This document shows positions 1 through 64,000 of a stretch of DNA of 64,000 bases, piece after piece. This DNA comes from Hysterangium stoloniferum. Its lineage: Eukaryota; Basidiomycota; Agaricomycetes; Hysterangiales; Hysterangiaceae. The notes under the pieces were generated by a model. It did no database searches and had not been told where the DNA came from. It saw nothing but the letters and a program-made list of their open reading frames with translations. The position numbers and the translations under genes are program-made. The stretch is from positions 868,001-932,000 of the forward strand of contig WHVD01000019.1 of assembly GCA_015178975.1 (NCBI GenBank), in the 5' to 3' direction. Each line of letters begins with the position of its first letter. The stretch's first letter is position 1.

Positions 1-830
1 CCCATTATCCCACAACACACCACACCTTGCTCTGAGACCTTTCCTAAGACCAAGGCTTTGGTTGAATGTACATCAGAGCCTGAGCCCTTTAACAGTGTAA
101 CAACATTGGGAATGGTGCAATTGGTATCTGTCACATTGGACTTGTCCCTATAATGACAATGATATCTTATTCAAAGTGTTTCTTCCAATTGGAAATCTCC
201 TTGTCTGGGTTGTATCCACCACAGCAAAATGGAATGGTGGAGAAAGGAATATACATTATAACAGAATGGACATGATCTGGGAGCTTGTGGTCAAATAGGC
301 TCACTGGGTGCAGGTCACACAATGGATAGGACCACAGTGTATTATTTCTCAATGAACTAGTGAACAGTCTACATGATGGGCAGTGTATGGTAAGGTGAGG
401 GAAACTACCTAGGCTATATATGCTGTGTTCACATGCTAATAGAACAAAAGGGTGGAACAAAAAGAGTGGAACAAAAGGAAAATGTGTAAGACTGGGGCAC
501 CAGGCTTACACCCCTCCCCACACAAAAACAAACCCACTACTCTGAATAACCAAAACTAAACAATTTCATGCATGCAAGGCTGAGGTGTCATGCTCATGAG
601 CCTCCCTGCACAAAAACCAACCCACTACCCCAAATTCTGCCCTGCTGGACAGTTTTCATCAATGTGGAGCTTCAGGCAGCAGAGTCCATGAACCTGGCCC
701 AGGAAAATGTGCAATGGTGATAGAAATTGATACTAGCCAGAAATCAAAATAAAACAATTAAGAAAAATCCAAAACTGGACTTCAACTTGTCCAAACATCT
801 TTGGGATTGCAGAAATTTGTCAGCAAAAAT
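1..830. repeat. CpG-poor degenerate repeat DNA, left flank of the chromovirus
   Basis: No convincing gene is seen. The stretch has almost no CG dinucleotides and is rich in TG/CA. Positions about 287-515 resemble about 14,132-14,372 on the far side of the chromovirus, in the same orientation; both share the phrases 'ggctcactgggt', 'gatgggcagtgtatggtaag' and 'gactggggcaccaggcttac'. The flanks therefore hold two copies of an unclassified dispersed repeat. A short internal repeat (cacaaaaac-aacccactac) occurs near 520-540 and again near 608-628. The small ORFs here look fortuitous. Confidence 0.6.
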
Positions 831-835
831 CACAG
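831..835. repeat. Target site duplication CACAG, left copy
   Basis: CACAG directly precedes the TG of the 5' LTR and is repeated at 13,885-13,889 directly after the CA of the 3' LTR. Five-base duplications are normal for Ty3/gypsy integrases. The match proves that both LTRs belong to one insertion. Confidence 0.93.
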
Positions 836-1463
836 TGTGAGAGGTATGGCGAAATACACTCAGGAAATATAGTCAGATGAGCTCTTACTATATCTCCTTT
901 ATTATTTCTATTTTCTCTCTTTTATTATATCTATAATTAGTTCGACGACCTATGTATGCGGTACATCGACTCTTGTGGGTGCACACGCAGACTTATGTAT
1001 TCTAGCGCCTGTAGTTTAGAACTCAGACACTTTTTACACCGCAACCACGACTTACCCAGACACCCATTAATGTCCTGTAAGTTGTAATTGGTGTATCATC
1101 TCGACCGTCACAGACGGGCTTTAGCTACTCATTCAAACTGAGTTTTGAACTGTATCAGTCGAAACTCAATCCTTATCTCAACTCACGTGGACTACATCCA
1201 CGCTACTCTATTATTCGACTCCCTAACTACTCTACTTGCACTCGAGCAGTTGTCCAGAATCGCACTTAACCAGTCGATTCTGCTTATTCGTTCTAGCTAT
1301 CTACCTTACTTTAGATAGCTACTTCTCTCTACTGTATTGAACTAAATAGTCAATACACGTTCGGTCCGTATTAGACTTAGACAGTCAATACATTGTGGTA
1401 TCGCACTTCAACAGTCGATATTCTTCGTATATAGAACGGTTAGAACTTCTACCACTCTTTACA
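836..1463 (+). repeat. 5' LTR of chromovirus (628 bp)
   Basis: Begins TGTGAGAGG and ends CTCTTTACA. It aligns over its full length to the 3' LTR once the nested transposon is removed, with 11 difference sites (13 bases). Ten of the 11 are CG in one copy against TG or CA in the other, or TG against CA. It should carry the promoter and transcript start; no TATA box was assigned with confidence. Confidence 0.95.
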
Positions 1464-1464
1464 G

Positions 1465-1480
1465 TGGTGATCCGGGCTGG
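1465..1480 (+). other. Candidate tRNA primer-binding site
   Basis: TGGTGATCCGGGCTGG starts two bases after the 5' LTR. The leading TGG complements the universal tRNA 3' CCA, and the rest would pair with a tRNA ending CCAGCCCGGATCACCA. The tRNA species was not identified. Position and TGG start are as expected for a Ty3/gypsy primer site. Confidence 0.6.
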
Positions 1481-1560
1481 ACCGCTCTTTCCCTACGAAG
1501 AAAAACATTTATTTTAACTATCAAATTCTAAACACGTAAATGACCACTGGCTAGAACCAA

Positions 1561-3560
1561 ATGCCGAGATCGTCTGTGACCCCAAGTAGTTCAAAACCTC
1601 GTCAAAGACCTGCAAGTCTGGAACCACCCCATAACGTCACCATGAGGAAGTCTTCTTTGACTTTTCAAAAACCAGCTCCTCCCGGAAGTCCCGTCGAAGC
1701 AGTAGCTGGACCGTCAACGGATGCCCCTCCAAGTCCACGAGAAGAACATCCGTCAACTGAGCAGTTGAACGTCCCCGGAGCTAAGGTTGAAATTACCCGT
1801 GCTTCTGAACCCGTTCTCTCGTTCCCGCCTAAACAGGTCATCCTTAAGCAATTCTTTAGGGGTCATATTATTTACGCCCAGCCCATCGACTTACAATGGG
1901 ATGTGTACTACGCCGACCGAATTTCTACGGATCAGGTTACTCCCTTTGTGGAGGAGTACAATATGGACTACCCCCTTTTACCGGTGACTGTAGCAGTCTG
2001 GTTAGGTTGTTATCAGGTTATTTTATTGGCACAGGATCTATTCTTACAACCTGGAACCCTTGAGGACTTGACTCGCTCGATTCCCGAATGGTCGAGTGAA
2101 GTTACTTCTGTTATGGAAGGAGGGAGGACGGTTCTTAAACAAGAGGTGTTCTCTTCATTCCTCGACGCGCTCCGCACGCACGATGACGCGTTACAAATCC
2201 TTCACGTCCTACTCAGTGGGGATCACATCGTCCCCAAAGTCGACTACCAGTATATATACATTCAGATGCTGGAGGAGTCTCTTAACGGGATTACTCGGAA
2301 TTCTTCGTTTGTGTATTTCACTTTAAGGGGTCGGTTAAGGTGAAATCAGAGAAGACTCGATAAGATGGTTTTGGAAGTGCTTTACCCTTATGGTGATTCC
2401 ATCCAGGTACCCGATTCGCCCATCTCCACAACAAGTTCGTTTGTTCGTACCCTGAATGGCTCTCCCGACACTCATTTCCTTCATTCACTCAATCGTCCCA
2501 TTATTTTGCAAGACTTCCCGTCTGACATGAGGATGCAGGTGGCAAAACGTCTTCAGGAAAAAGGAATGGAAATATGCATCCCCCTCTATCAGCCTCAACC
2601 TCGTCGACCTTTGAATACGGTCGAAATCGAGAGGGGGATCGCGACAGAACCTAGCCCTACCCCCCATCAGGAAAGTTACCGCTCTCGCGTCGCGTTTGAA
2701 CGAACCCCTGGCAATATGAACATGGGTGATGAACCAACTACGACTAGATATCGATCAGTCACCAACAGGGGTCGACCGTCTTTCTCCACTGCATTCACTG
2801 AGGGTATAGCTGGTCAGGTTGCTGGTCGAGGATCGCTGAATCCAGTCGATCCTCGCCATTCCCTGCCGATCTCCTCCAACCCCTTTTTGCCATCAGGAGG
2901 ACCTCCTAGTAATTCATCTGGGAGTTCTAGTACCTCAAGCTATGGAGGGAATTCGGGACGTGGGGGGCATCATGGTAGAGTACCTAACTCTCCCTTTCGA
3001 ACTCCGATGCAGCCTCGAACCAGCGCACCTATCGATGACTTACCTAAGGATAAAAGGATTGCTCTTAACACCAACAACATCAAGATCAAATGGTCAGACC
3101 TTCCCAAATACGATGGGACTCAATCCAAGGCGTTGGATTACATCATGGATATTATGAGCCTCTCGGAGATCTCTGACTCCATGAGTACATTGTTGGGAGT
3201 TGCTCTGCCAAGACCACTCACCGGTGGTGCTAAGATCTGGTGGAGCACCCTAGACCGTGAACATCGCACTGAATTTAGTTGATCTCACAGATCGTTTCTT
3301 TGGGGCATCGTAGAAGGACTACTCAGAACTCGTTGGCGCAAATCCTTGGCTCTAGAATGGGAAGCCATGAAATTTCGACAGGCCGGTCACAATCATGAGA
3401 CACCCGTTCATTACATTCAGTGAAGGGTCAAGCTCTATTGATTCTTGTACGGGTTCCACCAAAACCGGAAGGACGAAACGCACAGACTTATCCTGACACT
3501 ACCCATGGAATGGCTTTATCTTCTACAGGGACAACCTATCGACGACATCATGAGCCTACA
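1561..3560 (+). pseudogene. Gag region of chromovirus (N-terminal domain plus capsid-like core)
   Basis: The first 260 codons (1561-2343) contain a low-complexity Pro/Ser N-terminus, then a helical part with no family I recognise. From 2365 comes a disordered region with Gly/Ser runs, then a Gag core with the motif WSDLPKYDG (near 3094) and a block ending in RQAGHNHETPVHYIQ. That block matches the retrotransposon Gag pattern in which a FRQ..H.E.P..YI segment closes the capsid. Stops at 2341, 3280, 3421 and 3436 are all TGA. Gag normally forms the particle that packages RNA; this copy could not make an intact one without readthrough. Confidence 0.75.
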
Positions 3561-3857
3561 GACTTACGCAAACAATTCACAAGAGGCTCTGATTAACGCT
3601 TGGGTTCAAACACATCAAGAATGTTATCGGTTTCAGAAACCCAGAGTCATGATCGCCGAGCAAGACAAGTCAGATCTCTGGCATGAGGAGGAGCACTCTG
3701 GAAAAATCGACTCCACTAATCGAGGCCACGTCCTCCTCAGCGAACTCGAGGATAAAACCGTCCCTAGGAGATCGAACGCTAAGCAGGGTAAGAAACACGG
3801 CAAGTTCTTTTTCGAACGAAGTGACAAGAAAAGCATCGCCAAGCCTCCGAAGGAGTG

Positions 3858-3899
3858 TTGGATTTGTGGGAGCTTAGAGCATTTCAAGATCGACTGCCC
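3858..3899 (+). other. CCHC zinc knuckle (nucleocapsid)
   Basis: CWICGSLEHFKIDC fits C-x2-C-x4-H-x4-C exactly. In retroelement Gag this knuckle binds the genomic RNA during packaging. It marks the nucleocapsid boundary just upstream of the acidic linker and protease. Confidence 0.9.
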
Positions 3900-4649
3900 A
3901 CATGCGGGCAGGATGTCACACTATGTCTCTATTAACAAGTGCTCCACGCAGAACCCAATGGAGGAGGCGGAGGATCAAAGGGCTTATGAAACAGTTTATG
4001 GATTAAGTGTACAGGGACAAGTACATAACATTGATGAGGAATCGATTTTCATTTCTGTCTACCCTCCTCAGCCAGAGGACAACATCGTTTCAGATGTGAA
4101 AGCATCCTCGAATGAGAATGAGACATTGCAAGTTTATGTTTCTATATCAGACCATGATTTTCTCGAGAAAGGAGACTGGCTAGACGCTCATCATCAGAAC
4201 CGTGAAGGTCTGACTGAGATGAGAGTTTTATGGCGACCTGAACCTCCCACCATTGAGGAAATCGTCGATGAGGACGCATTTGTGAACCGATCTAAGGAAA
4301 TAAGTCAGACCTACATCATAGAAGACCCCTCTGAGTCAGAGGGATCGGAGGAGGAGAGCTTCCCCTTCGACCCAGGGCAATTACCCGACTTAATTCCTTG
4401 CGATGAGTCAGACTCTGAAGCGGACAACTCTATTTCGAACGCTCCCAAAGTACCTAGCAGTAGACGTATCAGGAGGGACATCAAACTGGCTGCAAGAAAA
4501 GAAAGCAAAAGACCTAGAATTCAATACCCCCGATCCAGTCAACTTATGAAAGAGGATTCGACTATTATCTATCGCAGAAGGGACCCTCCGGGTGGATATT
4601 CCAGTATTGGGATTTCAGCGTTACACGTCTACAGATGTGTAGGGAATTC

Positions 4650-4920
4650 AGAAGCCTCAAATCCTATTAAAATCAGGCTGGACGCCGGAGCTGACCTCTC
4701 CTTAATCTCGGAGGATTTCTATAAGGAACTAGAAGACCGCCCTAAACTCAAGCAGGGACTCAAGCTGCGCCTCATACAACTTACCAGTAATGCCAAAGTA
4801 TTAGGATACATCAACGTCCCCATTTATCTCAAGGATGACACTGGTATACTCCTCAAATTTACCGCCGAGACGTACGTTGTCCAAGGTATGACCGTCCCGA
4901 TCCTTCTTGGAGAAGACTTT
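4650..4920 (+). other. Retropepsin-like aspartic protease domain with variant D-A-G-A active site
   Basis: The active-site loop reads IRLDAGADLSLIS, with the catalytic Asp codon at 4681. The usual loop in Ty3/gypsy proteases is D-[ST]-G-A; here the second residue is Ala (GCC). A downstream ILLGEDF block matches the ILG-x-[DN]-[FW] motif that follows the flap. The protease would cleave the polyprotein. Loss of the Thr/Ser hydroxyl would be expected to weaken it. This could be decay or a lineage variant. Confidence 0.75.
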
Positions 4921-5421
4921 CACGTGAACTATGAGATCGGGACACTGCGAGACCAACCGCTGGGTTCCAGATTGATTTTGCCTGGGAGAGCAGGATCTAT
5001 TCCAGCCAGTTCTTCCAAGGAGCCGCAGCCTTTAACCTTTTTGATTAGCAAGATCCCCTTTGAGGAATTAGCCAATGACTCGTCTGAATTGACTTCCAAA
5101 CCAGACAAAGGAGTGTGTACTAAAAGAGTCGCATGGGCCTCACAAGATTGTACTATAGAACCGGAATCAGCTCGATTAGTACCAATCTTTGTAGGAGATC
5201 TTATTGGTGACCAATGGATAGTCGAGGGAGTTGTCTTGCAGAACGACGATGGGAGCATACTAGCTGCTCCCACCACCGCCATCTCTAGGGAATGTGCCGT
5301 GATACCTCTCGCTAATCCCTCTCTGACGCCAAGAATCATCAGATGAGGGGAAACCATTGGATTAATTCACGACACGAACAAATGGGCCCAGACTCCTAGA
5401 TCTTCGACTGAGAGGGCATCA

Positions 5422-7584
5422 ATGCAGTCGACGGCAACCAGGATCGCCCATCTCGTCGAAAGTCTATCAAGAATAGAAGAGGAATGTGTCCTTAATCCTC
5501 AATCCTCCGGACTGCCCCCAGAATGGGAACTTGCAGACGATTTCGACCCGGCAGGTCCTAAAACATCAGAGGTTGCCACCACGGAAACGTTTCGTACGGA
5601 AGACCTGCATAAGCTGGTTAACTTAGGACCTGACATCCCTACCAAAGTCTCCTCCCGCTTGGAGTCGGTATTAACTAAGAATGTCCTAGCTTTCGGCGTA
5701 GACGGGCGACTGGGACAAGTGGATGTCAAGGTCAATGTCCCATTGAAAGAGGGCGCGCAACCCATTTCAATGTCAATGTTCCCAACCTCCCCAGCTAATA
5801 GGAAAGTCATTGATGAACAAATGGATACTTGGTTCCAACAGGGAGTAATCGAACCGTCCAAGAGTCCTTGGGGGGCACCAGCCTTTGTCGTCTATCGCAA
5901 CGGGAAACCACGAGTAGTGATCGACTATAGAAAGTTGAACAGTCTAACAGTTCCTGACGAATTCCCGCTGCCACGCCAGTCAGAAATCATGCAAGCACTT
6001 TTGGGCTCCAACATCTTATCTTCCTTCGATGCACTAGCCGGTTTTACCCAACTTGAAATGTTAGAGGAAGACAAGCCGAAGACCGCCTTCAGATCCCATC
6101 GAGGACTGTGGCAATTCAGGAGAATGCCCTTTGGACTTCGTAATGGACCTTCTATATTCCAAAGGGTTATGCAAACTGTACTTGCACCTTACTTATGGAT
6201 ATTCTGTCTAGTTTATATTGACGACATCGTGATCTTTTCTAAGACATGGGACGATCATCTAGAACATTTAGATCAGGTTTTACAAGCCATAATTGCCGCG
6301 GGAATCACTCTCTCGCCCAAAAAGTGCTATGTAGGGTATAATTCAATTCTACTACTAGGACATAAGGTGTCTAGACTCAGCTTTTCGACCCATCAAGAAA
6401 AGGTCGCCGCTATATTAGAATTGGCTACACCTTCTAAGATAGTGGATCTTCAATGTTTTCTAGGAATGGTTCTGTATTTCTCTGCATACATACCATTTTA
6501 CTCCTGGACGGTCGCTCCACTTTTCAACCTCTTGAAGAAAGGAGTTTGTTGGAATTGGGATTCTGAACACGCCCGAGCTTTTGAGGACATCAAGGTTGCG
6601 TTGAGCTCAGCTCCAGTACTCGGACACCCCACGAGTGGTATGCCTTACCGGTTATACACGGACACTTCGGACTTTGCGCTAGGATGTTGTCTCCAACAAA
6701 TACAGAAAATGGCGCTTAAAGACCTTAAGGATACGAAAATTTATTCCCAAGCACGAGCAGCCTTCGATCAATCACGAGATGTGCCTATCTTTGTTACTCG
6801 TTATAAAACCAAGGAGCCGGAATTCACCTGGACGGATTCCTGGGCCGCAGATTTTGACGACACCAGTGTCACGGTCGAACACGTTATTGCCTACTGGAGC
6901 CGTACACTCAAGAAAGCAGAATGTAACTATTCAGCCACAGAGCGAGAAGCATTAGCCGCTAAAGAAGGATTAGTCCATTTCCAGCCCTTTATCGAAGGTG
7001 AACATATCCTTCTGATCACTGACCATGTGGTGTTACAATGGGCCAGATCTTATGAGAATACTAATCGTCGACTGGCCACATGGGGGGCGGTATACGCTGC
7101 ATACCCCGGTCTGGAAATCCTACATAGAGCAGGACAAATACATAGCAATGTTGACCCACTGTCCAGACTTCCTCGAGTACCGGACTATGCTAGCCCCGCG
7201 AGGGATGACCTTTTACCGATCGTAGTGGATTCTTATAACCGGAATAACGATGAGACGTTATGGGAGAACAAACCAGCGGAAAAGGCCGTCTTTCTCACTC
7301 ATCACGAGTTAGTCGAACCAGTCAGAACCATGGAAGAGGTCCCCCAAATGAAATGGGATTTGCACAACCTCCCCAGAAACGATGAAACCGATGAAGCGAA
7401 TTTTACTCTCTCTAATCCACAATTGCTTATAGAGATTGACAAAAATTACACTAAGGAACTTCACGACGGATATCAGAAGGACCCTGCCTTCAGAAACTAT
7501 TACGCCACCGATCCCATTTCTCCAAACATGGTAACTACTCCTTCGCATTATTTCATCGGCAAGAATAAGCTATTGTTCTTTTGA
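5422..7584 (+). pseudogene. Reverse transcriptase and RNase H region of chromovirus pol
   Basis: A 720-codon open block between two TGA codons. Reverse transcriptase motifs are in order: YRKLNSLTVPDEFPLPR, the FDALAGFTQ block with the first catalytic Asp, FGLRNGPSIFQR, and YIDD at 6214-6225, the catalytic pair. RNase H follows with YTDTSDFALG (about 6655), ATEREALA (about 6936) and ITDHVVLQW (about 7015). Between the first and second RNase H motifs is an insertion of about 60 residues, longer than in classical Ty3. All polymerase catalytic residues are kept, which points to recent activity despite the flanking stops. Confidence 0.93.
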
Positions 7585-7623
7585 GATTCGGAGTGGAAAA
7601 GTCGAATCTGTGTTCCTAGCAGC

Positions 7624-8424
7624 ATGACGATGACCATACTCAAGCTGATACATGATAACCCCTTCGAAGGAGCTCATGCAGGTGGCCACAGGCTCTTTAA
7701 TCTGATGAAAGACCGTTTCTTCTGGCCGAGGATGTTGCATAACTGCATGGCGTACGCTCGCAGCTGCGATATATGCCAGAAAACTAAAATTGATCATTCC
7801 GCTCGACAAGGAGCTCTTCGACCCGTGGATGTACCCCTAAGGCCATTTGAGGTTGTCTCAATGGACCTGATTACCGGATTGCCTCCTTCTACAGAGGGTG
7901 GTTATTCCGCCATCTTCGTCACCGTGGATAAACTCACACGTTTCTTAATCTGTGAACCCACCACTTCAGATCTATCCGCAGAAGGATTCGTGCGAATCTT
8001 CATGAATAAAGTAGCCGCTCCTTTCAGTCTGCCTTCAAGGATAATCTGTGATCGAGACAAGAGGTGGACCTGTAGGTTCTGGAGGGAAGTCTGCAAAGTA
8101 TACGGAAGTGCCCTTGCAGTATCCTCGTCCCACCACCCTCAGACCGACGGTCAAACGGAGAGCGCTAATGCTATTGTGGAGCAAATGCTCAGAGCGTACT
8201 GCACCTCTTCGAAGGAGGAATGGTCTAAATGGACTCAAGTAGTGGCTCATACCTACAATTCAATGGTTCAAAGCTCAACAAGCTATGTGCCGGCCTTTTT
8301 GCTGATGGGCTACTTACCAAGAGGAATGTCTAGCTGTCTGGGAGGGGACGACCCTGTGGTTCCCAGAGAATTATCGGATAGCCCTGTAGCCGACCAATGG
8401 ATCTTAGAATTGGAAAATCACTGA
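7624..8424 (+). pseudogene. Integrase zinc-binding and catalytic core of chromovirus pol
   Basis: An HHCC zinc-binding module (H-x3-H pair then CDIC) is followed by the DDE core: first Asp in SMDLITGLP (about 7861), second Asp in IICDRDKRW (about 8041), catalytic Glu in TDGQTESANA (about 8146-8170). All three acidic residues are present. The block ends at TGA 8422, in a helical linker typical of the integrase C-terminal side. The same frame continues immediately into the chromodomain segment. Confidence 0.92.
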
Positions 8425-8427
8425 CAA

Positions 8428-8946
8428 GTGGCACGGGATTCGATTGCGCGAGCACAAGAAACCCAAGCTCGCAGTTACAACAAGAGACGGAGATTGGTGG
8501 AAGATATCTCAGAGGGAGATTATGTTCTGATTAATCCCCATTCTCTCGAGCTCATCGAAGCCAAAGGACCCAGAAGGAAACTTATACAAAGACGGATAGG
8601 GCCGTTTGAGGTCTTGGAAAAGATCAATCCTCAAGTCTTCCAACTCCGCATTCCCTCGGAATATCAATTACATCCAGTGATTAATCGAGATCATCTTAAA
8701 AAGTACCACCTCTCCCCAAAGGAATTCGGATCCAGGGAGCTACTCGAGAACCCTCGAGAACTCAATCGTAAGGACGAGGAGTACGAAGTAGAAGCTATAG
8801 TAGGGCACAAAAAGCATCGAAATCGACTCCTTTTCCAGGTTCGATGGAAAGGATATGGACCGGAGGAGGACACTTGGTTAAACGGCAATGACCTTCGTAA
8901 CGCTCCCACTCTCCTTAGAGCTTACAAGACTATTTATCGAATTTAA
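8428..8946 (+). pseudogene. Integrase C-terminal domain with chromodomain
   Basis: After the TGA at 8422, the same frame carries an SH3-like integrase tail (GDYVLINPHSLEL; RRIGPFEVLEKINPQVFQL) and then a chromodomain with the signature YEVEAIVGHK, FQVRWKGYGPEEDTWL. The aromatic cage positions (Tyr, Trp, Trp) are present. Chromodomains on integrases direct insertion to heterochromatin marked by histone H3 lysine 9 methylation. That fits insertion of this copy into old repeats. The terminal stop TAA is at 8944-8946. Confidence 0.92.
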
Positions 8947-9140
8947 TGATCATTTCACATCCTTACGATGACAACGCTGTCTATCTACTTCTAGCTCTAC
9001 CCCCCACTTTCTTCCCCCTCAGCCTTTCACTTCAATAACCGAGCGGAGCTTGAAATTAATATAAAATACGTAAATTCGCTAAAGAAAATTTTATTCCCCC
9101 TATCTCTTCCCTCCACGTCAACCTCTCTAATCAGTATACT

Positions 9141-11622
9141 ATGTTGCAGGAGCAGCAACCCAAACCCAAATTCCCCAACTTCAAAAGAATACCGCGACCT
9201 CAACCTATTAATACCTCTACCACGCTGTCTCGTACTGAACAAGTCGAGCACTCCACAAACAACTCTGGAACGCCTTTGCCAATACCCTCTGCTGTGCAGG
9301 GCGACATCGCGGGAACGTCCACCAACTCAGGGAATGGGACCGCCTTTACTCCATACGCTCCTCTTCCCAGACCCCGATTTCCCAATTTCAAAAGAATACC
9401 TCGACCTCAAACTACAGTTCCTTCTGCCCCATCACCTCGAACAGAAACTGTCAAGTGCATGGAGGAGACCTTGTCGTCCACGAATCCTATGCAGATGGAC
9501 TCTATTTTGAAAGCTGCACCATGGTCCTCTAATACTTGGGGGGCTCCCTCAGGAACGTGGAGCGAAACCCCACCACCTTCTCATAGTATTTTCCCTTCTA
9601 CCGAAGAGGAGATCAAAAGGAAATGGCAGTCTGAGGCTTTCTCATTGCAGGTTCAGGAGGAATTGAAAACACTTAAATGGAAGAGGAGAGAGGAGTACTT
9701 GGAAGGACAGCGGAGGATGGGGGCTAGGGATAATGTCCCTTCAAGGCGGACACGGCAGGAATGGAGGAGAATGGAAGGGCACGATAATCCTTCAATCATC
9801 GCTCCCCCTTTGGGTCATAAATGGACGGATTTCACTGAAACGGATTGCAGCGACGGGGGCACACCATGTGTTCAGAGTGTAGGACAAAAAGTAGGAAAGG
9901 AAAGGACAGGGTCACCTTCTACGATTGGGACAAAGTATGGAAGATCAAATTACAAAGCATTGCATTGCGACGTGGAGATGGAGTTGCACTACCTCCCAGA
10001 CCCCCTTCACAACGTGGACCTCAGGAACGGACCTACTGGATGGGGCCCGATGATCTTCCATCTGACTTGGAGGATGACCAATCTCAATACCCAGCCTACG
10101 ACAGCAAGTACCTCAGTGCTGACTGTCAGGAAGGTTTCCTACTCCCTGACAACATTCACTTCTTCACAAGTGATCATAACCAACGATGAAAGCTACCAAC
10201 TTCCGTCAGAGTTTGGAGAGGGTATCGTCCAGCAGACTCTGCAACCCCATCCAGTTCCTCTCATCTCCCCCCACCTCCACCGGTCTCTTCCGTACCCACA
10301 TTACAGCGCTTTACACCCTTTTCAGAGTTACTGGGAAGTCTTGTACCATCTGCTGAGCTGCCTTCTCTTCCCCTATACCACTACCCCTCCCCTTCGCAGG
10401 ACATTCCCTGATATCACTGTCCTCATCCATACCCAAGCCTTCTCCAGCACTGCAGTCAATCTCACCCCTTTGCAGGTCACCTGACCCTCTCGTCACCTCC
10501 CATTCTACTCCGACACCTTTAGTCCCTGCGGTGTCTAACATTCCCCTCACTTCCTTGACAACTCGGAGTCCACCGCCCGCCTCTCCCTGCTCCCCTTGCG
10601 TTTCTCTGGGAAGCCCCATTCAGCATCCTAACGATACATTAATGGATATTGATCACCCTATCCCGGAAGTTCTCGCAATGCCTATGGAGGAAGTCCTCGA
10701 GGCGCCTCTCTCAGCCACAGACATCTCCAAAGAACCCCCCCCCCGGCAATGGAAGTCTTCGAGGAGCCTCCCCCCTTAAGCAAAAAAGCAAAAGGGAAAT
10801 GAAGAGCCGATACTCAGGCCGACGAGCCCCTTGTCATTGACCCCCCTCCCAGCCCACCCCATTCGCAGCCCCGCGCCGCAGCCATCCTCTCCCCTCCACT
10901 CTGAGGATACAGCTGGCCCCTCCCGTCCCTTCCAGTCAAGTTGGATGCACGTGTCCATTAATTACCCTTCCGACATCTTTACTGTGGGACGCACATTAAC
11001 GCGATTGGGACCAACCCTGCGGCACCCCCTTCTTAAAGGGCATATCCAGGGGTATAGCAGGTCTCTCATGTTGTCGGATCGCATGAGTGCATTTTATCTA
11101 CACGTCAACGACCCTAAGGAACAGCTGCATTTAGCGGAGGATATCGAACGGGTGGAACTCTCCATGTTTTGATCCTTACTTGTCAACTCTTCTTGTGTTC
11201 TTCCTGACCACACACCAATCCACTCTGCAGTGGACCTCGTCGACTTGCTGGAACAACTGTTGCCAGATTTGGACACCTCGAGAGGAATCCCCCCTGGGGG
11301 AGACACGAGCTCCACACCGCTCATCACTCCTACCCCACCATCACTACACCCTCGACCCCCTCTCATTGCCCGTATTACTGACGCTTCCGCTGACCGCGTT
11401 CGCGCCATAATCCGAACGCGCCAGAAGGCCTACGGTCGTTGGGTCTCGTCGATCCAAAAACTGAATGGGTTGACATCTGCCAATGACGCTTCGAAGCGGG
11501 AGGACATCGCTCTTTCCTTTGGTGCCAAGCATCTCGCCTGGGGCAACACTATCCTACACCTTGGGGGTTCATCGCAGGACGCATGGGGAGGAGTTCCAAG
11601 CGTCCTTCGACATCTTCTTTGA
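9141..11622 (+). pseudogene. Extra 3' coding region of the chromovirus (ORF3), unknown function, frameshifted
   Basis: About 2.5 kb between pol and the 3' LTR, in three frames. Segment 1 (9141-about 9845) has two copies of a FPNFKRIPRPQ motif 70 residues apart and a charged helical stretch (EELKTLKWKRREEYLEG). Near 9855, at a run of five G, coding resemblance moves to another frame (9845-10,189) with a CSEC cysteine pair and an aromatic-rich part (TFYDWDKVWK). Segment 3 (10,531-11,622) is in a third frame, Pro-rich then globular, with one TGA at 11,170 and an end rich in helices (AKHLAWGNTILHLGG). There is no signal peptide or membrane segment, so it is not envelope-like. Function unknown. 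Confidence 0.6.
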
Positions 11623-11638
11623 CATAGCTCTTTGACAT

Positions 11639-11645
11639 GGGGGGA
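11639..11645 (+). other. Candidate polypurine tract
   Basis: GGGGGGA lies directly before the 3' LTR start at 11,647. It is in the right place to prime plus-strand DNA synthesis but is shorter than usual, so the assignment rests mainly on position. Confidence 0.5.
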
Positions 11646-11806
11646 CTGTGAGAGGTATGGCGAAATACACTCAGGAAATATAGTCAGATGAGCTCTTACT
11701 ATATCTCCTTTATTATTTCTATTTTCTCTCTTTTATTATATCTATAATTAGTTCGACGACCTATGTATGCGGTACATCAACTCTTGTGGGCACACACGCA
11801 GACTTA

Positions 11807-12020
11807 CAGTGGGTCAAAAAACTGCCCCAATGTTTGTGCATTTTAGAAAGATTGATATTGTGTGAAGGAATGACATCAGCAAAAGTTCTGAAAAATTCAC
11901 ACGATATACTAGCACATGTTGGCTATCTACCAACTTAAGAAATCATGTGATTCCAATCAAAACTCATTGCTCAATAAATCAAACAAAATAATCACTCATT
12001 GGGGCAGTTTTTTGACCCTC
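11807..12020. repeat. Left terminal repeat unit (214 bp) of Tc1 family 1
   Basis: Begins CAGTGGGTC and ends GACCCTC, with TA outside each end (11,805 and 12,021). The two ends are inverted copies of each other, so the unit has the form of a MITE. Its partner is 13,201-13,414, and a solo relative is at 58,266-58,469. Confidence 0.92.
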
Positions 12021-12034
12021 TATTATTTTACAAT

Positions 12035-13054
12035 CTAATACTTTGTATGACCCCCCTTTGCCTTTAAAACTGCCTGTATCCTCCTAGGCATGCTTTCTAT
12101 TAGCTTCTGACATGTCTCTGGTGGTATTTCAGTCCACTCCTTTGCCACCCTGTCCCATAATTTATGTACTCCTTTGGGTGATATGTCATATTGTTGGAGT
12201 TTGGCCTTGAGGTGTTGCCAGAGGTGTTCAATGGGATTTAGATCAGGGGATTGGGCAGGCCAATTCATGGGAATGATGTTATTGTCAGATAACCACTGGT
12301 CTGCCTTTTTTGAGGTATGTTTTGGATCATTGTCCTGTTGGAAGTACCACTTATCCTCAGCCATCTCCAAACTTTCAATGCTCTCCTCCACTCCCTCCTC
12401 CAAAATCTCATAATACTGCACTGTATCCATGTTCTTCTGCACCTCTATCAGCTTCCCCACCCCATTCCAGCCCATATACCCCCAAACCATCAAGTTATTC
12501 CCCCCTCCATGTTTGATAGTTGGTGTGGTGGTCCTGTCTGATACTGGTTCCCCTTGTTGCTTCCAAACATATACCTTCCCATCTGACCCAATCCTATTGA
12601 TTTTTGTCTCATCAGTCCACAACACCCTCTTCCAGTTCTCCATAGTCCAATTTTCATGGTATTGGGCAAACTTTAGATGTTGCTGACGATGAGACCCCTT
12701 GAACATAGGGACTTTCTTCTTTGTTGCTGACCTAAAGCCAGCTTCCTTCAACACATTCCTAACAGTCTGAGGAGTGACAGAGGTAGATATGATGGAATTT
12801 ATAAATTGGGTGGCTTGGACAGCATTGTCAAGCTTCCCAGAGCTGATTTAATGGATAATTGACTGTTTATCATAAGGGGAAAGCTTGGAAGAATGGCCAC
12901 CAGGATGATTTTCCTTATCCCCCTCTACCTCCCTACTGATCCTGCCAATAGTACCCTTTCCCAGACAAGTCCTAGCTTGAATTTGACACTGGGAATACCC
13001 CTCATTGAGGAGAAAAATAACAGAAGAATGCTTTTCTGCAGAGATGGATTTCAT
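12035..13054 (-). pseudogene. Tc1-type DD34E transposase with one in-frame stop
   Basis: A 339-residue reading frame from an ATG at 13,054 to the stop at 12,035, broken once by TAA at codon 69 (12,848-12,850); coding resemblance continues in the same frame across it. The N-terminal part is a helix-turn-helix DNA-binding region (GYSQCQIQARTCLGKGTIGR). The catalytic triad is intact: Asp in LWTDETKIN, Asp in FQQDNDPKHTSKKA, Glu in SPDLNPIEHLW, with 34 residues between the second and third (DD34E, Tc1 type). Length is normal for Tc1. With the stop the copy is unlikely to be autonomous. The transposase would cut at the terminal repeats and reinsert at TA. Confidence 0.93.
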
Positions 13055-13200
13055 AGTGGTGGTAAGGAGTCAAGGAGATGAATGAACAACGTTCAGCATG
13101 CCAAATTGATACAAATAAGGTCACATGACATGTTGATGATTCATATGATCCACTCCTACCTTATACTGGTGTGTAATATTGAAAATCAGAGAAAATAATA

Positions 13201-13414
13201 GAGGGTCAAAAAACTGCCCCAATGAGTGATTGTTTTGTTTGATTTATTAAGCAATGAGTTTTGATTGGATTCACATGATTTCTTAAGTTGGTAGATAGCC
13301 AACATGTTCTAGTATATCATGTGAATTTTTCAGAATTTTCGCTGATGTCATTCCTTCACACAGTATCAATCTTTCTAAAATGCACAAACATTGGGGCAGT
13401 TTTTTGACCCACTG
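13201..13414. repeat. Right terminal repeat unit (214 bp) of Tc1 family 1
   Basis: Inverted partner of 11,807-12,020, equal in length. It starts GAGGGTC after a TA at 13,199-13,200 and ends CCCACTG before TA at 13,415. It carries only scattered substitutions relative to the left unit. Confidence 0.92.
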
Positions 13415-13884
13415 TATGTATTCTAGTGCCCATAGTTTAGAACTCAGACACTTTTTACACCGCAACCACGACTTACCCAGACACCCGTTAATGTCCTGTA
13501 AGTTGTGATTGGTGTATCATCTCGACCGTCACAGACGGGCTTTAGCTACTCATTCAAACTGAGTTTCGAACTGTATCAGTCGAAACTCAATCCTTATCTC
13601 AACTCGCGTGGACTACATCCACGCTACTCTATTATTCGACTCCCTAACTACTCTACTTGCACTCGAGCAGTTGTCCAGAATCGCACTTAACCAGTCAATT
13701 CTGCTTATTCGTTCTAGCTATCTACCTTACTTTAGATAGCTACTTCTCTCTACCGTATTGAACTAAATAGTCAATACACGTTCGGTCCGTATTAGACTTA
13801 GACAGTCAATACATTGTGGTATCGCACTTCAACGGTCGATATTCTTCGTATATAGAACGGTTAGAACTTCTACCACTCTTTACA

Positions 13885-13889
13885 CACAG
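13885..13889. repeat. Target site duplication CACAG, right copy
   Basis: Matches 831-835 exactly and directly follows the CA end of the 3' LTR. Confidence 0.93.
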
Positions 13890-15126
13890 TGACAGATGCA
13901 TGTGATCCTGTATTGAAGTGGCAGCAAGTACAACCAGTGGCAGCAAGTACAACCAGTGGACAATTTTTTTGGCACCATGGATGAATGTGAAGAGTCAAGG
14001 ATTTCAGGGTATAAAATGGAGCTGGGGGTACAGAGGATGCACCAGAAGTCTGGATGGTCCAATACAGTGAAGTATGGCACAATGAAGAAAAAAAGCAGCC
14101 AGTATCAAAAAAAAAAAGTGGAAGCCTGTTGTCAAATAGGCTCACTGGGTCCAGGTCACACAGTTGATAGGACCACAGTATATTGCTCAATGAACTAGCA
14201 AACAGTCTACATGATGGGCAGTGTATGGTAAGGTAAAAGAAAGGAAACTACATAGGCTATATATGTATGTATCCCGTGATCACATGCTAATAGAACAAAA
14301 GGGTGGAACAAAAAGAGTGGAACAAAAAGAAAATGCATAAGACTGGGGCACCAGGCTTACATGATCTATGTTATACACATCAAAACTTGCCAAATTTCTA
14401 TGGTCTATTGCAATAAAAATAATGTGTACCTTTATAACAATTGAAGCCTTTCCTACCTGAATGACAGACAAATGGCTCTTGAGCCCACTGGAGAGAAACC
14501 AAATTTGTCCCATATGTGTACATTGACAAGTCTTGTCTGCACAGCAATTCCTAAGCAACAATGAAAAATGGCATTCAGATTCCATAATGTGCTTTATGAT
14601 ATTTAATAATTTCCTTTTTTGGCAAATGAGATTATTCCCACATACCAAACTTTGAAGCACTGGGCACAATTGACCCCACAGCCACATAGGCACTTGTGCT
14701 ATGGGTCCTTGTGGGGTCAATCACTATGCCATTCTTTTAATGAGGATTGGTTAGGCCAGCTTTGAATGGTTCAATTTGAGTGAGATATTTTTTCATAAAG
14801 GCATTCTTTGTGAGTCATTGGTTAACTTTGGGTTTATTGTGGATACTCTTAGCATGCAGGGCATATTTGAGAGTGGAGTGTTTCTTCCATATTACATTTC
14901 ACTGGAGAGACCATGGCAATGATACAAGTTTTTGCTCAACCACCAAAGGAGTCTTGAAGAAAGTGTGTGAGTTTGGATTCACTGTGATTACATTATTGGG
15001 CACTCATTGTCAACTGAAAGGAATACATACCAATAAGGAAGATGAAAAGACTTATCAATGAGTCCATTAATGACATCCCCAAGCATCAGCAAACTCTGGT
15101 GAATCATACCCACCTCTCTTGCACAC
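13890..15126. repeat. CpG-poor repeat DNA right of the chromovirus
   Basis: Continuation of the old repeat interrupted by the chromovirus. 14,132-14,372 matches about 287-515. A tandem pair of 'gtggcagcaagtacaaccag' lies near 13,918-13,956. No gene is supported in the remainder; the short ORFs are isolated and without domains. Confidence 0.55.
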
Positions 15127-16368
15127 TGTTAAGTGCCATGTCAGGAACTTATTCCAGAACTATTGGAAAGTCACCAGGAACTCGGAAACTGTCAGATAGG
15201 GTTAGGACATCAGCTTCAGCTTATGTGCTGCACCTCTACACAAACACTCAGATGTCCTGAATTTCAGAGATGAAAACTCATGCTGGAAGATAAGGATACT
15301 CAGAGTTCTGAAGAGTTCCAAATATTGAGTGTACAGAAAGATGGAAGAAGGAATAAGAACTAAGTTGATATCAGATCTAAGGAGGTTGTCTGTAATCATT
15401 ATAATATCAGATGTTTACTGGTACAATTTATATTTCTACAAAACTCCATCTTTAAATAGTGATATATCCTCTGAGACTATTATATTGTTAACCACCAACC
15501 ATAAGAAACAATTCAGAGTCAATTAATAGAACCTATTGTATATGGTTTTCCAAGTTATGTAAATACTTGCTAATACTTTTCTTGTTAATTTGTTTTTTAA
15601 AAGCTAAACTGTAGTTATTTCCTAGTAAAATATGTGAAATATCATTGGAGATTTTTCATCCTATGGCTTTCTTGATTAAGTGAAACCACCTATATATTCT
15701 AGGTATGTTGAATCAAGTAGAAATCTGTTCAGATTGACAGATCCATTCCGAAGTAATACTTATGTATTTAGAGGTGCCAATGATATACATATGCATGGAA
15801 TGGACTATCTAAAGGTATCTATTTTTTAAAAGTATTAGTGTTTCAAACTACTAATTTTTTTTATTGTCTACTCATGTCTGGAAAGATTCCTTAGTTTCTA
15901 ATGTATGAGAGAGTTTAAAACTTTCAAAAAGTTTTAAAAACCAAATTATGTTTGAATCACATCCCAGATGTTTAAATGACCTTTAGAGTATATTAGAATT
16001 TGGTATATTTAATAGTTTTCAGATACCCTCCTAAGGTAAAGTACAATTTGTGGAAACTAATATAAGTCATCTCATTTTTGTACTACAAACTAAGATCATA
16101 ATAAGATGGAAACAGAAGTTATTCCAAAATGGGAATACAATAAACAAATGAGTGAATACTTGTCAGCTGACAAGTTACTATAAACAGAACAAGGATGAAA
16201 ACCAGAAGTATGGGAACTATACATGTTCCATAGTCAGAAGTCAGGTTGGATACTGAAGCAGATGTTGTATTGGAAACTTGGGCAGATAATAGGTTGGAGG
16301 CTTGGGGTGTATATGGGAAGTGTCAGATATTATTGGATATTATCAGAATCCTAGAACAGGTTGTAACA
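15127..16368 (+). repeat. Solo LTR, 547-bp family, plus orientation, with internal insertion
   Basis: Starts TGTTAAGTGCC and ends TTGTAACA. 15,127-about 15,380 and about 16,050-16,368 match the reverse complement of the uninterrupted copy at 50,952-51,498. About 670 bp of AT-rich sequence (15,380-16,050) is extra, so something inserted here. The shared LTR core motif is at 15,213-15,233. No clear target duplication remains. Confidence 0.75.
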
Positions 16369-17258
16369 GTACCCCCCTGTTAGGATGAAGTCCCATAGAG
16401 GTGATTATGTACTTGTGTTGAAGTGACGGTTGAGCATTATGTGTCATGAAAATTATGCAAATCTGGAAGTGAGAGTTTCAGCTGCCAATCTAAGTATAAA
16501 AACTCCCAAATATTCAAATTAACAGTTTTGTTTCTTTAACCACAACTTGCATGTTGATTCATCAACTCTTATTTGCCACTACCCCAGAAGATTCAAATGT
16601 CAAAATTGCCATACTCACCAAGATGTCCAAAGTCGAAGAACTTCAGTGTAAACGACAGAAGATGGAGGAGTTGAAGCAGCAACAGGAGGAAGCAGAGCAG
16701 GAATGCCCCCACAATGCCATTTCTTCCATTCGTCATCGGTATAGAAAGGTGATTATTATGATGGCGGATATCATATGTCAATTGTCACGCAGGCATGATT
16801 TTCCTTTCAATTGTAGCCAAGAAGCAGGAGTCAATTCCATCAGTCAATGCCCTTTGACTGTGCACAGTGTGAAGAAGAAATTCTAAGGTGTCTTCTACAT
16901 CATCGATCCGCCTGTCCAAATACATAGACTTCACAGTTATTAGAATTAATATTAGTGCCCAAAAATAGAAACTAACTCGGTTACTGTAATGCCCGGATCA
17001 TTTTAGAGCTAATATAGATTAGTTGTAAATACTCTCTAATATGTTAAATAAACTATCCTACAGTTGCGGGCAGCGAAATGCCAGCGAGAAATATACAGGA
17101 GGAACAAGTGACCTTAATTCTTATGTGTTTCTAGCACCGCAGTCGTTTCATCGCTTTACTGTGGGTGCCGGACGAACCTAGGAACATTAGGAACACTTAG
17201 AATCATAACAGCCAATGGGGCTATGCTGCGGATTGACTAAGCCCTTCTACTTAGGCAG
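16369..17258. other. Transition from repeat to genic DNA, no supported gene
   Basis: An open frame of 111 codons (16,551-16,886, plus) has a short charged helix (KVEELQCKRQKMEELKQQQ) that could be a coiled coil. No promoter, introns or family resemblance support it as a gene. From about 16,970 CG dinucleotides become common again, marking the edge of the genic island. Confidence 0.4.
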
Positions 17259-17714
17259 GTGACATGGGCATTTGCTACGTATCTAGGCCCAAGTATCTTT
17301 TTGGCTCGCGGATCATCAATCTCAAGGCTAATCAAAGACGAACAAGGAAAACAAGACCCGAAGCGATCGATATTAGTCAATATTCTTTCGAGGACTTTTC
17401 TGATCGGATTGGACGATATAGCCTCGAATGTTGTTGTGTTTTCGCATTTCTACTTTGTTCCTGTTATCATGGAAGCCACCTTGCTACATCTGTTAGCTAG
17501 GATGGCTTTGCCAACAAAACTTAGCTCCTTGTTTCCCGACTCGGATCTACCCAATTCCAAGATCTATTGTGACCATCCAAAGGAAGATCTTCTAAGAGGC
17601 ACTTGTATTGAGCCAGACTATCAATCAACAATTGAAGCGGTCTCTAACGTTCTTAACCTACAAGCTTCATACTATGAGACTAAAGGGAACTATCAGACGC
17701 TTCTCGCTACTTAG
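17259..17714 (+). CDS. Hypothetical protein, 151 residues
   Basis: One open frame without recognised domains. It contains a hydrophobic stretch around residues 50-85 (VVVFSHFYFVPVIMEATLLH) and a polar C-terminal half. No homology is apparent and the splice context is unclear; it may be one exon of a larger or decayed gene. Base composition is like the neighbouring genes, not like the CpG-poor repeats. Low confidence that it is expressed as drawn. Confidence 0.3.
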   Translation: MTWAFATYLGPSIFLARGSSISRLIKDEQGKQDPKRSILVNILSRTFLIGLDDIASNVVVFSHFYFVPVIMEATLLHLLARMALPTKLSSLFPDSDLPNSKIYCDHPKEDLLRGTCIEPDYQSTIEAVSNVLNLQASYYETKGNYQTLLAT

Positions 17715-17719
17715 AAATA

Positions 17720-18641
17720 AAAATTTGTCTATTTTAAACGGATCCGTCGGGCATCGGCTGGAGTCCAAAAACTCAAAAGATCCTTTATGCAGGCTAGTAG
17801 ATATAAATCATCCGCCGGATCCTTAACCAATGTTACTTCGGTATATGTGATTGGCGGGGTAAGATCCATGATATATTTTCCATGCGGTGTCAGGCAACTT
17901 CGTACAAGGTATTCATCTTCCGATCTTAACAGATTTTGAGAGAAAGACCTAATGAAGCGTGTCTGAAATTGATTTTGAAACTCCCTACCGCTTTGAATGC
18001 GGTTGCACGTAATATGTAGTTACTGGTCCGATGCCTAATTGCCGAACTGTAATAGACAAGAATCGGGAATGCTGCGGTGGCCCTACCGCCGGCATCTTCC
18101 TTTTAGACAAATAAATAGATGCAGATATTCTTGGCCTCCTACAAATATACTAAGTACATTGAAAATCATCTGACATGTGAACTGTATACTGAACAATTTT
18201 CCTAAGGCGTCTACTTGTTTGTCCGAGCCTCATATTTTGACGGATCATAGAATACCTTGGTTGGACTTATGTTTTTCCTTCGGTCACTTCCTCATGGTCT
18301 CGATTTGGTGTGTATCTAGAGGACCCAATCTATCGTCTTTGATGATAAATAATTTCTTGAGAATACTTATGAAATTAAGTGCATAAATTTCTCTCAAACG
18401 TATCAATGCAATCCGCTAGCTACATTTTCAGTGAATTTTGAGCGGTTGAATCTAATGTTCATGATGAGCTTTAAGCTAACTCGGTGAGGCTTAGTTGGCA
18501 TCCGCTGAATAAGTTTGCCGTCGCTAAATAATGTATATGAGTGAGGGTGGATTCTTACATCTTCTGACAAACGGATTCTACGGCTTTACTCTTTGCCCCC
18601 TTTCACTCCCTGATTCCACATCTTTCTAACCTAACTAGAAG
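17720..18641. other. Intergenic, no supported gene
   Basis: Mixed-composition spacer upstream of the DUF6534 gene. Only short unsupported frames occur (for example 18,177-18,386). A pyrimidine-rich tract near 18,590-18,630 directly precedes the ATG at 18,642, as is common at fungal transcript starts. Confidence 0.4.
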
Positions 18642-20535
18642 ATGCCTGCAGCTATTTCTCTGGATAATACTTGGGGTACCTATCTCTTTAATTTATTATT
18701 TTGTTACATCGTTTTCGAATAACTTTGGTATAGGAATTGTCCTTATTGGCGTCTTTCTCGCCCTAATGTGAGTATAGTGTCCCCCTTGGTTCGCACACAC
18801 CTGACATGAAATATCCAGTCTGTAAGTCATCTCGTAACCATAATATATTTCTATTGGGACATGAGTTGATGATGCTACTGAAACCTCAAAAAAAGATACG
18901 GGATTTTGACGCTACAGGTAGTACAGTACCTGTCCCAGGCTCAAAGCTGTGCTCACAGTTATCATTGGAACAGACATTCTCGTATTATCAACAGTATCCC
19001 AAGGACCGGCCGTATGTGAAGAGCCTTGTGGCTTCTGTTTGGTATATCCCTTCATAGCGAATGTTTGTATTCCCCGCTCACTTCGTCTATACAGGGTTTT
19101 GGAGACGTTCCATATGGTGTTGGTCACTCATATGACATATAAGTATCTTATCACGAACTTCGGAGATTACGTAGCAATCCAAAGAAATATTTGGTCATTT
19201 AACGTATGTAAACATTGTGGATACTCGTGAAAAATGTTGATTCGACATTCTTCCCCACAGTTACATGTCGTGATTACAGTGCGTAATATTATCTGTTACA
19301 TCTTTCAGAAAGATGTTAATGTATTTTGTTTCACAAGACAATCGTGGCTTGCATTTCCCAGGTATTTCTCATTCACCGATGCTGGATGCGTAGGTATTGT
19401 TTTGTTTGCGCGATTACTCTCCTAACCTCTTGCTGCAGTGGACAAAGGTAGATTCAACACCTTAGTGTCAGCTTTCATTTTAGTGCTCGCATTGGTTCAG
19501 ATTGGTGAGGCGTCTTGTTCCTTTTCCTGTCGAATTGACCTCCCATAAGTAATGCAGCGTTCGGGTGTGGTACGTCTTGATGTTCTTAACTTATTATACA
19601 TTGACGAATGATATCAACATTCCTACTCAAATTTAGCTTCCGCAGCATTTGCGTGCGCTTACTTTTGCATTTTCTTCAAAAATCGTTTCCTAACATCCAG
19701 CCAAGATTCGTCTCAACAGAGTATACACAATTCTCTAAATATACAGTTCGTCACAAATCAAATATTTTGTTTGCTCTTTGCATCTCAACTACGCTTCTTA
19801 GTGGGCAGTAGATACATGGCTAGGATCGGCTGCGCTTTGTGATATTCTAGTCAGCGCGGCCATTGTGCGTTCGCTTTGGAGATCGCGCACTGGCCTTTCC
19901 CGGACAAACAATCTCATCACGAGACTTATTACATGGACAATCAACACTGGGATTCTCACCAGGTCCGTCTCTTCCTGTATACCCGTTGAAAGGAGTCCCG
20001 ATCGTATTTAACATAAATAGTTTGTGGGCCATCCTTGACATCGTGTTTGTGAGGGTTTTCTTTCTTGTCGCCCACATTATTGATCTGACCTTGTTCGCAA
20101 CATCCCAGTTCACCGCCTTTGATAAAACACTCATCGACGTTTTCTGCACTATCATGCTTGCGAAATTCTACGCAAATACTTTGCTTGCGACGTGAGTCTC
20201 CAACTTCAAAAATAATTCATGGAATCAATGATGAGTTAAACACTTCCTACCGATTCAGATTAAATAACCGTCGTAATTTCGAAGACAATTTCAACAACGC
20301 ACAAGGCATTTCACTTTCTTCCTTCGCAAGAAGACAAGACAATACCAAAGTAGGTCCTCTTAACCTGAGATATTGTCAATTGGAATTGATGTTCGCCATA
20401 CAGATGCTTGGCGTCCATGTCACGACTCACACAGAGGTTATGATCAATCCCCAATACCAGCACTCACAAAACCTAGAGCCCGCTTTGTCCAGTGTAGATG
20501 ACAAGACATCGGATGGGACCGATTGGAAAAACTAA
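18642..20535 (+). CDS. DUF6534-type seven-transmembrane protein, intron-rich
   Basis: Pieces match the agaricomycete DUF6534 membrane-protein pattern in order: SLDNTWG then IVLIGVFLALM (18,642-18,675 and 18,734-18,767), TFSYYQQYPKDRPYVKSLVA (18,974-19,041), ETFHMVLVTHMTYKYLITNF (19,095-19,203), NTLVSAFILVLALVQI (about 19,440-19,505), TWLGSAALCDILVSAAIVRS then LWRSRTGLSR (about 19,810-19,905), NNLITRLITWTINTG, and the hallmark MLAKFYANTLLAT joined across an intron to LNNRRNF. Introns are short with GT..AG ends; about nine are needed. The cytosolic tail ends at TAA 20,533-20,535. Function in the cell is unknown; these proteins form large families in mushrooms. The exon between 18,767 and 18,974 is unresolved. 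Confidence 0.8.
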
Positions 20536-20539
20536 ATGA

Positions 20540-22159
20540 AGATTATATACGATTAGCCTTGTGATGCATCCTGCAGTGCCTATTCAAGTTTCCGGTAGTA
20601 CTTCAAAACTTCGAGTTCCTATGATTTATCGCAAATACACAAGTGCCATGGCATCATATTGACTTTGCACGATCCTACTCCGGGGAACAGTACTGGTAAT
20701 GGTAAGTGGATATGGGAAGTAAGTACAGAGCAGAAATTAATGATTATAGTTACATAACATTTCATTGTAACTGCGTTTTCCATAAATTGAACGTGATGCA
20801 AGGGTAAAATAAAGTAGACAAATGAAAATAAACGAAAAGGACACATGTTGAAGCTTTCCCGAAGATTATACTAATCCATGTAGGTAATATATGTAACTGC
20901 ATTATCATGAGTGGCACCCTTCAAGTTGCTTAAGTGGCGGGCAGCGTTTTTTGGTCGACTTATTCATCGAAGGCATTCATGTAATGGATAGATATATGAA
21001 ATAATTACTTCGAAATCAGGATTTATTTTTAAAGTTTGTTCAATTTAAGGCAACCATATACATATATACTAACTGGGGGCAAATGTCACCAGACTTCAAT
21101 AGGAACTAGAGATGGACTTGTGGGCGGAAAAGCCCCTACCCAGCACCCTATAACTTTATTCTACATCAACAATTCTATGTATTTATCAGGGCGTGTCATC
21201 TAACTCAGAGAAAATTATTTTAAAGAATTAAAGTTTATTGGTCATTTACAATTCTATACTTTTATATACTTTTTTGGATTCATTGAACCTAAAAGACATA
21301 GTCAGTCTCTCTTTGCAACCTGGCCTGAATACTTATGCATGGGTCAATAATAACATCCTTAAACATTACATTAACAGTCATATTAGTGTTCTTGAAGTAG
21401 AATTTTCACTCTTCCTCAATTTGTTCCTCTTGAAACACCAACATAAAACTGACAACGGACCCAAATTAAAACACCACCTTATGTGTACAATAAAGAGCAC
21501 AGTAGTGACTTTTCCATTCAAACAGACAGGCTGTGTACCTGCTTCAAAGATGTAGGTAGGCTGTACATATCTAGCAGCTGTTGCCACTGAATAACGTTCG
21601 TTGTGTTTATGAAGTACTCGCAGTGTTCACACAGCGGCGTTCACACTAATACGCCTAACTAAACACACAGCAGGGGCCAGTTCTGAGAAATTCATACATC
21701 AACCGTATAATAACTCCAGAATATCCATTAGTAATGAAAAACGATGTACCAGCGTCGGGTAATTGGAATGGACCTCTTAGTGTCGATTCGCTTACCGTGT
21801 ATTGAATATTGAAAGCTCGTCCAAAAGAGCTCTACCTCACCGAATTCTTACAATAAAGTACTCCAATTCGTGGCAATATTCGATGCAAGTACCTACAACG
21901 AGGAACATATATGGGAATGGTTGAGATATGTCGTTAGAAGCAGCGCTATGGTATTTGGATCAAACGGAAGCCAATGCCAAACTATGATTGTTGTTAGTCT
22001 TCTCGCCAACAAAGTTATTGGAATATGGGAACACTTAAAATCCACATTGTCAATTCCAAAAAAACAACAGTCGGGAAGTGATGGGTGCCTCGAATTATGA
22101 AAACCACAACATCTGCAGCGGGCCAGTCTATCCGGACGGAGGAAGTTCCGTCAAGTGCA
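20540..22159. other. Intergenic, AT-rich, no supported gene
   Basis: About 1.6 kb between convergent genes. Frames at 21,238-21,555 and 21,870-22,100 are open but show no family resemblance or splice structure. The latter has a somewhat protein-like composition and could be a relic. Confidence 0.4.
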
Positions 22160-23369
22160 TCAGGTTAAGGGCACGAGTTCCACCACTTTCTCTACCAATC
22201 TTCGCATCAGCTCTGCTTTCTCTCTCCCAATTTGTAAAACCTCTTCGTGAGAGACAATCGCGTCTTGTACCTTTGCAAAAGGTTTACCGGCGAGCTATTC
22301 ATATATAGGTATGTGAGCTGATGCGGCAGAGAAAGGAAAGGAAATTCCTAAACCTCCGCCTCCACTTCTTCTCGAATACTGCGGTAGCTCTCAGGAATGA
22401 CCACGGCGTTCGTGATCAAACTAAGGACGGTCACTTCAAGGCCCATTTCTCTGGCAGCCAGAACCTCGGGAATGGTACTCATACCAACGACATCTGCGCC
22501 TGCTGCGCGCAGAAGCCGGCCTTCTGCAGGCGTTTCATAGGTTGGACCGGACACCCATGCGTAGGTTCCCTCCGCGAGGGCTTCTTTCGGTATACCGAGC
22601 TGATGGGCAGCATGGAAGACGAGTTTGCGGAGACCACGGGAATATGCATTCGAAAGCGCAAGAAATCGGGGTAAAGACAAGTCCGTCTGTGGTCCTAAAA
22701 GCGGATTGAATCCAGAAAGGTTCGGAAGCGCCACATGGTCGTGGATCACCACGACTTTACAAGTTGGAAATGTGACAATAATATCGAAGGTTATAAATAA
22801 AGACACATACTTGTACCGACCCTCATATTAGGATTCAAAGAGCCTGAAGCGTTCGTGACTAAAGATAATTTTAGACACGACGTTTTACAGGATGTTTTAT
22901 CTATAAATCTCACTCAGTAAATTTTTAACCCCTAGCTTTGCCATAACACGGATGGGATAGACAACGCTGGTCATAGAGTGTCCTTCATATGGGTGAAACT
23001 TGATGATGCGAATGAGCTGTTGAGGGACGTGTTCAGGGGAGAAGAAACATGTCCACTGACTCTCCCGAGCATAGCCACGACGGGAACACTTCTCTCTGGC
23101 GATCCAAGAAATCCAAAAGCAAGCTCACTCTTATGGCCAGGCACTGATAAGCTGGTTATGAGGTGTATCATGACGGGTTGTAAAATCCTACCAGTGCTTT
23201 TTGAAAAACCAGGCAAGCTTTCATAGCTTATCAATACTTTATCTCTCAAACTGGATGCAAGAGTGCTCAATCCAGAGCCACAGACAATGCCTACCACAGG
23301 TTGTAGAAGCTTTTCTGGAAGTTGTTCTCGTAGAGCATCTAGTGTGGAAGAAAAGGAGCTTGAGGTCAT
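22160..23369 (-). CDS. PNP1: Purine nucleoside phosphorylase
   Basis: Phosphorolysis of inosine and guanosine to base and ribose-1-phosphate, in purine salvage in the cytosol. ATG at 23,369. Exon 1 has VVGIVCGSGLSTLA (phosphate-binding GSGL). Exon 2 resumes at VPGHKSELAFGF. An intron then leads to the FHPYEGHSM block with PIRVMAKLGVKNLL, then TNASGSLNP, then HDHVALPNLSGFNPLLGP, VSGPTYETPAEGRLL and VVGMSTIPEVLAAREMG, which carries the purine-site residues. A last intron (about 22,277-22,353) joins a C-terminal helix containing SHEEVLQIGREKAELMRR, ending at TGA 22,160-22,162. Without that intron the protein would stop short, so the last exon decides the length. Trimeric PNP/MTAP family; apparently intact. 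Confidence 0.92.
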
Positions 23370-23399
23370 GACTGTTGACTTCCGAGTAGACAGTCGAAG

Positions 23400-24029
23400 G
23401 TGAGTTTATGGGCAAGAGCTGGTAATAATATTCAAATATTCAAACTCCGATGGTTGTAATTTGATGCGAACGACGCAATAGTAGAATACTCGATCGAGTG
23501 GCATGAGGCTGAAGGTACATGTACATAAGAACGAAGACCATCTCTTATTAGGCTTAAGCCTATTTACAGATGGTTTTTCACTCGGTGTAAATTTAAAATG
23601 AATAATTTCTGGAATCTTTTCAATTGGTGTTTGACTGCCATGGGCACACCGATGGCTACAATTTTTGCACCAATGCATTTTGAGAGATAAAAGGGGATAT
23701 ATAATATCTAGTTGAAGCTCACAACTTGACACCAACAGTTGTAAACCACGTAATTGCCCAAAAATCTTTCCCGCTACTTTACCCTCTTAAGTATGTCATA
23801 TTAGACTGGGTAATGACATAGACAAGAGGTCATATGGCGAGTAAGTATCTAAATATGGGCCAATATATGAGCCACGATTAGTTGTGGGGGGGAGGGCGGA
23901 TTGGACGAATCGGCGACTGTGATGGTGTCTGCCACCGGAGTCTACAGGGCCTGAACCTCCCGACACGGTTATTTGGTAGCTACCTCCCTGTGCAGAAGTA
24001 CAATTCAGAGGTCTGGTAGAGATGAGCAT
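23400..24029. other. Spacer between PNP and the GH28 remnant
   Basis: Upstream region of the phosphorylase gene and the degraded 3' side of the polygalacturonase. Frames at 23,406-23,735 and about 23,796-24,000 have no recognisable domain. The GH28 C-terminal RIK region could not be found here. Confidence 0.45.
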
Positions 24030-24989
24030 GCTAATTAATGATTGAAATACCGTGCCCACCACTGCAATAGTTGCCTCGCAGGGTGACGTTAGATCTATAA
24101 TTGATGACAATGCAGTCATCCTACGCCAAAATAGCTATTTTTTCGCAGATTTTGAAGGAAACGAATGTAACTGATTCTCGATTATGCTAATTTCAATTAT
24201 GAGATTTGTACTGCTAACATCGAACCCGCCAGTGTTGTGTCCTGCTGGCTTGCTGCGGCTGTTGGGAGAGTTGACAACCTTGGTATTCATAAAAATGCCA
24301 TACATTTTGATCTTAGAAAGTAGCCACATGAGCCACTAATAATACAATACCGACGCGAATTGGCTGGTAATACTTCATCATTGGCTTAGGTTTCTTGACG
24401 TAGCCGTCTTCACCGTTAACTTGGTAGATGCAGCACGATGGCACATACAAGTAGATTTTTCACTACCGTTTGTCTACGCATAAGAGACAAGTCCACAGAA
24501 AAAATCTGCGAGGAAGTGCCGCACCTTATTTGGAACAAAGGACCTGCTCGACTAAGGTTACCGAAAGCGATGTTACCCTCTTGGGTATGAGATTATCAGT
24601 ATCAGCCCTGTAACATTACGTCCTATACACTCATTTAGTTTGACGGTTATGCTGTCGAGCAGTGCCAAGTTAAATGCATGTCCTAAATAAAATAGGATGG
24701 ATAAGTATACGTATACGCCAAATTGTGTGAAGAAATTGTGGTATTTATACCTGCAGGAACCTGACGTTGTTACGAATAATCGTGTTAATACAAGTGCTTT
24801 ATTTACTGTGAAGCCATTGATGTTGACAGTTGTGCATTCCACGGCACTTGAAACATAGCTGAGAGACGAAATGACTCCCGTGCAACGCTTTGCTAATTTA
24901 GAGGGGGTCTTGCCAGTGGACGGTAGCGCTACTACAAGGAAAGGAACCAGCCTGAGGAACATGGCCAGATACCACAAAGCGACCGGCAT
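24030..24989 (-). pseudogene. Endopolygalacturonase (GH28) remnant
   Basis: Pieces of a secreted pectin-degrading enzyme in correct order. A signal peptide and mature start (MPVALWYLAMFLRLVPFLVV, then KRCTGVISSLSYVSSAVECT) are followed by AGPLF, DGYVKKPKPMMK, AGHNTGGFDVSSTN, and, after a GT..AG intron, DDCIVINYRSNVTLRGNYC with SGGHGIS. The second catalytic block (DDC) and GHG are kept. The first catalytic Asp of NTD is replaced (NTGGFD), parallel-helix segments between the first two blocks are missing or out of frame, and the C-terminal RIK substrate motif is absent. Family GH28 is clear; the gene is very probably dead. Confidence 0.82.
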
Positions 24990-24999
24990 GGTGAAAATT

Positions 25000-26360
25000 T
25001 GACTTGGGCTTAATTAAAAACATAAGTGTAATCCAGGACTTGAGGGGTGAGATATATAGGTCTTCATCCAAATATCAGTTGTTCTTATGTAGCAACCCCG
25101 GATACATGCCCCCTACGGGGATCACATACTCAGCAATCCCACATGTTGTCGGACACTCTTAAGAATTTTTTTCTAGCGACTGGCGTTTTTGAGGGTCCTA
25201 GATATTAGGCATTCAATTCAAACTCTCTGTAAAATGCCGCTCCACGTCAGGGGACCAAGACTTTGGGTCCTTGAGGTATATGATTCCATAAGTTTCTGCC
25301 ACATGGCACGATATTGGCAGTGCCGCATGAATTTCTACCTGCCAAATCGCATCTATTAGACTCCAGTGGAATATACCCTGTCGACATGTTATTCTATTTC
25401 ATGGAGTAGAACTAATGTCGTGACTTGGACAATAAGTCATAGCTGGGATAAACCACAGACATCAGCCAAAAAAATCAAAAGCCAACCAATTACTACCAGC
25501 TCGAGTCGGTTTTAATCAGCTCAGAAGCCGACTGGTGATTAACAACATAGTAAACAATTGCAAAAGCCCAGGTGATGTGGACATTGATTAAACTGATAGA
25601 TAATGTTTATTCAATTAAATACTCGAAATGTATTCCTTCCAGTGCATATATACACGTTGTTCTTTTACAATAATACTTGCTATATTTTGGTGCATTAACC
25701 AGGACTGACTGTAGCTTAAGCCAGCTTGAAGCCATCTGCGTCGTCGCTTAAGAGTCACCTTTTACCCGATAGCTTAACTCGACTCACGGCTAAGCGGGAC
25801 CTAGAGCAAGCCGCTGGCAACACCAGTCAGGGTTTGAAAAATGGCTGCCGACAAAATCCTTTGCCCATACAGTAAGTAAATAATTTAAGAAACATGTAGT
25901 GCTGATGTTCGTTTGTGAATTCAACAGTGTGTATAAAGGCGAAATCGGTACTTCATCAAAGGTGACAGCGATTTCAGGGGGCTACACCACATGAAAATTT
26001 AGATGAGGTATAAAGAGGCTTATTCTTCCATCCTGAGTATTGTTAGAATTTAAACGTCACTCAGACTACTTGTACTTGGGAATGAAACGGCTAGTCGAGC
26101 CATTTCCCAGGAGTTTGCTCCTAAGCGCTCGCTTCGCTTCGCTTAAATGCAATAGCTGAGCATCCTGCATTCTATGAACGCTCATACAGCTTGATAAATC
26201 GCATATTTGAGCACTACTCTATGAATTAACTTAAATTTAACCACTATTGCGACTATACCTACGTGTTGGCGTTCAGGGCTAACATACCCCAGCCTCTTGC
26301 CAGCCTTTCGCAACATCTTCGCTACCCGCCTCAATCGCATCCTTTACCATTGTCTCCATA
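25000..26360. other. Intergenic with a diverged dispersed repeat
   Basis: No gene is supported. About 25,705-25,825 resembles about 36,172-36,310: both contain 'cctaagcc(a/g)gctt', 'cccgatagct(t/c)a', a GCTAAGC block and 'caagccgc(t/c)ggcaaca' in the same order. It looks like one family of short dispersed repeats. A pyrimidine-rich tract near 26,300-26,355 precedes the next gene. Confidence 0.5.
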
Positions 26361-28564
26361 ATGGAAAGAATATTGAGTAAGTCCAGGAGCATGCTTTTTG
26401 GAAGAAAGAAGAACAAGGACGACGCTAGTTTCACGTCTGGCGCCGTTAGAGGCTCTGATCGACAAACAGACAGTTTTTATGCAGGGGAGGACAATTCTAC
26501 GTCCCCTACAAGTATTACGCTTCATCCAAACAGGTTAGTTTTTGTTTTTGTTTCAGTTTTGGCCATGGTTGCTGTGACGTCTTTATAACTCTTTTCATAT
26601 TTGTTCAAAGGAGCACATTCTCAACCGAATCAGTGTTCCGAAAGCCAAATCCTTCCGCCGCAGGCTACGCGCGTTCCAATAGTCTCCGTGGTCCTGAATG
26701 TCCCAGAGACACACGTTCACCACACTACAGCAGCATTTCACAACCCCGACTTCACATTAACCCGATGCCATTTTCTCCTCAAAAGGTTCCGCCTGGAGAG
26801 ACCGTATCTGCATCATTGGATCGACGCTCCATGTCGCCAATCAAACAGCGTGGAGTTTCTTCCCAGTCAAATGCTTACGTGGAACCGTCTGGTCAGCGTT
26901 CTTTTTCTAGCGAGGGGCCATTCCAGCCCTCCAAACCTCCAGGCGACCAGCCGAATGCATGGGTCCGATCCCGTCGTCACGGTATACGCGTTAATTCTCC
27001 AGATAGGGCGGGAAGAGATGTAAATGGTTCTCCAAATAATCTTTTGGCCATGATCAATCCTTCCGGTAATGAGGAAGACTCCGCTGATTCGTCGGCGCGC
27101 TCATCACCCACCAACTTCTCTGTCCCTTCTAGTAATCAAGAGCAATCTACTGTTAGTAGTGCCTCACGTGCAAATACAGCCGCAGATCCGCGTACTTCTC
27201 CCGTCTCTACTCCAATCCAAACTATCCAGAATGACACTGACAATCGCCGCGGACCTAGCCCTCTTCAGCCTCGGGATTTGACACTACGATCGAAGATGAA
27301 CAAAGCGTCCACAAACCCTTATAAATATTCTCCTCTGCACAAGGCCAGCCTGAGTACAGGTACGGATACCTCCATGACATACCGAGATCTCACATTTCCA
27401 TTACCACGACAAGGCGACGAAAGTCGCACGATATCTTTTCCTTTACACCACTCGAGATTAACTAACGCTTGTAAGGAGGAAAATGGTGCTTTGGAGCCTT
27501 CAGGACTTCGACCTAATCGCCCGAGGGGGAATCCCAACGGTGTCGCAATTTCGGCGAGAGGACGTTTGGTCAAGGAATTAGAAGCTGCACGATCTGTTCA
27601 TCTTACGCCATCGCCGTATGCTGTGGACTCATCCTCAGCTCACGCTCCCCCATCCCAGACACAATCGGAAGCGACGAAACCTCTTGTATTACGAGCCAAT
27701 ACCAAAACAAGTCAGATAGATAAGAGATTTACGACCCCTGTCACGCCTTCTCCTCGCTTGCCCCCAAATCAAGAATCGATGATATCTCATGACGCTAGTG
27801 ACAGAGAAGGCGAGATTGGAAGGCAAAGGGCTGCCTTACAAGCTTGCACTTCCAACGACCAATCAATAATGCATTCTAGTTCTTCCTTACCGACTCCTCC
27901 AACCTCTTCGACAACCCTCTCCGTTATCGCTGGCGGATCCAAGTCTGCAGAGCGTTTCCCGTCAGAGTTGTTTCGGGACCTTCCATCACACTTCGATGAC
28001 ACAATCGCAGAAATTATTAATAAACAAAAAAATCAGGATCAGAGACTTGCGCAGCTTTCGGGGCAAGTCAAGACTATTACGGACCAGTTAGCTGAAAAGG
28101 ACTCGGCGGAGGCACGTCGATGGTCGCACTTTGAGCGTGAACTTCGTGGATTACGCTGGCTCATCTTGGATAATGTAACAAATCACCCCACGGGAGCTAG
28201 GGATTCGGTGGAGGCTATCTTGGGTGCTTATTCTGACGTGAAGGAGAATTTATGCGAGGGAGTTACTGACGAAGAAAAGCCTGTCAGTGTATCGAAGGAT
28301 ATCCTAGATAGTTCTAAGGCCGATGCGCGTCGCAAACGCTTCGGACTTGCTATTGACATGACTCACAGCCTGGGGTCGCCCCCTAGCGCTGAGAAGCCTC
28401 TAGCTCTCAGCACAAGCCGCTCGGCTGGCCACAACCTACTAGACAGTGATACCTTGGCCCGAATAAAAACCATTCAGCACAAAGCTAGAACGAGCAACCT
28501 GAACAGCCTCAATACCTTGTTAGTAGACGATGATGATAAAAGGAGCACAGTCAAAAGGGTATGA
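26361..28564 (+). CDS. Disordered Ser/Pro-rich protein with C-terminal coiled coil, 708 residues
   Basis: Two exons: 26,361-26,533 and 26,611-28,564, joined by a 77-bp GT..AG intron that splits an AGG codon (R-STFSTES) and keeps frame. Most of the protein is low-complexity and rich in Ser, Pro, Arg and Asn, with many SP/TP sites that suggest regulation by phosphorylation. Near residues 510-575 there is a heptad-rich segment (IAEIINKQKNQDQRLAQLSG onward, then RRWSHFERELRGLRWLIL), a probable coiled coil. No catalytic domain is seen. The C-terminus is basic and acidic by turns (LLVDDDDKRSTVKRV). It may be a cytoskeletal or signalling scaffold, but this is inference; family not recognised. Confidence 0.8.
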
Positions 28565-29641
28565 ATTGATTCCAAGCTGTATTATTGGAGACGTGTATTT
28601 TTCTTGATTGTTTTTTTAAATTTTTATCGAAGGCTCTGGTATTATTGTGTCCGCTTCTTGTTTCAGTTGTGGCGGTTAATTATTATTCCGAAAACTGGCG
28701 GCTTTCTTGTTGTTTTTATTAGAGTTAGATGCATGTATTCTCAAATAGCTGAGAGATCCTGTTGCCATAAATAACAAATCGGAAATTAGCTACGAAAGAC
28801 AACGAAATATTATGAGCGGAAGTTGCCGAGTGAGTCTTCCTCTTCCATCGCAAATTTCCTCTTCGTTATTTCGCTGCATTTATAGACATGATGCAGACTT
28901 GTAGTGACTTTCACCCTTTATTCTAACAATATGCGCATATCGTCATTCAGAACGTGGCGGTTCTAGACCACTGACGAAACCAACGAAGCCCTCATCGATA
29001 TACCGATAAAGACTGTCGAGAGCTTTGTTTTTAGAGGGTACGAGGTCTTCCCGCATTTTATTATTTTGTTTCGTTTTAACGTCTTAGAGGTGAGATATTA
29101 CCCCTTTGGTGGGACACATAGTATATGCCTCCCACATCAGGTCGAGTCAAACGCTTTCTGAATTTCGCTGTGGAAACCGCCGGGCTTTTCCAGATCTCAT
29201 GGAAATACTGGGATATATCTGTGAGTTACTTATAGAATATATTGAAGTTTTTCTACTATTATTGGGGGACATTGCATAGTTCACATATTGCTTTAATTTA
29301 CTCGCCAAGGATCCCGAGCGGATTTTTTTGAGTCAGGCCTTTCCGATAGTAGGTACTGTAATCGACTACTAGATGAAATACTCTAAAATAAGGATGTTTA
29401 TTCGTAAGTTTGAATACGATTTATTGGTCACTTGCTAATTCTTAATCTCTACCCTTATATATGTCGCTTCCCGGGGTTCTGAGGGCGTTTGTGTACATCG
29501 ACTGTGGGAATGCTGAAGATGTAGGCGTGGGTGTGGGAAATCTGTTGAAAGGCCATCCGGACATTGCCGATATACCAAGAACTTCAGAGAGCAAGAGATG
29601 AATGCAAAGCGACCTGCATCTTCTTGCTGAACCACCTCACA
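28565..29641. other. Intergenic, no supported gene
   Basis: About 1.1 kb between two plus-strand genes. It contains the 3' region of the preceding gene and the presumed promoter of the Clp1-like gene. No frame here resembles a protein family. Confidence 0.45.
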
Positions 29642-31136
29642 ATGCCACCATCTACTACTCCGGACAGCGATTGTGCTTCATTATTCTCCTATGCCTCCTC
29701 ATCTTCGTCGGCGACGTCGATCAGCGATGCAGCATTCCCTCGCCATGGAGAACTTCCTCGTAGTCCTAAACGACCCCGTATAGTCTCTTCTAGTTCATCG
29801 ATATCTGTGAAAGCACCAGGGAAGACTCAGTTTATTCTACCTAGAACCCTTTTAAAGCCGAAGTTCAGGCAAGTTTCTCGAGAGGCCATCGTGGCTGTTG
29901 CCCCTGAGCTTGCCCCTGTTCCCTTACCCTATATTATTCAATCACTTAAGACTATTGGTCCAAAGTCTGTGTTCTTTATCAATGTAAAGTGGACTACTAT
30001 TGACTGAGTTCATCCAGTATGATGGCGGCATTGTCTCGGACAACTGCACCGGCACCAATGTCACTTCCGCGGGAACTCACCGTCTCTGTAAAACAAGAAT
30101 ATACCATGGAGTCATCCTCTACTTCCTTCGACCCGCCCCCCACACATCTTCTGGCAGTTTATGCTCGTGCAGATGCTAGTATTGCAACAAGCAAGGTAAC
30201 GCCGCGGCGTAAAGTCACACTGTTTCCTACACACGCCATTGTGCTGGCGGCACATTGCGCCCACCTTCCCACCCTCCGTTTTGACGTTAAACATGACTCG
30301 GAGGCGTCAGAAAAGTCGCCGGGGGAACAACCGCCTGCGTCTGAAAATAGCGCCACCGGAGAGCCTCAAGATATACCACCAACACCGCCACTCGACGCGG
30401 ATGCCACTCCCAGAGTAGGCCCGTCGAAGTTGCCGCAAATTTTCCGTTCTCCTGAGCGAACGGAAGATACCAATATCACACTTCCCATTGTCCCACTCTG
30501 TATACCCTCCCCATCCATGTTTCCCGTCCTACAAGCCTACCTTTATACCAAAAGAGCCGATCACCTTTTAGGGGCCCTCGTGCCTAATCCTGTTTCCCCG
30601 AGGCATGGTCAGCAATCTACCCCAACTTTACCCTCGACTTCAGATGCCACACCGTCGGGTGCCTCGCCTACATCCGTGTCGCATTCACAGGCACACGGCC
30701 CGGTTGCCTCGGCATCTGAACTTATACGGCAGTTAGCGGAGACTCAGCCAATATACACACTGATGCGGGCAGCTCTGCGCACGCATGAGTTATGGGCAAA
30801 CGCGGCTGCTCTAGGCGTTTTCGATGAGCGGTGGGTAGCCTTGTTTTAATGATTAATAGTTCCCTTGCAGCGATACTTATGATACATTTTATTTTGTGTA
30901 GACTATGGCTGACCATAAGTTTTGCCTGGCATGTATTACTTGGAGCATTGGAACAGAGCCAAGCCTGCGCGGAACCTGAAAGCGACGAATGCGCTTCTGA
31001 TTCGGATTCCTCGACACATTCCAACAAGGAAGTTTGCAATGAACCAAGTCCTGCGTCGCCCCGAGTAGAGAATAATTTAGACAAGCAGTCGGAGGAGTCA
31101 TTAAATAAATCTTCAAAAGGTGATGCAGAAAGCTGA
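29642..31136 (+). CDS. Clp1-like protein
   Basis: Three exons. Exon 1 from ATG 29,642 is Ser-rich and ends in IQSLKTIGPK. An intron of about 65 bp leads to MMAALSRTTAP at about 30,019. The middle exon carries ELTVSVKQEYTM, PTHLLAVYARAD, VTLFPTHAIVLAAHCAHLP and LPIVPLCIPSPSMFPVLQAY with LYTKRADHLLGAL. A second intron after GVFDE(R) joins LWLTISFAWHVLLGALEQ, and an acidic Ser-rich tail ends at TGA 31,134-31,136. This block pattern is what I associate with Clp1 of mushrooms, needed for clamp-cell formation in Coprinopsis. The assignment rests on recalled motif resemblance. An alternate upstream non-ATG start is not favoured. The gene appears intact. Confidence 0.6.
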
Positions 31137-31139
31137 CGG

Positions 31140-32168
31140 ACCGGCGTAATATGGAGAATTATTATACAGTATATTATACATTGTATCGGCAGTAGAGTGT
31201 AATTTCAGGAAATGAAATATTAGTGGGAGGCACACCATTCAACTAAGAAATATTACTTGCAAATACACTAGTATTTCTTTGATTTCGTGCTTCGTTGGTT
31301 GGACATCATCTTCGTGGAAATCCTTAGAGGAATTCAGATATTGGAGCTTATGCAAGTTTCAGTAGTCGTGATGTTAACTTGTAGAGTGGTAGATTGATAG
31401 ATTTTGAAGTTTGACTTACCTGTCATCAGCGAGAGTACAGAGAAAACAACAAGCTTTTTAAATCGATTTGGTGTGGTGAAGCGTGGATTAAATAGATCTA
31501 TAAAGGCCGGCATGACGACATTATACCAAGCCGTAGAGGTTCCACTACAAATATATATATTTATATTATCAAGAAATTATGTAATGTAGCTGCTTCCACA
31601 TAAAACCTTTATATTTCACCAGTGAATGGAATGTATATGTATATCCTGCCTGGTCACACTGCCTACGATTACTTTTTATAACGAGGGATCGGTGGCACCT
31701 ATCGTGAATGGTGGTCTTCTTAGAGGAGACCGGAGTCTTGTCTTTCGACACTGAAGGCGGGAACAGGAAAGAATGGGAAGTAACAAGATCGGCGTTGCCC
31801 TTTTCGAATACACAACCATTTTTCTTTTTAACAAGTACATCGGCAGGGCGACTGGCGGGATATTTGCACCACTTGTTACTATTTTCGTACATGCCACACT
31901 ATGCCTTGTGAGCATAGTTTCTTAACGTAACAGCAATAAAAAATGAAATACACACTATTAGATAATTCGCAGGGACCTTTATTACCGAGTTTTCACTCTC
32001 GAAATGCCTCATGGCCTCATACCAGAGGCCTCCAACTTTTGAAGAGGGGTTTGAACCTGAAACTGAACTTTCTTCGAAAATTTCGAAAAAAAAAGCGAAA
32101 AGCATAAAACAAATCCAGAATATTCCCAAGTCCATCTGAATCTTGATGAACGCCCAAATTATAGTTTA
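31140..32168. other. Intergenic between tail-to-tail genes, no supported gene
   Basis: AT-rich spacer. Overlapping small frames on both strands near 31,569-31,915 show no family resemblance. An AT-repeat lies near 31,545-31,565. Confidence 0.45.
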
Positions 32169-34463
32169 CTAAGGGCTCCTTTTGTATAGCACTCGACGTG
32201 CATTCCCTGCAGGTCCTTCAGCGCAGGCCTCAAAAATTTTCCACTTTATTTGCATCATTTTAGTTCAAGATATTATTGCATCATTTATTGAGATATCTAC
32301 CTTGAAGTCTTTGGGATGACAGAAACAAATGTTATGCCACCGCGAAGACGCTTGTAGTGAATGAGATTCTTCTCAACAACTGATTTTACTGCATCTGCGA
32401 GAGCGGCGAGTTCGGTGGTAATGCTATGAGTCGTATTTAACATCGCAGAATTGCGTGGAACGATGTATGCAATGGGGAGTTCAGTTCCTTGAGTCTCAGA
32501 ATAGACGGATGACACTGCGGCTTCCTGAACGTCGGAAAGGCTTGATATGACGGCTTCGATTTCACTTGGCGATACTTGGAAACTATAAGGGATGAACGTC
32601 AGCACTTACTCCCGATTGAATTTAATTGGATGTTGACATGCCCTTTATACTGAATAATGCCAGGGAACCTCGTCTGACGAAACGATTATAAGTCGTATGT
32701 TCACGAACCTTTATAAGCTCTTTGAATCTCCCTGAGACTGCGGGCGCACGGTCAGTTAACGAAAAGCGTGAAAAAACCAAAATACTTGTTATATACCCGT
32801 CATCGTCCATGTACCCAATGTCGCCAGTGTGGACGCCGTCGGGATAGATTGTCTCCGCGGTCGCATTTGGGTTCTTGAGGTAACCCAACATCTGTGCAGG
32901 GCTACTAATGACAATCTCTCCTGGACGATTTTTCCCGACAGCTATTTAAGGAAAAAAAAATGAACTTGCGAAGAATGGCGTTATTTACAACTAACCCACA
33001 TTCTCCATCCATACCAATGATTTTGACTTGAACTAGAAAACTAGGTATCCCGCAGCTGTTCAACTTTGGTTCAATCTCCTTCCAGGTGTTGGTCCTGAAC
33101 CCAGAAATCGACCCAACTTCGGTCATTCCATAACTACCACCCGTCAATATATGAACGTAGAGGCTTACGGAGAACATACCCCTGTTTTGCAAGCAAGCCT
33201 ACGCACTCCCAGAGCTGCCTAACAATCGCCGGGGAAAGAGGTGCACCGCCAATTACGGCGAATCTTGCCGACTTCAAGGACAAAGATGGGTTATTGGGTA
33301 GACCATACTTAGCCAAAGCTACTGCAACTGGTGGGGCGAGAAATAAAATCGTCGCCTTGTGCTTTGTGACCAATCTTAGATAGTCCACAAGATCGAACTG
33401 CGAAGGGTGTATTTGCTCAGCGGCACAAGACATACCCTTGCAGCAGCTTACCTTCGATTGAAGAGTGATCGTTGCACCGATACAAGGAGCCTATATCAAA
33501 GTTGTCGTTTGGTCCTCCACCTGAGTTCGAATCAGTACCAGATGGCCACTCACCATTAAAGCTAAGGCATATAAGCCAAAGATATGGTAAAAGGGTGGAA
33601 CACCAATCCATTGCTATGAAACGCAGGGCGTCAAACATATCTCAAGAACTAAAAACCATAAAATACTTCTTCTGCTGAATATCCAGAATTGTACATATAG
33701 AGAAGTACAAGGCACGCTATAATAGCGCGATGAGTGATCATGGCGCCCTTTGACTTCCCGGTTGTACCTGCCAGTGTAACTACGTTAAATGCTGCGAAAT
33801 GATTGCAATGACTGAAGCGGTGCTTGCCAGACGTCCAGAGAATGAGTGCAAGCCTAGTATTTGCTTCTTCCGCCGACTTGGGAAGAAGAAGAAAATCAAT
33901 TAGTCAAGTCTCGAGTACGATATGCAGACGGCACGTACAAAAGGTTCAATTTCCAGCTCGTGGTCAGATAGAAGAGTTGTCCATCGATCATCAGAAGAGC
34001 TGGAAGGCACAGCCAAGAAAATGTCGACTTTCTTATGCTCAGCAGCTATGCAAGCTTTGCGTATATTATCGGCGCCATCGCCAGCTGGCCGACATATGAT
34101 GACCCGTGGTTCGCACAATTTAATGATATGTGCAAGTTCAGAAACCGTGCTGTGGGGATTGCTCCCAGTCACCGTCCAGCCTGCCGCAAAGAAACCCAGA
34201 GCAATGACGGGCCAGGAAACGCAATTGGGTAAATGTATGAGAACTACTGGTCCCGCAGACGAACGGCTCCCGAAATGGTTTGCTATAAGTGGTTTCCCAA
34301 ACCTTCCTCTTATTCCATTGGCGAGACGGAGTGAGTCGCGCCGCAATGTCTCGTAGTCGATACTTTCGGGCGAACTTGAATCCTGAAGTATAATTCTGTT
34401 GGGGGGAATTGGGGGGATTTTGTCAACCTTTATGCCGGATTTCGATGCGAGGGTATCAATCAT
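32169..34463 (-). CDS. AMP-binding acyl-CoA ligase-like protein (4CL-like)
   Basis: ANL superfamily enzymes activate carboxylic acids with ATP and transfer them to CoA. Exons on the minus strand from ATG 34,463. The N-domain contains VLIHLPNCVSWPVIALGFFA, then the P-loop LAGTTGKSKGAMITHR near 33,750. Next come ATILFLAPPVAVALAKYG with FAVIGGAPLSPAIV, the YGMTEVGS motif (about 33,130), and AQMLGYLKNPNATAETI with HTGDIGYMDDDGYI. The hinge and C-domain follow (GRFKELIKV; FQVSPSEIEAVISS). The final exon reads GNARRVLYKRSP, ending at TAG 32,169-32,171. The lysine of the usual PKx-x-GK motif, which binds the acyl-adenylate, is Asn here (GN). The product may be impaired or have another role. Substrate not predictable. 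Confidence 0.82.
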
Positions 34464-34469
34464 CGTGGG

Positions 34470-36545
34470 TGAGCTGAATGGTTTGGAAAATATGAAGGAG
34501 CTACAAAGAGTGTTAACAATGGATATGATATTGATTCGTGGAGATATATATCATACTGTATATTGCAGTGAGGGAACATGTCACTGTATAGTGTCAGTTG
34601 ATCTTTGGCAGCCTTGAAGAGAATATGGCCGTCAGCTGTAGTTTTATGCATATATAAAGATTGTAATTTAAATTCATACCATCTTCCCCAATGTATAACG
34701 TGTGATGGGTAACTCGAGTGTCAGACCAGTGGATGTAGAACCGTATCGTTTAGAATAAAGTTTAACAGGGCGGTGGCTGTTTAAGGTGATGGAATCTTTT
34801 GCCCTCAAGTCTCAGTCGGAACTGGTTCCTTCCATATCAACAGTGAATAAGTATTTCCCCCATACGAAGGCTTTGCCAAAACACCGGATCCTGATGTGAT
34901 CAAATGCTAAGTTGCCAAGACGCGTCGCTTTGGTTTGTTTCTTGTTGGTAAGCATTGTTTGAGGCACTTTTGGTCCTACTGACAGCTGATACGCTGTTTC
35001 TCAAGTTAGATGATTGACCCAGTCTGAGCTCCCAGCTACAAGTATGTATTTTATTTCATTCTGAAAGTATATATGTGAGATAGATTGCTTCCTTAGAGAG
35101 TGACCGAAAGCCCATACGGATGTATGATACATGTTGTGTGCCCCGCGCATGCTGTGGTGTGGAGCGACACGCAAAAGATATTATTTCCCGTTTTGGAGTC
35201 TGCGAGCCATAGAAGCTGCGAGACTCGTGTGTTGTTTCAGATGATTGATTCTGAGATTGAATTAAGTAAATTTGGTCATGTAGTTAGCGTAAAATATTTA
35301 ACACATATATCTTATTTGAATTTTTTAAATTTATTTCATATATTAATACAAGAAATTTTATGCGTCTAAGGGTATGAGACATCTAGCAAAGAACATATAT
35401 GGGCTTTCGCTGGTTGCCCGTGCATGGAATCCGTCACGATAACTGATAATTTTTTTTTTTTTAAGTGGGAACTTGGTGGCAATCTGGAACCAGCTGACTG
35501 GGTTGGAATCACAACTGACATTGAATTTCCTTGCACATCAGCCATGCTTAACGTCGCTGGTTTAGGGTTTAAAGTTTAGCAGTATTGCCAGCTGAAGGGC
35601 GCCACACCGTTTCTAGTGGTTTTGATAGTTTCCGATGGTCGAGCTCCTGGAGAGGAATGGACGCCCACGCCAATTGTTAAGTAACGGTTAACAGGTATTA
35701 CTAGTTAGTGGTGCTTTTGCTAGCAAATTTATTTACAGATTGATTCCTTTTTAGTTTCTGGTTTATTTTGGAAGACTACTCTCATGAGACTTTGAGAAGA
35801 CTTCAGTGCTCAGGCGCTGGTAACATTGCAACTCGTCCATAACGCCATCCACAGTTTGTGTTATTTAGGTGTGGTGGGGCCATTTTCAGGTTTTTTTGGT
35901 AGTTTCTGTAATTTCATAAATAACAACGACAGTAAAATCTCCTTGTTGAGTGATGCATTTCTTCGTCAATTGAGCGCTGTAATTAAACAGTCAAATTTAT
36001 CTGGAGAGTGACGAAAGATATTTTTCACTGACAGCCTAAAGTTCACTATGCCAGCCCTTAACAACGCCTCCCAAATCCCTAGACCCAAGGCACATTAGAA
36101 ACTGGCGAGAAAAGCTTATCGTAAAATCTGACACATTCCTGTGCAGGAACACTGCTTCCTCCGTCATTGGCTAACAAGGACCGGCTGCAGCCTAAGCCGG
36201 CTTGATTCAGCCGTCTCCAAAGCTGAGCTGTCGCTAGCTGTTGCCCGATAGCTCAGCTTAAATCCCATTGCTTGGCCCACGCTAAGCGCCAAGCCGCCGG
36301 CAACATAGTAGTCCCGAGTCTCAGCACCGAGTCTCATCATCATCATGAAACCCCACAGCCAACGCGATGTTCTGGGCTGTTCGGTGGTATACATCGATTA
36401 ATTAATCGCCATGTTTCATAATAGGGGCATCCGAGTCAGGGTTAACATTTGTGACCCTTACGCTAGGAAGTGATTTAGGGGTTTAATTACGTAAGTTACT
36501 TATTCGTTTTGTGTACTTTCCAGTGATCCATTTATTGCTTCGAAT
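34470..36545. other. Intergenic, one dispersed repeat, no supported gene
   Basis: About 2 kb upstream of the ligase gene (-) and of the next gene (+), so it should hold two divergent promoters. 36,172-36,310 is a diverged copy of the repeat at 25,705-25,825. A run of T occurs near 35,451-35,462. Frames at 35,100-35,369 and 35,826-36,011 are unsupported. Confidence 0.45.
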
Positions 36546-37503
36546 ATGAGCCGCAAAGTCACTAACTCTTTTGCAGCGAGTGAGAAAAGGTACCACATTA
36601 CGTTATTACCTCTTGGACTTGGTCATCCGCCAGTAGCTCAACCAGATATGAGTCTTCCTTCTGCACAAGTTGGAGAAGTTGGCTCCATGATTGGAGGCGC
36701 GTGGAATCCCCACTTCAATCTGACGAAAACCGCGGAAGAGAACGTTGAACTCTATGACACCTCACCAGCACCAAGACATGACATACTCACAATTCAGACC
36801 GAGAAGGAGATCATAGGTGACATATTCTACGGCAAGGGTTTATACCGATCGGATGATATTGACGATCCAACTGATAGGTGAGTATGATTGCTACCCTTGC
36901 TATTTATCTGCCTTTAACTATCTCGGTCCCGAAAGGCATCCAGATGAATGGTACATTTCTTGGAAAAACACTCAGGACCAAGGCGCTTTCGTGATCCTTG
37001 GAAATCCGGGCCATCGTACTTCAGCCACAGAGATAAACATGATTTCAGAAAGAATCACTCAGGACTGGCGGAGCTGGTATAAAAAATATCAACGCCACGT
37101 CTACATTCTCACCTCATGCGTGCGGACCAGTAGTTGGTGCATGGCCGACTTCTGCGGAAGGAGTACTGTAGGGTTTTGTCACGGGCGTAGGGATAAAGTC
37201 GAATTTCACTCAATAAATACCAAACGATATCATTTCGGCTATGGTCCAAAGCATCGCGAGAGTGAGATATCAACCAAATTGCGGCAACTAGCTGAAACCG
37301 CATCCGATGTTCCAAGAACAACCGCTAAAGAAGACAATGACGACCAAGGTTCCGAAATACCCTCAGCACAATCCCACATGGAGTCAAAGGAACCAATACA
37401 TTATCATCCTCATCCGTACGACCAGACCATATTGATTTCTGGCTTTCATCTCTTCCCAAGGCGCAGGTGGTTCAGGCCAGGTAACGTCTCCTCTCGGTAC
37501 TAG
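36546..37503 (+). CDS. Hypothetical protein, at least two exons, 3' end uncertain
   Basis: Exon 1 (36,546 to about 36,878) ends in DDIDDPTDR at a clean GTGAGT donor. After an intron of about 58 bp the frame resumes with HPDEWYISWKNTQDQGAFVI, then WRSWYKKYQRHVYILTSCVR with TSSWCMADFC. A segment of the shape Q-x-x-GA-x-(V/I)-hydrophobic, an aromatic-rich helix, then a hydrophobic strand followed by xSSWC is common in large mushroom-specific protein families of unknown function. Downstream, about 37,670-37,870 has further coding-like pieces (FFEWLKENARHALENRS before a GTGAGT donor), so the gene may extend past 37,503. No function assigned. Confidence 0.55.
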
Positions 37504-37509
37504 CAGTTT

Positions 37510-39092
37510 CAATGTGCTCATACCGGAACCTCAGCTACTTGGTACTCTGGAATAGATGGAGTTTATGAGGCCGTTTGCATGTGCTTATTTGATGTACGCC
37601 ACAGACTGTCCTCTTGATAAGCATTGATCATGTCTGGTTACTCCCGTGCAGCTCGAAGTGGAGGCAACAATGGCCTTAATGCATGATGTCGACGTGGGTA
37701 AACTCATCAAGGTCAGGATTGCGGTTGATGTATAAAATATCCTGCACAGCTGATACAAAGCATAGTGCGCAGAAGACTTCGGCCAAGTCGGCCAATTTTT
37801 TGAATGGTTGAAAGAAAATGCCCGTCATGCATTGGAGAACCGTTCGGTGAGAAATGAAGGTGAGTGCGACAAGGCGCGAAAACTTTGAATTTTACTTACT
37901 GCATATATTGAATCTAGTCGTCGTTCTTGAGCGTATCTCTCTGGAGAGGCTACGTCCTCTTCGAGCAAAGTCCAACCCCATTACAGTGTTAGTAGCGGCA
38001 GGAATAAAGCGTTTTACGCAACCTTTTCCATGCCGGGTATCCATCACTTAAACGCATTAGAATATTCCGGGACTCCGTCAATCACTATTATTCGAATTAA
38101 TTATGCACGTGCACTGATCTTGATGTTTCAAATGGACTATAGTGTAAGAGTAACATGTATAGTATAATAACTCCAGGACGCTATAGTAGGCAGAGTAATG
38201 GAGATTACCACATCAATTTGAATGATATGATACTAGTGATGAGGACGCTTCACTGGGATGATCAGGTACAGGACCCTTAAGGGTATGAGATGATCAGACT
38301 TTCTATTTCGTACCATTTATTTTTCCTTCTTCTTTCCCGCTATGCCTGTTTCTGGAAATTTTATTTTGGCAGTTATCTGTAGGGTGGAATTTGAGGGGGG
38401 ATAGTTGAAACAAGTGCGTGCGGAATGCACGCCGTTACCGAGCATAAATACTCCTCGTGTTATAGTGGAGGCCGACACGTTTATTCTCCACCTTTCAAAT
38501 TCAGGAAAACATTTATAAGTCATGGCAAATTATGAGACGTGACAGACGGCCCCCATATTGTATGTTAAAGTTAACGATCTTGGACACGGTACCAGGAGTT
38601 CGTCATAATGCGCGATCGACTGAAGAAATTGAGGCGTTGTAAATGATTTTTTCACGAGTGAAATATACCGAAATGACGGTCCCTGATAGCTTGTAACTAG
38701 TTTCTGTAAGTACCCCACCAGTCAATACCTTGCTCGGAAGTCGCAAAGCATAGTGCTTGAAGGCCAACTCTTCAGAACCAATAATTCTCCAAACGCCCAG
38801 TGAAAATTCTACCCTCATATGTTAATATCGCATATTTCACATCATGTGTACGATCATTGGTGCCTCTTCCTCATTGACATGCACTGAGATCCAGAAATTT
38901 GGTGATGTGAGTGCGCCGATGATGAACATGGCTCCATGGGAAGTTCGCTGTAGGTAACGGTCATTGGCGAGATAATAACACCCTATCTTGCCAAATTTAC
39001 TACTCGTATTGATGACACACACGCCCCTCTACATATTTGATATGCAATAAATGAGTTTCCCGTTACTGTCCTATCCATGCTCCCCAATGCTC
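37510..39092. other. Intergenic or gene-relic stretch
   Basis: 37,670-38,050 contains coding-like fragments (see preceding gene), including ISLERLRPLRAKSNPIT near 37,930. 38,100-39,090 shows nothing convincing; it is the 3' flank of the sedolisin gene. Confidence 0.4.
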
Positions 39093-41588
39093 CTACACCA
39101 AGGCCTGTAATTTCAAGAAGTCCGGCGTACCCAATCCCGTGACTGGGTCCCATCCAGCACGTGCTGATATTACAATCATCAATTCGCAGCATGAGAGTAA
39201 ATCGATACGAATGAAAGCCTTACCTGGGAAGCCATTCGTTCCGCATCCAGGGTTATCGCCCGTAGTGATGTCATTGAAGCCACTCGGGATGGTGTAAATA
39301 AGCGGGTTGAGAAAACCAAGCGAAGGCTTGCCGTTCGCAAGACGGAAGTCGTTTAAGAGTGCGATGACACCCGCAAATGTCTGGGGATTGATTAACGGGC
39401 TCAGAATGTTGTAAATAATTTCGGAAGATCCATGACTCACAGGCGAGCTGGCCGATGTTCCAGCAACCGATTCTGTTATTCCACGCACGATGACTTGAAA
39501 TCCTTCACCTTGAGCAGCTACGTCCGGGTACGCCCGACCGGAGACACTTGGATACATAGTTAGCACTCGGCACAAACTTGATCCTTGTGATGAGAATACA
39601 TACTTGAACAGCCCTTTGTTCGTCGCACCCAAAGCCGTCAAGTACGTGCTAACAGCCGCAGTTTGGTAGGACGGTTGAGCGAAGAAGTTGGAAAATCCCC
39701 CGCCTGAGAAGCCAATGGCCGTTTCAGGGTTGGTTCTGGTTGTGGCCCCGACTGTGGTGACGAATGGACAACTGAAGCAGATGGTAAACATATTATTTGC
39801 GAACATGGTATGGAAGTATACCTCGCAGGGAAGTTGGGCTGGAAACGTTCGATGTTTTGGCCGTCGTTGGTTAAGCAATCTCCGGCACCCACCCCGCTAT
39901 TGCTTTCTTTGAGCAAGGGCGATGATTAAGGTAAGGAAAAACGCACTCATCACCGCTACTGAACATGATGCTGCTACCACGCGCACCGAGCTGAGCAAAA
40001 CCATTGCATACGCGGCTGTGGCGTGGATTAATGATGGAAATAATAGATGGATTCTCTGTTATACACTTACACAGCGAAATCTTCGGGGACGGTTTGTTCT
40101 ATAGTGCGAATTCATTCAATAACGCAAATTTTGCACTTAGCGAGGTTAAAATCATACCATCGTCACCGTAGCTCTGGTTCAATAGATTAGGTCAGATGGA
40201 ATAGGTATGAATATGTACAATAGACAACCTACAGTCGTGAAGGTCTGCGGGACAGTGGTCTGGTTTAGAATGAAATTCAACCCTAGTATGATTATAATGA
40301 ATTTAAATATTGAAGATTAAAACAAATGTCTGCTTACAGTCAAGGTATGGCTCGTTAGTGTTTGTGGGAGTGTTTGAGTCGGGAATGAAGGGGGGTGAAC
40401 CACCAGTGGAGAAATATATGTTTGGGGTCGGGAATGACATGCCCTCGGTGTACTAAGTCAAGTGACGTGGATCACTCAAACACTATACACAGAATCAGCA
40501 TTGGGAGATACCTGAATATCCAAATTGGCCTCCACACCCGGCTGGTTCTGGTTGTTACCCCCTCCATTCTACATAAAGTATCGGATACCAAACTGTGATA
40601 GGAAGACCCACAACTTACCACTTGAACGGTAGTGAAGGTTCCGCCAACTGCGTCAGTTCTGAACTTTTGGAAGAAAGTCTATTGTTTATTAGTCATTATC
40701 AGTAGCCCGATTGCTGTGGTGCCAAAACACGCCTGCAAATCCGCGTTGTTCGCAAATTCTCCCAAATATCCTGCAACACCAAGTTTGTTGACATTCGTCG
40801 CAGCAGGAACGTAATTAATTGTGTTGTACAACGTGCGCAGGCAAGATGGCGTAATTTTCGTATTACAAGTGGTCGGCGGAACGGCGAGACCAGAGAATTC
40901 ATCGGGGCCCTCATCTTTAACGGGAGGCTGCAAAAATGAAGTGGCCTTCATCTTTTTCAAGCGTCCAAACATCGTGGTTGGCTCCACGACATCAATATGA
41001 GAGTGTACCGAGCGGGGAAGACTCCATTCAAGTGTGCGAACGGTATATTCTCCGGATTCTTTGTGGCGGAATACCTGGTACTTAGTGTTAAACATGCTCT
41101 CTGCCTTAGATAACGGTACGGAGAGATGCATCCAATCGCCTGCTGTTGTGCGTCCGCAGCTCGATGGCTCGATGTCGTGGGTGCGGAGCCATGAATCAAC
41201 TGCATCCAAAGTCTCAGAATGCGGGGCAACGAGTTTATCGACTTCCTCCTTTGAGAGATGTTGGCCATAGCGGGGGTGTGCAGGGTCGCTCACTTCGTAG
41301 AGATGCCTGATGACATCGTCAATATTGCCTTCCTATAAAATAAATTGCCGACGATTGCGAGATAAGTTTAGAAATTTATGCCCTTGGTATTATCAAATAT
41401 ACCTTGAGGCCAATACGTAAATTGATCATATGGCTTTCGGGTGCGTCTCCGTGGACCTCCCAGCCATTTGGCACTGCAGCCCAGCTGTGTTTGACCTGGA
41501 AGGCCTCGCGATCCGACAATGGTGAAGCTACAGCATGAAGACTCAAGCTTGAGACTAAGAGGGGTACGAGAGCAGCAAACCAGATCAT
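39093..41588 (-). CDS. Secreted sedolisin (S53 serine-carboxyl peptidase, tripeptidyl-peptidase type)
   Basis: ATG 41,588, then a signal peptide (MIWFAALVPLLVSSLSLHAV, cleavage near ASPLSD). The pro-domain has ESHMINLRIGLK, PAHPRYGQHLSKEEVDKLVA and MFNTKYQVFRHKESGEYTVR. The mature part runs CLRTLYNTINYVPA; the exon with GVEANLDIQ, carrying the Glu and Asp of the catalytic triad (about 40,515); YLDWLNFILNQTTVPQTFTT-type and SYGDDG pieces; RVCNGFAQLGARGSSIMFSS; and CPFVTTVGATTR. The catalytic Ser follows in SVAGTSASSP (about 39,450). GWDPVTGLGTPDF near 39,110-39,150 is the calcium-binding end. About ten short introns. All catalytic positions are present, so it is probably active: acid peptidase outside the cell or in the vacuole. 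Confidence 0.9.
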
Positions 41589-41589
41589 G

Positions 41590-43353
41590 GTTCCCAGTTA
41601 AGGAGCAGGAATCGAATTCGCATAGATCCAGTGAAGCCTCATGCCTTTTATTCTGCTTATGGATCCTCATATCGGGGGTGCGGGAGCTCGTGCCCTCTTG
41701 TGGACTAGCAAGAAGCATGGGCGACATCTGTTTGACTCTAATTCGCAGATAAGTATACAAAATAGAAAGATAAATTCCTTTAAGAAGTGTGAGAGAAATC
41801 AGCCATCAAGAGGAGTCACGTGCTATTGATGCATTTCGGGCAGAAAATCCACGACGTGAACACTTCTCACCATGAGGAGCATGATAGTGGTCCAGGCAAT
41901 TACCCCCCGGAGTCATTGTTATGCCACGCTCTCACATATGAGTGCATGGTGCTTGACGTCAACATTCACAACCGCTGTTCCTCGTGGTCTAGCCTTACGC
42001 TCCAAAAGCGAGTAAAGACACACCAAATGGTCAGCATTACTGCACTGCCTGGGAGTCCAAACACGGATCATGATGACTAGCGCAGTGCGAATAGGATTCA
42101 CAATGGAGGAGCCATGCGTACTCCGCTCACGGCACTTGTTGGGCCGCAGCTGTATTGTTAATACGAGATTCCTTTCATGGAAATAAGATAATTATTGCGA
42201 CAGCAATGCCCAAGCCTAAGATATATTGTAGTCCGATTGCAGGGTCAGCCCAGTTTTTAAAAATATAACATATTAGCAATTTAAAAGGTAATCTCTCGTA
42301 GATCAAATTGCCGATAGATAATGTTGACACTTCTGGTAACTTTGGAAGCATCGGCGGGATGTGTTGTACAATGCGTCATCCAAATGACGATTCGGGCTGG
42401 ACTAGCTGTAGCGCTGACACAGACCAGATTAGTCCAGTCAGACCATAGAGAGTACAGTCCGAGAAACCAAAAAAAGGGGGGAGAGGGAAAATATAAAACC
42501 AAATGTCATCTACTTCACAGGCATTGTGTTTCGTCTGACTTTTGGTTACTGTCACCGTCAAATATTTGTTCTTTCTAGAAGTTCAGCCTGGGAGCCTTGG
42601 GAGACGGATCTGAGGTTGCGCGGGCAATTGGAGTTTGGCCTTGGTGGAGGCCTGAATAATTACCAGGCCGAATTAAAGGGGAAAGAGAAAGGAGGAAACT
42701 GGTGTAGATTGTCCGAATTAGGTTAAATAGACTGAACGGGTCGGACTTCGAAACATGAATCATTATCCATCCTCAAGGGTAAAAAAAAAAAAAAAAAGTG
42801 ACAAAAACTCATGCCTAAAACGTGGAAACACTACCAGATCGCGTATCGGACTGGACCACCCGCTTACATTAATCCTCTTATCGTACGAGCGCATTTTTCA
42901 CCCATATGCGTATATATGTATGCTCGGCTATGGAGTAAAACCTCAGTCGTTTCCCTACAGCCCCACTAGGCAGCGACTGAGGTGAGTTTCTTCTGCATGG
43001 ACAGTCTTTCGTATATACTAGCAAACTGATGTAGATTAGTTTGGGCATCCGCTGCCCTTTTCTGTTCTAGCTCGGTTCAAATTTTGTCAAAAAGGAAAAT
43101 CAAGTGCAATGATTATAAATTCAAGTTTATTGCCTTTTCTAGATTATTATTATTATTATTGGTCAACCTTTTGGTGGCTTTTTCTGATTTGGAGGCGTGA
43201 CCATAATAAAGAGTAGCTTTTTAAAGCGGAGTTGAAGATGGTAGGAAGAGCCGAAAGCTTATTTTCCAGCGCCTAGTTTGCAAGTCATCAACACCATCTC
43301 TGCCCTAGCGACCTCGCTCGTGTCGCATCCTCAAGCCCTCTTCACAAACATAC
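41590..43353. other. Intergenic, promoter region of sedolisin and RPS30 genes, no supported gene
   Basis: About 1.8 kb between divergent genes. It contains a run of A at about 42,781-42,798 and a (TTA)n tract near 43,145-43,160. A TAATAAAG-containing stretch and a pyrimidine-rich tract lie near 43,300-43,350, directly before the RPS30 ATG, as is usual for ribosomal protein genes. The small frames here are overlapping and unsupported. Confidence 0.45.
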
Positions 43354-43928
43354 ATGGGAAAAGGTATAGTGGATCATCCTTTAGAACATTACTCTGTTTT
43401 CTAATGCTTTGATTCTTTAGGTATAACCTAATGACAAGCCAACACACAATGGCTGACGTCTTTCTCCGATTCATTTAGTTCACGGATCGCTCGCTCGTGC
43501 GGGTAAAGTAAAATCACAGACACCTAAAGTCGAAAAGCAGGAAAAGAAGAAGACTCCACGAGGACGGGCGAAGAAGCGTCTTGTCTACAACCGTCGGTAT
43601 GTAATGTACCCAATGGATCTGGGGACGTTTCGGACTTACATTCTTTTAGATTCGTCAACGTCACACTTCTGCCAGGAGGCAAGCGACGGATGTGAGTAGT
43701 CCGTTTCTTGACTTTCTTGCACGACAGCATTGTTGCAGGCTGCTGTTGACTTGCTTGCCTGATGATCCACAACCAATGCATAGTTCACACTGAATTAATT
43801 CTTGTTGACAAACATACATCTAACGTCTTTCGCTCCTATCTGATCCTCATACCGTCTTTCTCTGTTCAATACGAGAGATTGTGCTGATTGTCTTGTCTGT
43901 CCACAGGAACCCCAACCCCGAGAAATAA
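43354..43928 (+). CDS. RPS30: 40S ribosomal protein S30 (eS30)
   Basis: Small-subunit ribosomal protein in four exons: 43,354-43,363, 43,479-43,596, 43,650-43,691 and 43,907-43,928. Joined, they read [15 protein letters not shown]...[17 protein letters not shown]...GGKRRMNPNPEK, about 62 residues, full length for eS30. As in other fungi there is no ubiquitin-like fusion partner. The first exon is only 10 bases. The third intron (43,692-43,906, 215 bp) is much longer than the others and contains a C/D-box snoRNA. Splicing of this highly expressed gene would release the snoRNA. Confidence 0.95.
43757..43847 (+). ncRNA. C/D-box snoRNA, snR60/U80 (SNORD80) type, in RPS30 intron 3
   Basis: C box TGATGA at 43,760-43,765, D' box CTGA at 43,790-43,793, C'-like TGTTGA near 43,803, D box CTGA at 43,840-43,843. 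The guide before D, GTCTTTCGCTCCTAT (43,825-43,839), pairs with the 25S/28S rRNA segment AUAGGGGCGAAAGAC with one G:U. The same guide is in human SNORD80. The guide before D', GCATAGTTCAC (43,778-43,788), pairs with GUGAACUAUGC in 25S rRNA. These are the two targets of yeast snR60 (Am817 and Gm908). It would direct 2'-O-methylation in the nucleolus. Confidence 0.9.
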
Positions 43929-44307
43929 AATGGTGTCTTAGAGCCTTTGCCTTGAACATCGCCTCATTTCCCGCCAAAACCTACTCAATGGGACCATTTA
44001 AGTCATATTGCATGTGTTTATATTGCGTCATACTGCCTTATACGAATGCTCTATGCAACTCGCTTTCTTAATCTATTATACCATTGTGTGAGGATCCTGA
44101 CTCCATGGATGTATGAACATTCGGCATGTTTCTTTTTTCTCTCTCTTCATGTTATCAACGTCTAAGCATTGCATGCCTCACCTCCATAACACGTGTGGTC
44201 ACCTGTGTATCATCCGAGGCTTCTATTTCCCAACTCATAAACCCATGCACCGCCAAGCTTTGTATTGTGAGTGTCTTTTTCTGTTTTCCATGGGCTCCGT
44301 CCTCGTC

Positions 44308-44399
44308 GCCTGATGAACCACAAACCAATGCATAGTTCACACTGAATTATTTTCTGTTGACAAATATTCATCTAACGTCTTTCGCTCCTATCTGATTAT
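44308..44399 (+). ncRNA. Second copy of the snR60/U80-type C/D snoRNA, downstream of RPS30
   Basis: C box TGATGA 44,311-44,316, D' box CTGA 44,342-44,345, guide GTCTTTCGCTCCTAT 44,377-44,391, D box CTGA 44,392-44,395. Both guides are identical to the intronic copy, while spacer bases between the boxes differ. That pattern is expected if both copies are under selection. It lies 380 bp after the RPS30 stop, outside any coding intron I can define. It may sit in an intron of a 3'-UTR or of a non-coding host transcript, or have its own promoter. Some flanking similarity to the intron (ccgtctt..tctttgtt) suggests duplication of the intron. Confidence 0.85.
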
Positions 44400-44927
44400 T
44401 TTCCATCGTCTTATTCTTTGTTTGATGAACCATATACTGATTACTGAGTTACTCGTAGAACTCTATAGATTCGTGGCTGTGATGATCCCTGTGTTTGGGT
44501 GGGCAGGTCTCATTTGGAGTGAGTGTCTGAACTGTAAGTGGCGGTAACATGCTGTGCGATAGTAGAACGCGATGGTTTCATCGCCTCCGGCTTGGGATGA
44601 TGCTGTACTACATTGCGGTAATATGTGTTAAGACCAAGTATTGCGATACTGTATATGTACTTGCTATCCTAACTACTACCTGGCCGTGACCTTGGGCACC
44701 GAGTGGCTGCGTACAATAGCTAGTGCTTTTGCATATCCTTCTTGGAGTATGCAGTGTGGAAGGAGTGGAAGCCATATTGTTTTTCCTCATTGTTCTTCCT
44801 CACTCTTCTGCCGAGCATTCCTCTTTCCGCGCCACCTTCAATGATTCGTATAAATATTGATTTATATTGATTGTACTATGTGACTCATGCTACATGTCAC
44901 TCACGCTGGACTTACCATCTCTTTCAG
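44400..44927. other. Spacer, no supported gene
   Basis: Follows the second snoRNA. Further TGATGA and CTGA words occur near 44,422-44,446 and 44,480-44,530, but no complementary rRNA guide was recognised. Confidence 0.35.
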
Positions 44928-45646
44928 ATATCGGCAGACGGTTGAAAGAATGGGAACTCAATTCTTCGCCGTCTTTGAGCTCAGCAAAGTTCATTGCAAG
45001 GCAGCTATATGACTCTCTGAAGGTGCAGTTTCTCACCGTCTTCCCGACAAGCTTCATCCCCATATTGACGACACGTCTTCTGACTCTCTTTCAGCAAAGC
45101 GAACAGACGAACGCGGATCTTGTACAACTGTTCTGTGAACAAATCCAGGTAGTATTATGGTTAGAAATGTGCATGCCGATCATCCGAGATACCGTTACCG
45201 TTGATACTGTGAAGAATACTTGCGTCAGGTTCGCACCTCTATCAGTGTCACTATGGATCATCTTTTGATAAAGTGTTGTATAACTCAGAGGGATGGTGGA
45301 GATTCTCAATTTTGAACAAGCCTATTCGGGGTGGTTAGCACGTATCTTTGGTGGACGCAGACGGGCTGTCTCTCGCTTAAGCGACCGCCTGCACCGGGAA
45401 GCGAACGAGTCTGTTGTACGGTGATTCGTACTCCTCTATCAATTCTATGGTATTCACCCTTTCCAGAACTTGATGATGTTTTCAACCACCCTCTCCACTC
45501 ACCGGAAGGTCCTTGATATTGAGGAGAAGGTAGTTCGTGGAATAGCAAGCTGGGAAGAGATGAGGTCTCTCATGCGCACTATCAAGAACGAAATGGAGCC
45601 TGCATCGAGCGATGTCGATGAGTCGTGGGCCAGATTTGGTTATTAA
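44928..45646 (+). CDS. Hypothetical helical protein, 5' end not resolved
   Basis: Exons identified by splice signals and continuous helical character. 44,928-45,022 encodes a segment with DIGRRLKEWELNSSPSLSSA and ending ARQLYDSLK; 45,095-45,148 has QSEQTNADLVQLFCEQIQ. A later exon around 45,298-45,420 has NFEQAYSGWLARIFGGRRRA and VSRLSDRLHREANESVV. The last (from about 45,470) has LMMFSTTLSTHRKVLDIEEK and SWEEMRSLMRTIKNEMEP and ends at TAA 45,644-45,646. The protein would be almost all helix. No family is recognised, and a start codon in a first exon was not found, so the gene may be longer or 5'-truncated. Downstream lies the CpG-poor repeat block. Confidence 0.5.
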
Positions 45647-45649
45647 GGC

Positions 45650-47906
45650 TCAGTGAGAATCGACCTGACCCACCTTAAGAAAGTTGATATGACCACATGC
45701 ATTTAGAATGTTTTTATCGATCAGATCCTTGATAAATGTCAGTGAAGTGTGTGAACGGTACATTACGCGCGAAAAGGACGAGGGTCTAGAAAGTCCCTTC
45801 AACGGTTAATTTTTATATGAATTGTAATGAACCCAATATTGAACGTAAATATATCATTTACTTACAAACTAAACTCAAGTGTACGAACGTTGACTGCCAT
45901 GCACAGAAGGCTGACACAGCACTCCATATTCGAATCTCCAGAGGATATTAAGTCTATGATGTCGTAAATACTTGGTTTGCAAAAAATGAGGCACCAACCA
46001 TGTTTTTGTCCCTGAAATGACCCATTCTATGAAGTCACAAAATGTTGATGAAAGGTCTTTCTTTTTGGGTAGATTTTGGCATGCAAAATATTTAAACTGG
46101 ATGTGATATTTACCGATCATCTAAATTCAATCCAAAGGTTACCTTTAGTCAACTTTTGTATGACCAAGAATGTCAGAGTTGATACAAATAAAATTCATTT
46201 CTTAAAGTGCATCTCCTTGAAAAGGATTGTGTAGTGCATCAAAGGCAGTTCATCCCAGCAGTCATAATGGATTAAAGAGGATGGTCACAACTTCCTCAAT
46301 ATACAAAATTTTACTGAAAAATCCTCATATTTTTCAAGTGAGACTATTTCTTCTGACTATGACTACATATTTTATGAGTTTATATTACATTACTCCTAAA
46401 ATTTTATCTTTAAGACTTGTATGCCCTTTTAAAATATGCACAAATGTCATGGTTAAACAAGGTTATTTGGGTTATGACCTAATCTTTGGAATCTCTGGTA
46501 TCTGTGTGACTTTTATTCAAATATGCACAAATGTCACAGTTAAAACAATATTCTTTGGGCTATGACTCAATCTTTGGGATAGGATATATTCTCTGGTATA
46601 TATATGTGACTTTTCAAAAATGGTTCAAATAATTTAACTTTATTCATTCAGAAACTTAATCAGAAACTATCTGGCCTACCAATCCATGTTGTGGAATTTA
46701 TTCCAGGGGGATAATCTACAGATGATTGTTAGACTAACTTGTATCTGATGCAGAATATATATGAATATTTTCCCATTCTCCAGCATATTACCTGATGAAC
46801 TGGATTTGATGAAATAATAATTCCATGCCAAACAATATAAATATATATACTTGATTGAGCAAATAATTTTTGAAGTTTTGGGTTATTCTCCCAAATCATA
46901 TATTCAGTCAGATGTTTCCACAATCTTCCATGCATGTGTTAAAATGAAAATTCATTGGATGTGATTGGTTGACAGCCTAGACACAACTTTAGAGCAGTGC
47001 AGATGTGTAGGCATGCTTAAAACCTCTGACTGAAGGCCAGTGCCTTATGTAAGATGTTCACACAAGCCATTAAGAGACTGGAGAGCTGTTGGCATGTCAT
47101 TCTTCTAAGTTGGCTTAAATGCAAATGCAGCTGTACTATACCTTTGGTTTGGATGCCCAGATTTTGGGATTAATATTTTTAAACCGAAGATGACAACTAA
47201 TTACAATTAATTGAATCTGGAGGTATTAAGAGGGATACATAATTAGGAAATAAATTAACTCTGTGTAGCAAAATCCAGGCATGAAAATAAAGTATCTTTA
47301 GCTGCAAGTTTTAGCACATCTATTGCAGTGAGAAGACATGTTAATGACTCTCTGGAGATGCCATCCAACATCTCTGTGGAATCAACCCATGGACTTAATT
47401 CCATCTTGGACCTTGGCAATTAGACATCTTTTAGTGATGTGTTGATCTTCCAAAGACTCTTTATCTTTTTCCACTTCATGACTGCAATGACCCAGGACAA
47501 TTGTAAGGGGTGTTCAATTTCTTGCCTATTTTAATTCTGTATTATTTCTATATAGATTTTAACATATTGGTTTTCCAATTATTTACAGCTTTGAATCCCC
47601 TCCTAGGGTAACCAGCTCTCTCATAAATTTCTCCGACTGGTTTAACCCTTAGAGACTCCTTAGTATTGTTCCCTGTAATTTTCTCATATTTTCCTGATAG
47701 TTAGTGCACCCTCTAGGAATATTTTTATGGTAGAGTAAATAGTTAGTGCCCATTGGGGATGAGCTGTCATTCTATTTCTAGACACCCTATATTTTGAAGC
47801 ACCTAGCAGAGGCCCCCCCTTATCTTTTTCTCTTTGGATATCCCTCTGCTAGCCTTGTATGAGATCCACAGGCTCTGTTGAGGTTGCCTTTACAACAATT
47901 GTGTAT
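45650..47906. repeat. CpG-poor AT-rich repeat copy
   Basis: From about 45,890 CG dinucleotides almost vanish. About 46,320-46,950 is one copy of an AT-rich repeat whose other copies are about 50,840-51,780 (split by a solo LTR) and about 58,740-58,995. Shared phrases include 'tgcacaaatgtcatggttaaa', 'ataatctacagatgattgtt' and 'agttttgggttat'. No intact coding region was seen; 47,000-47,906 shows nothing recognisable. Confidence 0.6.
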
Positions 47907-49207
47907 GGAAGTGTTAGGATTCCAGTCATTTGGCTCCCCACAACCTCATTCTACTCTCCCCACCCTCCAGCATCCCACCATTGGTACCCCCAACCACAAT
48001 ATCACTGCCCACAGTGCACCAACACTTTTGTCAATATGGTTTTCCCCCTTCTTCATCCCATCCTGTCTCCATCTCAATACTCTCCCATTGCCCATTCTAC
48101 TTGTAAATTATATTTTGCCACCTCATACCCTCTAGAATGCTTTTACCATACTGTATTTAGTTCTAGTCTGATCCTTACCCCTTTCTGTAGTTCCTTGACC
48201 TGTCACTGTTTCCCATTTCCTTGATTGGCCTTCCACTCATCCATTTCACCTTTTAATAAAGTTCCTACCATGTATGCTACTGCTCTTCAGTTCTAATATC
48301 AACTTAGATTACTGTTATGACTGGAAAACCTGCCAGGACCCAGACCCTATCATACATACACCTGACTCTACATTATATGAACAACACACTGAACCCTGCC
48401 CAGACAATCTGGTACCCTTTGTTCCCAATCTGTCTTTGCTCATTTGTCATCTGGTTTAATTCTACCTTTGTTCCTGATTAGTTTTGGCATCTGGCTTATT
48501 GTATTACTGTACTCCTGTTATGTCTTTTTGTATGTCTGAGTCAGTAGTACAATAATCTACTAGTCTATGTGTATAGCAAAGTAGTTATTTGTACATACAA
48601 TCTGATCAGAAAGTCAACTTAGCATCTACTTGTCTTTTGGACCTTGCATATTCTCAGAACCCACGGGTTTCCCATCTGCTCCTGCTTGAAGTTGGACACT
48701 GTGATCTGTGAAAATGCAGCACATAAGCTGAAGCCGAGTCCATCCCCAGAACTTCTGCAGGTTTTCCCTGGAGACCCACCTGTAAGCCTGTTATGATCAG
48801 AATTCCCACTGGACTCCAGGCACTAACTTATATGCACCTGCACCCTATACACACCAATTGTCAGTTTACCAGACTTCCTGCTGGACTCCGTACATAAGAC
48901 TTGTCCACGTTCGACTTTGTTACTTCATGTATCAGTCACTGGAATGCCCACCAGACTCTGTCCCACGCATCTGTCACCACCCCGCTCAGAAAACCCTCCC
49001 TCTAACTGAGCCCCGTTCCCATTATAGTCAAATGACCTGTCACAATTCGGACTCCACTCCTGCTCCATTCCCATTATGGTTTTATGACCTGTAATGATTC
49101 GGACTCCACTCCATTTTGTCCTGTTCCTAACACCAAGTTTGGTGTTTACTTATCTCATTTTATGTTTGTTAGTTTCGTTTTCATTATTACTGGATTTGGT
49201 ATGTTAT

Positions 49208-49785
49208 TGTTAAGGGTGCATACACGGAGGGTTTCCAGAGAAACCCGTGGGAAATCCAGTAGGACTTGGCTTCAGCTTATAGGCTGCACCCTCACGAGAT
49301 CATGTACTAGATTACTGGAGAGAATCTAAGCTGATTTTCTGACTGGATTGTATGTACAACATCTGCCAGACTATATAGACTGTGGAATGAATAACATACC
49401 AAATCCAGTAATAATGAAAACGAAATGAGCAAACATAAAACGAGATAAGTAAACACCAAATTTGGTGTTAGGAATGGAACAAAACAGAGTGGAGTCCAAA
49501 TCATGACAGGTCATTGACTATAACAGAAACAGGGCTCAGTTAGAGGGATGACAGGTTTTCCAAGTGGGGTCCAGTGACTGATGTGTGGGACGAGGTTGGA
49601 CATAGACAGGGATGGAGTCTGGCGGGTATTCTGGTGACTGATACACAACATAAAGAAGTTGAGCATGGGACAAGTCTGACGTATGGAGTCCAGCGGGAAT
49701 TCCAGTAAACTGACAATTGCTGCGTATAGGCTGTGGGTGCATATAAGTTAGTGCCCAGAGTCTGGTGGGAATTCCAGTCATAACA
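49208..49785 (+). repeat. Nested solo LTR (fourth level), plus orientation, 578 bp
   Basis: Starts TGTTAAGGG and ends GTCATAACA. Perfect target duplication GTTAT at 49,203-49,207 and 49,786-49,790. It is the same family as its host but inverted, so 48,789-49,207 and 49,390-49,785 form a large inverted repeat. The core motif is at 49,268-49,290, 60 bp from its start. Confidence 0.9.
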
Positions 49786-49986
49786 GTTATTCATTCCACA
49801 GTCTATATAGTCTGGCAGATGTTGTACATACAATCCAGTCAGAAAATCAGCTTAGATTCTCCCCAGTAATCTTAGTATATTTTCTGCTCTAAACTCCTCT
49901 TTGAATCACACTGCTTGCACTAGTCGGAGCCCATGGGCTCCGACACATCTATCACTCAACCTCCGACTAATCTATCTCGAATCCCC

Positions 49987-50080
49987 AACCTCTTGACCCA
50001 CAACCTCTTGACCCACAACCTCTTGACCCACAACCTCTTGACCCACAACCTCTTGACCCACGACCTCTTGACCCACAAAC
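49987..50080. repeat. Tandem repeat, six copies of a 15-bp unit
   Basis: Unit CCTCTTGACCCACAA, six near-identical copies with one A-to-G change in the fifth. It lies inside the third-level solo LTR and is absent from the other copy of that family seen here, so it arose by local expansion. Confidence 0.9.
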
Positions 50081-50569
50081 CCTGCCTGGACTCCCCGGGA
50101 TTCCTGTCCACCCATTTGAAATTGGACAAGATGATCTTGTGAGGGCACAGCCTATAAGGTGAAGCCAAGTCCTACTGGATTTCCCATAGGTTTCCCTGGA
50201 AACCCTCTATGTACGCACCCTTAACAGAGCTCCACACTTAACAATTACCTCCATTTAGTCTTCTGTCTAATTACTCCCTCTCTAATACCCTCTAAGGTGT
50301 CATCAGCAAGCTGTAACTCTTTACTTTATGACTCTTAGTATATTGACCCCCCAGTCAAAGTGTTGTCTTTAGTTCTTATCATACTATCCACTCTGTTCAA
50401 AATACTGGAGCACCTTAACAGTTCATATGAGGGTGCAACACATAAGTTGAAGCCAAACTTTACCTGTTTTATAGAGTTGAACCTCCTGACTAGTATGATC
50501 TCTATCATTGGCCTCCCAACATAGAGCCTCCTCTTACCCCTTGCTTAGATCTTAACAGGAAGGGACATA

Positions 50570-50951
50570 GTGAATGTAAGTTGCAACTCTGTGAACTAAA
50601 ACATGTGTTTGCATGTAAGAAGTGACTGTTTGTGCATGGGGCAAGTGCAGGAAGACACATCTGTTTCAACACATCCAGTAAGTAATATGCAGTGTATAAG
50701 CTCTCAATTGCACAGGCTGCAAGAAAACTCATTTAGCAGCTCAGCCATCAGGAACATTTTCATGGCAATAGCTCTTCTAGTGTGTCCATAGAGGATAGTC
50801 ACAATTTCTTGAATATACAAAAATTTACTGAAAAACCCTTACTTTTTAAATGAGACTATTCCTTCTGGCTATAACTACATATTCTATAAGTTTATATTTC
50901 ATTACCCCAAAATTTTATCTTTAAGACATGTGTATGTCCTTTGAAGATATG
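50570..50951. repeat. CpG-poor repeat, left part of the AT-rich repeat copy
   Basis: 50,790-50,951 matches 46,300-46,440. It continues after the inserted LTR at 51,499. No gene seen. Confidence 0.55.
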
Positions 50952-51498
50952 TGTTATGACCCATTCCTGGATACTTCAATCTTCTATAATTATCCATAAT
51001 GTTCCTTAACTTTCCAACCCAACTTCTGACCCAACTTCTGACTACAGAATATTTATAGTTCCCATACTTCTGAACCTCATCCTTGTTCCACATTTGGTAA
51101 CTTGTCAGTTGACAAGTATTCATTTGTTTGCTTGTTGTATTCCCATTTCAGAATAATTACCCTAATCTGTCTTATTATTATGATCCTAGTTTGTAGTACA
51201 AAAATGAAAGAACTTATATTAGTTTTCACAAATTTGTACTTTACCTTAGATCTGATATTGACTTAGTTTCTTATTCCTTCCTTCTTTCTGTATGCTTGAT
51301 ATTTGGAACTCTTTGTAACTCTGAATATCTGTAATCTTCCCATGTAAATCTGGTCCCCAATTTTAAGGACATTCTGAGTGTTTAGCATAGGAGTGCAGCA
51401 CATAAGCTGAAGCCAACATCCTGACCCTATCTGGAAGTTTCTGAGTTCCCAGTTATTTCCAATAGTTCCAGAATAAGTTCCTGACATGGCACTTAACA
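50952..51498 (-). repeat. Solo LTR, 547-bp family, minus orientation
   Basis: Starts TGTTATGACCC and ends GCACTTAACA. Perfect target duplication ATATG at 50,947-50,951 and 51,499-51,503. The empty site is visible in the homologous repeat at about 46,435 (aaaatatgcacaaatg). The core motif is at 51,391-51,414. The inverted relative is 15,127-16,368. Confidence 0.92.
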
Positions 51499-51778
51499 AT
51501 ATGCACAAATGTCATGGTTAAACAAGATTATTTGGGTTATGACTTAATCTTTAGAATAAAATGTATTCTCTGGTATATATGTGACTTTTCAAAAATAGTT
51601 AATCTAGTTTAACTTCATTTCATATAGAAACTTAACCAAAATTATTTGGCCTATCAATCCATGTTGTGAAATGTTTTCCAAAAGGATAATCTACAGATGA
51701 TTGCTTGACTAACTTTTATCAGATGCAAGGATAAATATTAATATTTCACTATTCTCCAGAGTATCATCTGATGGACTA
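51499..51778. repeat. Right part of the AT-rich repeat interrupted by the 547-bp LTR
   Basis: Matches about 46,436-46,800, including 'ataatctacagatgattg'. No coding potential is supported. Confidence 0.6.
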
Positions 51779-52209
51779 CTATTAGGAACCTCATCTTTGG
51801 ACCCCCATAACTTGTTCTTACCCTGGCAACCCTCCAGCATCCTGACATTGGCATCCCTGATTGTGATGTCATCACCTGTGGCACTCTGCCATATTGTTTA
51901 CTATATATTACCTTTTTGGTCACTCTGTTCCACTCCTATCCCAACACCTTCACATCATCCATTCTGTGTGTACACATCATTTGCCACCTCAAACCATTTA
52001 GTATTCTTCTCTTACCTTGCATTTAGTTTCCTTCCATCCCTTGTTCTATGTATGTTAGGATCCTATCATCTTTGGATCCTTGCAACTTGGTTTTACCCTT
52101 GTAGCCCTCCAGCACCCCACTATTGGTATCCCAAACCACAGTGTCACTGCCTGTGGTGCCCTCACACTTGTCCTTCTGTGGATTACCTCTTTGACCATCC
52201 CATCCCAAC

Positions 52210-53647
52210 TGTTAAGGTCTAAGGTCAAGAGGACAAAGGGTATCTATGTCAGAGGGCCAACAATAGAAATTGTACTAGTTAGGATGTCCAACTTTATAAA
52301 GCAAATGGAGCTTGGCTTCAACTTACATATATGTTGTGCCCTTGCACAAACTGTTAGGGTGCTCTGGTATTTCAAACAGAGCAGATAGTATGATGGAGAC
52401 TAAAGACAACACTTAGCTCAATTGATTGAAAGGCCAAGATATATACTAAGAGTCATGTGGGTAAAAGTTGTGCTTGCTGATAACATCTTTGAGAGTATTA
52501 AGAGAAGAATAAAGGGGACTTTAAACAAGAGGATAATCTAAGTTGATATTCAAACTGGAGAACTATAGCATACATAAGGGGAGAGTTTTATACAAAAGTA
52601 TGACAGATGATCAGAAGGCCAATCAAAGAAGTGAGAAGTCATGATGGGTCAAAGGAAGTGGGAAGATGTTAAGAACTAGAAACTGACTAATGTCGGTGGA
52701 CCGATGGGGACCGATCGGAAGGACTTGGCTTCAGCTTATGTGCTGCATCACAGTTGTCCGTCAGGTGTCCTTAAATTCCGGGTGGGCGAAGACTAGTCCC
52801 AATGAATACCTCTTGGTGAGAACTACCGATCGGAATCGAGGGATGAGTTGAGTGTTGGGCCAAGGGGTCGGGGACCGAAGGGGGGCAAGCACACGCAAAG
52901 GCGGAAGACGGGATTCTTAGTATGAGACTTCTGGAGGCATAAGAGGGTATTCTGAGTTGATATTCTGATTGCCTAGTAACTACAACTACAACGGGTTCAT
53001 ATACAAGTATCAGGTGTCTAGAAAATACTAACGGGGAGAAGGGTGGAAAATGGTATTAACAATAAGCTTGACTAGGAACGGGAAGTTTATGATTAGTTCG
53101 GAGGCCGATGATAACCGAGAGCGGAATTACGGTAAAAGGAAATAGTTCGAGGGTTACAAATATATATAGACATATGTGAAACATAGGATAGAGCGGATCA
53201 TTATAATAAAAGGGACGTATCAGAGTTTAACCAGATAGTTCGAGTGTATTTTGACGTGGGTGTAAATGGAGTTTGATCACCGTGAAAGTGTACATCAGCA
53301 TTGGGAGGCTGATGGTTTCCGACATGGTGACTTGAACAGTAACTTGAATCGTCGATGTGTGGCGATAACCTCGGGGACCAATAGGGTTGCGACATGGTCA
53401 TAACAGAAGAAGGGCAAAGATCAAATTAAAACTAAATGTGATGAAACACAAGTATTCTAAAGCTTGTGAGGTGGCAAATAAGACATACACATCAAATGTA
53501 TGACAGGAGAGCATCAGAACAGAGATGGAATGGGATGGCCAAAAGGGTAATCTGCAGAGGGACAGGTGTCAGGGCACCACAGGTACTGATAGCAGGGTGC
53601 CAGAGTAAAACCAAGTTGTGGGGATCCAAAATGATAGGATCCTAACA
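52210..53647 (+). repeat. ~690-bp-family solo LTR, plus, interrupted by a younger LTR
   Basis: Starts TGTTAAGGTC and ends GGATCCTAACA. Perfect target duplication CCAAC at 52,205-52,209 and 53,648-53,652. Own length is about 694 bp after removal of the nested 739-bp LTR and its duplication. The core motif is at 52,314-52,340. Confidence 0.9.
52667..53405 (+). repeat. Young, CpG-rich solo LTR (739 bp)
   Basis: Starts TGTTAAGAAC and ends GGTCATAACA. Perfect target duplication GAAGA at 52,662-52,666 and 53,406-53,410. Unlike everything around it, it is full of CG (ccgatcgg, gtcgggg, cgaagg), so it inserted recently or has escaped methylation decay. The core motif is at 52,727-52,747, 60 bp from the start. 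No internal retroelement domain is left: it is a product of LTR-LTR recombination. Confidence 0.9.
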
Positions 53648-54319
53648 CCAACACTCTCCCATCTCCTGTTTGATGTGTATGTTTTATTTGCCACCTTACA
53701 GCCTTTATATTACTTGTGTTGCATCACATTTAGTCTTAGTTTGATCCTTGATCCTTTTCCTATTCTTTTGATGTCTCATGACTTCTCACTTTCTTGATCA
53801 GCCTTCTGATCATCCATCATATTTTTGGGTAAAAACCCTCTCATGTATGCTATAGTTCTCCACTTCAAATATTGACCTAGATCACCCCTTTTATGTTTAA
53901 AACCCTTGCTTGCTCCTAATACTCTTGAAGATGTTGGCAGCCAGCTGTGACTCTTATCCTCATGATTGGCATTTCAGCCTTCCAGTTGATTCAGCTAAGT
54001 ATTATCTTCAGCCTAAAATCATACTATTTGCTCTTCCTGAAATACTGGAGCATCCTAACAGTTTGTGCAAGGGCACAACACAAAAAGTTGAAGCCAAGAT
54101 CCACTTCTTTTGTAGAACTGGACCTCCCAGTTGAGTATAAAATACCTGTCAGCCCTCTGACATCATTTCTCCTTTGTCTTTTAGACTTTAAATCTTAACA
54201 TTCTATTACTTGCTTCTTTTGACCATTGTCTTCTTACCTCCATGATTGGCCTCCCAATTATTCATGTCACTTTAGTATAAAATCCTCATCCTGTATTCTA
54301 CTTATCTTCAGTTTGAATA

Positions 54320-54766
54320 TGTTAAGCATGGCACTTATGGGTGGGTTTCTGGGGGAAACCCATGGAAGTTCTGGGGGAAGGATATGGCTTCAGCTTATGT
54401 GCTGCACCCTCACAAGATTGTGTTGTCCAACTTCAGATGGGTACAGACAGGAAACCCATTGGTTCTGAGAATACACAGAGGCAAGTTACTAGAGAGATAC
54501 TTAGTTGATTTTCTGATCAGATTGTATGTACAGATAGCTACTTGACTATATAGACTTATAGACTATTGTACTACTAATTCAGAGATACAAAAGACAATAA
54601 CAGGCATACAATAAAACAATAAATTAGATGTCAAATGGCAAGGATGGTTTGAGAACAAGGGGGTCTGGAATGTCCAGTCAGAGTCCAGTGAGTGGTTTGT
54701 ATGATATAGAGAGTCAAGTGCATATAGGATGGGTTCCAGGTCCTGGTTAGTTTCCCAGTCCTAACA
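54320..54766 (+). repeat. Solo LTR, 447 bp, plus orientation
   Basis: Starts TGTTAAGCATGG and ends AGTCCTAACA. Perfect target duplication GAATA at 54,315-54,319 and 54,767-54,771. The empty site is seen at about 61,655 (tttgaatattgact). The core motif is at 54,386-54,408. It resembles the 578-bp family. Confidence 0.9.
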
Positions 54767-55062
54767 GAATATTGACTTGGGTTCCCCTACTCTCTACTTA
54801 ATCTTTGACAAGAAGCCCTTGGCCAGCCAAGACTTTTAACCTTGGCATTCTGGCCCCCTGGTTGATTTAGCTGAGTGTTGACTTTAGCTCTATTGGATAC
54901 TATTTGCTCATTTCAAAATACTAGAGCAACCTGACAGTTCATGCAAGGACACAACATATACATTGAAGCCAAGCTCTACTTGACCAGTAGCACCAGACCT
55001 CCCAGTTGAGTATGTACTAACCCCATTGGTACATCATCATTCTATCTGTGATCCACATAACA

Positions 55063-55498
55063 CAGTACTTTGATTTTTTTATGGCATCTGTATGATAGTA
55101 GACCAGGGTTGGGGGGACTACTTGGGTTCAACACAGGCATACTACATGTATGGCAAGGACTATGGCATGTTTAGTGCTGCCTGATACACTTTCCCAGCAA
55201 GGCCTGTAACTACTAACCAATGTGTTATGGCAATACCTATGTACAGTCTAAGTCCAGGTATAATATAACACTGTCAGAACTACAAAGTACATTTCAATAA
55301 TGGTGACAACTAAGTTACAGATAGCCCCTTCAATTCGGAACATTGATGAAGATTCAAGTTATCCCCCATCGTTATCGTTACCTCTACGCGTAGCATGTCC
55401 TGCTCTGTGTTTCGCGAGACAACGTCCTTATATGCCTTGTAACGCAGTGAAGGGGTGAGTTTTTTGGGGGTTAACCAATCATTCATAATTTTTGAATA
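55063..55498. other. Edge of the repeat block
   Basis: CG dinucleotides return sharply near 55,330-55,390. No gene is supported before 55,499. Confidence 0.45.
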
Positions 55499-56258
55499 TT
55501 GATCATGAAGGTAGACGCAAGGTCAAACAACTCCCTTATTTCCCCAGAGGAGTTCCATAATCCTGAAACCGTGACTTCGGGTGATCATGGAGAAACTGAC
55601 AAAAATGGGCCTGACGGCGGTGACATAATGTCCAGCTTGAGGCTCTGTCCACACATAACACTTGGGACGTCAATCAACTCAAGTACATATTATATAGTTA
55701 TTCTGGCACTGCCTAAATTCCATGGCTTACAACAGAGCCTTTCGTAAATCAGGAGTCGAGTCGAACTGGGATCAATCTTTCTAGAATTTATCTTGGGTTT
55801 CAGGCATCATCCACAGCGCATCCCCCGCGGCCCGGGATTCACCGACCTACACCAGCATTACATTATGCTGTTTCATCCGTCATACATACACTTCAAATGC
55901 CAACCAATGAATACAATCTTGCCAAATTAATATGTAAATATCATAATTGATTTTTTAGGCGTATGGTCATTCTTCCTGGATACATTAAGACGTTTTGGAG
56001 CGTCAATCCAATAACAGAGAAGTGGATGAAAAGAACACCATCGCGCGCGTAATCTTGTGTTATCATCAACATCCTTCTACTCCCAATTTAGCCTTGGTCC
56101 ATGCCAAATCTGAACCGAAAAGAATCCTGAGTGACATGATGTTAAACTCAGTCAGTGTTAATCCCGCCAAAGATCGGCGTTTGGTGCTCCATCCCTCGGG
56201 AACACGTTCCTCTTTCAAAAACGTCCTGAGGTCATCGACCAACCCATCAAATATTTGA
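55499..56258 (+). other. Two short open frames, possible unrecognised gene
   Basis: 55,499-55,747 (82 codons) and 55,995-56,258 (87 codons, plus) are polar and have normal gene-island composition. No domain was recognised, and no pair of splice signals was established to join them. They could be exons of one gene running tail-to-tail with the peroxidase gene, or chance frames. Confidence 0.3.
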
Positions 56259-56287
56259 AGTAGAGATGCACAGCTGTAACAAGGCAG

Positions 56288-57187
56288 TTAGCTTGAAGTC
56301 AGTTCTCTATTACAAGCAGCCTGATATGGTACATACTTTGCGGCGCCGAAAAACCAACCTGAGCTACTTAGAGTAAATTGAGGATTGGTCCGTTTTGAGT
56401 CTTCGAGGCGTTTACTGAGAATCTGGGAAAGATTGGCCCGTGTAATTCTGTTCCCGTCGATAGACGTAGAAAGAAGTTCGTCAATTAACTCGTGATTAGG
56501 AATGCTCTGGTCTGGTTGAAAATACGCGTCCAAACCTATAAGATGGAATTAAAAATGAACAGGGGTTAATTCAGGCTTGACATACGTGAATAACTTCCGT
56601 CGCGCTCCTTAGAAATCGAGATCCATAAACATAACGTACTTTAAATGAAAATGGGCGGACTCACAATCGCATTATGCGCACAGAGATCGTTTAGACTTAC
56701 AGTGTCGGTATAATAATCACGACGCAGGGTCTGTGCTAAGCTATAGGCCATGAAGAATGAAAACGTTGACGACATATTGAAGTACTTGCGCATTGCTGCG
56801 GCTAGTACAGGAAATGTAATGCCCCGTCCATTGTGTGGCAAAATGCCTGCGAGACAGTCAGCTATGGAAACTTACCAGAGTGGGCAGCTGCTCACCGTGA
56901 TTGCTGAATATATTGATTGCTCAGAGAAAGTGCGGCTGGGCAGAATTCCATGTTACTCACCTTAGTGCGTTCAAACCGGGACAGGGTCCACGGCTATCTG
57001 TGTCGCTGCGTGCAACGAAATCAGGCCAAAGAGGTGCTGTAATGCTCTTCCTGGGGGTAAAGGTGTTTAACAAGGTAAGGAGATTGTCCCAAAAGAAACG
57101 TGAAACAAAGATGAAGGCGTAAGCCAGAGTCCCCCAAAGACTCTTGCCTAAGAAGATGGCTGCGGTGTAGAACCATGAGAATGGCAT
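56288..57187 (-). CDS. Heme-thiolate peroxidase (chloroperoxidase/peroxygenase family, Peroxidase_2)
   Basis: ATG 57,187, then a long hydrophobic N-terminus (SLWGTLAYAFIFVSRFFWDN), a membrane anchor or signal, then DSRGPCPGLNAL, whose Cys is the axial heme ligand. A tiny exon supplies SNHG, then ILPHNGRGITFPVLAAAMRK, SLNDLCAHNAI, ERDGSYSR (near 56,590), PDQSIPNHELIDELLS and a C-terminal segment, ending at the stop at 56,288-56,290. Family enzymes carry EHD-x-S for Mg2+ and acid-base catalysis; here it reads E-R-D-G-S, so the His is replaced. Intron phases fit throughout. Peroxide-driven oxidation is the family role; the actual substrate is unknown. Confidence 0.85.
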
Positions 57188-57189
57188 GA

Positions 57190-57593
57190 TACTAACTGTA
57201 AAGGGGGATGACAGGATCTAAGAGAGCTGCTGCTTTAATAACTGGCCTGTTAGACCCCATGACGAAACTTTAGAACTTACAATGTCCGGTTGTGGTACAC
57301 GTCACAAATATGGCCACATTCGGGACTAACAAAAGGGTTCGGGTATATCTATGGCGTTTCAGGTAACCATATGAGGAAAGGCAAACTGAATGGTGTGTCC
57401 AGTATCCACTTCCTCCAATACACTAAAAGTGCACGTGTATGATTCGCAAATTAATATATACTAGTAAAATGAATTGTGAGGTCATGCGGGTATGTATTAA
57501 AGAATTATCCTATTATAGTATGAATCACAGGACTCAGTCGATTGTAAGGATTCAGCATGAGATCTGGGCATATCGTTCGCCTAGAAAGTACCG
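57190..57593. other. Upstream region of the peroxidase gene
   Basis: Presumed divergent promoter region. No coding or RNA feature recognised. Confidence 0.4.
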
Positions 57594-57959
57594 ATGTGCC
57601 ACATAAGACGTGCATCCCCCGGTTACCCTTCAAAATTTCTAGTAGTCACAGTTACCAGTAGATTATACGTTTATACTAGGTCAAAAATGTCATCATCAAG
57701 AAACGGAGAAAACAGTAAAGTTGGTGAGAAGGTTAAGCTGTCGGGATCAAGTTTTGAACAAGTCAAATGTAAAAATCAAGAAGTAGAGAAAAGGTGTAGA
57801 CAGACTGGGACTATTTGTGACGCTATTAATTATGATTCTGAAGGCGGCTTCCATCATCAATATGTGCTGCCTCGCAGTCATCGCAACATATGTATCACAC
57901 AAGTCTTCGGCATCCATGGCACCTTTGAAAGGATGAAAGCATATCTGGCCCAGACTTGA
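57594..57959 (+). CDS. Hypothetical protein, 121 residues
   Basis: An open frame with a polar, Lys-rich middle (KCKNQEVEKRCRQTG) and a C-terminal part with Tyr and His. A second in-frame ATG (MSSSRNGENS, about 57,687) gives a shorter alternative. No domain, signal peptide or splice structure was recognised. It borders the CpG-poor block and may be a relic. Confidence 0.3.
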   Translation: MCHIRRASPGYPSKFLVVTVTSRLYVYTRSKMSSSRNGENSKVGEKVKLSGSSFEQVKCKNQEVEKRCRQTGTICDAINYDSEGGFHHQYVLPRSHRNICITQVFGIHGTFERMKAYLAQT

Positions 57960-58265
57960 TGTGTTGATGGACATGAAGGGGGAATGGTAGCAAGCTAATA
58001 CTGAGAGCATTTGTATTATCCAGTATTTATTCTAACATGTTATTGAGTCCCGGCACTATCCTATCTATTGCTAAATGACTACAGTGGTGACTTCTCTCTC
58101 TCTCAGATGCCCTTCCCTTCTCTATCTCAAAGCCTGACTCCACTGGCATGAATTGGGCTATATTTGCTGTCCAATTTCCAGATGCTGTGACTTGTCTGTC
58201 TGTGTCTGTGTCTGAGCTCCTGCACTTTTAGCACCTCACATCCACCTCCCTTTATCATTCTAATA

Positions 58266-58469
58266 CATTGGGTCAAAAAACTGCCCCAATGTTTGTGCAT
58301 TTTAGAAAGATTGATATTGTGTGAAGGAATGACATTAGCAAAAATTCTGAAAAATTCACATGACATGTTGGCTATTTACCAACTTAAGAAATCATGTGAT
58401 TCCAATCAAAACTCATTGCTCAATAAATCAAACAAAATAATCACTCATTGGGGCAGTTTTTTGACCCTC
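58266..58469. mobile_element. Solo MITE related to the terminal repeat of Tc1 family 1 (204 bp)
   Basis: Begins CATTGGGTCAAAAAACTG and ends TTTTTTGACCCTC, with TA outside both ends (58,264-58,265 and 58,470-58,471). It matches the 214-bp terminal units of the element at 11,807-13,414 over its whole length, with a small internal deletion. Its ends are inverted repeats of each other. It contains no coding sequence, so it would need transposase in trans. Confidence 0.92.
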
Positions 58470-58471
58470 TA

Positions 58472-58995
58472 TTATTGTCAGGGCAATATATAGATTATAT
58501 ATTTGCCATTTATTTTTTGATTTTGGTTTATTTTATTTTATTATATTCACATGTGCATATAGCAGTGCAGGCACGGAGCAAGAACAATTATGTAATCATG
58601 CTGCTGCCACTGCCATTGAAAGTAGTCATGCCATCGTGATGCACGGGCATGCAGCATAGTAGCAATTTGCACATTCTGCACAGTGGCATGGCTAAGTGAT
58701 GGTACTGACATAACAATGATGGCATATGATTTAAATTTAGTTGGTTTAGAGAGTTAACCAGAACTATCTGGGGTACCAATCCCCATTGTGCAATTTATTC
58801 CAAAAGAATAATCTACAGATGATTGTTTGACTAAATTTTGTCAGATATAGGATAAATATTAATATTTCCTTATTCTCCAGAATGTCATCTGATGGACTGA
58901 ATTTGCTTAAATATTAATTTTACAACAAACAATATAAATATATACACTTTAGTGGATAAATAACTTTTAAAGTTTTGGGTTATCCTCCATAATGA
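58472..58995. repeat. AT-rich repeat, third copy
   Basis: About 58,740-58,995 matches 46,650-46,890 and 51,600-51,780 (aataatctacagatgattg; aacaatataaatatata). 58,490-58,740 has no recognised feature. Confidence 0.55.
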
Positions 58996-58999
58996 AGAT

Positions 59000-59366
59000 C
59001 AAAACAAGTAATCATGAAATGACAAACTAGGTGTTAGGGATGGAACAGAATGGGAGTGGGGTGCAAAACATGACAGGTCATTTGACTATAACAGGAATGG
59101 GGCTCCATTAGAGAGCTGACAGGTTGTCTGGGGGAGTCCAGTGACTGGTGCATGAGACAGAGTCAGATATAGACAGGTTTGATAAGTGTGCATCCCAGCA
59201 GGCACTCCAGTTGTGACTGTACTTGGGTACCATAAGAGGGTCAGGTGCATATACAGTGGGATCCAGATGCTGGCAAGTTTTCTGGTTAACTGTAACCTGG
59301 TGGGTATAGAGAGTCAGGTGTATGTAGGATGGGGTCTGAAGCCTGGTGGGTTTTCTGGTCCTAACA
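59000..59366 (+). repeat. 3' part of a 578-bp-family LTR, plus
   Basis: 59,030-59,366 matches the 3' half of the LTR at 49,208-49,785 and ends GGTCCTAACA. The 5' half with the core motif is missing. The sequence to its right (cttgctgaaga) belongs to the ~690-bp family, so it was inserted there. Confidence 0.65.
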
Positions 59367-59825
59367 CTTGCTGAAGACACCTTTGAGGGTATTAGAATAG
59401 GAATAACAGGACTGAGAACTAGAAGGGGGTAATCTAAGTCAATTTTCAAACTGAGGAAACTGTAGCATATATGAAAGAACTCTATACTACAGGGAGACAG
59501 ATGATTGGAGGCCAATCAGAGAAGTGAGAGTGATGACAGGTCAAAAGGAAGTGTGGAAAGGAAATGGTGATGTAAACAAGACTAAATACAATATAGCAAA
59601 GTATACTAAAAATGAGGTGGCAAATGGAATATATATGTAGAATGGTGACAGGGGAGCAAGTGGAATGGAGATGGGATAGAAGGCTAAGGTGCTACAATAC
59701 AATGAAACAAGTGTCGGGGGCACCACAGGTATTGCTACTGTGAGCAGGGGTAACAATAGTAGGACAATGGAGGATTACAAAATTAAACCAGCTCACAGGG
59801 GTCTGAAATGATGGGGATTCTAACA
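59367..59825 (+). repeat. 3' part of a ~690-bp-family LTR, plus
   Basis: Matches 52,468-53,647 without its nested insert and ends GGGGATTCTAACA. The 5' part is lost. Confidence 0.65.
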
Positions 59826-59985
59826 GCAACCCTTTTTTTTGCTTACTGTAGGCATAATTCATAATATAATGGTTTGCCAATACAATTGTATGTTCCAATG
59901 TATATTTACTAGCAATGACCAAAAATATTATTCAGGACTTGTTAAGACCTTTCAAAGAGAAGTAAAGTGATCTGTAGAACACCTA

Positions 59986-61590
59986 CAGTGAGGGACAAAA
60001 CCCTTCCAATGATTTTTAGTTCTGCAAAGATTCTTGAATAGCTCAAGAACCACTGTAGATACAGACTTGAAATTTGGAGGTTGGTTAGGTCTACATGTTA
60101 TCTATATGTCCTTAAAATATTATGACATGAACATTAGTATTTCCCATACTATAAATAAAATAATAATAAAATCACATTGGAAGGGTTTTGTCCCAGTCAC
60201 ATGATTGACACAAAAACTTATTGATTATCGGTAAATAAGGTTTTGTTTAATCATGTGACCTGTCAAAATTAGATATATATATATAGCTGTTCACTTTCTA
60301 GTTCAACAACATCCCCACAACTCAACATTCTATACCATGAAAGCCCTCACTCCTGCTCAGGTTAGCCATATTCTCACTTTGCTCAATAAGGGCAAGTCTG
60401 CTTCTCAGATCTCTGCAATCACTGGCAGAGGTCTTTCTACTATATCCAGAATTCGCTTTACCCATTGCCCATCACTTGCCAAAGCACCTGGTGGCTGTCC
60501 ATGCAAGCTTTCTCCCTCAGATATTCATTATTCCATCCAACAAATCACTTCTCAGAAGACAGAATGTGCCACTGAGGTCACCAAAATCCTTCAAATATGA
60601 CTGGAGAGTCCATCTCAGTGAAGACTGTTCATAGAGCACTCAAGAAGGCTGGAATGAGGGCTGTGGTGAAGAGAAAAAGGCCTTTACTCACTAAGAGGCA
60701 TAGGAAGGCAAGGATGGACTTTGCTTTGGCACACAAGGACTGGACTGTGGATGATTGGAAGAGGGTTGTTTGGTCAGATGAGACCAAAATCAATCATTTG
60801 GGGTCAGATGGGAGGAAGTGGGTGCGGAAAAGGGCAGGAGAGGGGCTTAGTGATAGGGTGGTTGAGGGTACAGTCAAGTTTGGAGGAGGAAATCTGATGT
60901 TGTGGGGCTGTATGTTGTGGGAAGGACCAGGATATTCCACCAAGATTGATGGAAGGATGGATGCTGACCTTTATATTAGCATTCTGGAAGATGAACTTCA
61001 AGCAACCATGGAGTATTATGGCAAGAACACAGAAGATGTGGTCTTTCAGCAAGACAATGACCCCAAACACAAGAGCAAAAAGGCCACCAATTGGTTTAAA
61101 GACAATGGATTTGTGGTCATGGTATGGCCACCTCAGTCTGCTGACCTTAATCCAATTGAACACCTCTGGTATTACCTCAAAAGGAGGCTGGGAGAGTATG
61201 AAGTGGCACCCAAGAGTATTCATGAGTTGTGGGAGAGGGTTCAGACAGAGTGGGAGAAGATCCCTGCCTCTACTTGTCAGAACTTGATAGAGAGTATGCC
61301 TAGAAGGGTTGAGGCTGTTTTGAAGGCCAAGAGAGGCTATACCAAGTACTAGATTGTTTGATTTGTATTTTTTTAATACCAGGGACAAAACCCTTCCAAT
61401 GTGACTTTATTAGTGTTTTATTTATAGCATGGGAAATACTAATGTTTATGTCATAATTTTCTAAGGGCATATAGATAACATATAGACCTAACCAACATCC
61501 AAATTTCAGATCTGTATCTACAGTGGTTCTTGAGTTATTCAAGAATCTTTGTACAACTCAAAATCATTGGAAGGGTTTTGTCCCTCACTG
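59986..61590 (+). mobile_element. Tc1/mariner transposon with compound long terminal repeats (family 2)
   Basis: A 1,605-bp element flanked by TA (59,984-59,985 and 61,591-61,592). The outer ends read CAGTGAGGGACAAAACCC and its complement. Terminal repeats are 209 bp (59,986-60,194 and 61,382-61,590). Each is bounded by inverted copies of GGGACAAAACCCTTCCAATG. The sequence differs from family 1, but the architecture is the same. One transposase gene on the plus strand lies between them. Confidence 0.93.
60337..61352 (+). pseudogene. Tc1-type DD34E transposase of family 2, one frameshift
   Basis: The N-terminal frame (60,337-60,600) has the helix-turn-helix region (GKSASQISAITGRGLSTISR) and ends at a TGA overlapping an ATG at 60,597 in another frame. 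That frame carries the rest (60,597-61,352). Family resemblance runs from EVTKILQ straight into SVKTVHRALKKAGM, so a one-base indel near 60,597 explains the break. The catalytic residues are intact: Asp in VWSDETKIN, Asp in FQQDNDPKHKSKKA, Glu in SADLNPIEHLW (DD34E). It is inactive in this copy unless frameshifting occurs. It ends RGYTKY at 61,352, like family 1 (GGHTKY). Confidence 0.92.
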
Positions 61591-61592
61591 TA

Positions 61593-62629
61593 CATATAAA
61601 GCTACTTTTGTATGTAGTATAAAATCTTTATCTTGTACTTCACTACACTCTAGTTTGAATATTGACTAAGAATACCCACTTAGATCCCTCTCCTTATATT
61701 TTAGAAGCTTGTGTGATAATACCTTCATTACTCAGAAGTATTGTTCATATTGCTCATCTTTTACTAGTCTCTAGCCAGTCTAAGACTTATTACCTTTTGA
61801 CCCTTAGCCCCAGACCACTAGCTTACAGCTGAGTATTAACTTATATCCTCCTGTGTACTTCTTGTTTGTTTTGAAATACCAGAGCATCTGACAGTTTCAT
61901 GTAAGGGTACAATACATATGTTGAAACCAAGTTCCACTTGATCCCAGTAACTGGAGTTGCTAAGTACATATTGACCTTCTAGTCTCCCATCCTTGTTTCC
62001 CCTCCTGTTTTAGCCCAACTCCCAACACCAAGTCATGGAAAGAAAAAAGTGAGAAAAGAAGAAGAGAGTTATTAACAAGCAGCATGCTGGAGCAATATGG
62101 AAGACTCACTAACAAGAACCTATTGTTCATTTTATACCCTAAAAATGATGCATAGAGCAATTAAAATTAGCCAAAAAAAAGTTATTTTGACACCTACAGT
62201 ATATTCTTCAAACCCTGTGGTAACACATGAGAAAACATGGATTCTGACTCATTGAAGTGCTCTGTGACATGTGCAAAGGAGAATTGATTGATTTAGTACA
62301 GTATTCTAAAAGCTTGCTAGACATATGGTGCAAAGTAAGATTTGCATTCTATGCTTGTATAAAATGGCTTCTTACATTCTGCTAGGATCTCCCCTTGACT
62401 GATATCTCAGTATGTATCTGACTGACTCCTACTCTGGTTTTGCCTTTCAACTCGGCCTCAACTCTCACCCTCATTTCAGAACTCGATCTCAGCAGCCCCT
62501 ATGCAATAACATCAAGACACACTTTCAGTACTCTGTTGAGATACGAAGCTATAACAATAATACTAATAGAAGTATGAGTACTTAGTTATTGTACATTATT
62601 TAATAAAGATCTACTAACCTCAGTCTTGT
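61593..62629. repeat. CpG-poor remnants of ~690-bp-family LTR (minus) and unknown repeat
   Basis: 61,610-about 62,010 matches the 3' half of the minus-strand ~690-bp family, with a decayed core motif at 61,904-61,928. 62,010-62,629 is AT-rich and without recognised features. Confidence 0.55.
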
Positions 62630-63075
62630 AGTTATAAACAAGAACTGAGGAAAAACTTTCTAACTCAGACTTACAGCATATAATGCTTTTGACATTGCAT
62701 ACACAAATGTATGCGGAAGTTGTGGACCGTAGTGGACCAAAACACGCACGTGACGCAGACGCGTCGCGTTGTATTCCAACAACATACTCAAACCCTGGCC
62801 CTGATCAAATAGATTTTTTGTACACAATATATGGTGCTATGTATCTAGATCTAGTGAACTCCCCTACTGCAAACCTAGTACATGTTATTGTAGGGTGCTA
62901 TCACAAATATACCCAGTCTCCTATGAAGTAAACGAGAACTGAGGAACAACTTCCCCAACCCAGACTAATAGCATATAATGCATTTTTGACATCGCATATA
63001 TGCAACAATTGTGGACCGTAGTGGACCGAAACACCGTTACGTGACACAGACGAGTTGCGCTATGTTCGCATAGTA
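62630..63075. repeat. Tandem pair of a ~150-bp repeat with GTGGACC blocks
   Basis: About 62,640-62,790 and 62,930-63,075 share 'agaactgagga', 'gcatataatgc', 'ttgacat', 'gttgtggaccgtagtggacc' and a CG-rich end (acgtgac(g/a)cagacg). The copies start about 295 bp apart. CG content is high at the end of each copy, unlike the block to the left. Confidence 0.75.
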
Positions 63076-63079
63076 CATA

Positions 63080-63406
63080 CCCAAGAAATTGCTCAAGTTC
63101 AAAATCATTGTTAGAATCTCATAGTTGGAGTCAGAGTTTGGCATTAAAATCAAGCGGCTCAGAGAAAATATTGATTTTGTCCATTCCTTTCTACGGTAAA
63201 TAACAACACCTACTGCCAGGACATCTCAATCTCATCCTTTGTTACTGGTTGATATACGATATGGTAACGTGTGCAAAGAAAAAGAAAAAGAAAAAGAAAA
63301 AGAAAGGAAAAAACATCGGAACAACCAAGCAATTTTAAGAACAAAAGGCGGTAAAATCCATTCGAGAAATTCATCCTATCGGCTCCCTTCATTATGCTTG
63401 ATCCTC
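63080..63406. other. Spacer with an (AAAAAG)n microsatellite
   Basis: A purine run of AAAAAG units lies at about 63,275-63,310. No gene seen; this is the 3' flank of the kinase gene. Confidence 0.6.
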
Positions 63407-64000
63407 CTAATCCACAAGAGATGCATTCGCCATAAGCGGCGTCAACGGCTCCTTGTCCTTTGAGGGTGGCGCTGGAGGGTTAGGAGATGTAGGGGGTGTC
63501 GGCTCATCTTCTTGGCCATGCGACGCGTGGGCGTAGACGTGGCGTCCTTCGTCGACGTTTTCCTAATGAATTGTTTAGTGTGCCGCCCAGCGAAACGAAT
63601 CAGAAATGGCGAGGGAGCAACGCACCTCTTCCGCGTCCTGCTTGTATTGCGACACCTCCGTCGCGAGCTGCGAAATAGCAGGCGAGACGTGCATCGACAT
63701 GCGCCTCATGGCAACCATGCTCAACACGGCCCTCCGGACTGCAAAAATAGAACATCATATAGATCAGCATCGCGCTAAAACAAAATTGCACCCCGGGATA
63801 ACCACAACTATGAATAGACACGTACATGTCTTTCTGGCATTGAAACCCTTCTGGATATTCGGCAACAAATCCATCGGACCACCAGTCTCGCTCTCTGGGT
63901 CGGCAACGAAGTGCGGCTCATCGGACGCGAGCCACCTATGTTGAAGTGCCTCAGCAGCCGTAGGGCGGAGGGTAGGATCCACGGTGAGACAAACGTTCAC
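63407..64000 (-). CDS. CaM-kinase-like protein kinase, C-terminal part (runs off the right edge)
   Basis: Minus strand, entering from beyond 64,000. The first visible exon holds the end of the catalytic domain (CLTVDPTLRPTAAEALQHRW, the conserved D-P-x-x-R-P-T-A-x-x-x-L-x-H-x-W close of Ser/Thr kinases), then GPMDLLPNIQKGFNARKT. After an intron the frame resumes with RRAVLSMVAMRRM, so the join gives FNARKT-FRRAV-like, a basic amphipathic helix of the kind that binds calmodulin and inhibits the kinase in CaMKI. A final exon supplies a Pro-rich tail (DEPTPPTSPNPPAPPSKD) ending at TAG 63,407-63,409. Catalytic loop and ATP site lie outside the window. Confidence 0.85.

Follow-up and report, generated by a model that had tools for sequence, protein, structure and literature searches.

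In yeast, the box C/D snoRNA snR60 guides 25S Am817 and Gm908 (PMC2806949), and in Neurospora crassa CD48 guides 26S Am797 through its D' element and Gm888 through its D element (PMC2780460). A published table sets yeast Am817 beside its equivalents in other organisms (PMC11542601). Assembly of the C/D snoRNP has its optimum about 50 nt ahead of the branch point (PMC8162545), and in the main class of N. crassa C/D snoRNAs the distance to the 5' splice site is 41-60 nt (PMC2780460). In humans, recombination within one host gene is considered the main source of additional C/D copies (PMC8178906), so that the insertion of a bare snoRNA unit would be the less usual route.

Here, we describe a computational analysis of a 64-kb stretch of the Hysterangium stoloniferum genome (the window) in which two snR60 elements lie within and behind the gene encoding RPS30. 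By family score and motif content, both elements are snR60-family box C/D snoRNA genes, and their duplication is real, if fairly ordinary. What is new is one more duplication in a known snoRNA family, in which the second copy is likely to be intronic.

Results

Two snR60 elements and their guides

A covariance search of the 64-kb window against Rfam placed two elements on the + strand in RF00309 (snosnR60_Z15): copy 1 at 43750-43851, with 55.0 bits (E 1.2e-6), and copy 2 at 44301-44403, with 59.1 bits (E 1.4e-7). Both scores exceed the gathering cut-off of 41 bits, that of copy 2 being the higher, and the assignment to the snR60/U80 family that a sequence-only reading of this DNA had proposed is thereby upheld. 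No other match to any Rfam family reached its gathering level in the window; around RPS30, four further RNA-family matches were returned up to E 5, each below its own cut-off.

On the + strand, each copy possesses an exact C box, TGATGA (43760-43765 in copy 1 and 44311-44316 in copy 2), followed by guide 1, GCATAGTTCAC (43778-43788 and 44330-44340), a D' box, CTGA (43790-43793 and 44342-44345), guide 2, GTCTTTCGCTCCTAT (43825-43839 and 44377-44391), and a D box, CTGA (43840-43843 and 44392-44395). Guides 1 and 2 sit next to D' and D, respectively, in both copies. The boxes and coordinates given in the sequence-only reading were correct, and the two guides, which it had described as intact, are letter-for-letter identical between the copies. 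A C'-like TGTTGA, recognized by eye, occurs 9 nt past D' in both elements, the distance from C box to C box is 551 bp, and the predicted folds of copies 1 and 2 contain no terminal stem (z 1.13 and 0.30).

The RPS30 gene hosting copy 1

The RPS30 coding region is formed by four exons on the + strand (43354-43363, 43479-43596, 43650-43691 and 43907-43928) that join into a full 63-aa protein with the same sequence as the product of a second RPS30 gene on contig C290; Pfam PF04758 matches exon 2. The last intron, 43692-43906 on the + strand (GTGAGT ... CACAG), is defined by the exon joins and these motifs and holds copy 1, with the A of a branch motif, CTGAT, located 44 nt past the D-box A. Because the RPS30 frame requires the removal of 43692-43906, copy 1 lies inside a spliced intron, and its earlier placement in the last RPS30 intron is borne out by the joining of the exons to the complete protein. 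In a separate observation, RPS30 intron 1 (43364-43478) was seen to contain an internal TTTAG/GTATAAC, in which the AG adjoins a possible 5' splice site. The motif is also present in the C290 paralog (locus L007), and may serve as an alternative acceptor or for splicing in steps.

A third copy in a second RPS30 gene

The genome searched was a 111-Mb assembly of 554 contigs that includes the window. A family search that scored 60 out of 10,879 first-look candidates revealed at least three snR60 copies over the cut-off, the third of which (C290:132498-132599; RF00309, 52.5 bits) sits in the last intron of the second RPS30 gene. The Pfam S30 family was located at two places in the assembly, corresponding to the window and C290 RPS30 genes. 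The proteins encoded by these genes are identical, and the differences between the genes, which affect 18 of 64 codons and 11 of 36 four-fold sites, are all synonymous; the gene for S19e, the single control examined, was located once, by two exon matches on C124. On these grounds we rejected the possibility that the C290 gene is an allele, and it is treated here as a paralog, with S19e as the one control gene on which this status rests. On the 3' side of RPS30, the window and C290 loci match as far as 44075 and then in weak patches within 44997-45231 (BLAST, E 0.003 to 0.038). Apart from the snoRNA, nothing else in the assembly matches the segment 44200-44970, and copy 2 is thus without a counterpart behind the C290 RPS30.

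Several other candidates were set aside. A weak snR60 match on C185 (25.8 bits, E 2.67; E 0.95 in another search) was rejected as a further copy. The pattern of guide 1 plus D' occurs at four places in the genome, as does its backwards control; three of the four are the known copies, and the remaining one (C464, L011) gave no Rfam match up to E 1. Among viral contigs, a loose snR60 pattern was found in at least 120 stretches and is uninformative, and the D-guide pattern had no matches; two bacterial matches to the D-guide pattern are, by our own estimate, taken as chance.

Other features were noted along the way. A stretch of about 1.1 kb (59980-61063) is 92% identical to the reverse complement of L007 8818-9901 and is probably a dispersed repeat, and several shorter repeats near 48.8-50.2 kb are common to the window and C290 loci. 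Among 10 open frames of the window that were examined, a Pfam pro-kumamolisin activation domain match and an AMP-binding enzyme fragment were found on the - strand, at 40682-41332 and 33903-34550, respectively.

The age of the RPS30 intron site

In other Agaricomycetes, some of the RPS30 gene models that extend into the last intron contain the translated guides. From an RPS30 protein search the best 120 of 1,529 proteins were taken, and 122 proteins were compared in all. A GGKRRM-like motif is present in 109 of the 122, and 14 of these were judged by eye to have an intron-like tail. The guides translate as IVHTE (guide 1) and as SFAPI ending at the D-box stop (guide 2), and in a six-frame translation of the window (121,626 residues) each of these words occurs twice, which equals the number of copies. 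Both words are present in four of the 14 tailed models, those of Mycena crocata, Desarmillaria ectypa, Favolaschia claudopus and Mycena capillaripes, the last of which came from a search aimed at the guide signature. IVHTE alone is present in two Russula models marked partial, and the other eight of the 14 have neither word. Three of these eight (Cylindrobasidium torrendii, Pleurotus eryngii and Lactarius quietus) end where the GCA TAG of guide 1 would terminate them, past a C-box-like reading; as a trace of snR60, these ends are suggestive only. Nothing clear was seen in the tails of Gyrodon lividus, Boletus edulis, Gymnopus androsaceus, Mycena chlorophos and Mycena rosella.

Since guide translations are found in the RPS30 models of several genera, the last-intron site is shared among them. 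Judged by these translations, snR60 in the last RPS30 intron is old and common to several Agaricomycetes genera, which we take to belong to the Agaricales and Russulales. Among the titles and abstract starts listed in literature searches there was no published account of snR60 in a fungal RPS30 gene, which does not exclude publication; by term counts in the available parts of the two papers, snR60 is unmentioned in PMC3596301, and neither RPS30 nor snR60 is mentioned in PMC8216456.

Two points concern the public gene models themselves. The Agaricomycete RPS30 models P0045, P0063, P0082, P0090, P0108 and P0122 run into the last intron, so that their protein ends are translated snR60. The predicted protein P0121 (165 aa, from a contig of 2,666 bases in ENA) has no S30 domain and reads through a snR60-like IVHTE ... 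SFAPIW, the W after SFAPI implying TGG in place of the TGA of a D box.

In both window copies (43786-43793 and 44338-44345), as well as in the C290 copy, the spacing from guide 1 to D' is one base longer than in the Rfam consensus. As the IVHTE translation shows, RPS30 models from other Agaricomycetes share this extra base. By simple counting, it would move the D'+5 position by one, to the neighbouring A. The match of the guides to two 25S targets, put forward in the sequence-only reading, is a prediction. Copies 1 and 2 are both expected to modify the equivalents of yeast Am817 and Gm908, because both guides are intact.

Predicted splicing signals around copy 2

The sequence-only reading had placed copy 2 outside the RPS30 coding introns, and this is correct, as the last exon ends at 43928 and copy 2 occupies 44301-44403. 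A GTGAGT at 44267 precedes the first base of CTGATGA in copy 2 by 44 nt, a branch motif, CTGAT (44437-44441), has its A 45 nt past the D-box A, and YAG (TAG) candidate acceptors end at 44458 and 44468, together outlining a predicted + strand intron of 44267-44468 (or to 44458). In the two RPS30 introns the distance from D box to branch A is 44 and 43 nt, and that on the 5' side is 68 and 65 nt. A copy 2-like context with YAG is found at 0.04% of 127,000 window positions, both strands included, by a medium definition, at 0.014% by a strict definition fitted to the case, and at 0.8% by a loose one, the motifs having been chosen after the locus was seen and the count taking in the true copies, so that these figures lend support without amounting to proof.

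Copy 2 had been thought to imply either a non-coding exon or intron after RPS30 or an independent gene. A + strand intron fits best with the spacing of the GTGAGT, branch and YAG motifs, and the independent gene stays as a weaker rival. In the latter case, copy 2 would be transcribed from its own polymerase II promoter located between about 43930 and 44300. The 380 bp past the RPS30 stop leave room for such a promoter, and in N. crassa 9 of the 55 genes for C/D snoRNAs lie between other genes and have a putative promoter (PMC2780460), but copy 2 is surrounded by a GTGAGT, a branch motif and a YAG at host-like spacing, and we consider independent transcription rather unlikely. Copy 2 is probably intron-encoded, within a host intron predicted from motifs.

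Either an RPS30 transcript extended at its 3' end or the transcript of a possible downstream gene could host copy 2. The host need not be RPS30, because the start of this possible gene is found 13 nt past the acceptor at 44468. Open frames with in-phase GT-AG joins outline its first exons on the + strand at 44482-44533, which ends at GTAAGT, 44928-45022 and 45095-45148. By the same joining rule nine starts are possible, four of which use the GTGAGT at 44267 itself, and a gene beginning at 44482 is only a candidate. A protein search with its 108-aa product returned three candidates that share words with it, none of which scored; the product has no other place in its own genome, and the open frame 44861-45265 has no match in Pfam.

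Differences among the three copies

The copies were compared over 87 columns, of which 41 comprise the C box, the guides and the D' and D boxes, and 46 the remainder. Between copies 1 and 2, 7 of the 87 columns are unlike, one of them a gap; all seven belong to the 46 other columns and none to the 41 of the boxes and guides (Fisher p 0.013). The C290 copy differs from copy 1 in 11 of 87 columns and from copy 2 in 10 of 87, in each case exclusively among the 46 other columns and in 0 of 41 box and guide columns. Taken alone, the identity of boxes and guides could also reflect recent copying. A difference from copy 1 of just seven columns would also be expected of a recent, unexpressed snoRNA pseudogene that has yet to decay, but these differences spare all 41 box and guide columns, a bias that is modest at the p value given, and the Rfam score of copy 2 exceeds that of copy 1; we regard this explanation as improbable. 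That copy 2 is an assembly artefact, a misplaced repeat of copy 1, is scarcely credible given their seven differences, their unlike flanks and the lack of a second assembly match for 44200-44970 besides the snoRNA.

The origin of copy 2

The identity of copies 1 and 2 stops 2 bases before CTGATGA and 1 base past the D box. When the flanks of copy 2 were aligned with the RPS30 introns, the local score was reached by 161 to 599 of 2000 shuffles and the end-to-end score by 18 to 104 of 2000; for the flanks of the two RPS30 introns against each other, which served as the control pair, none of 2000 shuffles reached the score. Because the flanks of copy 2 show a weak resemblance to the RPS30 introns rather than a clear match, it is probable that only the bare snoRNA unit moved to the copy 2 site. 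Alternatively, copy 2 may be a duplicated whole intron whose flanks decayed. If the bare unit was inserted, the simplest reading is that this occurred after the RPS30 duplication, an order that depends on a small number of variable sites. The 5-base direct repeat TCGTC found on either side of copy 2 is not long enough to be regarded as a target-site duplication.

A more specific scenario is an early host jump, in which a mature snR60 molecule was reverse-transcribed and the DNA inserted into the first intron of the gene next to RPS30, with a spacing compatible with splicing. We hold this to be quite unlikely; if true, two different host genes, separated by half a kilobase, would now provide one guide RNA.

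Discussion

Taken together, it is reasonably probable that both elements are snR60 genes, that copy 1 derives from the last intron of RPS30, and that copy 2 is intact and derives, most likely, from an intron extending from 44267 to 44458 or 44468. Copy 1 would be made from the last intron of the RPS30 pre-mRNA, and copy 2 most likely from an intron of an RPS30 3' extension or of a possible downstream gene. Splicing would free the snoRNA-bearing intron, the C/D snoRNP would assemble with the branch point about 45 nt downstream of it, and the snoRNP methylase would modify the two 25S counterparts of yeast Am817 and Gm908. Copy 2 itself probably stems from the insertion of a bare snoRNA unit after RPS30 had been duplicated; it would add dose and would be redundant with the other copies.

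This duplication leaves the established role of snR60 as it was. The locus offers a clean natural case of how intronic snoRNAs gain copies and hosts, composed of an old site in the last RPS30 intron, a duplicated host that has kept its snoRNA, and a copy 2 whose identity ends near the ends of the RNA. Expression of copy 2, if it occurs, could be measured separately from that of copy 1 by the bases private to copy 2.

Yeast snR60 (PMC2806949) belongs to the same Rfam family, RF00309, and has both guides; compared with it, the snoRNA described here is encoded in an RPS30 intron and is present three times, and relative to the Rfam consensus it has an extra base between guide 1 and D'. N. crassa CD48, a snR60 homologue, is likewise intronic and is listed once in that survey (PMC2780460). 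Among agaricomycetes, snosnR60_Z15.1 of Pleurotus ostreatus is also intronic (gene g7941) and is listed as one copy, with no downstream copy (PMC5040776). The human C/D families with multiple copies in one host gene are alike in that the nearby second copy here apparently lies in another intron, but this second intron, which is predicted, would lie past the RPS30 stop codon or belong to the gene that follows, and around copy 2 the flanks are without a clear sign of whole-intron duplication (PMC8178906).
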